The notes beneath the pieces are model-generated. The model was not told where the DNA came from. It saw nothing but the letters and a program-made list of their open reading frames with translations, and searched no databases. Below, piece after piece: positions 1 to 42,149 of a stretch of 42,149 nucleotides of DNA. This DNA comes from a virus. A program made the position numbers and the translations under genes. The DNA lies in the IMG/VR virus record IMGVR_UViG_3300017605_000597, positions 1-42,149 of that record; one strand, 5' to 3'. Every line of letters starts with the position of its first letter. Within the stretch, counting starts at the first letter, position 1.

Positions 1-141
1 ATGCCGGGTAAATCCAGCAATTCTTCCTGTGCTTCCTTATTAAACTGATCCTTGGAGTTTGGTTTACCCATATCCGGTTCTTTTTTACCACGAGGAGGTT
101 TACCATCATCCCCGAGGGTCTGCGTACGCAAGGCTTCGAAA
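1..141. repeat. Terminal direct repeat, left copy (assembly overlap)
   Basis: These 141 bases are identical to the last 141 of the window. They lie inside the protease gene, whose frame runs unbroken across the join when the ends are merged. This points to an assembler overlap on a circular contig and not to a biological terminal repeat. Confidence 0.95.
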
Positions 142-1085
142 TCTGTTTTCAGTTTGCTAAACATCTGTACAGTCTCCTGGCGAGATGCTTCAGCAGTTGT
201 TTTTGCTGTTTCAGCTTCCTGGGCTTTGGCTGTAAGTTCTGCCACTTGAGCTTTCAAAGCTTTGATTTCTGCTTGTTCAGGGGTGTCCACAGGAGGTTCG
301 GAAGTTTTGATTTCCTTTACCAATCCGTTTTCAACGATCAGGATACGCCCATCTTCAAGCATGTACTCACCATTCGGAGCAGGCGCATCGCCAACCTTAG
401 CAGGCTTACCCACAAACTCACCATCTTCCGATTCAATGAATAGCGTAGAGCCATCTTTCAATTTCAAATCCATAGCCGTGGGACCACTGAGTTTTGTACC
501 CATGTCTGTAAACATCGCGGCCATACGATCGAATACTTCTTTAATTTCCTTTGTTACTTTCATAGATATAGATTTTCCAAGTGCCACGGCTCGTAATGGT
601 TCCAGAACTCTATCTGCAAAACCATTCTCCACCGCTTGCGTAGCGTTTAACACGGTGGTTTTTTTCATCAGTTCGCGAATCTCATCAGGGGATTTTTTAG
701 ACCGATTGGCATATGCCTCAATCATAAACTCCTCAATGTTCCGTAGCTCGTTAGCACCACTCTGCAAATCATCGGCATCCCCCGCCATTTCCAAGCTGGG
801 CATGTGAATCATAAATACAGACGGGTTACGTATTTCTACCTCATCACCGGCAATAGCCAGGAAGGAAGCCATGCTTTGTGCCTCTCCCTCTACGATGGTT
901 TTGATGGGAACCCCCAAGGATTTTAAAACGTGAAAAGTATTATATCCCCCATAAACGGAACCACCTGGGGATTGAATATGCACTACCAACTTTGAAATGT
1001 CCCCAAGCTTAGCAATTTGCTGCTTAACCCGAAGATGGTTGTCAGGTGTTATTACATCGTCAATATAGATATGTCCCTCGTTCAT
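1..1085 (-). CDS. ClpP-like prohead protease with C-terminal scaffold-like region (5' part; gene crosses the join)
   Basis: This is a head maturation protease of the ClpP/S14 fold. Merging the ends, the gene runs from the ATG at 1085 through base 1 to the TAA at 41978-41980, giving 371 residues. The first strand, GHIYIDDVI, the oxyanion-loop SPGGSV near residues 39-43, the nucleophile Ser71 in AQSMAS and His94 in IHMPS all fit the family. The usual acidic third residue appears to be Thr in KKTTVLNA, as in many phage members. The last ~150 residues are charged and coiled-coil-like with a Lys/Pro-rich stretch, as expected of a fused scaffold. The upstream frame closes at a TAA eight codons before the ATG. 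The major capsid gene follows 12 bases after the stop. Confidence 0.88.
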   Translation of the reverse strand, partial: MNEGHIYIDDVITPDNHLRVKQQIAKLGDISKLVVHIQSPGGSVYGGYNTFHVLKSLGVPIKTIVEGEAQSMASFLAIAGDEVEIRNPSVFMIHMPSLEMAGDADDLQSGANELRNIEEFMIEAYANRSKKSPDEIRELMKKTTVLNATQAVENGFADRVLEPLRAVALGKSISMKVTKEIKEVFDRMAAMFTDMGTKLSGPTAMDLKLKDGSTLFIESEDGEFVGKPAKVGDAPAPNGEYMLEDGRILIVENGLVKEIKTSEPPVDTPEQAEIKALKAQVAELTAKAQEAETAKTTAEASRQETVQMFSKLKTDFEALRTQTLGDDGKPPRGKKEPDMGKPNSKDQFNKEAQEELLDLPG

Positions 1086-1142
1086 CAGGGAGCTAATATC
1101 TATATTTACTTAGTGTAGTATATCTAGTGGTGTAGTAATGCG

Positions 1143-1331
1143 TTACCGGTATTTCTTTTGTATAGAGGCAACAGTCTTTCGGGTTACGTCATGCTTTATA
1201 GCACATTGCGTAAGGGTCTTGCCTTTCTCCCGGTCTTTCAATATATCATAATCGCGTAGTACTTCGGGCTTTGCACCCTTATACTTCACAGCGGTTTCCC
1301 AAAATGCACGGCTAAATTTGGTCAAGCTCAT
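1143..1331 (-). CDS. Small helix-turn-helix-like protein, 62 aa
   Basis: This basic 62-residue protein ends in a pattern like a resolvase or transposase-type helix-turn-helix (TLTQCAIKHDVTRKTVASIQ, residues 40-59). Its ATG overlaps the tape-measure stop in an ATGA junction, so the two are probably translated together. A DNA-binding protein between tape measure and protease is unexpected. It might regulate late genes or act in packaging, but no family is recognised. Confidence 0.6.
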   Translation of the reverse strand: MSLTKFSRAFWETAVKYKGAKPEVLRDYDILKDREKGKTLTQCAIKHDVTRKTVASIQKKYR

Positions 1332-3376
1332 TTTCGTAAACTGGTATTTGATTCTTTGATCAATAAATTATTATAAGCTTTTTGAAATTCTTTAAGACTT
1401 AACACGGGTTGGGGCATATTTTTTAAAGCGTTCATGGTCATCAGACTAGTATCTACCTCTGATGTTGCAGCCCCAGTAACTATACCTCCATCCGCATAAC
1501 CTTTTAAACGCATATTTTCCAAAGCAGATATATGCGGTTGCGCTTCCGGACGATTCATAACGTGCTGTGGTGCTACGTATTCCCCTTTGTGTACATATCC
1601 TGCAAATTCATACTTACCCCCTGAACCAGTGTACCCACCATCCCAGAAATTAAGATATTGCTTTGCTGCGGCTACATTCGCCAAGATACGCGCAAGACCC
1701 GATATATACTGAGCTATACCCGCACCACCAAATGTTAATCCATTTAAAGAATTAGATTCAGAAGCTGCAACCAAAGCTCCTATAGCTTCCGCAGTATCTA
1801 TACCAATAGAAGCCAGGGCAAATACTTTACGTTCTGCGGTAGCTTCATCAAACAAACCACTTAAGGCACTAAAAAAGCCTTGAAAACTTTCAAAGGTTTC
1901 TTTTTGTCGTTCTATTTGAGTATTTGCCAATGCAGCTTGATACTCCTCCCACCACTTTCTATATTCTGCATCCCGCTGCATACGTTGTGCGTAATACTCA
2001 TCAGAACTTTCCAAAGCCTTTGCGTATTGTTCTGAAAGTATATCCAACTCCTCATCCGTAGGGGCTGCTATGACAGAGGCAGTAACCTCAGTATTACTTT
2101 GACTTAATCTATCCTCATCTGTAAGCTGACGTTTTTCCGGAGTTGGTGGAGGAGTATACTTTGCAATCTCGTTCATCTTTTTTAACAGATCGTTATACGC
2201 CTGCTCGTTGGCTAATACCTCAGCACGTATTGACCGCTCTGCTGCTATATTTTCCGTAAGCTTTCCATTTATTTCCTCCTGCTTATCGGCTATCTCATTT
2301 TTAAGCTCAATGATTTGCATTTGTATTTCCCGATCATTGGTCTTACCTGTGAGCTCCGCGTAAGTTTTGATGGACTTTATTTGCTCATTGAGCAAATATA
2401 CTGTCTGTGTATCTATACCCTCAAGTTCTTTCTTTACACCCTCTACGGCTTCTAATCTTTCCTGGTAGGACTTCTCACCGTCATCCCGAACGCGTCTAAA
2501 ATTTTCAGCATCCCGTTCACGAGTTTTATTTAACCCCTGCTGAACCAATAACTCTTTGGATAGTAACCTTTGGTAATTCAATTCAAATTCAGCTTCACGT
2601 ACACGAGCCTTATTACGCTCTGCTTCTTCACGAGTCAAAGATGTAAGATTGGCCAAGGCAATACCCAAGTCAAACTTACCTATCAGGTTGCTAATTAATC
2701 CACCACCGGAAGAGTTACCCACACGATTATTGAACACATCCAAACCGGCTTGTAAATTATTCTGTGCTCGGGCAAAAGCTTCTGCACCCTGGGCACTGCT
2801 TGCGTAAGCACTACCAAGTAATCCAATCACACCCACAAGTGCAGTAGCAGGATTTATAAAGGATGTTAACTTTCCGGCTACATCCCCCAGAGATACCCCA
2901 GCTATATTTATACTCTTCGCTGCTTCTCCAAAAACTTTAGGATAGTTACCAATTTGATCTTTGAATAATCCAGCACTGTTTGAAGTCTCGGACACTTGCG
3001 CATTAAGTTCTTTCAACTCTTTAGCAAGTACCTCCGCGCGCTTGGCTCCCTCTGCGGTACCCCGATTTAAGTTATCATACTCTTTTACAAGCTGAGATAT
3101 ACGAGCCTTCAAAGCATTACGGGAATTGCTTTCCGTTTCAATGAGGCGTATGAGATTACGCTTTTGGTCCTGCTCTTTTTTCTGATTGGCCTGCAGGCGT
3201 ATACTTTCCTCTATGAATTCATCCTGAGTAATGGTGCCCGCTTTATAAGCCTTCGATAACTCATTCACAGCCGCACGATTATCCAGTATGGCCTTTTCCA
3301 CTTTTGCCAAATCCTTTTCAGCTTGCTGCTGGTCAATCTTAACCTCTAAAATTATCTCTTCTTTCTCCGTTGCCAT
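1328..3376 (-). CDS. Tail tape measure protein
   Basis: The 682-residue product sets tail length and helps DNA passage during infection. Residues 1-130 are a Lys/Glu/Gln-rich coiled coil. A hydrophobic stretch follows near 165-200 (GVIGLLGSAYASSA). A second long helical section covers about 280-500, and another apolar Gly/Ala-rich segment covers about 545-600. This mix of coiled coil and membrane-active segments is typical. By the usual rule of about 0.15 nm per residue the tail would be near 100 nm. The ATG overlaps the stop of the upstream tail gene (TAATG). Confidence 0.85.
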   Translation of the reverse strand: MATEKEEIILEVKIDQQQAEKDLAKVEKAILDNRAAVNELSKAYKAGTITQDEFIEESIRLQANQKKEQDQKRNLIRLIETESNSRNALKARISQLVKEYDNLNRGTAEGAKRAEVLAKELKELNAQVSETSNSAGLFKDQIGNYPKVFGEAAKSINIAGVSLGDVAGKLTSFINPATALVGVIGLLGSAYASSAQGAEAFARAQNNLQAGLDVFNNRVGNSSGGGLISNLIGKFDLGIALANLTSLTREEAERNKARVREAEFELNYQRLLSKELLVQQGLNKTRERDAENFRRVRDDGEKSYQERLEAVEGVKKELEGIDTQTVYLLNEQIKSIKTYAELTGKTNDREIQMQIIELKNEIADKQEEINGKLTENIAAERSIRAEVLANEQAYNDLLKKMNEIAKYTPPPTPEKRQLTDEDRLSQSNTEVTASVIAAPTDEELDILSEQYAKALESSDEYYAQRMQRDAEYRKWWEEYQAALANTQIERQKETFESFQGFFSALSGLFDEATAERKVFALASIGIDTAEAIGALVAASESNSLNGLTFGGAGIAQYISGLARILANVAAAKQYLNFWDGGYTGSGGKYEFAGYVHKGEYVAPQHVMNRPEAQPHISALENMRLKGYADGGIVTGAATSEVDTSLMTMNALKNMPQPVLSLKEFQKAYNNLLIKESNTSLRK

Positions 3377-5571
3377 TACCTTACTTTAATCAATTCCAGT
3401 ATAGAATAGTTGTAGGACGTAATTTTATTGCAGTAAAATATACCTGTAAATTTTGAAGTTTTCAAGTATACAAACCTTTTAAAATCTATCTTTCTATACA
3501 CGGATAAAGGAAGATAAGCGTTGACCAATATAACTACGGGATCATTTGCAATATTCGCAAAGTCACCCCAATACCTGCTAATAAGATTTAACTGCCTATG
3601 GTCCGGGGCGTTTATATCCCCGAAAGATACTGCAAACTTATAACGATCAATATATAGCCCCTGATGAGGCATATTAAAATATGCAGTGGCCCCGAGTGTT
3701 AAATTAGTCTCATTTAAAAACCAAGATGGTGACCGAGTAAACTTATCGATAGTAACCCCAGGCACAGCGTATAAAATAACCTGATCAGACTTTACAGTAT
3801 TGATTCGGATCACTTGAACCTTAGCCGTTGTTATAGCAACAAAATCCAAACCCTGTACAGTGAAGTATGTTGAGGTATAAGAAGATACAACCCAATCACC
3901 ATTATAACTTGGTACTGTGGATTTACTAATACGCACTAAAAAGCCATCCTGTACTATACCTTCGGAATTATCCATAGCAAACCGCGGTATACCTAAAGAG
4001 TTGGTCACCGTGGTTATGTCCTCTTCATCACCAATCAACTCAGCTTCTACGAAACCTGTTTTCGCTAAAGACACATTGAAAGGATTATTTGAATCTTCCG
4101 GTACAGGGGCAAAAGGCACGGACAATATTTCTACATCTGGGAATATAGTATTACCTGTGTCCACCTCTCCATCGCCATACCCCAGAACATTCGCGTTGTT
4201 ATACTGCTCTATGTCCTCTGTCTCTTCTTCCTCATCATCGATACTAAGTGTTGTGGTAGATGCATTATTGCTACCTGAAAAAACAAACGTATTCTTATTA
4301 CCCAAATTTAAATACGTATAGTTCTCTTCTATGCTGTCATCATCTATATACTCTGATATGTCCAGGGGTTCAGTATTATTCAGGTCCTTAAACAAATCAA
4401 TATTTAGTGTTTTGGAAAACTCGTCAAAAGTAACCAAAGCGTTAAACAAGGATAGTACACTTACCAAGAACTCAGAACAGGTCTGCTCAGGCAGGATTGA
4501 AAAAGTATATAATTTAAATACCTTAACAGCAGATATTATCAGCGTGGTGGAATCATTGTATATAGTAGCAGACCCCAGACTGGACGTTACCGTTATCTCG
4601 TAATCTAAAACATCCCCCACATCCAACGTCACCACATACTCCAACGTTCCATCTTTTATACCATAAGGCACCCCGCCCCATTGAGCGTTATTATAGTATG
4701 CTTGAAATGTAGCTACTGTAAAGCCATTACGTCTTAAGTTTATATTCATTGTCGCCTCACCACCAAACAACTGATGTTTAAAAGTCAGCTTGGCATTCAC
4801 GTTCATACGTATTGGGGCTGTGTATGAATTACTTGACCAATAAGGTCCAGCCTGCGAAGTTTCATCAAAAGTAAACTGCTCCGCAGTACCATTACCGTAC
4901 ACGTCTCCTGTGTTCTTAAACACTATCGATCTATACTCCTCTACGTCTTCATCACTAATAGTATCCTCACTATGAGAAGTAATTAAGTGACCATACACAT
5001 CATCCTTCAATATAGACCCCGATAACTTGAAACCGTTCTTAGCCAGCATATCCGCGATCACGTTCTTAACGTATATAAATGGTCTGAAATCGTCATCTAC
5101 CAGGTTTATATACCCCCGCTTACCCAGCAATCCATTATTTATTAACGGATATATAACACCCTCCTCATTACCAAAACTTGATATAATGTTCGCTTGGTTT
5201 ACAAGCTGATCATAACTTGACCAATCTAAATCTCGTAAAGGCGTATTTAAAAGTTCTACCCAATTTGAATTACCGGAGAAAAACGAAAAGTATATTACAC
5301 CTGCTTTGATACTTTCAATGTATATATACCCTATATGTACGGGTACCCCATCCTCTCCCTCTATGCTCGCAGGAATTTTAGAATATATTATTTTATCACT
5401 CTGCGTAGGACTGTACAACTTTAACAACCTTCTGTTGTGTGTTGTGTCCGGTGCTCCCGCCTGGTAACTAAAGTCCCCTTGTATTTCCCCAATAGCCTCA
5501 AAAAGTTTTACCTTACGTACAACGTCTATAGGTTCATCATAATCTAAGTACTCGTTACCTATCTTGATCAT
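3376..5571 (-). CDS. Phage tail protein, 731 aa (hub or baseplate candidate)
   Basis: This large beta-rich protein lies directly upstream of the tape-measure gene. Its start (MIKIGNEYLDYDEP) and an early part on contractile or helical surface contacts (KVKLFEAIGEIQGDFSYQ) resemble tail proteins common in Bacteroidota phages. Residues about 425-450 form a very acidic linker (SIDDEEEETEDIEQ) dividing an N-terminal from a C-terminal domain. Position and size suggest the tail tip or hub. The exact role is an inference from order. Confidence 0.6.
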   Translation of the reverse strand: MIKIGNEYLDYDEPIDVVRKVKLFEAIGEIQGDFSYQAGAPDTTHNRRLLKLYSPTQSDKIIYSKIPASIEGEDGVPVHIGYIYIESIKAGVIYFSFFSGNSNWVELLNTPLRDLDWSSYDQLVNQANIISSFGNEEGVIYPLINNGLLGKRGYINLVDDDFRPFIYVKNVIADMLAKNGFKLSGSILKDDVYGHLITSHSEDTISDEDVEEYRSIVFKNTGDVYGNGTAEQFTFDETSQAGPYWSSNSYTAPIRMNVNAKLTFKHQLFGGEATMNINLRRNGFTVATFQAYYNNAQWGGVPYGIKDGTLEYVVTLDVGDVLDYEITVTSSLGSATIYNDSTTLIISAVKVFKLYTFSILPEQTCSEFLVSVLSLFNALVTFDEFSKTLNIDLFKDLNNTEPLDISEYIDDDSIEENYTYLNLGNKNTFVFSGSNNASTTTLSIDDEEEETEDIEQYNNANVLGYGDGEVDTGNTIFPDVEILSVPFAPVPEDSNNPFNVSLAKTGFVEAELIGDEEDITTVTNSLGIPRFAMDNSEGIVQDGFLVRISKSTVPSYNGDWVVSSYTSTYFTVQGLDFVAITTAKVQVIRINTVKSDQVILYAVPGVTIDKFTRSPSWFLNETNLTLGATAYFNMPHQGLYIDRYKFAVSFGDINAPDHRQLNLISRYWGDFANIANDPVVILVNAYLPLSVYRKIDFKRFVYLKTSKFTGIFYCNKITSYNYSILELIKVR

Positions 5572-5573
5572 AC

Positions 5574-5753
5574 CTACCAGGAGTTTACTATTTTGTTTCT
5601 ATCCACAGTCGCAGCGGATGTAGAGCCATAGGTCATTTTTATTACATGCCCCCCTGTGGTATATATTAAAAAATAATTACCCAGGTATACCGTGCTAACA
5701 AACTCTATACAGCGAGAGTCTACTTTTGATCCGTCTATTAAGGAAATTATCAT
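5574..5753 (-). CDS. Small tail-region protein, 59 aa
   Basis: A 59-residue frame starts at an ATG overlapping the stop of the 627-residue tail gene (ATGA) and ends in TAG two bases before the next gene. It begins MIISLIDGSKVDSRCIEF and has alternating beta-like hydrophobic residues. Tight packing between two tail genes supports its being real. No family is recognised; a small tail structural or assembly part is likely. Confidence 0.7.
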   Translation of the reverse strand: MIISLIDGSKVDSRCIEFVSTVYLGNYFLIYTTGGHVIKMTYGSTSAATVDRNKIVNSW

Positions 5754-7633
5754 ACGTTTTGTACTGGTATATCATCTGTAAATGAAATTCTAAACTCAAG
5801 ACTAAACAACTTATCCCCTTCCTGAAAGGAAACGAAAGAATTGTTATCCACTAGTACAGTTCGCCTTTGTCCAGGGGAAATAATCTGCTGCACTAATACC
5901 GAAGATCGTAAATACTGTATAGCCCTTAGCTCATCCTCTGTTAAGTACTGTGATCGTATAACCATATACTCCCGGGATTCCCGCTTTACCTCTTTGCGCA
6001 CTGTATCCCCGTTTACCCAATCAATGAGTAATATATTTTCTTTTACCTGCTCAGTTCTAAACACATCTACACCAAGTTCCTTTTGTGCTGTGAAGTTCCA
6101 GTAATCTATACCCCCTAAATAATTAACCCAGCCTAAACGCATTTCATATCCTGCACAACCACACTCAACCTTAAAGGTCTTGGTTTCAGTTAAAGGTATA
6201 TTTGCCGAAGTGGCTGCGTTCTCAAAAGTTACATCCGCATCTACACCTCCTATCGGGGCGGTCATTATCAATGATGCCTGAAAAGCATAATAGTATGCAT
6301 CCTCCGAAGCTGTTACGTTATATACTCCTGTATACGTACCTGCTGCGGTTACACCTGGAATAGATTCTACACTACTCACGATTTGATTGCCACTTGCATC
6401 TAACAACGAAAGAGACACTGGTACTATCCAGCCACTGCCTGGTACATTAGCTACTATATACTTGTAATGTATACTTACTGATTGTCCTGACTTTATAAAC
6501 ACAGGTACCGCACCAATCTTGGAATTATCTGGAACACCTATAGTAAAGGCAGCTAACTCCACAGTAGGGTTATCGCTTCCATCTGGTACCCAGGAATCTC
6601 CGGCACCAAAATTTTGAAAGGTCTGTATATCTATATCTCCGGTTACACTAACGTCTACACGATCATACTCACAATCGGATTCATGTAATGGCACCCTATA
6701 TACACCTGCTCCCTGATCAGGCATATCCGTTATAACTTCAGTAATCTTTATACCGTTTGAATAGTACTCTTCCTTGGATTTCATATTAATGGAAGATTCC
6801 GTTAAAAACGATATGTCTTGAAAACAAAGGGGTGTTTCTTCACTGCAAGCAAATAACACGGGAAGAGCAAATAGTGTAAGAAATTTATTATTCATATAGT
6901 CTGTTAAAAACTTTCCTTGCGCATTACGGAATGGTAAGCTGGCATTCACAGCAATACCCTGGTAAGAATCTGTAGTGTACGCGCTTGTCACTGTGGACAA
7001 TGTATAACCATTCGAAGAGTCATAACTTTCCGCATACGCTATATAGAAGTACGTAAAAAATGCTATATCATTATACGCATCAACTTCACCAAGTGGGGGA
7101 GCATCCACACGCGTACTCCTGGTTTCCACGTAGGATTTTAATACTTCATGTATTGAAAACGTTGCTACCCCATCACTGTCGGGTATAACTCGTAACTCCG
7201 CTGCAAGTTCTATAGGTTTGTCAGAAGCAAACGGGTGCCCAGGTATCAAACCGGCATATACCCGAATGTTCATGTGATAGTTTGGGTAGTACTTTGTGAT
7301 AACTGAAGAAGTCCAATTTATGGTACCACTATCATAAGCTATATCTAACGTGTATACATCCCCCGCTTCTTTTTGAATTACCTGATGTACACCCTCAAAC
7401 TCCGTAGCATTGGGGGCCACGATCTTAATAAAATCCAATTCGTTAATAGTGCCTATACTACTCAGGTCCAAACGCAAATAGCCATCATTACTATTGTAGG
7501 AGGACACCCCGCTGCTTGGGGATGTATTAGGGGATAAATCCGTACTAATTTGATATACTACCGGAAGATGAACCGCAGGCCATCTGTTAAGTGTTACTGC
7601 CTGCTGTGGTCTGGTTAGTATTGTTAGCGACAT
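5750..7633 (-). CDS. Phage tail protein, 627 aa
   Basis: The 627-residue protein resembles a family widespread in Bacteroidota phages and prophages. It has an N-terminal beta domain (residues 1-190), a middle with a CGC cysteine pair (ECGCAGYEMRLGWVN, about 493-507) and a C-terminal part ending in FRISFTDDIPVQ. It is probably a distal tail or tail-tip component. The start overlaps the upstream gene by 47 bases. A later start is possible, but residues from MSLTILTRPQ onward look like the family N-terminus. Confidence 0.6.
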   Translation of the reverse strand: MSLTILTRPQQAVTLNRWPAVHLPVVYQISTDLSPNTSPSSGVSSYNSNDGYLRLDLSSIGTINELDFIKIVAPNATEFEGVHQVIQKEAGDVYTLDIAYDSGTINWTSSVITKYYPNYHMNIRVYAGLIPGHPFASDKPIELAAELRVIPDSDGVATFSIHEVLKSYVETRSTRVDAPPLGEVDAYNDIAFFTYFYIAYAESYDSSNGYTLSTVTSAYTTDSYQGIAVNASLPFRNAQGKFLTDYMNNKFLTLFALPVLFACSEETPLCFQDISFLTESSINMKSKEEYYSNGIKITEVITDMPDQGAGVYRVPLHESDCEYDRVDVSVTGDIDIQTFQNFGAGDSWVPDGSDNPTVELAAFTIGVPDNSKIGAVPVFIKSGQSVSIHYKYIVANVPGSGWIVPVSLSLLDASGNQIVSSVESIPGVTAAGTYTGVYNVTASEDAYYYAFQASLIMTAPIGGVDADVTFENAATSANIPLTETKTFKVECGCAGYEMRLGWVNYLGGIDYWNFTAQKELGVDVFRTEQVKENILLIDWVNGDTVRKEVKRESREYMVIRSQYLTEDELRAIQYLRSSVLVQQIISPGQRRTVLVDNNSFVSFQEGDKLFSLEFRISFTDDIPVQNV

Positions 7634-8084
7634 GCCTTATACGGGTTATGGCCGAATGAATAAAATCTTTCTTTACAGCCTGTTTTATTTCGGCTACTAA
7701 TTTAGCAATAACCGGGGAATAGTTAGTACGCCCTCCCTGTTTATAAATACTGTCCCCGTCTTTGTTGATCTTATACGCAAAAAATGCTGCTAACTGTTTA
7801 CGCTTCTTTTCCGGAAGCTCTGAACCAATGCCCCGCGCAAGCATCCACTCATAGATGTTTTCTTTGAATGTCCCATCACCCCCTTGCTTGGCAGGTCCCC
7901 GCCCGGTTTCCAAGGCCTGAAAATAGTTACGTCCATAGTAGATCAAGGATATAATGTCCTGTTTTACTTGAATCACATAATGTATGGATCGTTCTGTTTT
8001 ACCCGTAGCCCTAACCTCGGAAATACTTTCTTTTAAAGCTACTACTCCAATACGGCCATACCTATCCAGTACATCTTTTAACAT
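7587..8084 (-). CDS. HK97 gp10-like head-tail joining / tail completion protein
   Basis: The 165-residue protein has the outline of the HK97 gp10 group: an N-terminal helix, a beta pair carrying YGRNYFQALETGRGP (about residues 49-63) and C-terminal helices rich in Lys. Members connect the tail to the neck. It lies immediately after another tail-completion-size gene and before tail proteins, which fits. It overlaps its upstream neighbour by a few bases. Confidence 0.6.
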   Translation of the reverse strand: MLKDVLDRYGRIGVVALKESISEVRATGKTERSIHYVIQVKQDIISLIYYGRNYFQALETGRGPAKQGGDGTFKENIYEWMLARGIGSELPEKKRKQLAAFFAYKINKDGDSIYKQGGRTNYSPVIAKLVAEIKQAVKKDFIHSAITRIRHVANNTNQTTAGSNT

Positions 8085-8521
8085 AATTTGGAATTATCAT
8101 AAGCCTCCAAAGTAAACGATAAGTCTACTCCTGTCACGCAATCCGCATGAACCTTTATCACCGGATCATAGGATAAACCCGTCAGAGTCACAAGCTTTGA
8201 AGATTGTAACTTTTGATCATAGACTTTTTTAAGCTTTCGGGCTAATACATCCGCCTGGTCAATCAAAGATTCATACTGCTGGGGAGAAGAATCGATAGCA
8301 TCTTTGAATACAATACGCAACGTTATATTCCAGTTCTGAACGTTAGGTCCTCCCGAAGTAGTTATATCCTCCGTGCTCGCTAAAGTCTCGAGCCATACGA
8401 AAGGATATTCATTAGATCGATTGGAATTGAATTCAGTAAGTCTACCTGAATTAAAAGGTATAGATTGATTAAGATACTCAACCCCGGATTCGATGAAAGA
8501 TCGTACTTCTGCACGTTCCAT
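8078..8521 (-). CDS. Probable tail terminator / minor tail protein, 147 aa
   Basis: At 147 residues with an N-terminal helix (RAEVRSFIESGVEYLNQ), a central beta section and the pattern ITLRIVFKDA, this looks like a tail terminator or tail completion protein, which caps the tail tube. The neighbour pair (this gene, then a gp10-like gene) is a usual neck arrangement. Similarity is by length and fold pattern only. Confidence 0.45.
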   Translation of the reverse strand: MERAEVRSFIESGVEYLNQSIPFNSGRLTEFNSNRSNEYPFVWLETLASTEDITTSGGPNVQNWNITLRIVFKDAIDSSPQQYESLIDQADVLARKLKKVYDQKLQSSKLVTLTGLSYDPVIKVHADCVTGVDLSFTLEAYDNSKLC

Positions 8522-8525
8522 ATTT

Positions 8526-8720
8526 TTAGGATACTTGTGGAAGCTCTAAAAAATTCTCTACATCCACATGGTAGACTTCCTTCAAACGTTCAGACAAACT
8601 AATACTTTCTCCCAGTTGATAGTTATCTATTATACGTTTGGTACGTAAATCTGACAGTAAATACCTGCCAAAATCTATCAACTGCTTTTCGGTAAATTGT
8701 GCTGCGGATAATTCACTCAT
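8526..8720 (-). CDS. Small conserved-context protein, 64 aa
   Basis: A helical 64-residue protein (residues 9-35 and 40-58 are amphipathic helices). Its ATG overlaps in ATGA with the stop of the frameshift extension upstream, which suggests coupled translation. No family is recognised. It lies among tail assembly genes. Confidence 0.6.
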   Translation of the reverse strand: MSELSAAQFTEKQLIDFGRYLLSDLRTKRIIDNYQLGESISLSERLKEVYHVDVENFLELPQVS

Positions 8721-8908
8721 GATCGTTTGTTTTTAGGTCTGGAAACTATTTCCTGATATTTCTTAACGGCCTTGGTATGATGTGCAAGATACACGGTATA
8801 ATGATCAAATTCATACACAGACCATTTTAATATTTTATGCCTTTTATACCCACTCTCTTTTTCAATCGTGATAAGAGTACCAAAAAATCCAAACGTATCA
8901 GCCAACCT
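8717..8908 (-). CDS. -1 frameshift extension of the tail assembly chaperone
   Basis: This open frame lies in the -1 frame relative to the 216-residue gene that starts at 9477 and overlaps its end. A ribosome slipping at 8908-8914 would read on as RLADTFGFFGTLITIEKE and stop at 8717, giving a 253-residue fusion. On its own it would need a weak GTG at 8926. The stop makes an ATGA overlap with the next gene, so ribosomes are expected to arrive here. The arrangement matches the lambda G/GT type of chaperone pair. Confidence 0.55.
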   Translation of the reverse strand, partial: RLADTFGFFGTLITIEKESGYKRHKILKWSVYEFDHYTVYLAHHTKAVKKYQEIVSRPKNKRS

Positions 8909-9477
8909 TTTAAAGCCAGCTTCCACCTCTGCACTCGTGTAACTTGTTTTGGGAAGTTGAGCTGCTTTCCGATTCGTAAGCCGACCAACTTCCTTAATGT
9001 AAAATTTCCGATGGCGATCACCTCCGGGGCCGGTGCTTGTAAAAACTCTGCCTGCATTTCTTCAGCCTTTCGCCAATCATATTCTGCCATGGCATAGGTT
9101 GCACAATATAGGGGATAACGTTTTATCTGCTCAATCGGTACACGCTTTTCTTTCATGTCTTCCCGCAAGTCCTGAAACTGTGCTATGCTTTTAAACCCTA
9201 AATCTTTAGGTACCTCATAACCAAGTATCTTTTGTGGTACCTGCATGGGCATTGTAGTGTATATAAAACTTAATGCTTGTATAACAGATTCCAGTTGTAG
9301 TATGGCCGATCTTCTGACTACATCTTCTGGCATGCCTGTAAACACGGAGAGTACTTTCACATAGTCATCCCCGGCATCCTGCATATCCAAATAATGTTTA
9401 AATGTTACCTCCTCCCACCGGGTAGGTATATATCTTTCGACATTGGACTTAGTGGTTTTGAAAGTTACTTTGAGCAT
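8827..9477 (-). CDS. Putative tail assembly chaperone (short form)
   Basis: The 216-residue, mostly helical protein has an early RWEEVTFKHYLDMQD segment (residues 20-34), a recurrent pattern in phage tail assembly chaperones. It lies directly after the large terminase gene (stop and start 2 bases apart) instead of next to the tape measure, which is unusual for a chaperone. The overlapping -1 frame and slippery heptamer near its end are the main support. An alternative is an unrelated morphogenesis protein. Confidence 0.5.
   Translation of the reverse strand: MLKVTFKTTKSNVERYIPTRWEEVTFKHYLDMQDAGDDYVKVLSVFTGMPEDVVRRSAILQLESVIQALSFIYTTMPMQVPQKILGYEVPKDLGFKSIAQFQDLREDMKEKRVPIEQIKRYPLYCATYAMAEYDWRKAEEMQAEFLQAPAPEVIAIGNFTLRKLVGLRIGKQLNFPKQVTRVQRWKLALKGWLIRLDFLVLLSRLKKRVGIKGIKY
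8908..8914 (-). promoter_or_regulatory. Candidate -1 ribosomal slippery site T TTA AAA
   Basis: On the minus strand the zero-frame codons are GCT TTA AAA GGT, giving the heptamer T-TTA-AAA of the X-XXY-YYZ type. A second candidate, T-TTT-TTG, lies downstream at 8881-8887. Both are inside the overlap with the -1 frame. Confidence 0.55.
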
Positions 9478-9479
9478 AA

Positions 9480-10814
9480 TTAATGGGTAGACATTTTTTG
9501 AGGTCCTGATATTTTAATTCTCACATCAAATATAGCACGCATGATATAAGTATCTAAATCATCCGGACTATAACCAATGTTTGCTTTTATCTCATCCTTG
9601 GATATAATATTCTTTTTCTTTTCCACGGATTCAGATTCAATCTTTTTAAGCTGCTCCAATTGCTCAGTTAATTTCTCCTGCACCTTTGGTTCTGCACGCT
9701 CATATACCATATTATTGTTTATAACATCCGCCAGTTTAAACCCACACTGAGCTTTCAAGTTAGCAAAGTTCTCTTTGTTGAGTGGTGAAGAGTTTGCAAC
9801 AAAACCAATACACCCCGGTAACTGATCTACTACACCCCCACCTATACCATCTTCATCTACTACCACATTCGACATAGTGACCATATTCTGCGTAGCTATA
9901 GTTCTCACTTCCTTAGCAACCTCCACGGTATTCTTACCATTCAACTCCACACGCTTTATGACTCGCCACCCAGACCATACGCGAATGATCGTACTATCTT
10001 TACCAAACCTGGCAACGTCTACCGTTATATACTTCTGCCCATGTGGTACGAATTCATTGGTAAATATATTAATGATATTCGTATACTCACACATCGTTAG
10101 CGGATCGTCATCATATTCCCAATTACCTTTTAACAATCGCTCACGCTGATTCTTTGAGAATATACGATTAAGATTTTCAATATATCCTTTGTCAATCTTT
10201 TTATTATCCGTGGGTAAAGCCTGAATAAATTTCTTCCAAGGCTCTAATGTACCATCCTTGAATTTTTTATAGTACTCGCGGTATAGATAGTTCTTTGCAG
10301 GATTACACGTCTGTAGTACTTTACCTTCTATACCATACTGCTCGTTCTTCCATCGACCAACTGTAGCCGATAAGTTATTCTTTGCATCTTCGGTTAACTC
10401 CCCAGCTTCTTCAATCCAGCCTTGAGTCATCTGCATAGAACCGAATCGTTGAAAATCCGGGTCACTTGGTTGAAAGTCTGCTTCTATAAAATATACTTTA
10501 CTACCATTGTATAATGTATAGTAATTATCCTGTGCATTGAATGTATAATATTCAGGGCCTAACCCCCAATCTTCAAAACATTGTTTAATAGATGCCGAAG
10601 TATATTTACGTAGGTCATTAAGTTTCTTACGCGCTATAAAATAATTAGTCTCAGGATATAGCAGGGCATTACCAAATATTAACTTACAACCAAGATAACT
10701 TTTGCCTGATCCCTTTGAACCACCAAATAGTATATCTATTATACCCCGTGTAACCCAGTAGGTAACAGCTAACTTTTGCTTCTCATTGCCATGTGTATCG
10801 AAGACAAGTTTCAT
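9480..10814 (-). CDS. terL: Terminase large subunit
   Basis: This is the packaging ATPase and nuclease. The Walker A motif GGSKGSGKS is at residues 31-39, a Walker B-like QGWIEEAGE follows, and the coupling motif LQTCNPAKN is near 180. The C-terminal RNase H-like nuclease shows its acidic residues in ITVDVARFGKDST, VVVDEDGIGG and SPDDLDTY. The chosen ATG at 10814 (MKLVFDTHGN) makes an ATGA overlap with a small membrane-protein gene. The frame stays open 37 codons further upstream, but that part would lie on the small gene. At 444 residues the length is normal. Confidence 0.93.
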   Translation of the reverse strand: MKLVFDTHGNEKQKLAVTYWVTRGIIDILFGGSKGSGKSYLGCKLIFGNALLYPETNYFIARKKLNDLRKYTSASIKQCFEDWGLGPEYYTFNAQDNYYTLYNGSKVYFIEADFQPSDPDFQRFGSMQMTQGWIEEAGELTEDAKNNLSATVGRWKNEQYGIEGKVLQTCNPAKNYLYREYYKKFKDGTLEPWKKFIQALPTDNKKIDKGYIENLNRIFSKNQRERLLKGNWEYDDDPLTMCEYTNIINIFTNEFVPHGQKYITVDVARFGKDSTIIRVWSGWRVIKRVELNGKNTVEVAKEVRTIATQNMVTMSNVVVDEDGIGGGVVDQLPGCIGFVANSSPLNKENFANLKAQCGFKLADVINNNMVYERAEPKVQEKLTEQLEQLKKIESESVEKKKNIISKDEIKANIGYSPDDLDTYIMRAIFDVRIKISGPQKMSTH

Positions 10815-10990
10815 TCGTCTGAATGTAGTTGATCTATACACCATATAAATATACCCACCAAGCATGCCAACCCTAGAGTAAAGAGCATAAGACTTATAAA
10901 CTTTGCCCAACCCATACCTATACATAGAATCACTAAAAAAGCTAGAACCATTAAGCTCAGTATAATTCGGGCAATTATCTTCTTATCCAT
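10811..10990 (-). CDS. Small membrane protein between terminase genes, 59 aa
   Basis: The 59 residues begin MDKKIIARIILSLMVLAFLV and have two hydrophobic segments (about 5-24 and 31-51), with a short acidic end. The start overlaps the end of the upstream 80-residue gene and the stop overlaps the terminase ATG, so it fits the operon perfectly. No family is recognised. A membrane protein between terminase subunits is unusual. Confidence 0.65.
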   Translation of the reverse strand: MDKKIIARIILSLMVLAFLVILCIGMGWAKFISLMLFTLGLACLVGIFIWCIDQLHSDE

Positions 10991-11225
10991 GGCTATACTC
11001 TTTTATGGTTGCGTGCTGTACATCCAACTCACCCGATAGCACTCGGCTTGTCTGTCCTGTAGGTGCATACACTAAGCCATTGGTCTTATCAATGATCCAA
11101 TCTAAATGCCCATCACCAATATATACTTTGTAATACTGCCTACCCTCGACATAGGTGCAGTCATTCTTTTTACAATAACGCTCAACGGCCTGATGTACCG
11201 TAGGGTTGATAGGTAGCTTTTTCAT
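10983..11225 (-). CDS. Hypothetical protein, 80 aa
   Basis: This small soluble protein follows the small terminase gene. It starts MKKLPINPTVHQAVERYCKK and contains a beta-rich part with WIIDKTNGLVYAPTGQ near residues 43-58. No family is recognised. It may be a packaging accessory by position. Confidence 0.6.
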   Translation of the reverse strand: MKKLPINPTVHQAVERYCKKNDCTYVEGRQYYKVYIGDGHLDWIIDKTNGLVYAPTGQTSRVLSGELDVQHATIKEYSHG

Positions 11226-11255
11226 AATTCACGGTTTTATGATATATACTATATT

Positions 11256-11780
11256 TTACTTTACTTCAATTCCGGTAACCTGCTGTATAGTTGCCTGCAC
11301 TTCATTTTGCACTTTATCCGCAAGACCTAAATCACGTGCTATAATATTGGAATTAAATATACCTGCACTCGCTCCGGCGAACTTTTGTTGATATATAGTC
11401 TGTTCAATTTTTTCAACGACTCGGAGAAAATCAGCGCGCTGTGGATCGTCTGGTTTTAAGTCTCTTTTGAAACATCTAAAATACTCTACACCACAATCCA
11501 GATATAGACATAACCCATGTATAGTATATGGAGCTTGCAACGGTATCTCTACACGTTTTGCAAAACCTCCTTTAAAATCTACTTTCTTGATTGGGTTATC
11601 ATCTATGAATTTAAAATACTCCTGGGCAGCTTCCCACATTAGCTGGGGACTTGCAAACAACTTATCCCGGCCATGCTTACTACGCAACTGCCAAATCTTA
11701 TTACCCTCTGTAAAAACTGTAGTAATCTTTTTTGCTGCCTTCTTCTTAGCGGCTTTTTTCACGGGTTGCTTTTTCGCCAT
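11256..11780 (-). CDS. terS: Terminase small subunit
   Basis: At 174 residues this resembles the small terminase type common in Bacteroidota phages. It has a Lys/Ala-rich basic start (residues 1-18), then WEAAQEYFKFIDDNP and a DNA-recognition helical region around TIHGLCLYLDCGVEYFRCF. Its C-terminal part, GASAGIFNSNIIARDLGLADK, is typical. It recognises phage DNA and recruits the large subunit. It is the first late gene after a terminator and probably has its own promoter. Confidence 0.8.
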   Translation of the reverse strand: MAKKQPVKKAAKKKAAKKITTVFTEGNKIWQLRSKHGRDKLFASPQLMWEAAQEYFKFIDDNPIKKVDFKGGFAKRVEIPLQAPYTIHGLCLYLDCGVEYFRCFKRDLKPDDPQRADFLRVVEKIEQTIYQQKFAGASAGIFNSNIIARDLGLADKVQNEVQATIQQVTGIEVK

Positions 11781-11790
11781 AGGACGTAAA

Positions 11791-11828
11791 TATAATAAAA
11801 TAGCCCGAATAATTTAAAATCCGGGCTA
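11791..11828 (-). terminator. Intrinsic terminator between replication and packaging genes
   Basis: On the minus strand TAGCCCG (11822-11828) pairs perfectly with CGGGCTA (11801-11807), and TTTTATTATA follows. It lies between the stop of the HNH-like gene and the small terminase start, so it ends the early/middle transcript. Confidence 0.75.
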
Positions 11829-11877
11829 CCCTCTACCTTAGCATTTATCAGAAAAGAAACTTGCGAATACATAGTTA

Positions 11878-12294
11878 CTAAAAAGGTACCTCATCCGCAA
11901 TAAAGAACGTGTAAACTTTCCACTCGCAGTTAAGCCCCCAGATCAGGGTTCCGCACTTTTCCTTGGTCTTTACAGACGAATTCTTACCATACTCCATAAC
12001 CTGGATATTATCATTTGTATACCCCTCCCTTGAACGAATACGATCTATGGATAGGGATACAGGCGTCCTACCTCCGGGCATTAGGCGTACAGCCTTAGCA
12101 ACTATCTGACAAAATACATCATAGGCCAATGTGAACTCCTTTCCTCTTCTACGGGCACTACAACGTAAATTTTCATACCTAGCCTTTACAGGATTCTTTT
12201 TCCGAGTCATACTGCGCTCACATCCTGCACAAATTCTACTTTGCTTTTTTAGCCGAGATACGCTTAGCTCCTTTCGGCAATGTTTGCATGTCAT
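11878..12294 (-). CDS. HNH-like endonuclease with N-terminal zinc finger
   Basis: The 138-residue protein starts with a CKHC...CAGC zinc-binding pair (MTCKHCRKEL). Then comes a basic RYENLRCSARRRGKEF segment, and SIDRIRSREGYTNDNIQVM followed by N, the pattern of a group of phage HNH nucleases. HNH genes next to terminases often assist genome cutting in packaging. An upstream ATG at 12348 is open but would overlap the preceding gene by 113 bases, so 12294 is preferred. The stop is TAG directly followed by TAA. Confidence 0.7.
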   Translation of the reverse strand: MTCKHCRKELSVSRLKKQSRICAGCERSMTRKKNPVKARYENLRCSARRRGKEFTLAYDVFCQIVAKAVRLMPGGRTPVSLSIDRIRSREGYTNDNIQVMEYGKNSSVKTKEKCGTLIWGLNCEWKVYTFFIADEVPF

Positions 12295-12538
12295 GTATAG
12301 CCCCCTCCACGGTTTGTTCAAACTCTGCCCAGGCAAATAGTAGATCATTCTTTACCACCACTTTCTTGGACACCTTACCTACTTTGTAATCCAGACCGGT
12401 TATTCGGTGCAATGAATCATGTTCAATCGTAAGGGCTATGGGGACTTTCCTTTTAGGCCCCACCGCTACCACAGTATCAATAAATGGTTCGGGTTCTTTT
12501 GGCTCTCGTTTTGGAGCTTGAGCAGTTAGCATCTTCAT
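12236..12538 (-). CDS. Hypothetical basic protein, 100 aa
   Basis: The N-terminal half is Pro/Lys/Glu-rich (APKREPKEPEPF). The second half has beta-like segments and a Lys-rich end (KGAKRISAKKAK). Its ATG overlaps the primase stop (ATGA), so it is coupled to replication genes. No family is recognised. Confidence 0.6.
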   Translation of the reverse strand: MKMLTAQAPKREPKEPEPFIDTVVAVGPKRKVPIALTIEHDSLHRITGLDYKVGKVSKKVVVKNDLLFAWAEFEQTVEGAIHDMQTLPKGAKRISAKKAK

Positions 12539-13407
12539 TTCTTCACGGGTTTAGAACTTAATAATTTAAAAAATTTTATTGGACTCGCATCCTTAAACGT
12601 CTTACAATATTCAAACTTACTACAGGCTTCCTCCTCGTTGTAATTCGGGTAAAACCTGGACACAGTTAAAAACACTTTTAATCCTTGCACGGGACCAAAG
12701 ATAAGATTAAACATACCTGCCAGATATAGCCAGTCATTATAGCTACCGGTGATGTCTACCTTACCCTCTTCAAGTAAACCAATCATCCCCATTATATCCT
12801 TCTTCAACTGGGAATCAATCTTAATCTCCACAGGCTTTATTTTAGGAGGTTTAAAAGTTAGCTTTAATACTTTAGCCTTTTCATTGATATACGTATCGGG
12901 ATCATACGAAGCAAACTTAACACGGTTGATATTCTTACAAGCCCTATCTACCACTATACCTTTCTTTGCCAAAGTTTGCTCCACCTGCATGTAGTACCAA
13001 CTATACTTTTCTTTTCCTACCGGGGCAATGCGATATACCACGCATAAACCTTTTCCACCGGTTGACGCTTGAACCATAAGTACACAAGGATCACGCGCAA
13101 GCGTCTTTCTAGCATGAACCATATCCGTACCGCTTTTATGATCTATATCCACATACAATAGTCCTGATGGTTTAATACACGAGTATAGACCACGGTCCAT
13201 AAATATACCAGCGGGTAACACACATTCCAGATATAGTTTCTTACCAAGCCCTTTACGAACAGATAGCACGTTTACTTTATGCTTCGGATCGATGGACCAC
13301 TGTAAGAAATCAAGGTTGCCTAATCCCTGATTTGATTTGCCGTTTTTATAACCACTTACCAAGTATCGCATAATGTCGTAAAGTTTATATCTAATGTCGT
13401 GGACCAT
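12535..13407 (-). CDS. BT4734/VirE N-terminal-type primase
   Basis: The 290 residues match the BT4734-like (VirE N-terminal) fold related to archaeo-eukaryotic primases. The metal-binding pair is in LLYVDIDHK (Asp87 and Asp89). A STGGKGL motif is at about 115-121, and NINRVKFASYDPDTYIN follows, with the His/Arg and Asp contacts usual for the family. It would make primers for the phage polymerase. Its start codon lies inside one arm of an inverted repeat, and the helicase gene lies just upstream. Confidence 0.75.
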   Translation of the reverse strand: MVHDIRYKLYDIMRYLVSGYKNGKSNQGLGNLDFLQWSIDPKHKVNVLSVRKGLGKKLYLECVLPAGIFMDRGLYSCIKPSGLLYVDIDHKSGTDMVHARKTLARDPCVLMVQASTGGKGLCVVYRIAPVGKEKYSWYYMQVEQTLAKKGIVVDRACKNINRVKFASYDPDTYINEKAKVLKLTFKPPKIKPVEIKIDSQLKKDIMGMIGLLEEGKVDITGSYNDWLYLAGMFNLIFGPVQGLKVFLTVSRFYPNYNEEEACSKFEYCKTFKDASPIKFFKLLSSKPVKK

Positions 13408-13519
13408 CTAGACACCCTGGACCATCTATTTCTATATGTAGAGTGTATATGTAAAAAAGGCTTATACGGGAGAGAGTTTGAAACGCCATTTAGATGGTCC
13501 ATCCGGTCTTAATGGTCCA
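13400..13519. repeat. 29-bp inverted repeat with internal direct repeats
   Basis: The 11-mer TGGACCATCTA occurs at 13400-13410 and 13418-13428. Its complement is exact at 13491-13501 and 9 of 11 match at 13509-13519. Both pairs have an 18-bp period, so 13400-13428 and 13491-13519 form 29-bp arms matching at 23 positions, with 62 bp between. The arms overlap the primase start and the helicase stop. Confidence 0.85.
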
Positions 13520-15014
13520 GGATAGTGTACACTCTAAGCTTACCATTTTTGGTCATTTTTCGCTTCAAAGTATATTTTATCTGATTGGTATCCAGCCACT
13601 TACGTAAGGCTTCGCCCACCGAGATATTGATACTTTTCACCTCTGAATTTCGTAAAGTTTCGTCCTCAGGCAAATCCACATAAGCTTCCTGGTAAGCCTC
13701 TGCAAGTTCCGACACGACAATCTCTTTGGGCATTTTCGGGGTGGTATAGTCCACTATGAACTGCCCGAGGAGGCCATGACGGATCAAATAGGACTGCGTG
13801 GTTATGGCTTTAAAGTCTCTTTGTGGTTCAGACATTCCAAGATATACTTTGATATACTCAATCATAGTACAGTAAAATAAATTATACTCTTTGGTATCCC
13901 ACTCGGTATAAAACTCACAACCATGCACTTTAACTATGGGCATATCAACCTTCAAATCTCGATAGTAACCATTGATTAATATAGGTAGCTGCCTACGTCT
14001 GTTAGAACTATCCGAGGCGTCAAAGATTATATTAGAAGTAATTACAATCTTTGGTGTATCCACCATAGCTATTTTTACCTCTGTACCGTACTTCTTATCA
14101 CTCGTGAAAGGACCTTGAGACTTTACAAACAGAGCATCAAAAAGGCTTTGGTTATTTGGATCGGATACGCATACTAGTTGAGTCTCACTGGTTACAGATC
14201 CAAAGAATTTATCATTATCATCCTTAGCTTTCCAGCGCTTACCGTCCAGTATGGTGGTGCTACGTATCTTGGCAACACCTCGTACCAATATATCTTTACC
14301 CGTGCCCCCCTACTGTCCTTTAACATTCGTTTCATCATATAGCAGAATCACACGTGCTTTAGCTTCCTGATGAAAATTGTGGGCCATATACCCTATAGCG
14401 TATATAAGTTCTTTCTCTCGCTTGGCGTTCTTACCCGATATGTTTTTTATAAATAGACTGTACTGTGATTTACCTTTCACTTTTAGATTTAACTCATGGT
14501 CTATCATTCGGGACTTCCAAACACACCGGCCTTTAAGTGTACTATAGGGCAGTAGCTTTATATCCTTAGCAGTAATCTGTACATACCCATTGGTGAAGGC
14601 TACATACATTGTAGTCTTTGTGTCCTTTAGTATTTCGGCCTCATGCTCCGGAAGCTTTTGTATAATATGAGACTTTGTAAAGTTTAATCCTCGACCATAC
14701 TTAGCCCATGCATTCAGGAATGAACGTGGGGGTAGTACTATAGGATTATCCCCTACATGTGTTTCATAGGGTTCAAGCGCTTTGGTTTTCTCATTTATAA
14801 TATAGTGTATAGTCTCCGGGTCAATCACATCAATAATGTTATCGATCACTCGCACCACGGAACCAGCACGTCTATAGATACCCAGACTCACCAGCTCTTC
14901 CAATAGCAGTGTGTCATCTACTTCGGGCTTGCCCTTGTGTATAGTAAATATATAGTAATGTTCCTCTTTCTTGGTTAGGTATTTACTTATAGTTGCCTTG
15001 TATGATACTTCCAT
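13509..15014 (-). CDS. SF3-type phage helicase (DUF5906-like) with an in-frame TAG codon
   Basis: One frame of 502 codons is interrupted only by TAG at 14310-14312, codon 235. Before it stands YAIGYMAHNFHQEAKARVIL. Right after it come GGTGKD (Walker A), then AKIRSTTILDGKRW and the sensor-like PKIVITSNI. Relatives read continuously through this point as an acidic residue plus GGTGK. Without readthrough, the first product (234 residues) lacks the ATPase core, and a TTG-started second product (259 residues from 14288) lacks Walker A. It is either a suppressed gene, a recent nonsense variant or a sequence error. It lies between a DUF7448-like gene and the primase, where a replicative helicase is expected. 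Confidence 0.75.
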
Positions 15015-15017
15015 AGA

Positions 15018-15374
15018 TTATAGTTTACAAAAGTCCACACGTTCAGAATAGTAGCCGTTAGATGTACCAAAGAATCTTATAGTCACGTACCCTTTAATAG
15101 TAGCTAACTTATAGAAGGTCCAAGTATAACTATCATTACTATCCTCAAGAGGAGGCTCATCCACATTGCTAATTTCTTCAGCCATAAGTATCTCATGACC
15201 TATTAAATCATGTATATGCCCTTCTACACTTTCAATAAATACAGATTCGCAACAATTTTGTGAATGGTATAGTTTATACTTCTCACCATTCAGGATAGTA
15301 AAAATTACTTCATCCTCGGTTGCGATACAATCCTTTAGGACTTTACCTTGCAGCTCTTCAAATTTATTATACAT
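15018..15374 (-). CDS. DUF7448-like phage protein, 118 aa
   Basis: The pattern YHSQNCCESVFIESV followed by an acidic middle and SYTWTFYKLATIKGYVTIRFFG with NGYYSE near the end is that of a small phage family, DUF7448, of unknown function. The ATG overlaps the end of the PIF1-like helicase gene by 8 bases. It probably belongs to the same transcript as the replication genes. Confidence 0.7.
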   Translation of the reverse strand: MYNKFEELQGKVLKDCIATEDEVIFTILNGEKYKLYHSQNCCESVFIESVEGHIHDLIGHEILMAEEISNVDEPPLEDSNDSYTWTFYKLATIKGYVTIRFFGTSNGYYSERVDFCKL

Positions 15375-16551
15375 AGTCTTTTACTGATTTATCAAATTTA
15401 AAATCCATCATGGTTAAGTTACGTTCCAGGGATAACCCTTTGATAGATGTTAACCGGCTAAGAGCCACGTAAGCGAGACCGTGCATACCACCGAAACCAT
15501 CAGGAATGATGTGAGCCTTGTTAAGAGTTTGCCCTTGCGATTTGTGCACGGTGGACGCATAGCCTAGTTTAAATGGGAACTGAGTGAAGGAACCTACTAC
15601 GGTGTAGTCAATACCGGTTTGCAATATGCGATTAATTTTCAGAGTATCCGCCATTGGATTATCCTCTAATTGGTTTAAATACAGTTCTCTTCTTTCCGGT
15701 GTAAGATCACAGGCCTCCTCCTTTAACCAGGTATAGGGAGTAACACGGTGATGTACCTCACCAATTTTTATTTCCACTTCCTTGCGTTTTATATCCGCTT
15801 TGTGTATAATAGCACGCGTACCATTCTGCCAACGCTCATCGCGATCGTTATTAAGCATAATGATTTGAGCACCTTCTTTAAAGTTCAGATTAACCGGAGC
15901 ACGTAGTTCTGATTCTTTCATATTACCTTTTAATACACCTACACTTTGTATGTTTTCAGAAGATAACTTCTTTAATGCGAGGGCATTCATGTGATCTACA
16001 GTAGCATTTGAGAAGGCAAGTATAGTTATATCCTCATCCTGGCAAGTAGCATTCTCATTGATCCACATAATATCTTCACGCTTGATTACACCTTGACGTA
16101 TACGGTTTAATATTTCAGCAAACGTTAAGTCTTCAGCTTGTCTATAGTTTTTGGTTAGACGTTCGATAGCGGTTGGTTCTATAGCTTTAAAGAAGTAGTC
16201 TGCTTTGACAGGTTGCAACTGGGCAAGATCGCCAAAGGCTACTACTTCCGGATGCACTCTGAGAAGGTCAAAAGCTTTTTGAATAGCAACTACCAAGTCT
16301 GCACTCATCATGGAAGCTTCGTCAATATATACCACCTCACAATTACGTAAAGGGGACCGGTATATACTATTGCGAACGTGACCATTAATGTCAAGCTTAA
16401 AAGCATTATGTATGGTTGAACCTCCCACATTGATTGCGGCTATACCTGTAGGGGCACATACTATATATGGTCTGGTTTCACTAGCAAGTTTCTGGTTGAG
16501 AAGAAAGGACTTACCCGTCCCTGCTCCTCCTGTGATAAATGTAAAGTTCAT
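15367..16551 (-). CDS. PIF1/Dda-like SF1B DNA helicase
   Basis: The 394 residues carry Walker A GGAGTGKS (8-15), PTGIAAINVGG, the Walker B VYIDEASMM, GDLAQLQPV, and the C-terminal motif VHKSQGQT with YVALSR. These are the ordered motifs of the PIF1/RecD2/Dda group, 5'-3' DNA helicases. In phages such helicases start forks and remodel recombination intermediates. It works with the polymerase and the SF3 helicase encoded nearby. The length is short, without extra domains. Confidence 0.88.
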   Translation of the reverse strand: MNFTFITGGAGTGKSFLLNQKLASETRPYIVCAPTGIAAINVGGSTIHNAFKLDINGHVRNSIYRSPLRNCEVVYIDEASMMSADLVVAIQKAFDLLRVHPEVVAFGDLAQLQPVKADYFFKAIEPTAIERLTKNYRQAEDLTFAEILNRIRQGVIKREDIMWINENATCQDEDITILAFSNATVDHMNALALKKLSSENIQSVGVLKGNMKESELRAPVNLNFKEGAQIIMLNNDRDERWQNGTRAIIHKADIKRKEVEIKIGEVHHRVTPYTWLKEEACDLTPERRELYLNQLEDNPMADTLKINRILQTGIDYTVVGSFTQFPFKLGYASTVHKSQGQTLNKAHIIPDGFGGMHGLAYVALSRLTSIKGLSLERNLTMMDFKFDKSVKDYV

Positions 16552-16554
16552 GAC

Positions 16555-16938
16555 TTATACCTCCTCTTCGTAAACGAACACAGTATCCACCCGATCCCAA
16601 CTTGGTGTAGCTTTAGATATTGCAATCTCTTTAGTGGGGTATAATCCTGCGTAGTGATGTACGTGTATACCGTCTTTATTGCGATAAATATTTATCCAAT
16701 ACTGCTTTGTTTCCACAAGCATAAGTAGGTCTTTCGGATCTTCACCACTAACTTTAAAGTTGCCCCTACTAGTCCAAACGTCCGGTGGGGAATCAGCATC
16801 GTCATACCTCCATACACAACATATAGGATATATAGTATTCCTAAGGTCAAATGCTAGTATACGTACACAATGGCCATCACGGGTTACTACAGGCTTACCG
16901 GCTTTGGCCTCTTCAAGGTTAAAAGGTTTTGTTTTCAT
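16555..16938 (-). CDS. Conserved phage protein, 127 aa
   Basis: The start KPFNLEEAKAGKPVVTRDGH with RILAFDLRN is a small and widely distributed phage and prophage family with no known function. The end WINIYRNKDG is also typical. It lies between nucleic-acid enzymes and overlaps its upstream neighbour in ATGA style. Confidence 0.65.
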   Translation of the reverse strand: MKTKPFNLEEAKAGKPVVTRDGHCVRILAFDLRNTIYPICCVWRYDDADSPPDVWTSRGNFKVSGEDPKDLLMLVETKQYWINIYRNKDGIHVHHYAGLYPTKEIAISKATPSWDRVDTVFVYEEEV

Positions 16939-17117
16939 ACTTTGATATTTTTTATAGTTATATTAACGGACTCGGTACCATCATCGTGCTTGTTCGAACT
17001 GTGTAGCTCTATGAGTATATCTACCTGCTGTACTATTTCTAAAACAGCCTCACGAGTGGTGTAGGTACCTCTTCGATATTTCTCAGTGTATATCGACCTG
17101 GATTGTTTTAGCTTCAT
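16935..17117 (-). CDS. Hypothetical protein, 60 aa
   Basis: This short basic protein begins MKLKQSRSIYTEKYRRG, has a helix (TREAVLEIVQQVDILIEL) and a beta-like end. It is overlapped at both ends by neighbours in ATGA style, which supports its being translated. No family is recognised. Confidence 0.55.
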   Translation of the reverse strand: MKLKQSRSIYTEKYRRGTYTTREAVLEIVQQVDILIELHSSNKHDDGTESVNITIKNIKV

Positions 17118-17500
17118 AACGTTGCAATGATTTGTTCATAGTTACTGATGCGTTGCAACATAGCGTTAAGACCCTCCTTAGCTTCCGTGCTCGCTTGACG
17201 GCCTAACTCCATGATTATAGGATTGGATATTTTACTCACTACCTCATCGGCAAGTTCTATACGATTTGCAGACTTTAAATAGTCCTCGTACATAATAGGA
17301 AGAGACGCAGCACAGGAGGACTTTATGCTATATACTTCCTTTATGTCCAGAGGTATACTTGTCTCTAACTTGGTTTTACTTAAGAGTAGTATGGAAACAA
17401 CTCTATCCTTATCACCTGTAAGGTCTTCTTTAAAGTCATTGATGCCCTGAAGGATTTGTCCAAGCTCTTCAATAAGAAAATCTTTTAATTCTGTAGTCAT
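17114..17500 (-). CDS. Hypothetical helical protein, 128 aa
   Basis: The protein is almost entirely helical and acidic (LKDFLIEELGQILQGINDF at the start) and could be a small binding or coiled-coil protein. It overlaps both neighbours at start and stop. No family is recognised. Confidence 0.6.
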   Translation of the reverse strand: MTTELKDFLIEELGQILQGINDFKEDLTGDKDRVVSILLLSKTKLETSIPLDIKEVYSIKSSCAASLPIMYEDYLKSANRIELADEVVSKISNPIIMELGRQASTEAKEGLNAMLQRISNYEQIIATL

Positions 17501-17733
17501 AGTAGTTTTGTTATTAATGTTGAAGTACTTATAAATTCCCTACGCTTGTCATGATCCCCCGAGGCAATAGCGTCCCATTCCTCAGCGGCTTCACGACTTA
17601 AGTATAGTGTATTCGTATTGGGGTCCCATATCTTCCCCTGGTATAAAGTTGAAAGTTTCACAATAGTTATAGTGATCAAACATGCGGTATCCCATCCCCC
17701 AAGTTGCCCGCTTATTGTTAATGTTTCTCGCAT
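17497..17733 (-). CDS. Hypothetical protein, 78 aa, possibly from a leaderless transcript
   Basis: The protein starts MRETLTISGQLGGWDTACLI and ends in a helical, charged part. No family is recognised. A promoter-like element with a TATATTTG box ends four bases before the ATG, so the message may start at or next to the start codon. It would head the transcript of the small genes and helicase downstream. A second open frame overlaps it but is less likely. Confidence 0.5.
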   Translation of the reverse strand: MRETLTISGQLGGWDTACLITITIVKLSTLYQGKIWDPNTNTLYLSREAAEEWDAIASGDHDKRREFISTSTLITKLL

Positions 17734-17737
17734 GGGA

Positions 17738-17768
17738 CAAATATAAGTAAAGTTTCGTGAAATGTCGT
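17738..17768 (-). promoter_or_regulatory. Promoter-like element (minus strand), copy 1
   Basis: On the minus strand CGACATTTCACGAAACTTTA is followed by TATATTTG (17738-17745), which fits the Bacteroidota -7 box TAnnTTTG. The same 20-mer plus box occurs at 23944-23973 on the plus strand. TTTC-AC-GAAA inside it is a small inverted repeat that could bind a regulator. Confidence 0.65.
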
Positions 17769-19634
17769 CTAAATACCAATATCTTTTTTAGGCTCCCAGT
17801 ACTTCATAATTTTGGGGGAGGCTTTAACAAGTCCGGAAATACCTAACACATGCGCTGCTGCTTCTTCATTAATGTGCTTGAAATCTTTAACCCAGGTTTT
17901 TGCGTAGGTTCTTACGGACTCGGTTATGATTTCATCGTGCACACATAATATAGGATGCACATAATTAAAGGCAACTTGATCCGTGACATACCGGTGTGTA
18001 TCCCACAAGGCTTTCTTTAACATATCTGCTCCGGTTCCCTGTATGGGTGTGTTGTACCCCTGGTTTCTGCGTCTCCACTCTTCGGGTTCTAACTCAAGGG
18101 ATCGCCTGCGATTGTAAGTTGGTCCAGTGCGTACCTCAAAAGTTTTGATAGCAGTCTCCCCATTCTTCTTTAGCCAGGATGATAGCGTAGGTGCTGCGCG
18201 ATGCCAGGCGTCTATGATCATCTGAGCTTCGAAGCGCGATACGTTTACTTTCTCTGCAAGACCTTTAGCAGTAAGCCCAAATGGAATACCGAAGTTTACA
18301 GTCTTGGCATACTCTCGCATCTGTTGGTGCTCAGGGCAATCGCACTTATAAGGAAAGGCACATTTACGTTTTGTAGCCCTTACCCATTCACCACCATATA
18401 TTCCTTTAGCTCCCACTGAATGTATATCGTGCCCTGCAAGGATGGTATCAATCCACGATTGTTCTTTGGATAATGCGGCCATCGTACCAAGCTCCTGACC
18501 ACTAAAATCACTCGATACAAACACGTAACCTTTGGTGGGTATAAATGCTTTACGATGTGAGTGAAGTGGATCACCTTCCGTATTAGCAGGAAGTTGTTGT
18601 AAGTTTGGTTTGCTATAAGACATACGACCTGTACCAACGATTTGTCTTATATCCGCGTGAATACGTTTATCGGGACCGATCACTTTATATACCGGAGATT
18701 CTTTACGAGTGCCCCATTTGTTTTGAAGCCATCCCCGACCATAGGTATTTATATACTTATATACCTGTGAACGTATCTCAATAAACTTATCAAGGGTTTT
18801 ACTTCTGCCTTTAAACTGGGGTGCTGTCTCTCCGTTCTGTAAAGTTAAATCCGATAAGCTTGGTATATCTATACCCTGCATGGAAAAGAACTTTTTAACC
18901 TGCTGTGTACTATTCCAGTTATCCACCTGGTTTTTAGCAAGACGATTAAGGTCCTTATACATTTTCTCGGCTTTCTCTTCATTAGCAGCAGCAAGACGTA
19001 ACCAATACTTTTCATCAAAGTTTATACCCCGCAAGCGCATACGATAAGCTACTTCTGCGGTCTTGTTTTCAAGATCAATTACAGATAGCAAATTCAGCTT
19101 TTTACCTTTAGCAAGTTGCTTAAGCATGAGAGGTTCCAGAACTTCCGTATCACGCTTCAGATATTTAATTTGTAGCTGTGTTAATGGTTCATTGGTCATA
19201 CCAACGAAAGAAGTTTGCTGCTCCTTATCCATCTTGCCTAATCGATAACGAGGTAGTGTACGATTAAGTTTGGTGGAATAGTTACGCTGAAACTCTTCAC
19301 TGTTTTTATTGATATGTATAGGAGGTTCACCAATACCCAGTATAACATTCTCGGTTACTTCAGTATCAAATATATTATTGAACTCCCAATCAAAGTGCCA
19401 TGCTAAAAAGGTACAGTCAAATATAGATGCATGGAATACTTTGATATACCTAGGATCAGCAAAAGTATTAATTAGTTCCTGCGGGGGTAATTTTTTACGT
19501 ACATCCCACCATTCTGTTTCACCTCCTACCGTTACTGATAGTGTAATAATCCTTTCATCAAAAGGGGATAGACCACTTGTTTCTATGTCCACCCCCATGA
19601 TGTTATGTGTTCGCAGTTTCTTTAAGATGCTCAT
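17769..19634 (-). CDS. Family A DNA polymerase with 3'-5' exonuclease domain
   Basis: This 621-residue polymerase is related to DNA polymerase I. The exonuclease has DIETSGL (Asp16, Glu18) and LKRDTEVL for the last acidic residue. The polymerase part has GRMSYSKPNLQQLP, motif A DFSGQEL, motif B KTVNFGIPFG and motif C VHDEI. Motif B has Phe where the usual Tyr of the NFGxxYG signature stands. No 5'-3' exonuclease domain is present, as in T7. It is the phage replicase, the first large gene of the minus-strand early transcript. The stop is TAG. Confidence 0.93.
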   Translation of the reverse strand: MSILKKLRTHNIMGVDIETSGLSPFDERIITLSVTVGGETEWWDVRKKLPPQELINTFADPRYIKVFHASIFDCTFLAWHFDWEFNNIFDTEVTENVILGIGEPPIHINKNSEEFQRNYSTKLNRTLPRYRLGKMDKEQQTSFVGMTNEPLTQLQIKYLKRDTEVLEPLMLKQLAKGKKLNLLSVIDLENKTAEVAYRMRLRGINFDEKYWLRLAAANEEKAEKMYKDLNRLAKNQVDNWNSTQQVKKFFSMQGIDIPSLSDLTLQNGETAPQFKGRSKTLDKFIEIRSQVYKYINTYGRGWLQNKWGTRKESPVYKVIGPDKRIHADIRQIVGTGRMSYSKPNLQQLPANTEGDPLHSHRKAFIPTKGYVFVSSDFSGQELGTMAALSKEQSWIDTILAGHDIHSVGAKGIYGGEWVRATKRKCAFPYKCDCPEHQQMREYAKTVNFGIPFGLTAKGLAEKVNVSRFEAQMIIDAWHRAAPTLSSWLKKNGETAIKTFEVRTGPTYNRRRSLELEPEEWRRRNQGYNTPIQGTGADMLKKALWDTHRYVTDQVAFNYVHPILCVHDEIITESVRTYAKTWVKDFKHINEEAAAHVLGISGLVKASPKIMKYWEPKKDIGI

Positions 19635-19637
19635 AGG

Positions 19638-19796
19638 TTATATTTTATCAATGATCTCAAAATCGTTTACATTCAAAGCGAACAGGGTTTGACCATTCCA
19701 AGCCAATCGCCAATTTTTAGTATATGGCTGCTCTACCACTACTATATCACCCTCCTCTGTAAAAGGACTTGCATTAGGTCGTGTTACAACGGCCAC
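19638..19796 (-). CDS. Small protein, 52 aa, GTG start
   Basis: A 52-residue frame begins at GTG (19796) overlapping the end of the upstream gene and stops 3 bases before the polymerase start. It contains EEGDIVVVEQPYTKNWRLAW and is acidic and beta-rich. No family is recognised. Tight packing supports it, but the GTG start lowers confidence. Confidence 0.5.
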   Translation of the reverse strand: MAVVTRPNASPFTEEGDIVVVEQPYTKNWRLAWNGQTLFALNVNDFEIIDKI

Positions 19797-19915
19797 GTGT
19801 AGTAATCTGTACCGTCATTATATACTTTGCCCAGCTTTAGTATAATAATTAGTTTCTCCAAATGGTCCCTAGATAGTCCAGATTGGATAAAATTTATGTT
19901 CCCTACTTCAGCCAT
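19784..19915 (-). CDS. Small protein, 43 aa
   Basis: A 43-residue frame starts MAEVGNINFIQSGLSRDHLE at an ATG inside the last codons of its upstream neighbour and overlaps the next gene's start. No family is recognised. It would be translated in the same early transcript as the polymerase. Confidence 0.5.
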   Translation of the reverse strand: MAEVGNINFIQSGLSRDHLEKLIIILKLGKVYNDGTDYYTWPL

Positions 19916-20060
19916 TTTGCAGCTCCTTTCTGATCAGCTTACGGATAAAAGGCCGCAGTTTAATCCCTTCACGTTTTAACAGGTCTTCGACCTTCTTACG
20001 TTCTGCTTTTGTAAAGTCGTAGAGAAGATCATTTTGGGGCGTTGAAATTTTTTCTGCCAT
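19908..20060 (-). CDS. Small basic helical protein, 50 aa
   Basis: The 50-residue protein begins MAEKISTPQNDLLYDFTKAE and continues as Lys/Arg-rich helices (RKKVEDLLKREGIK). It is the first gene of the leftward transcript, about 15 bases after the predicted RNA start. A small nucleic-acid-binding or host-targeting early protein is possible, but nothing specific is recognised. Confidence 0.6.
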   Translation of the reverse strand: MAEKISTPQNDLLYDFTKAERKKVEDLLKREGIKLRPFIRKLIRKELQNG

Positions 20061-20081
20061 AATTGTTTGTTTAATTCGAAA

Positions 20082-20089
20082 CAAAGATA
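20082..20089 (-). promoter_or_regulatory. Leftward early promoter -7 box (TATCTTTG)
   Basis: Minus-strand TATCTTTG fits the TAnnTTTG box, 22 bases before the ATG at 20060. ACGACA, shared with the other two promoter-like sites, lies just upstream. Confidence 0.6.
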
Positions 20090-20100
20090 TAACATTGTGT

Positions 20101-20137
20101 CGTTAAGTATCGTTAAATATCTTAAAATTAATTTTAA
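20101..20137. promoter_or_regulatory. Control region with direct repeats and a 16-bp palindrome
   Basis: Between the divergent early genes CGTTAA occurs twice, at 20101 and 20111, ten bases apart, one helical turn. A perfect 16-bp palindrome, TTAAAATTAATTTTAA, follows at 20122-20137 directly upstream of the rightward gene. Both look like regulator-binding sites, and their AT-richness would also suit an opening site. No rightward TAnnTTTG box was found. Confidence 0.45.
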
Positions 20138-20143
20138 AGCTTT

Positions 20144-20800
20144 ATGCCAAGACAATTAAAAGCCTCTGCAAGCAACATCACGCCTGCCCCTGCCGGAATC
20201 CACAACGCGAGAATTTTTCGCATTGCTGATCTGGGAACACAAACCATTCAATTCAAAGGAAAGCCACCAAAGCAAATTCCTCAGATTCGCATCTGGGCTG
20301 AACTGGTAGACACTGCACATGCGTTTGATCCTGAAAAACCAAAGGACAAAAAACCCTTTTCGGTTATGATGGATTTAACATTCACCCTTACCGGTGACTC
20401 CAAACTCAAAAACATTATACAGAGTATCAACAACATTAAGGTAAAGCCGGGTGATAGTGTTGATGTATATAGCAAGCTTTTAAACAAGCCTTGCCAGGTA
20501 CAAGTCGTGCATTCCGAGCCTAACGCAGAGGGTAAAGTATTTCCGAATATTAAAGAGATATTTGCACCAAACCCTAAAGTGAAAGTAAAGGAGTTATTCA
20601 ACGAAACCGTGACGTTTGATCTTGCCGACTTCGACAAAGATGTATTCCTTGCTTTGCCTCAAAAGACTCAGGAGAAAATCAAACTCTCCCCGGAGTTTCA
20701 AAATGATATACTGTTAAGTGGTTCCCTTGCAAGTGATAGTGCTGCTGAGCAATCCGCTAGCGCAAGACGCACCAAAGGTAAACCTAAGAAAGGAAAGTAG
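20144..20800 (+). CDS. Probable single-stranded DNA-binding protein
   Basis: The 218-residue protein has a beta-rich core starting AGIHNARIFRIADLGTQT with FKGKPPKQIPQIRIWAELVD (an OB-like pattern), then FSVMMDLTFTLTGDSKLKN, an acidic region and a Ser/Ala-rich, Lys-rich C-terminus. It resembles phage proteins annotated as ssDNA-binding replication factors, but the C-terminus is basic, not the acidic tip usual for SSB. It is the first rightward early gene, facing the polymerase operon. Function is an inference from pattern and position. Confidence 0.5.
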   Translation: MPRQLKASASNITPAPAGIHNARIFRIADLGTQTIQFKGKPPKQIPQIRIWAELVDTAHAFDPEKPKDKKPFSVMMDLTFTLTGDSKLKNIIQSINNIKVKPGDSVDVYSKLLNKPCQVQVVHSEPNAEGKVFPNIKEIFAPNPKVKVKELFNETVTFDLADFDKDVFLALPQKTQEKIKLSPEFQNDILLSGSLASDSAAEQSASARRTKGKPKKGK

Positions 20801-20845
20801 GTAGTGGTTGACGTATAGGCTCCACGTATAACGGGCCTGCTTTAT

Positions 20846-20992
20846 GATCAGGTGGCGGAATTGGTAAACGCGCCCTAGCTAGGTACAGCGTACAACTACG
20901 GGTAGTAGTGTATAGGCCTAAGAAAAGCCTACGGGTAAATATGGTTCGACTCCATCCCGGCTGTTATGTAGGTTCGAATCCTTCCCTGATCA
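20846..20992 (+). tRNA. Oversized tRNA-like element (Leu-like ends)
   Basis: A perfect 7-bp acceptor stem (GATCAGG 20846-20852, CCTGATC 20985-20991, A after it) and a D-arm GGCGGAATTGGTAAACGC almost identical to bacterial tRNA-Leu D-arms mark the ends, and a T-arm with TTCGAAT is at 20968-20984. The span of 147 is 60 longer than a class II tRNA. The middle holds hairpins at 20895-20909 and 20913-20931 and a second T-arm-like hairpin at 20941-20955. No normal 5-bp anticodon stem with 7-base loop is visible, so identity is unknown. Confidence 0.45.
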
Positions 20993-21068
20993 CGCATTTT
21001 GCCGGTTACACAGCATGCCCGTTCAGGTTACATAATAGTATGGTACGTGGATAGAAAACCGGTTGGTA

Positions 21069-21137
21069 AAGGGTGTCAACCTAGGAGACACATGGTACAG
21101 CTAACAAGCGAGTGAGGTTCGAATCCTCACACCCTTT
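21069..21137 (+). tRNA. Short tRNA-like element with aberrant middle
   Basis: An acceptor-like AAGGGTG (21069-21075) pairs with CACCCTT (21130-21136), and a perfect T-arm TGAGG-TTCGAAT-CCTCA lies at 21113-21129. The 37 bases between do not give a normal D-arm plus anticodon arm. A competing hairpin at 21073-21091 has a 5-bp stem and a 9-base loop centred on CTA. It is either a degenerate tRNA or a different RNA. It shares CCTAG...GGTACAGC with the larger element upstream. Confidence 0.35.
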
Positions 21138-21355
21138 CTGTTTCGTTGGAGCCCACCAACATAATCCCGCAAGTCCTACCGGTGGCACGCGTACCGGATA
21201 TTTTAACTACCGGCTGAGCACAGGCAGTGACTTCACTATTTGCAATGACTCTCCTAGCGCATACAGTAATGTAGGCTCGTTATTGGGGACTAGAACTGGT
21301 CACAGTACTGTCTCTCAACCGGTAATATAAACGCAGTAGCCAGACGGGCACTGTG
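21138..21355. other. Non-coding stretch without recognised gene
   Basis: No convincing coding frame lies here. A 72-codon frame from 21112 to 21330 overlaps the tRNA-like element and looks accidental. CCGG-containing words recur (TACCGG three times). The stretch joins the tRNA-like RNAs to the hairpin before the next gene and may be part of one structured RNA. Confidence 0.4.
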
Positions 21356-21394
21356 CCCCCGTAGTCCAACACCTTTTCATAATCCCTACGGGGG
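21344..21394 (+). promoter_or_regulatory. Two competing hairpins before the 87-aa gene (attenuator-like)
   Basis: CCCCCGTAG (21356-21364) pairs perfectly with CTACGGGGG (21386-21394), a 9-bp stem followed by ATATTTTAAAA. A second hairpin at 21344-21362 (ACGGGCA with TGCCC...GT) uses the same C-run, so the two exclude each other. This is the layout of a terminator and antiterminator, 26 bases before the ATG at 21420. Confidence 0.5.
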
Positions 21395-21419
21395 ATATTT
21401 TAAAACTCCAAATATTTTT

Positions 21420-21683
21420 ATGAAAGATATAAGCACAGAAGAGTTACGAAGGTTATTAAATAACGCTGTCGCAAAGTACTCTATAAATGATAGTTCACTG
21501 GCTTCTGCTTTTAAAAGTGGGGGTGAGTATATAATAAATCAAATACCTAATCAGGATGTAAGTCGTGAGGAGTTGATGCGAGAAATAGAGGTGTTAGCAC
21601 AAGTGGCAAACATTAGATATTTAGGTAACTATTATAGAGAGACTATATTTGAGCGCATTAATAAATTGATTAGTAAGCTATGA
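21420..21683 (+). CDS. Hypothetical helical protein, 87 aa
   Basis: The protein is mainly helical and acidic (STEELRRLLNNAVAKYS at the start). The stop overlaps the exonuclease start (ATGA), so the two are coupled. No family is recognised. Confidence 0.6.
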   Translation: MKDISTEELRRLLNNAVAKYSINDSSLASAFKSGGEYIINQIPNQDVSREELMREIEVLAQVANIRYLGNYYRETIFERINKLISKL

Positions 21684-22318
21684 CTAAAGCACTACACCAT
21701 CTATATACCTTTCGACCCAAAGGAGCATCAATTAACAACTCCGGGCTATCGGATATTAAACGTGCTTTACTTGGTCAACCTGGTTTCTGGGGAGGTGAAC
21801 AATTCTTACAAGTTGGTACAGAGATACACAAGCGTGCCATGGAACCAAAGAAACCAATCAAACTATTCGATTCGGTTACTGAACCAATTATACGTGGTTG
21901 TACTATGTCCTTGCAAGCTAACAAAGAATTTACTTCAATGTTAAAAGGTGCGGACGTAGAGGTACTTTGTAAGAATACCGTACATGGTGTATACATGCAT
22001 GGTACACTAGATATGCGCAATAAGCGTAAGAGTAAAGGCGGAGATATTAAAACCACATCTTCCCGTAGCTATAAAGAAATTATATACTCCATGGTAAAAT
22101 ATGGATACTTTAGACAAGCTCGGGTATATATGTTGCTGGAAGATTTAGAGCATTTTGAATTTTACTTTGTACAGAAGTTTGCACCGTATTGCGTATACGT
22201 AGTCAATGTGAATGATTACAAAATGGAAATGAAATACGCAGATAACGAATTGAAGTTTTTACTTAAATTTTACGACCAATATGGAATCCCTGAATACCCT
22301 ACACAAAGTGTCGCTTAG
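21680..22318 (+). CDS. PD-(D/E)XK exonuclease (Cas4/RecB/YqaJ-like)
   Basis: The 212 residues carry VGTEIHKRAME near 45-55, HGTLDMRN with the metal-binding Asp, GGDIKTTSSRSYKEI (the D-xK core) and YFRQARVYMLL (motif with Gln and Tyr), the order seen in Cas4/RecB-family exonucleases. With the SSB-like protein it may make recombination or repair ends during replication. It starts at an ATGA overlap. The stop is TAG. Other nuclease subfamilies of the same fold cannot be excluded. Confidence 0.75.
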   Translation: MTKALHHLYTFRPKGASINNSGLSDIKRALLGQPGFWGGEQFLQVGTEIHKRAMEPKKPIKLFDSVTEPIIRGCTMSLQANKEFTSMLKGADVEVLCKNTVHGVYMHGTLDMRNKRKSKGGDIKTTSSRSYKEIIYSMVKYGYFRQARVYMLLEDLEHFEFYFVQKFAPYCVYVVNVNDYKMEMKYADNELKFLLKFYDQYGIPEYPTQSVA

Positions 22319-22544
22319 TGCTTTGGAAAGCGTTCTTACAAAGATACTTCAGCAGTGCCTACCTGATGAGCCCGAAATAAAACCAGAGCATGCGGCACGA
22401 TTAACACTTGGAGTAAATGACTTCGATTTAGATGAAACAGTATATTACGTGGCTTTTGATGGCATGCATATAGGTAAGATAATTATGGGTATGGACCTTA
22501 AAACATATACATATAGTGTTACATTTAAACCGCTTCCCAAATAG
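22281..22544 (+). CDS. Hypothetical protein, 87 aa
   Basis: The start overlaps the exonuclease gene by 38 bases. Residues 1-35 are helical and then a beta-rich part with YYVAFDGMHIGKIIMG follows. No family is recognised. A later start is possible but no good alternative is seen. Confidence 0.5.
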   Translation: MESLNTLHKVSLSALESVLTKILQQCLPDEPEIKPEHAARLTLGVNDFDLDETVYYVAFDGMHIGKIIMGMDLKTYTYSVTFKPLPK

Positions 22545-22594
22545 TACTATCGGTGTGCTATCATGTCATTTAGAAAATATAAATATTTAGACGA

Positions 22595-22795
22595 ATGAAA
22601 CACTCATGGATTAACGCAGAGTTAGCAGTGCCCAAGGGTAGCGAGTTTGTGCTATGCCAATTAGAAACAGGACCAAGGTATATGGTACTATACTATAAAG
22701 ATAGTATATGGTGGGTATTTGATTATGATCTTGCGGATGTACCATGTGAATTTAAAGTAAAATACTGGCAACCTATTATACCACCTGAATTGTAA
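22595..22795 (+). CDS. DUF551-like protein, 66 aa
   Basis: WINAELAVPKGSEFVLCQLE at the start and KVKYWQPIIPPEL at the end are the two conserved ends of DUF551, a small phage and bacterial domain of unknown function. Length is typical. A short hairpin (ACCGC/GCGGT, 22803-22820 region) follows the stop. Confidence 0.7.
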   Translation: MKHSWINAELAVPKGSEFVLCQLETGPRYMVLYYKDSIWWVFDYDLADVPCEFKVKYWQPIIPPEL

Positions 22796-22830
22796 CCCTT
22801 TGACCGCAGGTACTAGCGGTTGTACACTAT

Positions 22831-23139
22831 ATGAATAAATTGTTTTATGCCCTGGCGATTGTAGGCGTGCTGTGTCTCTCGTCATTCTCCGATGTGGGTT
22901 ACGACTCACAAAACGACAACACCGAGCAGGTTAGTGTGTCTTCGAAAGTATCGCTTGTTAATTTGTTTGATGGTTCGTTTTATGAGGCACCTGAATTTAT
23001 TAACATGGTGGAAAGTCCTCCTGTTAACGATGAGGTGTTTAAGACTTACAACGTTAAACAGTGCGGAACCGATAGTAATGGTCAGCATTATTGTTGCTAC
23101 TTCGATGGATGCTGTAAAGTTGTTTGTCGAGCAGAGTAA
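22831..23139 (+). CDS. Secreted cysteine-rich protein, 102 aa
   Basis: Residues 1-22 (MNKLFYALAIVGVLCLSSFS) look like a signal peptide. The mature part is acidic and ends in a cluster of six cysteines (QCGTDSNGQHYCCYFDGCC, then VCRAE) that would form disulphides in the periplasm. No known family fits. A strong terminator follows, so it is an independent small unit like a phage moron. It may act on the host envelope or block superinfection, but this is speculation. Confidence 0.65.
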   Translation: MNKLFYALAIVGVLCLSSFSDVGYDSQNDNTEQVSVSSKVSLVNLFDGSFYEAPEFINMVESPPVNDEVFKTYNVKQCGTDSNGQHYCCYFDGCCKVVCRAE

Positions 23140-23154
23140 TTTTTAAAAACCTCG

Positions 23155-23182
23155 GCCCGGTAGGTATATACTGGGCATTTTT
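23155..23182 (+). terminator. Intrinsic terminator after the cysteine-rich gene
   Basis: GCCCGGTA (23155-23162) pairs with TACTGGGC (23169-23176) through 8 bp with one G-T pair and a 6-base loop, then ATTTTTAT follows. The ATG of the next gene begins directly after the T-run. Confidence 0.75.
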
Positions 23183-23509
23183 ATGACCTTATACTGTCTA
23201 ATTGATCCTTTAACATTAAGTGTTATGTATGTAGGCAAGACCGGGAACCCTGGTAGGCGCTTGCGACATCACGCTTCCTTAGCTGTTAACAAGAGGTATA
23301 AAAGTACCAAAGGCGATTGGATAAGGTATCTGAGGGAGTTCCACGATCTAAAGCCCATCATGCAGATACTTACTGAATGCATCGATGTGGTATCCCATTT
23401 ATACGAACACTTTTACTTTAAGCTGTTTGGTGGGCATACTATGCTTACTAACAGTGCAACTATATGTAAAGAAACCTACCAGTATGATCTCTTTGCAACA
23501 ACTATCTGA
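23183..23509 (+). CDS. GIY-YIG nuclease-like protein
   Basis: The start YCLIDPLTLSVMYVGKTGNPGRRLRHHASL has the paired GIY and YIG equivalents, the catalytic Arg after GNPGRR and a His. A later HLYEHFYFKLFG offers the metal-binding Glu. The size (108 aa) suggests a stand-alone nuclease domain, which could be a homing nuclease or a DNA repair or host-degrading enzyme. Downstream the frame overlaps the VRR-type nuclease start. Confidence 0.75.
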   Translation: MTLYCLIDPLTLSVMYVGKTGNPGRRLRHHASLAVNKRYKSTKGDWIRYLREFHDLKPIMQILTECIDVVSHLYEHFYFKLFGGHTMLTNSATICKETYQYDLFATTI

Positions 23510-23939
23510 ACTGCATTATCAGGATCAACGTGTAAAACATCCCAACGTACCGGTACACGCCCTGGTTAAAAAGAACTATAATGATCGTACGGCTAACGCT
23601 CTTCAAACTGCCTTGGTTGATCTGATCAATTTTAAATATGGTATGGCCTGGAGACAAGGAAGCGAGGGAAGATATAGACCAGGTAGTCAGGTTACAGACG
23701 TGATAGGTAGAACCCGCATAATGAAAGGCACATGGTTACCTGGACTTCACAATGGTATAGGGGACGTTATGAGTGTTGTAAAAGGTCTCTCCGTTGCCTG
23801 GGAAATAAAAATTGGGGCTGATACCCAAAAGCCCGATCAGAAAAAGTTTGAATCCTCATTCACAAAAGCAGGAGGTATCTATCTGATTGTCAAGGATTGG
23901 GAGGATGTATGGAAAAAAGGTAAAAAATATTTGAAGTAA
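23484..23939 (+). CDS. VRR-NUC-type PD-(D/E)XK nuclease
   Basis: From the ATG at 23484 (MISLQQLSEL) the 151 residues contain HNGIGDVMSVVKGLSVAWEIK and then IGADTQKPDQKKF and AGGIYLIV. This is the VRR-NUC layout, with Asp, then E-x-K, then the conserved Gln. Such nucleases resolve or trim branched DNA. A longer open frame upstream from 23385 would lie over the GIY-YIG gene and is rejected. Two nucleases in a row suggest DNA processing or host DNA degradation. Confidence 0.75.
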   Translation: MISLQQLSELHYQDQRVKHPNVPVHALVKKNYNDRTANALQTALVDLINFKYGMAWRQGSEGRYRPGSQVTDVIGRTRIMKGTWLPGLHNGIGDVMSVVKGLSVAWEIKIGADTQKPDQKKFESSFTKAGGIYLIVKDWEDVWKKGKKYLK

Positions 23940-23943
23940 TTGT

Positions 23944-23973
23944 ACGACATTTCACGAAACTTTAGTATCTTTG
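23944..23973 (+). promoter_or_regulatory. Promoter-like element (plus strand), copy 2
   Basis: CGACATTTCACGAAACTTTA is followed by TATCTTTG (23966-23973). It repeats the minus-strand element at 17738-17768. It heads the block of small early genes that starts at 24005. Confidence 0.7.
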
Positions 23974-24004
23974 ATTCATCAAACACAACCTAAACGCGAA
24001 AGTC

Positions 24005-24202
24005 ATGGAAACACGTACATACTATAATATCACAGCTAAAAACAGATTTGGGCACAGAACTATATACGCTGCCAGTAATGTAATTGACTTGGTACTGGTA
24101 TGCTTTCGTGCATGCTATCAATACAGGTGGATAAATTTAAAGATTAAAAAAAATTGTAGAATAAAAACACTTTCGCGAGTTCGGGGGATGGCGCAATCCT
24201 GA
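24005..24202 (+). CDS. Hypothetical protein, 65 aa
   Basis: The small protein starts METRTYYNITAKNRFGHRTIYAAS, has a hydrophobic middle (DLVLVCFRACY) and a basic end. It is the first gene after a promoter-like element. No family is recognised. Its last codons coincide with a hairpin-forming GC-rich stretch near 24178-24203. Confidence 0.45.
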   Translation: METRTYYNITAKNRFGHRTIYAASNVIDLVLVCFRACYQYRWINLKIKKNCRIKTLSRVRGMAQS

Positions 24203-24232
24203 ACCCGGTTAACGAGTAAAATATACCTATCT

Positions 24233-24415
24233 ATGGACTACGAATTATATGCCATCGCAGACGAAGAGACAGGGGTAGTTATAAACTACGAAGCCCTGAC
24301 AATAGGATTCACCACGTATGTTCGTTACGTGTGGTGTGAATCCAGTGCACTATCTAAACTACTCATGCAGGAAATCGTTTCGGATCATGTGTCCAATGTT
24401 GAATTTTTATACTAA
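24233..24415 (+). CDS. Hypothetical protein, 60 aa
   Basis: The protein starts MDYELYAIADEETGVVINYEA and is acidic with a beta-rich start and a helical end. No family is recognised. It follows the previous gene closely. Confidence 0.5.
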   Translation: MDYELYAIADEETGVVINYEALTIGFTTYVRYVWCESSALSKLLMQEIVSDHVSNVEFLY

Positions 24416-24421
24416 ACCATT

Positions 24422-24643
24422 ATGACCACCGTAGACAGTTTATTCAAAGCTATCCCCTGCACTTCACAGAATGAAGCAATAGCCAGGGCGTACGCATTCA
24501 GCAAGATCAATGAAGATGTAATGTACTATGTCATTCATTGCTATGACACCAAGACCACGTATATAGATACGAATGGTACCGTGCGAAACTTCGAGCGCTT
24601 GGTATGTACATATCAGAATGGAATTAAAACTGTAAAGCCATGA
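24422..24643 (+). CDS. Hypothetical protein, 73 aa
   Basis: The protein begins MTTVDSLFKAIPCTSQNEAIARAY and has a beta-rich second half. Its stop overlaps the start of the next small gene (ATGA). No family is recognised. Confidence 0.55.
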   Translation: MTTVDSLFKAIPCTSQNEAIARAYAFSKINEDVMYYVIHCYDTKTTYIDTNGTVRNFERLVCTYQNGIKTVKP

Positions 24644-24804
24644 CACTACGTGAAGGGGCTATAGTAACAGCTTACACGGGTATAGTATCCTGTAGCAGTT
24701 TTCAAGTGTTTCATGAGTATGTAGAAGAGAAAATGGGTAGACCTGTATATACCCATGAGCTAGCTAGTAACGAATTATTAGCTATTTTAAAAACAAAAAA
24801 GTGA
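24640..24804 (+). CDS. Small phage protein, 54 aa (DUF7736-like)
   Basis: The 54-residue frame starts MTLREGAIVTAYTGIVSCSS and continues FHEYVEEKMGRPVYTHELA. That AYTG...FHEYVE...GRPV-THEL pattern belongs to a small family found in many phages, of unknown function. ATG overlaps the upstream stop. Confidence 0.7.
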   Translation: MTLREGAIVTAYTGIVSCSSFQVFHEYVEEKMGRPVYTHELASNELLAILKTKK

Positions 24805-24843
24805 ACAGGATTTTGTAAGTATAGTACGTAAGCAAACCCAATC

Positions 24844-25410
24844 ATGAAAACAATCTCTAAACCCGTGACCACCGTTGCCGTGGTAGAAAAGAAAGCCGGA
24901 CCTGTTATTAACAGTTCGGAGAAACTTGCAATCAAAAGCCAGGCGGATTATGATGCAGCCGCCAGTGTTCTTTCTCAAATCAAAGCTCAGCAAAAAACTG
25001 TTAAGATTGAAAGTGATAAAGAGCTAGTACCCTTGAAGCAAGGTATAGATGCTGTAAAAGAACGCTGGGCTGGAATCACTAAACGATTGCTGGCTGCGGA
25101 AAGTGATCTGAAAAACCGTATGCTTGTCTGGGCAAATAAGCAGGAAGAGAAACGTAAAGCCATTGAAGCTAAGTTTGAAGAGGGCAAGATTAAAACTACA
25201 GCTACTCTGGAAAAGCAACTGGCTACCGTTACACCTATATCTGCGACTGCCCAGGTAAGAAAGAAAAAGATATACATCATCACCGATGAATCAGCTATAC
25301 CACGTGTATTCATGGTCCCTGATATGGGCAAGATAAAGGAGTCCTTTGAAAATGGATTACCTGTACCCGGTGTTAAAATTGATTACGAAAATATAATTGC
25401 ATCACGATGA
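24844..25410 (+). CDS. Coiled-coil phage protein, 188 aa
   Basis: Residues 25-130 form a long charged coiled coil (SQADYDAAASVLSQIKAQQ onward). The C-terminus KKKIYIITDESAIPRVFMVPD is a conserved ending in a phage family usually near recombination genes. Function is unknown; a structural or DNA-end-protecting role has been suggested for similar coiled coils. Stop overlaps the next start. Confidence 0.65.
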   Translation: MKTISKPVTTVAVVEKKAGPVINSSEKLAIKSQADYDAAASVLSQIKAQQKTVKIESDKELVPLKQGIDAVKERWAGITKRLLAAESDLKNRMLVWANKQEEKRKAIEAKFEEGKIKTTATLEKQLATVTPISATAQVRKKKIYIITDESAIPRVFMVPDMGKIKESFENGLPVPGVKIDYENIIASR

Positions 25411-26282
25411 ACAAGCTAGCATTCTTCATCGACAGCACGGACGGTATATTGAAATGGATACCGAAGCCTATAGCTATACCCTTGGGTAAGGGCTCCTTTA
25501 TGCAGAACACATTAACCGGTAATATAATATTTTTGGAGCATAGCTACAACCAACACGTTGCTGCATGCAACAAAGAGAACGAACGCGCTAAGAAGGAAGC
25601 GATTGAAGTTGAGTACACAAACACAAAAGCAATATGCGCAGAGATATTGCGACAAGTGTATGGAGTAAATATTAAAAACGAAGACTTTTCAGTTGACTAT
25701 ACATTTAAACCAAACTTAGGTAGAGACAAAATCTACACCATCGACATGGAGGAGGATATTGAAAAGGTGTGGATTAAAAATCCAAATCGAAAATTTGGTA
25801 TGCCTGAAAGTATAATGCCAAGAATGATTAAGATCGCCCGAATCATCCCTAAAAAGGCAGATAAATCAAATATTGAAAAATTAGATGCATTGACCTCTGA
25901 CAAAGAATCGGGCGGGCTTAAGAAGGCAGAGCTAAAACGTTTTGGTAATCCTTCAGAAGGTGAAGTAGAATATAGGTATCAAAGAATGACTTATTCAAAA
26001 CCATTGGTTCCCAATGCAGAGGAGTGGACGTTACATGAACGTGTAAAAAATGACGATGTAGCAATGTTTGCTGATGATGATATGCTTATGATTTACGATC
26101 ACTTCTACCGAAAAGGCTTGGAGGATGCTACTAAAAAGGCAGAGGAAAGCGAGGATATTAACTTACAAAAAGCCGCAGAAAAATACGCCACCGAGCAGCA
26201 TTATATAGCATCTACTATTAAAGAGGCTGCGATTAAAACATTTATAGCCGGTGCTAATTATCAACGATCTAAAACACCATGA
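25407..26282 (+). CDS. Hypothetical protein, 291 aa
   Basis: The 291 residues begin MNKLAFFIDSTDGILKWIPK. They contain a charged helical middle and acidic C-terminal third (DDVAMFADDDMLMIYDHF). No motif of a known enzyme is visible. It is coupled to both neighbours by ATGA overlaps. Confidence 0.55.
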   Translation: MNKLAFFIDSTDGILKWIPKPIAIPLGKGSFMQNTLTGNIIFLEHSYNQHVAACNKENERAKKEAIEVEYTNTKAICAEILRQVYGVNIKNEDFSVDYTFKPNLGRDKIYTIDMEEDIEKVWIKNPNRKFGMPESIMPRMIKIARIIPKKADKSNIEKLDALTSDKESGGLKKAELKRFGNPSEGEVEYRYQRMTYSKPLVPNAEEWTLHERVKNDDVAMFADDDMLMIYDHFYRKGLEDATKKAEESEDINLQKAAEKYATEQHYIASTIKEAAIKTFIAGANYQRSKTP

Positions 26283-26719
26283 CACAAGATAACAGACAAT
26301 TCGAAAACTGGTTGATGAATGTATACACAACCATCATTAAGCGATCTGCACCGAAAGGATTCAGACGTGAGACTAAAAATGGTAATGCAGCCGTGATCCT
26401 GGAAATACTTTTACACTCCGCAGTATCTCAACCATTACTATACTTGTACTCCTTTCGTTCTATAGTGCTGGATATACTTGCCAAAGAATTAAGTCACTGC
26501 GAAATAAATCTGGCCTATATCAAAAAAGCAAAATGGTTTGATAGGTTACTCATGCGCAAGGATTATAATAGACTTGTGGTAAAGATTAGTTTGCTAAAAT
26601 ACTTAACAAAGCATGTGCAAGACATAGGCGGGTACGAACTGCAAAAGCAATCGAACTACTATACTAAGATTTTCGAGCCAACCATAAACCCACAAACGAA
26701 CCAACAACCAAAGCGATAA
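26279..26719 (+). CDS. Hypothetical protein, 146 aa
   Basis: The basic, helical protein begins MTQDNRQFENWLMNVYTTII and ends in NPQTNQQPKR. No family is recognised. It is the last rightward gene and overlaps tail-to-tail with the spanin gene by 56 bases, with no terminator seen between. Confidence 0.55.
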   Translation: MTQDNRQFENWLMNVYTTIIKRSAPKGFRRETKNGNAAVILEILLHSAVSQPLLYLYSFRSIVLDILAKELSHCEINLAYIKKAKWFDRLLMRKDYNRLVVKISLLKYLTKHVQDIGGYELQKQSNYYTKIFEPTINPQTNQQPKR

Positions 26720-27080
26720 GTAACCACCACCATGGGAACGGAGGTTTCGAACTGATCTCAGTACACGGAACCTCTATCTTTTTTATAATTGTATCTGGTT
26801 TTTCTATCACCTTTTGATAAACTCTTTTATGCAAGGTATCATACACAGTCTTCACAATGGTTCGCTTACTCTCAAAGCGCAGTGTATCATACAACTTTAC
26901 ATTCTGGTATACAGTATCATACTCCGTCTGTGGTATATATGTAGTGTCATGAACTATTATGGTATCACGTTTTATGTTTGCCCCTAACGCTATAGCTTTA
27001 TCAATGTGTTTCTGAGCTTTGCGCAAATGCCAGTTAGCACCACAGGAAGAGCAAAGAAGTAATATAAATATATACCTCAT
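26664..27080 (-). CDS. Unimolecular spanin candidate (lipoprotein with C-terminal membrane segment)
   Basis: The 138-residue product starts MRYIFILLLCSSCGANW, a lipoprotein-type signal with SSC before the probable lipidated Cys13. It has a charged beta-repeat-like middle (residues 40-105, with TIIV and DT repeats). It ends in PPFPWWWLLIALVVGSFVGL, a membrane segment, and a short basic tail. This would tether outer and inner membranes, the design of u-spanins. It lies immediately after the endolysin with an ATGA overlap. Confidence 0.7.
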   Translation of the reverse strand: MRYIFILLLCSSCGANWHLRKAQKHIDKAIALGANIKRDTIIVHDTTYIPQTEYDTVYQNVKLYDTLRFESKRTIVKTVYDTLHKRVYQKVIEKPDTIIKKIEVPCTEISSKPPFPWWWLLIALVVGSFVGLWLARKS

Positions 27081-27628
27081 AACCCCAATGCTTTCTTTGT
27101 CTCACTCCACCGTACCAAACGATCAGCCAGGCCATTCAGACCCCCGTTTATTACACGAGTCACGTGTTCAAAGTCCGGTAGCGTGTTACGATCGGCATAG
27201 GGATTCAGTTTACGAATGTCCCAGAACCACCCGGCTGCGTACGAAGCATTATACGGTTCTTCTAATTTCTCCGGGTGATTCACAAAGTCTATCCCTGTGC
27301 GTTCCGACAAAAGTTTATAGTTGTACAAACCTGATAACTGAATTAATCCCCGTCCCTTATATTTCTGACCGTCCCCATCTGCTTCGGGAGTATTACCAAG
27401 TGATTTGGCTAGCTTACCTGTGTCGTAGGCTGATCCTGAAGCTATTTCGCGGACGTATTTTAAAGACCCGGATTCGTGGGCCACCTGGGCTAGAAACATT
27501 GCCATCCTGGCTTTGCTGTCAATATTAAAGTGATCCATTACACTATCCAGGGCAGCGTAATATTTATCGATGTTGGATTTAAAGGCGTGGGGTAGAGCCT
27601 TGGAAAGTTGTTCTTTAGTAATTACCAT
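27077..27628 (-). CDS. GH19-type endolysin (chitinase-fold lysozyme)
   Basis: This enzyme cleaves the glycan strands of peptidoglycan. The 183 residues show the GH19 core: AQVAHESGSLKYVRE (catalytic Glu52, with Glu61 as the second acid), YKGRGLIQLSGLYNY, and VINGGLNGLADR. No signal peptide or cell-wall-binding domain is seen, so a holin would be needed to release it. It stands between membrane proteins and the spanin. Confidence 0.9.
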   Translation of the reverse strand: MVITKEQLSKALPHAFKSNIDKYYAALDSVMDHFNIDSKARMAMFLAQVAHESGSLKYVREIASGSAYDTGKLAKSLGNTPEADGDGQKYKGRGLIQLSGLYNYKLLSERTGIDFVNHPEKLEEPYNASYAAGWFWDIRKLNPYADRNTLPDFEHVTRVINGGLNGLADRLVRWSETKKALGL

Positions 27629-28035
27629 TATTCATTATTAAAATCTCTGAGTACATCACGCTTGGATGTTAAAAAGTCACCTAATTTTTTGTGAAGCATG
27701 CCGAGTTCTTGCATCGCAATCTCTCGTAGATCGGTAATAATGGGCATTGTATTCCAGTCCTTTTTCTCGTAAAGCGTCTCTAAGCCTTTGATAGAATTTG
27801 AAATCGCCCATAAAAGTAGATTCATCAACCCAAGCGCGGTGGAACCGTGTGGTATCATCCCCTCGTGATTCATGCGACCAATCAGGTCGGAGAACTGTTG
27901 ATTGTGTATTTTCTTGATCTGTTCTATCTCGGCCATCTTCGCCCGAGTGAATCGTCTCAATGTTAAGACGTACACCGGCAACGATGCCAAGAAACCAAGC
28001 ACAAAACTTATCAGTAACAAAAGATAGATATTCAC
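27628..28035 (-). CDS. Membrane-anchored lysis-region protein, 135 aa
   Basis: The N-terminal segment MNIYLLLLISFVLGFLASLP is a membrane anchor or signal. The rest is a charged, helical soluble domain (135 aa in all). The gene stands directly before the endolysin with TAATG overlap. It may assist or regulate lysis, but no family is recognised. Confidence 0.55.
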   Translation of the reverse strand: MNIYLLLLISFVLGFLASLPVYVLTLRRFTRAKMAEIEQIKKIHNQQFSDLIGRMNHEGMIPHGSTALGLMNLLLWAISNSIKGLETLYEKKDWNTMPIITDLREIAMQELGMLHKKLGDFLTSKRDVLRDFNNE

Positions 28036-28433
28036 GTTTCCTTTTCAATTTCATAAATACTTTGTCTTAGGTTGCTTATCAATCGGGCTCCGATCATCAG
28101 CCCATATATGATAAGCTTTATTGTATTAATATCTATGCCTGTAATGAAATCCTCGTTGTACCGTACCACGTAATCAATCAACGTTATAAACTCCAAAGCA
28201 AAAAATACGTGGAACATTTTCCCGTACTTTGGGAGGGCATAAAAAAGTGCGGATATTAAACACAATCGACTAATATGTTCACAGGCATAGTATATGTGAC
28301 TCTGCCAGGTGATCTTAATCGCGGATAAGGTCAACTGGTATTCAGGACCATCAGGGATGAAGTAAAATATTACCATCACACCCAGAGACCCGAATACCAG
28401 GAGGAGAATTTTATTTTCTCTTCTTACTTCCAC
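28032..28433 (-). CDS. Holin-like membrane protein, 133 aa
   Basis: The protein has a positive start and three or four hydrophobic segments (about residues 8-26, 58-70, 75-92, 104-122). This fits a holin or a holin-like channel. It starts at GTG inside the end of a small basic frame. Which of the three membrane proteins here is the holin cannot be told from sequence. Confidence 0.5.
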   Translation of the reverse strand: MEVRRENKILLLVFGSLGVMVIFYFIPDGPEYQLTLSAIKITWQSHIYYACEHISRLCLISALFYALPKYGKMFHVFFALEFITLIDYVVRYNEDFITGIDINTIKLIIYGLMIGARLISNLRQSIYEIEKET

Positions 28434-28512
28434 TTCCCGGAGGTTTTTCAGGTGGATTGTCGGGCTTACCGCTGTCCTTCGTTGACTTTTTCGGCTTGGT
28501 TTGTTTACTCAT
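28411..28512 (-). CDS. Tiny basic Pro/Ser-rich peptide, 33 aa
   Basis: A 33-residue frame starts MSKQTKPKKSTKDSGKPDNP and ends KKRK. It is strongly basic and disordered-like. It fits the gap between two membrane proteins, overlapping the next start by 23 bases. Whether it is translated is uncertain. Confidence 0.35.
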   Translation of the reverse strand: MSKQTKPKKSTKDSGKPDNPPEKPPGSGSKKRK

Positions 28513-28519
28513 AGTGTTT

Positions 28520-28858
28520 CTATTTTTTCCAGGCAATTCCCCAGAGTGTGAATGTTATACCAACAAATAAAGATAAAAAGGCCATACTCCCCAAATCAAA
28601 CAAACGGAACATTGCAAATATGCCCCCTAAGTTCATGGTAAAAATTGCACATAAACAGCCGGCTACAAATGATCCAAATGCCTTGGCATCCTTCCAATGA
28701 AACACACCATCCCCATCTTGCACCGCTTCAGAAATTTTATCGCGCAGTTCTTTATAGGCTATTGCGGTGTAGGATAAGTACACCACTAAATAGCCGCAGA
28801 TGATGTTCATGAAAACCAGAACACCCAAAATAAGTAATTGATATTCTGTTAAGCTCAT
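28520..28858 (-). CDS. Holin-like membrane protein, 112 aa
   Basis: Three hydrophobic stretches (about residues 7-30, 60-78, 84-108) separated by a charged loop (DKISEAVQDGDGVFHWKD) fit a class I holin. It is the first gene of the lysis block, after the tailspike, with an ATGA overlap. The last residues AWKK are basic. Role assigned by position and membrane pattern. Confidence 0.5.
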   Translation of the reverse strand: MSLTEYQLLILGVLVFMNIICGYLVVYLSYTAIAYKELRDKISEAVQDGDGVFHWKDAKAFGSFVAGCLCAIFTMNLGGIFAMFRLFDLGSMAFLSLFVGITFTLWGIAWKK

Positions 28859-30162
28859 GCCGCAGGGGTTCTATAACCTAACCCTCTATTGTAATGATAT
28901 AAGGATGTTACTAAACCATGTGTATCATCGTCATCAGCACTTACGCTTGCAAATGTAGGATCCGGAATAGCATTGGCATTTACAGTAATGCACGATGGTT
29001 CAACCGTTATGGTATTGCCCGGTGTAACACCTCGTTGATCATTATATATATTGTTTCCGTTGCTACTAAATATACAATTGCGGAAAATTATATTGGCATT
29101 ACGTTCACGTATCTCCACCAAGTAATCTACAGCAATAGACGGAGCAAACACGTACCCATCAAATATAATTGGATCACGAGTGGCATACTCGTTTGAACCG
29201 TTGGGACCAAAAGCCGAGCTTTCAAGATCGCCTATGTAAACCGGTTCATTTACAGCCCAACCTATATACCCATTTGCAAAGGTTACCCCTTGCGCAAATA
29301 TCTCACCTGGTTTTGCTGTCTTGCCAGCACCACAGAAAAATAAACTATTGTTTACATACCCATTGCTATTATGTACCTGGAACAAGTTATTCTGCCCGTT
29401 CAACCCACCTATACCACAGTTAAATACGGTCACATTAGTAACACGCATATCTTTGGCCCAGGTAATTTGCAAACCATCGCGATACTTATTATAGCCAAAG
29501 CAATGTTCAATTATAAGTATCTCAATTTTTGAACGATTGGAAGCCTTGTTAGTAGAGCCTATATAGAACCATTCTCCCTCTGGATCGGTAGGAAGAAAAC
29601 CAAAACCCCGTACATATTTCAGGGTGATGGAAGCATACTTTACGCCATCAGTACTTTGGTTTATTTGAACACAAGCAAAACTGGTATTACGTATAATTGC
29701 ATCGTGTAGCTCTAACGTTGTACCACCCGCAGAGGCTAAATGATTGAATCCGGATATACCCGTAGTAGCTGGGTTGTCGTTACCCTTTATACCAATATGG
29801 TAATACTTCAAATTATCAGAACCATTTAAAGGCGCTATGGTTTGTTGACCGGTGGTAACATTATTACCCCCAACCATAATACGACCTACAGCGGATTTAA
29901 ATCTTCTGTTAGATATACCATTAGGACGTAGACGGTTATTAAATGCCCCGGGTACTGCATTTTCAGCCAACAGTATATCCGCTGCATTACCTGCAATCTC
30001 CCCGGACTCCAAAGAGTTGCCCACAGAATCCGTTATTGTAGCCGGAGAGCTAAAGCTTGGTGCTGCTGGTATCTCCTCATACTCTAATGGAGGTGTATCA
30101 TTAGACCCAAAAGCTCCCCACCACAGGAGGAGCTTAGATAGTGATAACGAAGGAATCTGCAC
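28855..30162 (-). CDS. Beta-helix tailspike / receptor-binding protein
   Basis: The 435 residues consist of repeated short beta turns such as NTSFACVQIN and RVTNVTVFNCGIGG and ANIIFRNCIFSSNGNNIY. This is the pattern of a right-handed parallel beta-helix, used by phage tailspikes and polysaccharide-degrading enzymes. It starts at GTG inside the end of the preceding small gene. The likely target is a cell-surface glycan. No catalytic residues are identified. Confidence 0.65.
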   Translation of the reverse strand: MQIPSLSLSKLLLWWGAFGSNDTPPLEYEEIPAAPSFSSPATITDSVGNSLESGEIAGNAADILLAENAVPGAFNNRLRPNGISNRRFKSAVGRIMVGGNNVTTGQQTIAPLNGSDNLKYYHIGIKGNDNPATTGISGFNHLASAGGTTLELHDAIIRNTSFACVQINQSTDGVKYASITLKYVRGFGFLPTDPEGEWFYIGSTNKASNRSKIEILIIEHCFGYNKYRDGLQITWAKDMRVTNVTVFNCGIGGLNGQNNLFQVHNSNGYVNNSLFFCGAGKTAKPGEIFAQGVTFANGYIGWAVNEPVYIGDLESSAFGPNGSNEYATRDPIIFDGYVFAPSIAVDYLVEIRERNANIIFRNCIFSSNGNNIYNDQRGVTPGNTITVEPSCITVNANAIPDPTFASVSADDDDTHGLVTSLYHYNRGLGYRTPAA

Positions 30163-30409
30163 CGCTTGCTTGTTTAGCGTGTAAGTTAAGACCGTTTATA
30201 AAACTCAATGGGAATTTACTTCCTGCGGGCCATGCGCGATGTTCGGAAGTTATAGCCTCACCAGAGCTAAATTGAATTGTGCCGCTAACCACTTCTATAA
30301 AAGCCGTGGTATATAGTTTAAGATACATAGCGGTATCCCCAATACTTAATTCGGTATCATTGGTATTACCCAAGGATACAAGTTGACCATTTTTTATTGA
30401 TGTTGCCAT
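30134..30409 (-). CDS. Small fibre-associated protein, 91 aa
   Basis: The beta-rich small protein begins MATSIKNGQLVSLGNTNDTE. It lies between the fibre and tailspike genes and overlaps the latter's start. It may be a fibre chaperone or adaptor. The frame is continuous with the fibre gene upstream, separated by a TAG and four codons. Confidence 0.55.
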   Translation of the reverse strand: MATSIKNGQLVSLGNTNDTELSIGDTAMYLKLYTTAFIEVVSGTIQFSSGEAITSEHRAWPAGSKFPLSFINGLNLHAKQASGADSFVITI

Positions 30410-30421
30410 AGTTTTATGTTT

Positions 30422-31822
30422 CTATATCGCGCTTGTATGATATACTTCAAATGTTTTAAGTCTCCTTACTGCCTGGGCATTAACAGCCGTAGACATTCTA
30501 AAATCCAATTGCCACACATCTGAAATTTCGGTTACACTATAACTACTTACAATGTGGTATGCAGCACCTTGGTCCGCTATAGCCTTCATAGTTACAGTTA
30601 TGTGCTGTGTGTTTAAATCAGGTAATACCAACACCTCCGCAGTTATGGCGTATACACCAGGCGAAGGGCTAGCTTTGGTAAAATCAAAAATTGTGGTATT
30701 AATTACGGTGGTACCAACGCGTAAAAAGAATCGTGTGCTCGTAGTAGTCAATAACTCTATTACCCAAGTAGCTATAAACTTGTCGTAAGGTTTTGGCTTA
30801 TTAACTGGGCCTGTGCCTATTTCTACACTCCCCATAGACGTTAGGGCTGTCCCGGAGGTTACCGCTGAGGTTACTACCTCAAGTAAAGTGTACGGTATAA
30901 AGTCTGCCCAACGCTCTCCATTAGAAAATAATACACCAAGTCCATTGAATCTTTGATATAACATAGCCCCTTCATATAATGCAGGGTCCATTGCTTCCAA
31001 TACAGCAGGGTCACTTATAATTTGTAACTTAATAGGAACATTAGACTTTACCTGTGGTTTAACTTCTTCTGTATCTTCGGTTATTATATCCAGTACTGAA
31101 CTAGTGGCCCCCTCTTTTTGAAATTGTATAAGCTTATCATGTAGTATACCAATAGATACACTGTTTATAATAAATTGTGCCGTGCCTACTACAGTACGCC
31201 AAGTTCCCCCCGCGGGCATAAGCACTTCGAATAAATCAGCTACACGAAATAGAAATCTATTCAATGGGCTTTCCGTGGTACCAAGCTGCACGTTTACAGT
31301 ATTGCCCGGTATAGTTGTATTTTTAGTAAATTCATTACCCCATCCAACTTTATTATCTGAACCAACTTCTACAGCATTACCACTTGTGTACACGGGTCCC
31401 GATGATCCCCCGGTACCACTTTCAGATATAGTTATATTTATTGTTTCCGTGTTATCGGATATAACTATATCTGTGGAATCCGTTTCTATACCATCAAAGA
31501 TACCATTGTGGAATATAGCTTTACCTGTAAGATATGTCTTACCTGTGTCTGTTCGAATTAATTGCCAAAAGTACTCCCCTTCATTTACACGGGAAAGTAC
31601 TTCGGTTATAGTAGCAGTAATTACATTGCCCGCTATAACCAAAGGTATATCTATAAGCGTAGCACCACCGGCATAGTTACTAATAACCATGCTATACGTT
31701 TGATATATTAATGAACGCACGCTACCGTCTGCATTTAAAAAGTTAAATGCCTTAGAACCATTTCGATTAATTCTAAAATACAGGTCTAATCTTTTAGCAG
31801 GATCAAACGTAGCTTTCTTCAT
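30422..31822 (-). CDS. Tail fibre / baseplate-type protein, 466 aa
   Basis: The N-terminus FDPAKRLDLYFRINRNGSKAF with ITEVLSRVNEGEYFWQLI resembles the attachment domain of baseplate or fibre proteins (BppU-like). The middle has Gly/Ser linker (ESGTGGSSGPVYTSG) and the C-terminal part is beta-rich. It likely links the tail tip to the receptor-binding tailspike encoded next. Stop is TAG. Confidence 0.55.
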   Translation of the reverse strand: MKKATFDPAKRLDLYFRINRNGSKAFNFLNADGSVRSLIYQTYSMVISNYAGGATLIDIPLVIAGNVITATITEVLSRVNEGEYFWQLIRTDTGKTYLTGKAIFHNGIFDGIETDSTDIVISDNTETINITISESGTGGSSGPVYTSGNAVEVGSDNKVGWGNEFTKNTTIPGNTVNVQLGTTESPLNRFLFRVADLFEVLMPAGGTWRTVVGTAQFIINSVSIGILHDKLIQFQKEGATSSVLDIITEDTEEVKPQVKSNVPIKLQIISDPAVLEAMDPALYEGAMLYQRFNGLGVLFSNGERWADFIPYTLLEVVTSAVTSGTALTSMGSVEIGTGPVNKPKPYDKFIATWVIELLTTTSTRFFLRVGTTVINTTIFDFTKASPSPGVYAITAEVLVLPDLNTQHITVTMKAIADQGAAYHIVSSYSVTEISDVWQLDFRMSTAVNAQAVRRLKTFEVYHTSAI

Positions 31823-32349
31823 TCGTTCGTGTCTATCGCTTTGTGAATATTAATTATATCCTTGGTTCTCCTATCTACGGACACGGAAGTGATAGAGAAC
31901 ATTAATTTGGGACCTGAACAGCTTTTCCATAATGGATAGTCCGCAGGTGCAGCTTTCAATACATTGGTCATAACAGTTAGATACTGCTCTGCCCGATTTT
32001 TCACGTTCTTTTCCAAAGAGTACATCTGTATGTTATCAGCTATACTACTGTTTTCATCATCAAACACGCGTATACCTGTAGGTGTTGCATCTACATTGGC
32101 GAACTTCAAATAATTGTAGTATGTCCTCCAAGCCAGGGCATCTTTGATAGTTTCGTAGAGTCTATTGTTAGCTACTGACAATGTATTGCTCGTATACTGT
32201 GTTTCAATTTGATTATAGAAATCCGTTCCCAGATATAATTTTAAATCATCCTGGGCCATCTTCAAACACATGCGATACTTCTTATCATCGGTATTTAACG
32301 ATAAGAAACACGCTTCATTTAAATAAGACATGGGTATCAAGTCAATCAT
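31819..32349 (-). CDS. Head-tail connector / adaptor protein
   Basis: The 176-residue, mostly helical protein with MAQDDLKLYLGTDFYNQIETQ and DALAWRTYYNYLKF matches the size and pattern of head-tail adaptor proteins in Bacteroidota phages. Its ATGA overlap with the portal gene supports a neck role just below the portal. Confidence 0.65.
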   Translation of the reverse strand: MIDLIPMSYLNEACFLSLNTDDKKYRMCLKMAQDDLKLYLGTDFYNQIETQYTSNTLSVANNRLYETIKDALAWRTYYNYLKFANVDATPTGIRVFDDENSSIADNIQMYSLEKNVKNRAEQYLTVMTNVLKAAPADYPLWKSCSGPKLMFSITSVSVDRRTKDIINIHKAIDTNE

Positions 32350-33920
32350 TCTTCATCTGGGGTTATAAGCCACGTATTCACTTGCTCATCAGTAAAACCA
32401 AATCCGGTCTTTAACAGGTCCTTAGCTTGTTCGAAAGTAAGCTGCTCCTTATTAAATTTACGAATAACACGTTGTATACCCTCTAACTGTCTACCGGAAA
32501 GATTGGTAAGAGCGTTATTAATTTGTGCCTGCTCCCCCGGTACTGGTTGGCCAGGGATAGCCGGTGCACGGAATAACTCAATACCTGGTAAGTTCTTTTT
32601 AATGAAGGCTATCTTTTCCTGCTCATTCATAAACTCCCAAACCAGCTCGTTAATTTCAACCGGTACCGTGATTGGGGTATAGTTTACGATGGCTATTTTT
32701 TCAAGTACAGGCTGTACCAAATTAGGTAGGAGGATATCATTATAAAAATCTTCCAGTACTTTTCGAAACTCCAAAGTGTTTGCCTGCATGAGTTCAACGG
32801 CCTTTTGCATTTCAGAACCTCCTGAACCCAAAGAAACCCCCTCGCTAATATTAGCAAGGATGGAAGGTGTTTGAAAAGCAATCGTTATTTCTTTGGTGGT
32901 AATATCCTGAACGGCTATAAGCCTATCTGCATTTATAGTGGTTGGAAAAGCCGTTACTTTAACAGTTGAATCAGCATTCAAAGACCAAAGTACCATGGCT
33001 GTGCCTGACTTACGCGCTCCTGAAAATTGCTCACTCATCTGCTCATCAAACTGTTGCCCCATGGTTTTAGTAGGGGTGTATTCTACCGTACCATCATCCA
33101 AAACAGTTTTAGTTCTGGATTCCGGATCAGGGGACCATTCATTAGGATCACCAATAACATTGATTAATACCGATTGAAAGAAACCATTTTCAAGCTCTGT
33201 GGTATTAAACTCCTGTATTTGTGCATCCACACGGATATGATTCTTTGCAGACCAATACCGAGGCACAGGATAAAATCTATGAATGGGTGTTGTTTTGCCA
33301 AAATAATACACTTGTCCTGGATAGGTCTTTTTATCTTCCAGCATCCTACGATCATCATTGACCGCATCCAAATTCCACAGTCTGTACTCTTTGGAGTACT
33401 TTAACTGGTAATCCTGGGTACCTATATAAGGGTTATGCTTTACGTGTGTGATTTCATCGCTAAGGTCATCCACTGGTTTAACAAAGCGTACGGATTCAAA
33501 CCCCATGGAGTACGCGCATGTAATTCGTGGGACGTTTTCAGCATTGAATTTAAAATTTACACTAAAGCCCCAAAAAGTAGCCAGGGACTCAGCCAAAGAG
33601 CAATGCAACTGCCAAAGGGTTGTCCCCTTGGAATCGATCTTTATTTTTTCTAATTCAGGGTTAGAGAACCCAGCCCCTTTAATAAATTTTCCCCAACGAT
33701 CCAGGCAGGATGAAGCTGCGGGGCTATTTTCCACTGCCTGGGCAATACGAAGGGGCAAATTATCACCATCACCAAACAGTATGGTATCTTCAGCAAAGTT
33801 CTTTTGCGAATTGGTAGTAGCTTCACGTTTAAGTGCAACGGGATCATTGCCCCCATAAACTTTAGGGGATGCATAAACACCATTACGTTTTTGAGGAACT
33901 TTTGACTTTGGTTTTCTCAC
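32346..33920 (-). CDS. Portal protein
   Basis: The 524 residues show a portal layout: an N-terminal basic arm (MRKPKSKVPQKRNG), a wing-type region with IAQAVENSPAASSCLDRWGKF, a stem-clip area near PIHRFYPVPRYW and SARKSGTAMVLWS, and a helical crown-like C-terminus. It forms the dodecameric DNA port. The start is GTG at 33920, and a hairpin covers it. Downstream is the head-tail adaptor. Unlike most phages, it lies far from the terminase, behind the sugar cassette. Confidence 0.85.
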   Translation of the reverse strand: MRKPKSKVPQKRNGVYASPKVYGGNDPVALKREATTNSQKNFAEDTILFGDGDNLPLRIAQAVENSPAASSCLDRWGKFIKGAGFSNPELEKIKIDSKGTTLWQLHCSLAESLATFWGFSVNFKFNAENVPRITCAYSMGFESVRFVKPVDDLSDEITHVKHNPYIGTQDYQLKYSKEYRLWNLDAVNDDRRMLEDKKTYPGQVYYFGKTTPIHRFYPVPRYWSAKNHIRVDAQIQEFNTTELENGFFQSVLINVIGDPNEWSPDPESRTKTVLDDGTVEYTPTKTMGQQFDEQMSEQFSGARKSGTAMVLWSLNADSTVKVTAFPTTINADRLIAVQDITTKEITIAFQTPSILANISEGVSLGSGGSEMQKAVELMQANTLEFRKVLEDFYNDILLPNLVQPVLEKIAIVNYTPITVPVEINELVWEFMNEQEKIAFIKKNLPGIELFRAPAIPGQPVPGEQAQINNALTNLSGRQLEGIQRVIRKFNKEQLTFEQAKDLLKTGFGFTDEQVNTWLITPDEE

Positions 33921-33948
33921 AGACTAAAAGTAAAGATTTTAAGTCTGT
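33919..33948 (-). promoter_or_regulatory. Hairpin overlapping the portal start codon
   Basis: On the minus strand ACAGACT pairs with AGTCTGT, 7 bp with a 16-base AT-rich loop. The 3' arm includes the first bases of the GTG start at 33918-33920. It could hold down portal translation. Confidence 0.5.
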
Positions 33949-33974
33949 AAGTAAAAAAGAAGTGTAGTACTACG

Positions 33975-34181
33975 TTACCACTTGCGTAATGGACACTCTT
34001 CATCTACTAGGCGGGTTTTAGAGATAAGTAAGCATCCACACTCATTGCAACGAAAATTTTTACGCTCCGGGCATACCTGGCAGATACGCAAACGCGATCG
34101 GGATAGTACCCGGTTATGCCCACGAATTACCAGCCATAGACCCGTTAAAAGCTTAAGGGCAGATTGAATAAATTTTCGCAT
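33975..34181 (-). CDS. Zinc-ribbon protein, 68 aa (DUF6171-like)
   Basis: ICQVCPERKNF with CNECGCLL and KTRLVDEECPLRKW gives four or more cysteines in the order of a small zinc-ribbon group seen in phages. The N-terminal half is hydrophobic and basic. It is the last gene of the sugar cassette, before the portal, and may pair with its glycosyltransferases or act alone. Confidence 0.6.
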   Translation of the reverse strand: MRKFIQSALKLLTGLWLVIRGHNRVLSRSRLRICQVCPERKNFRCNECGCLLISKTRLVDEECPLRKW

Positions 34182-34930
34182 TTGGTTAATGTGCGATTAT
34201 AGAATTTACAAAAATATCCCTCTTCAGCATTTGCCCAATCCTCCCGAATAGTGGAGACTTCAAGATTTTCCCGGGCAGAGGAATTACGTATTTTTATTTC
34301 CAGGTCCTTACGGACATAGGAGTAGTGGTGCATTATAATGTACTTCTCAAAGGCTACCCCACTGTTTATATTAAATTGCCTGGTAGGATCAATGCGTATT
34401 TGCCCATCTACCCAAGCATAGGGGTAACGCCTATTCATTTCATACTTTAACGTTGGTGTGATTCGATGAATAAAAGGCACCAACGTTACATCCTCACCTA
34501 CGGTTAAATCCGGACGTTTAAAATACACCTGTGACTTTACAACTATACCATTCAAAGATACATCCCTATGCATTAACATTTTTGCATACCCTATATCCTC
34601 AGGTCTATAAAACTCATCCGAGTCCATAGTAATAATGTGCGTACAACCTGCATGCCTAGCCATGGCAAGACCCAAATTGCGTTTACTACGCTCGGACTCC
34701 ATACCAGACATCGTACTAAAGCCATTAACATGATCATACTTATAGCGCTTTATTTTATCACTCTCAAATGAGCACCAATCAGGAAGTTCAAATTTCTTAA
34801 ACTCCCCAAAATTTGAATAATCAGAATAGACTACTATAATTAAATCCACATAGTCTATAATACTTTTTATAGAGCAGGGCAATATCTCTAAACTATCCCC
34901 CCAAACATTATACACGGCTGCTAGTTTCAT
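34145..34930 (-). CDS. Glycosyltransferase-like protein, 261 aa
   Basis: The GT-A like start MKLAAVYNVWGDSLEILP and TMDSDEFYRPEDI, which holds a DxD-type metal site at about residues 97-103, indicate a nucleotide-sugar-dependent transferase. The C-terminal half has IMHHYSYVRKD and RTLTK. Acceptor and sugar are unknown. A 7-bp hairpin separates it from the next upstream gene. Confidence 0.6.
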   Translation of the reverse strand: MKLAAVYNVWGDSLEILPCSIKSIIDYVDLIIVVYSDYSNFGEFKKFELPDWCSFESDKIKRYKYDHVNGFSTMSGMESERSKRNLGLAMARHAGCTHIITMDSDEFYRPEDIGYAKMLMHRDVSLNGIVVKSQVYFKRPDLTVGEDVTLVPFIHRITPTLKYEMNRRYPYAWVDGQIRIDPTRQFNINSGVAFEKYIIMHHYSYVRKDLEIKIRNSSARENLEVSTIREDWANAEEGYFCKFYNRTLTKCENLFNLPLSF

Positions 34931-34975
34931 AGGTAAAATATAGTTAATTTTAAAGTGTTCTGGTAATTTTCATGT

Positions 34976-35003
34976 AGTAGGGTAGTGTGCTGACTGCCCT
35001 ACT
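34976..35003. promoter_or_regulatory. Hairpin in the sugar cassette
   Basis: AGTAGGG (34976-34982) pairs with CCCTACT (34997-35003). On the plus strand TTTT follows, which makes it a terminator for antisense transcripts. On the minus strand there is no T-run, so it is not expected to end the gene transcripts. Confidence 0.5.
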
Positions 35004-35005
35004 TT

Positions 35006-35698
35006 TTACCCTTCCGAAAATAAACAAACTGAATCTGCTATAGGCATTACTCTACGATGCTCTTCATACGCAAAAAATGTCTCCTGACCTTTAAGTATTG
35101 TAATACCATGTGTATGTAGTAAAGCGCTCATTACACTTTGATCATGTCTATGCCCTTTGCATCGCATATCTTCACTTTCCGTAAGGTCATCATTGTTCCA
35201 CTCACCTGGATATAAGTTATCAGATAATAATAAGTAGTCCGTAAATAGAGATAAGTTTTCTTCCTTACCTACTCCTGTGAAATTAAACCCCATACAACAA
35301 GCCATGATCATAGGTATACTAAAAGCATAATCACGATGTATACCAAAATGATCTAGTGCTTTATCGTTAGTATAATCGCCTATAGAATACCCTATGTTAT
35401 CAAAAAAAGCATTCCCTTCAATAAGCAAATACTGAATAAAATCATGCATAGGTTTTTTCGCATATACCACACTATCACACCATATCACGATATCATAACC
35501 ATAGTCAATAGCTTTTTGAATTGCGTAAGGTTTAAACTTATAGGGCACTTCGGAATGTGGTTCACAACCAATGTCTTTATAAGAAGTGAACCCCAGAAAG
35601 TCCCCATTAAAATTTCCCTTCAAAGATTGTTCTAAACGTTGCATACGCTTTTGATATTGCCCAACACCATCGGCAAAAGATACTACACAAGCTTTCAT
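35006..35698 (-). CDS. Probable glycosyltransferase, 230 aa
   Basis: The start MKACVVSFADGVGQYQKRMQ, then IVIWCDSVVYAKKPM with a DSV/DxD-type site, and HDQSVMSALLHTHG match transferases of the GT-A fold that act on sugar donors. Its ATG overlaps the end of the FkbM gene. Specificity is unknown. Confidence 0.55.
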   Translation of the reverse strand: MKACVVSFADGVGQYQKRMQRLEQSLKGNFNGDFLGFTSYKDIGCEPHSEVPYKFKPYAIQKAIDYGYDIVIWCDSVVYAKKPMHDFIQYLLIEGNAFFDNIGYSIGDYTNDKALDHFGIHRDYAFSIPMIMACCMGFNFTGVGKEENLSLFTDYLLLSDNLYPGEWNNDDLTESEDMRCKGHRHDQSVMSALLHTHGITILKGQETFFAYEEHRRVMPIADSVCLFSEG

Positions 35699-36327
35699 CG
35701 CGCGTAAATTAAGTTTTCCCCAGAGGTATATATTACTTTCATGCCCTGCTTTACATCAAGTATACTGTGGTACTTTGCTGCTAGCTCATTATCCCCATTC
35801 CATTCAATACATACCATAAAAGCAAAGTCAAGTGTACAATAGTCCTGCATTTGCTGAAGTATACTCCAATCCATACCCTCAGCATCTATAGATATAAAGT
35901 CATAGGCAACCTGTTGCGCGTATAACTTTTGGAAAGTTTCCCATCTTACACAATCTACGGCTATAGTCTCATAGTGCACTACGTTTTCAAAACGCTTAAC
36001 TTCCTTAGGCACAATGGTACTAACTAGATCAGTATCCCCCTTACCGAGTAAGGTACCACTTGCTTGCATACTGATCATACCATCTATATTACCTATGGCA
36101 AGCTTATAAGGTGCAACTAAGCTATTAAAATGATACAACCCACTTAACTTTTGAAAAGTTATAGGTGCCGGTTCAATACATACACCATCCCAACCACGCT
36201 CTGCAAGGGCACGTACATTTGAAAACGTTATACCATCATTCTCCCCAATGGATAGGAATGTTCCTTTAATATCACGAATACCGAAGTATTCAAGGATATA
36301 CTTTTCTTCTTCGTTTTGACTATACAT
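35695..36327 (-). CDS. FkbM-family methyltransferase
   Basis: From the ATG at 36327 (MYSQNEEEKYI) the 210 residues contain FLSIGENDGITFSNVRALAE (SAM-binding), WDGVCIEPAPITFQKL and FISIDAEGMDWSIL, the order of motifs in FkbM methyltransferases. They O-methylate sugars or lipids. The longer open frame to 36405 overlaps the upstream gene and is rejected. It would methylate a sugar of the product made by this cassette. Confidence 0.8.
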   Translation of the reverse strand: MYSQNEEEKYILEYFGIRDIKGTFLSIGENDGITFSNVRALAERGWDGVCIEPAPITFQKLSGLYHFNSLVAPYKLAIGNIDGMISMQASGTLLGKGDTDLVSTIVPKEVKRFENVVHYETIAVDCVRWETFQKLYAQQVAYDFISIDAEGMDWSILQQMQDYCTLDFAFMVCIEWNGDNELAAKYHSILDVKQGMKVIYTSGENLIYAR

Positions 36328-36880
36328 TGTAGTAGGTTGGTAATTGTTCACGGTCAATAAATCCAGCTTTTGTTTTACGCATAATCGCGGTGATGTTCCA
36401 TCCATCTGTTATGTTTCCCATAGCTGCGTTCTCATCTAAGAAGACCAGTTCGTACTCAGCTACCTTGGCAAGCTGTATATAAAACTCTGTGTCTATGTAG
36501 TTGTTGCCATGCTTAGGCCAGTTCTTAGTCTTTGGGTTTTCTCGGTATATATAGCCACCAACTTTACATAAGCGATCTATGTTGGCAAGGCATTGATAGT
36601 AATCATGGGTATGCTCACTAGTCCCAGCGTCGACCACTAAATCAAACTTCTTAACAGTCTTTAAAGGCTTGTCCAAATCCCAGGTTTTTGCATGATTTTC
36701 CCCATTAAGATCAATGCACATATACTCCTTACCCAGCTTTTCATACCACTCTGAAATATAGGGTGTATCCTGCAAGGTGAAATTATTCTGTGCCCCAAGA
36801 TCGCAAATGGAATTTATAGTTATATCCTTGCTGTTTAGTAGGGCACTTATGTGTACTATGGTGTGTCCAGTGTATCCCAT
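36320..36880 (-). CDS. SAM-dependent methyltransferase-like protein, 186 aa
   Basis: SICDLGAQNNFTLQD and YMCIDLNGENHAKTWDLDKP with DLVVDAGTSEHTHDYYQCLAN form a Rossmann-like SAM-binding arrangement. The length (186) is short. The substrate may be a sugar, given its neighbours. The stop is TAG, overlapping the FkbM start. Confidence 0.6.
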   Translation of the reverse strand: MGYTGHTIVHISALLNSKDITINSICDLGAQNNFTLQDTPYISEWYEKLGKEYMCIDLNGENHAKTWDLDKPLKTVKKFDLVVDAGTSEHTHDYYQCLANIDRLCKVGGYIYRENPKTKNWPKHGNNYIDTEFYIQLAKVAEYELVFLDENAAMGNITDGWNITAIMRKTKAGFIDREQLPTYYNV

Positions 36881-36885
36881 TTTTT

Positions 36886-37443
36886 TTATTTTGTTTTATA
36901 GTCGTAATGATAGATTTGTTTTTCTATATGATAGGATGTTTTTAGCAGTCCAAGGTCTCTGATTTTAGTGGCCCATCTATAATCCTCCCCCATGTATATA
37001 TCCTCGAATGGTACATGCTCTACAAGCTCGCGTTTAAAAGCACATAAATGGTTAGGGTAACGATAATATTTACCCCCACGCTCCTCATAGTTCTCACCTA
37101 AACGTATTTCAAAATCCACACGATGAGCACCGTTAGTAGTCATGTAACCATTAAAAGTTACTACATCCACACCCTGGTTAACACCTTCCATGATACTACG
37201 TACGTAATCATGAGATATTATATCATCATCATCGACCATACAAACGTACTCTGCTTTTAGCGTACGGGCATCTCGAAGCAAAGAATTACGCTTTGTTCCC
37301 GTGGATACCTCTCTACCAGAGTCATTATAAATTATGGATATAGCTCCCTCAACTGCTAAGCACTGTTTTTGCAACTCTTGATATATGCCCTTAAACTGAT
37401 TTGCTCGTTCGGGAAGTGTAGGTATAAGTATAGCAAGCTTCAT
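36886..37443 (-). CDS. Family 2 glycosyltransferase, 185 aa
   Basis: The start MKLAILIPTLPERANQFKGI, AEYVCMVDDDDIISHDYVRS (DxD metal site) and YMGEDYRWATKIRDL are hallmarks of GT2 enzymes. It is short but complete in the catalytic part. The ATG overlaps the end of the cupin gene. Confidence 0.8.
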   Translation of the reverse strand: MKLAILIPTLPERANQFKGIYQELQKQCLAVEGAISIIYNDSGREVSTGTKRNSLLRDARTLKAEYVCMVDDDDIISHDYVRSIMEGVNQGVDVVTFNGYMTTNGAHRVDFEIRLGENYEERGGKYYRYPNHLCAFKRELVEHVPFEDIYMGEDYRWATKIRDLGLLKTSYHIEKQIYHYDYKTK

Positions 37444-37766
37444 ATTTTATAGTCGTCTGTGGGGTCGTGATCTTTAGAGGCTAAGCATAGTAATACGGAG
37501 CCTACATCTAAAATAAAAGAGTGCATCTGCATAGGCTCAATTAAAATTGAACTATTTTTAGTAATGCTGGTACTTTTACCATCTATAATCACATTTCCTC
37601 TACCTTCCAACAATAAAAATAACTCACGTTTATTCTTATGATAGTGGTTTCCTATAGATGTAACCGCTTTTACTATCACGACTTTTAACACTGCCCAGTT
37701 ACCCCCGGCACCAAGTTCATATAGTGCTCGCCTGTGATCTTCAGATACTAAATTATAATACTCCAT
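37440..37766 (-). CDS. Cupin-fold protein (possible sugar isomerase/epimerase)
   Basis: The 108-residue protein has SIGNHYHKNKRELFLLLEG and GNVIIDGKSTSITKNSSILI with PMQMHSFIL, a cupin pattern with metal-binding His/Glu. Such proteins act on nucleotide sugars (for example WxcM-type isomerases). It overlaps the dehydratase gene stop, so it probably works on the dehydratase product. Confidence 0.65.
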   Translation of the reverse strand: MEYYNLVSEDHRRALYELGAGGNWAVLKVVIVKAVTSIGNHYHKNKRELFLLLEGRGNVIIDGKSTSITKNSSILIEPMQMHSFILDVGSVLLCLASKDHDPTDDYKI

Positions 37767-38718
37767 GTTTTTCTAGTTCTGCTTCCGTCATTATAACCAC
37801 CAAGTCCTTAAATTTTACTTTGGGTTCAAAGCCCAAAACAGTCTTGCTTTTAAGAGAATCCCCTATAAGTATATCTACTTCTGCGGGACGTGTTAACGAC
37901 TTATCGTACTCTACGTAATTTTCCCAATCCTTTATACCTGCAACTTCAAAAGCAAGCTGTACCCATTCTTTAACAGAATGTGTTTCTCCGGTTGCTATCA
38001 CGAAATCATCAGGCGTAGGGTGCTGCATAATATTCCATATCCACTCACTATACTCTTTGGCATATCCCCAGTCTCGTTTCGCATCAAGGTTACCCAGTAC
38101 CAATTTTTTACGCTTACCTGCTTTTATTTCCGCAACACCTATACATACTTTTCTGCTCAGGAACTCTTCACCTCTGCGAGGGCTTTCGTGATTAAATAAA
38201 AAACCACAGTATATCTTCATACCATAACTTTCACGATAGGTACGAGCCATATAGTAAGATGCTGCTTTGGAAACTCCGTATGGGGATCGTGGATAAAAAG
38301 GAGTATTTTCTGTCTGTGGAATTTGTTGAACCTTACCAAACATTTCAGAAGAGCATGCTTGGTATATCTTAGCGTCTAGCTTTAAAGACATGACAGACTC
38401 TATAATTCTAAGCAAACCCAGGCAGTTTACATCCATGGTCATAGAAGGTACATCGTAGGACCAACGTACTTGACTCATACCCGCAAGGTTATATATTTCC
38501 TCAGGCATTACAGCTTCTAAAGCTTTTTGTATAGACCCGGAGTCTGTCATATCCCCAGGATGCAAGTGAATTTTACTTGCCAGGTGCTTTAAATTATCCA
38601 TCAAAGGATTAGACGTACGCCTAATTAACCCGTGAACTTCATAACCTTTCGATAGTAGTAACTCAGTAAGATAGCTACCATCTTGACCATTGATACCCGT
38701 TATAAATGCCTTCTTCAT
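37753..38718 (-). CDS. gmd: GDP-mannose 4,6-dehydratase
   Basis: The 321-residue short-chain dehydrogenase has the NAD(P)-binding TGINGQDGSYL (7-17), the catalytic SSEMFG, Tyr147 and Lys151 in YGVSK, and the subfamily motifs FNHESPRRGEEFLSRKV, GNLDAKRDWGYAKEY and RPAEVD. It makes GDP-4-keto-6-deoxymannose, the precursor of fucose, rhamnose-like and perosamine-like sugars. A fucose synthase or a reductase is not found here, so a host enzyme or the cupin must finish the sugar. Confidence 0.92.
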   Translation of the reverse strand: MKKAFITGINGQDGSYLTELLLSKGYEVHGLIRRTSNPLMDNLKHLASKIHLHPGDMTDSGSIQKALEAVMPEEIYNLAGMSQVRWSYDVPSMTMDVNCLGLLRIIESVMSLKLDAKIYQACSSEMFGKVQQIPQTENTPFYPRSPYGVSKAASYYMARTYRESYGMKIYCGFLFNHESPRRGEEFLSRKVCIGVAEIKAGKRKKLVLGNLDAKRDWGYAKEYSEWIWNIMQHPTPDDFVIATGETHSVKEWVQLAFEVAGIKDWENYVEYDKSLTRPAEVDILIGDSLKSKTVLGFEPKVKFKDLVVIMTEAELEKHGVL

Positions 38719-39428
38719 AGTATTGGAAATCCTTTTGCTCTGCGTTCTCTAAATATAGTTTCCCCCTGTGCCCAGTTAACCTCACTCGCACGATAGGTTT
38801 CATCATTTTCGCACTTACCTATTGAGTGATGCAAGTGAGGAAATTTAAGCTCCGGGGCAAGTCTTAGGGCACCCAACTTTTTACACACTTCATATAAATC
38901 ACAATCTACAAACATAGACTTGTATGCAGGATGCCAGAAGTAACCAAGCTGATTATATAGTGCACGGTTCATGATGGGTATAGTAAGTACAGGCACTTCA
39001 AACTTTTGTAAACAGTCATCTACTTTAAGTAATACAGGCCTATACATTTCAGGACCAACGCAAATGTGCTGTATAAAATCATAACTTGTAAAATAAGTAC
39101 TTATTAACCAATCCCAATAACTAGGACAATCAAAATCATCAGATAAGTAAATAAATATGTCTGACTCCTTATCTCTTTGCGCTGCAATATTAGTTGCCTC
39201 CACTACAGACGTATTTCGATTTATATGTATACATAAATCCACTTCCTCAAACTTATATGCCTTGTATAAATTTACATAGAGACTTAATTGGGGATCATCA
39301 CTATCCAAACTTAGATTAACTATAATTTTTATACCCGAATTTATATTAACTTTCTTAATCCAGTTCATAACCGTGCCAAAACTCTTTTGCGCACGACCTC
39401 GCGAAGGGTGTAGTAATCCAATGGTCAT
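38715..39428 (-). CDS. Glycosyltransferase family 2-like, 237 aa
   Basis: The start MTIGLLHPSRGRAQKSFGTV and DIFIYLSDDFDCPSYWDWL, with a DDxD metal site, and later KFPHLHHSIGKCEND fit a GT2-like fold. It is coupled to the dehydratase gene through an ATGA overlap. Donor and acceptor are unknown. Confidence 0.7.
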   Translation of the reverse strand: MTIGLLHPSRGRAQKSFGTVMNWIKKVNINSGIKIIVNLSLDSDDPQLSLYVNLYKAYKFEEVDLCIHINRNTSVVEATNIAAQRDKESDIFIYLSDDFDCPSYWDWLISTYFTSYDFIQHICVGPEMYRPVLLKVDDCLQKFEVPVLTIPIMNRALYNQLGYFWHPAYKSMFVDCDLYEVCKKLGALRLAPELKFPHLHHSIGKCENDETYRASEVNWAQGETIFRERRAKGFPIL

Positions 39429-40081
39429 AGTGGAGATACCTTTAAATTCTTATCATTGATCCAAATAGAAAATAATCTTTCAAGTATAAAAGGAGCTATA
39501 GGCCAATCGTTACGCCCTAACTTTTCTTTGATAACTTGCTTCTCCGCATCTGATTTAACACTTGCATAACCGGAATCCACAAAGTATACTTCCCTATCGC
39601 GTATATACTCCATAACAGGAGTAAGGGCGCTATTAACATACTCTTTATACAAATCCAAATGAGTGACAAAATGATTTTCATATATAGCGTGTTTTACCTC
39701 TTTGGGTATACAGATAAATTTTCTCAAATCGGCTATAGCATTATCCCAGGCTTTACCATGCCACTGCGAGGACATTTCTAACATCTTATGACTTGGGGAT
39801 CGTGGTGTAAGTACAATAACATCAGCGTCTGAGGCTTCCAACTTTTCAAGTGTTAATGTCTTATCAACCAATCGAAAAGCATCACCACGTTTTGCTTTCA
39901 ATCGCCAAGAACATATACCTACTTTAATGTCCCCTTGAAACATAGGTATAAAGGTGTTAATTATAGCATTTTCAAAATATGGTGTTAGACTAGTAGTTAT
40001 TAGGGGCAAAGCGAAATCATACAACTCCGTACGATGCTCTTCCTTATAGTATATCTGATATAGTTCTACTTTGCTAGCCAT
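39425..40081 (-). CDS. Hypothetical sugar-cassette protein, 218 aa
   Basis: From the ATG at 40081 (MASKVELYQIYYKEEHRTEL) the protein has TSLTPYFENAIINTFIPM and DIKVGICSWRLKAK, with DADVIVLTPRSPSH. The layout resembles uncharacterised glycosyltransferase-like proteins of polysaccharide loci. No motif secures this. It overlaps the upstream small gene. A longer open frame to 40102 is less likely. Confidence 0.5.
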   Translation of the reverse strand: MASKVELYQIYYKEEHRTELYDFALPLITTSLTPYFENAIINTFIPMFQGDIKVGICSWRLKAKRGDAFRLVDKTLTLEKLEASDADVIVLTPRSPSHKMLEMSSQWHGKAWDNAIADLRKFICIPKEVKHAIYENHFVTHLDLYKEYVNSALTPVMEYIRDREVYFVDSGYASVKSDAEKQVIKEKLGRNDWPIAPFILERLFSIWINDKNLKVSPL

Positions 40082-40245
40082 TCTTTCACCTTTGTAAAAC
40101 ACCTACCACAACCATAGTCCGTTAATCTGCCTTCAGGGTGATCCTGGTTATAAGCTTCAAAGGCCTTGATCCATAAAGGATGTTTACCGATGCGATGAAA
40201 CAACCCTGATTCTTGAAGCGCTTTATATAGTTCTTCACGGCTCAT
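40066..40245 (-). CDS. Small protein with CxxC, 59 aa
   Basis: The 59-residue frame starts MSREELYKALQESGLFHRIG, continues HPLWIKAFEAYNQD and ends with YGCGRCFTKVKEWL. The single CxxC pair suggests a metal or redox site but not a full zinc finger. It is the first gene after the terminator at 40253-40312. Earlier TTG start lies inside the hairpin and is rejected. Confidence 0.55.
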   Translation of the reverse strand: MSREELYKALQESGLFHRIGKHPLWIKAFEAYNQDHPEGRLTDYGCGRCFTKVKEWLAK

Positions 40246-40252
40246 AAAATAT

Positions 40253-40312
40253 AAAAGACCCCACAAAAGTATCCGGAATCCGTGTATCCCTTCAACCCCT
40301 GTGAGGTCTTTT
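40253..40312 (-). terminator. Strong intrinsic terminator after the capsid block
   Basis: On the minus strand AAAAGACCTCACA (40300-40312) pairs with TGTGGGGTCTTTT (40253-40265), 13 bp including one G-T pair, and TTTTATATTTT follows. The 34-base loop contains TACACGGAT, which also matches an upstream ATCCGTGTA (40340-40348) and so can pair with it instead. Confidence 0.8.
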
Positions 40313-40320
40313 CAAATTTA
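40313..40320 (-). promoter_or_regulatory. Promoter-like box next to the terminator
   Basis: Minus-strand TAAATTTG fits TAnnTTTG and abuts the first arm of the terminator. RNA started here would lack part of that arm and could pass the terminator. Another weak box, TACTTTTG, is at 40264-40271. Confidence 0.45.
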
Positions 40321-40369
40321 ATTATCAGACTAAAAGCGTTACACGGATGTGCAATGCTACAAAGAAATT

Positions 40370-40939
40370 TTAAATTTCCCTAGCCTGAATATAACTCAAT
40401 GTATCCTGATAGCTTGTTGCGCTCTGATTTACCCGGAAACGCAATGGTTTCGTGCGTTCTGATCCGGTAAGCGTTATGGTATCCGATGCATCAGCATCCC
40501 CGGTATTACCCGTATTCTGTACATCCGATTCCGCTTGTAAACCCTTGGAGGCACCAAGTATAAAAAATCCTTCATTGTTGTCCTGAGCAATAATAAAGAT
40601 GTCCGTACCCAAAGCAAGGCTTTGTAATACTACATCATCCTCAGTGCTATTTGCTAAAAGCTTTCCTACAAATATATGCCTGTAGGATTTATTACCCCCG
40701 GCAGCCACTACCAACTCGGAACCAAATGAATGCGAAAACTTTTGTCCATCAAACCTGCGTAACCCCTTATATATCGAAAGCGGAAGTGAAGATATATCCG
40801 CTATCTGAGATATGGAGAAACGCGTAGTAAGCTCGGACAAATAACCAACCCAAAAAGTTTGGTCGGCACCTCCCACGCGAAGTAAATCTTCGCATGAGTT
40901 GGTTATGCCTGATGTTGCTTTACACGTTTCTATCGCCAT
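40370..40939 (-). CDS. Major tail (tube)-like protein, 189 aa
   Basis: The 189-residue beta-rich protein begins MAIETCKATSGITNSCEDLL and includes GGNKSYRHIFVGKLLANSTE and GFFILGASKGLQAESD. It stands directly after the capsid gene, is the right size for a tail tube or decoration protein, and is highly represented by a good position in the operon. No clear motif allows a firm choice. Its ATG is in frame with the capsid gene, separated only by TAG and one codon. Confidence 0.5.
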   Translation of the reverse strand: MAIETCKATSGITNSCEDLLRVGGADQTFWVGYLSELTTRFSISQIADISSLPLSIYKGLRRFDGQKFSHSFGSELVVAAGGNKSYRHIFVGKLLANSTEDDVVLQSLALGTDIFIIAQDNNEGFFILGASKGLQAESDVQNTGNTGDADASDTITLTGSERTKPLRFRVNQSATSYQDTLSYIQAREI

Positions 40940-40942
40940 GGT

Positions 40943-41965
40943 CTAGTATACAATTATTGCGAGATCGCAGTGTAAGTACTGGTATCCAAATTTCATATCC
41001 CCCTCAAACTTATATCTGCGGGTTTCACGATCGTACCAACCTTCAATTTTATTCAGATCTGGGCCGTTCTCTACACCAATGATATGGTTTTCTTTGATAG
41101 TCAACATGCCAAAGTGACGGGTAGTAGAGTATAAAGGGTTAGTAGAATCTGCCAACTCTTCATCCCACACACGTACTGGTATCACAGGTATACCATTGAA
41201 AGTAACCACTTTCATACCATTTTGCAGGTTGGTAAATGCTGCTTCAGTAACGTTACCTACACCTTGCAGAGACTTCACGTAGCTATCATAGATAGAACCA
41301 GTCACCGCAAAATACTTACCTGGTTGTGCCTTCAGCAAGTTTGATGCGGAATCATACATCGCTTGAAGGATTGCCAAACCGGCACCTGCAGCAAGTGTAC
41401 CCGTACCAAGTGGTGTATATGCACGTCTCACGCAATAAGTAGAAGCCGTTCCAGATGAATCAATCAAGCGAGTAATCATACCGTTGATTGTATTCCAGTC
41501 AGCAGACCCACTATCTACGTCACCAAAGAATATACGTCTGGCTACGTCTCTACGCAATGCGTACTCAATCATTTGATTGATCACAGAAGCTACCGGAGTA
41601 CCTCCTATATCAAAGCTGCGTACACCTGTGCGTAACCATTCCTGAGCAAGGATGTTATACTGTCCAGACAATTGGTTTGTAAAATCATCCTTACAAAACC
41701 GCATGTTTACTTCAAACTCTTCAGTTTCAAGTGTCACGTTACTGATAGGTACACCATCTGTAAACGTGCGATCACAACCCGCATAAGGTTTCAAAATCTT
41801 ATTAAGGGTACCAACCACATTGTATTGCTTTTTAAAGCTAATACCTGGGTCGATTATAGCCAGGTCTGAAAGTGCAAGCACATCCAGCACAGGCTTAAAA
41901 TATATTTCCGTTGTCAATATACCATCATAGATATAGTTGAAATTCGTTGTCAAAGCTCCTGCCAT
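40943..41965 (-). CDS. Major capsid protein (HK97 fold)
   Basis: The 340 residues fit the HK97 fold: an N-terminal arm, a spine with EWLRTGVRSFDIGG, a P-domain with MIEYALRRDVARRIFFGD, and a C-terminal E-loop-like region with NGMKVVTFNGIPVIPVRVWDEEL. The gene follows the protease and scaffold by 12 bases. It builds the icosahedral shell. The stop is TAG, followed by one codon and the next ATG in the same frame. Confidence 0.88.
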   Translation of the reverse strand: MAGALTTNFNYIYDGILTTEIYFKPVLDVLALSDLAIIDPGISFKKQYNVVGTLNKILKPYAGCDRTFTDGVPISNVTLETEEFEVNMRFCKDDFTNQLSGQYNILAQEWLRTGVRSFDIGGTPVASVINQMIEYALRRDVARRIFFGDVDSGSADWNTINGMITRLIDSSGTASTYCVRRAYTPLGTGTLAAGAGLAILQAMYDSASNLLKAQPGKYFAVTGSIYDSYVKSLQGVGNVTEAAFTNLQNGMKVVTFNGIPVIPVRVWDEELADSTNPLYSTTRHFGMLTIKENHIIGVENGPDLNKIEGWYDRETRRYKFEGDMKFGYQYLHCDLAIIVY

Positions 41966-41977
41966 GAGTTTAAAAAA

Positions 41978-42149
41978 TTATTGTTTTATAAATTCCTTCA
42001 TCCAAGCCATGCCGGGTAAATCCAGCAATTCTTCCTGTGCTTCCTTATTAAACTGATCCTTGGAGTTTGGTTTACCCATATCCGGTTCTTTTTTACCACG
42101 AGGAGGTTTACCATCATCCCCGAGGGTCTGCGTACGCAAGGCTTCGAAA
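41978..42149 (-). CDS. ClpP-like prohead protease, 3' part (continues at base 1)
   Basis: This is the end of the gene that starts at 1085. After base 42008 the remaining 141 bases repeat the window start. The last residues are AWMKEFIKQ before TAA (41978-41980). Confidence 0.9.
   Translation of the reverse strand, partial: FEALRTQTLGDDGKPPRGKKEPDMGKPNSKDQFNKEAQEELLDLPGMAWMKEFIKQ
42009..42149. repeat. Terminal direct repeat, right copy (assembly overlap)
   Basis: These 141 bases duplicate bases 1-141 exactly. The repeat should be removed once, giving about 42,008 bp of unique circular or permuted sequence. Confidence 0.95.

Follow-up and report, generated by a model that had tools for sequence, protein, structure and literature searches.

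How an amber codon came to stand directly in front of the P-loop of a helicase gene, and whether a full-length protein can still be made from that gene, is the question raised by a minus-strand frame of the phage DNA analysed here (the window; 42,149 nucleotides, IMG/VR record IMGVR_UViG_3300017605_000597). The gene is carried by a Bacteroidota-type tailed phage. Its frame (15014-13509) comprises 502 codons, and translation reveals a TAA at the end and a single internal stop, the TAG at 14310..14312 (codon 235), which is followed directly by the Walker A core GGTGKD (codons 236-241, 14292..14309), as the sequence-only reading had described. The upstream part starts with ATG and contains 234 codons (14313..15014, minus strand) that cover the N-terminal region up to the P-loop strand. 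The downstream part (13509..14309, minus strand; 266 codons plus TAA) carries Walker A, Walker B, sensor 1, the arginine and the C-terminal part. In the ORF list and the sequence, the earliest start codon past the TAG in this frame is a TTG (14286..14288, minus strand), which lies 21 bases past the stop and beyond the P-loop; there is no start codon between the TAG and the P-loop. Neither product would therefore contain the whole ATPase core, in agreement with the earlier claim that the split products are each incomplete.

A comparison of the two parts with phrog_28855 reveals that they belong together. The upstream part matches profile positions 417-526 (E 2.8e-9), the downstream part matches positions 537-689 (E 3.1e-11), and the joined read-through protein matches with an E value of 2.5e-29 over residues 119-395. 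Because both halves match this family in register, the locus is one gene with an internal stop and not two neighbouring genes, and a chance abutment of two unrelated ORFs is ruled out. The earlier observation that helicase sequence is conserved on either side of the stop in the same frame thus holds. A frameshift or indel at the G run is also ruled out, since the frame and the alignment are continuous.

The read-through frame is a D5-like superfamily 3 (SF3) helicase of phrog_28855, of the DUF5906 type. No trusted Pfam match was obtained with the window helicase protein: DUF5906 (PF19263) is matched by 47 of the 54 aligned members but not by the window protein itself, and matches to DNase_II and Mucin_bdg fall below the cutoff and were ignored. 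The structure predicted from the read-through protein aligned with 53 relatives has a mean pLDDT of 76 and a pTM of 0.71. Among solved structures, the best match to this predicted fold is the SaPI5 primase-helicase (Z 19.0, 307 residues, rmsd 3.5), and vaccinia D5 is also matched (Z 18.3, 320 residues, rmsd 4.3). Both structural alignments span approximately residues 19-406, across the stop, and the read-through protein is accordingly predicted to adopt the SF3 AAA+ fold. In the alignment of 148 relatives, the Walker A residues G239 and K240, the Walker B acid D285, the sensor-1 residue N328 and the conserved R341 are retained. Two motif positions are unusual. The last residue of Walker A, at position 241, is D only in the window (G in 123 relatives, S in 21 and T in 3), and the first acid of the Walker B region (LVCVSD, codons 280-285, 14160..14177, minus strand) is replaced by S at position 284 (D in 121 relatives, N in 17, Q in 5 and E in 2), with D285 kept. 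The joined frame therefore shares its fold and motifs with the D5-like SF3 primase-helicases (phrog_28855, DUF5906; the fold of SaPI5 and poxvirus D5), from which it differs in the separate downstream primase gene, in a Walker A that ends with D, in a Walker B that starts with S, and in a frame that is interrupted by the TAG at codon 235.

The frame of most relatives spans 700 to 900 residues and includes a primase domain ahead of the helicase. The region 12535-15014 of the window instead encodes primase and helicase as two genes in reverse order, whereas most relatives have them fused as primase-helicase. The separate gene (12535..13407, minus strand) encodes a BT4734-like (VirE_N-type) primase domain, which matches PF08800 (E 5.2e-16) and profile positions 57-177 of phrog_28855. 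Additionally, a second helicase gene, Pif1/Dda-like and of superfamily 1, is located at 15367..16551 on the minus strand (phrog_325, E 1.2e-67; PIF1, E 5.7e-14).

The odd Walker residues could suggest that the helicase is decaying. Positions with a conservation of 97% or more were counted by leave-one-out, and the window helicase keeps 6 of 8 of these near-invariant positions upstream of the stop and 21 of 35 downstream. Intact relatives of similar distance keep 4 of 12 and 25 of 40 (L003), 6 of 10 and 27 of 38 (L085), and 6 of 11 and 30 of 39 (L004), respectively. Decay was rejected, since intact relatives at a comparable distance show similar overall retention. The codon log-odds are 0.240 upstream of the stop and 0.238 downstream, inside the range of the other genes, and by these measures the sequence past the stop looks like coding sequence that is still under selection. 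Normal codon usage and ordinary conservation past the stop indicate that the change is recent, that the codon is read through, or that the consensus is in error. Efficient readthrough would also produce the strong conservation past the stop, which is a point against a nonsense codon.

Helicase relatives were drawn from IMG/VR, GTDB genomes, phage records and plasmids, and 148 loci with a match were obtained. None of these 148 relatives, all distant (approximately 32% identity or less), has a stop inside the match, and the alignment is continuous across codon 235, without an indel. In this alignment, a comparison that the sequence-only reading had proposed, codon 235 is occupied by E (90), N (32), Y (14), S (4), Q (3), F (2), H (1) or V (1), with one gap. 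Codons for Glu, Tyr, Gln and Ser are one substitution away from TAG, so that at this variable position a single base change separates the TAG from an ordinary sense codon. The nearest relatives have Tyr at this position but, at only approximately 32% identity, are too distant to identify the ancestral codon. In collections that may lack the records closest to the window, no closer helicase relative was found with the full protein against viral contigs and genome contigs, and no closer relative of the region was found with the neighbouring genes (Dda-like helicase, primase and polymerase) as queries. A DNA pattern for EGGTGKD gave three matches, none of which is a helicase, and a peptide pattern around the stop site gave no matches. 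The phages with the closest terminase (L005, 79%) lack this helicase. The phage is a mosaic: its structural genes are approximately 52-93% identical to those of IMG/VR record 3300003320_000650, and the replication genes that flank the helicase yielded no close relatives.

These data bear on two ways in which the stop might be functional. If readthrough were programmed, the stop would act as a regulatory switch that yields a short N-terminal protein and a minor share of full-length helicase. The sequence-only reading had compared TAG GGG GGC with known readthrough contexts, and some viral readthrough sites do consist of UAG followed by G (MLV gag-pol). Beyond the G after the TAG, the comparison is unsupported: the G run of this G-rich stretch is largely dictated by the Gly-Gly codons of the P-loop, and RNA folding around the stop, in a pseudoknot-free model, is no better than that of shuffled sequence (z -0.90 and -0.72). 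No readthrough element was found, and the stop is not conserved in any of the 148 relatives, although these are at approximately 32% identity or less. Programmed readthrough is therefore considered highly improbable. Alternatively, the two halves might be made separately, the second by re-initiation, and then assemble. The TTG at 14288, 21 bases past the stop and preceded by G-rich sequence, offers a possible start for the second half, but its product would lack the Walker A lysine, and the absence of any start codon between the stop and the P-loop also argues against this arrangement. Separate genes split at this point, which the earlier reading had named as evidence against itself, occur in 0 of the 148 relatives, and a split gene is extremely unlikely.

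The remaining explanations depend on how TAG is read in this genome. The contig carries an exact 141-bp direct terminal repeat (1-141 and 42009-42149); with these identical ends it closes on itself, and a complete genome of approximately 42.0 kb is probable. An ORF cut by the left end of the contig terminates beyond the junction, where it matches the protein of L005. The exact closure over 141 bp suggests a short-read assembly with k=141. Such assemblies occasionally, though not often, contain an error at a single consensus base. The 48 other genes terminate with TAA (20), TGA (17) or TAG (11), and the coding density under table 11 is 93.5%. For comparison, phages predicted to use TAG as a sense codon have approximately 67-69% coding under the ordinary code (PMC11210395). 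The major capsid gene is among those that end with TAG (40943..40945, minus strand), and three of its orthologues end with TAA at the same residue. Among the orthologues shared with the nearest relatives, no other interrupted gene was found, and an internal TAG occurs in one gene only.

Whole-genome recoding of TAG (code 15) was rejected on the basis of stop usage, coding density and orthologue ends: internal TAG codons in many genes, a low density under table 11 and disuse of TAG as a terminator are all absent here. The earlier claims that TAG is a normal stop in other genes, the capsid gene included, and that the genome as a whole is not recoded are both confirmed. TAG-recoded phages (code 15; crAss-like, Lak) likewise have in-frame TAG in a conserved gene of a Bacteroidota-type phage. 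They differ from the present case, in which one gene is affected, TAG terminates 11 genes at the above density, and a Sup-CTA tRNA was not found; such a tRNA is present in about half of the phages predicted to have TAG reassigned (PMC11210395).

Two further regions of the genome were noted. The minus-strand region 34145-40102 contains a GDP-mannose 4,6-dehydratase gene (37753-38718) and, as judged by eye, several glycosyltransferase- and methyltransferase-like ORFs, suggesting a sugar-modification module. On the plus strand, 23183-23509 is a small ORF for a GIY-YIG-type nuclease, possibly a homing endonuclease.

The main rival to a nonsense codon is useful readthrough in the natural host, where an amber suppressor tRNA or leaky near-cognate decoding would provide enough full-length helicase. 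The two halves of the helicase are both conserved and equally coding, codon 235 tolerates several residues, and small amounts of a replicative enzyme may suffice. Phages with reassigned codons but without a detectable suppressor tRNA may use that of the host (PMC7886860), which is also in favour of this explanation. However, 11 genes end with TAG, and one of them is the capsid gene, which shares its frame with the next gene (40370-41965, minus strand) and is separated from it by one stop and one codon. Efficient amber suppression would thus fuse the capsid to a 189-residue protein. The stop between these two genes is TAG here and TAA in the nearest relative, and the in-frame layout is also present in a second relative. 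The restriction of internal TAG to a single gene and the failure to find a suppressor in the phage genome further argue against such readthrough in the host, which is unlikely.

A suppressor might also be encoded by the phage. Standard tRNA searches of the genome revealed no canonical tRNA, and an intron-bearing CUA tRNA was rejected because the only model that ARAGORN produced with introns allowed, one for Gly(tcc), was improbable. A permissive Rfam search scored 20846-20992, which includes a long insert, as tRNA-like (37.7 bits); this stretch lies in a non-coding gap of 619 nt (20800-21420, plus strand). Closer reading of this gap reveals three T-arms within 20940-21129 (at 20940, 20968 and 21113) and two perfect 7-bp acceptor stems. 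The gap also contains a 5' half that resembles tRNA-Leu and, near 21355-21400, a terminator-like hairpin. These elements would be consistent with a divergent amber suppressor within 20846-21136, the helicase TAG being an early step of recoding, and phages that have newly acquired a TAG suppressor and carry their first TAG codons in conserved genes have been described (PMC7886860). Nevertheless, no anticodon arm with U33 and CUA lies beside the T-arms, nor one of any kind except the T-arms themselves. The sole CTA-bearing hairpin, at 21073, has the CTA in a nine-base loop, AACCTAGGA, which reads better as a D-loop than as an anticodon loop, and approximately 0.35 CTA hairpins are estimated to occur by chance in the tRNA-like stretch. 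With TAG still the terminator of 11 genes, a phage-encoded suppressor is very unlikely, and the gap contains either tRNA remnants or an unusual tRNA-like RNA. The corresponding view, in which the phage is just beginning an amber code change and a divergent suppressor RNA from 20846-21136 decodes the lone TAG, so that helicase synthesis would depend on that RNA, is a decidedly remote prospect.

The probable explanation is an isolated nonsense codon within a D5-like SF3 helicase gene that is otherwise intact, either a real allele or an error of the assembled consensus. This reading is the simplest and fits everything: the stop, the intact frame on either side, the stop-free relatives and the standard code elsewhere. 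A single base change at the variable position beside the P-loop would have created the TAG. Under the ordinary code, translation would stop at codon 235 and yield a 234-residue fragment without the ATPase core; we infer both that ribosomes stop there and that the phage loses this helicase. With a real allele, the phage may depend on intact gene copies elsewhere in the population or on a different helicase, such as the adjoining Pif1/Dda-like enzyme, or may simply carry a dead copy. One difficulty is that, if the helicase is essential, such an allele should not dominate a lytic population, yet it was assembled; no integrase that would hint at a dormant prophage was noticed in the part of the ORFs searched for one. 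Of the options that the sequence-only reading had listed (readthrough or suppression, a nonsense variant, and a sequencing error), the nonsense variant and the consensus error stand as the simplest, whereas programmed readthrough is without a positive sign. The observations require no new kind of system. Amber mutants of phage replication genes likewise have a single TAG in an otherwise intact gene of essential type, although the known mutants were selected in the laboratory on suppressor hosts, whereas the present phage is uncultured.

The finding serves mainly as a warning. In a phage gene assembled from a metagenome, a single in-frame stop does not count as evidence for recoding unless TAG no longer serves as a terminator, further genes are interrupted as well, or the stop is shared by relatives. 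Gene callers will report two ORFs for this helicase, an N-terminal one and a later one started at TTG, and will miss the P-loop. If the full-length protein is found, codon 235 would provide a naturally occurring test of amber suppression by hosts among the Bacteroidota.
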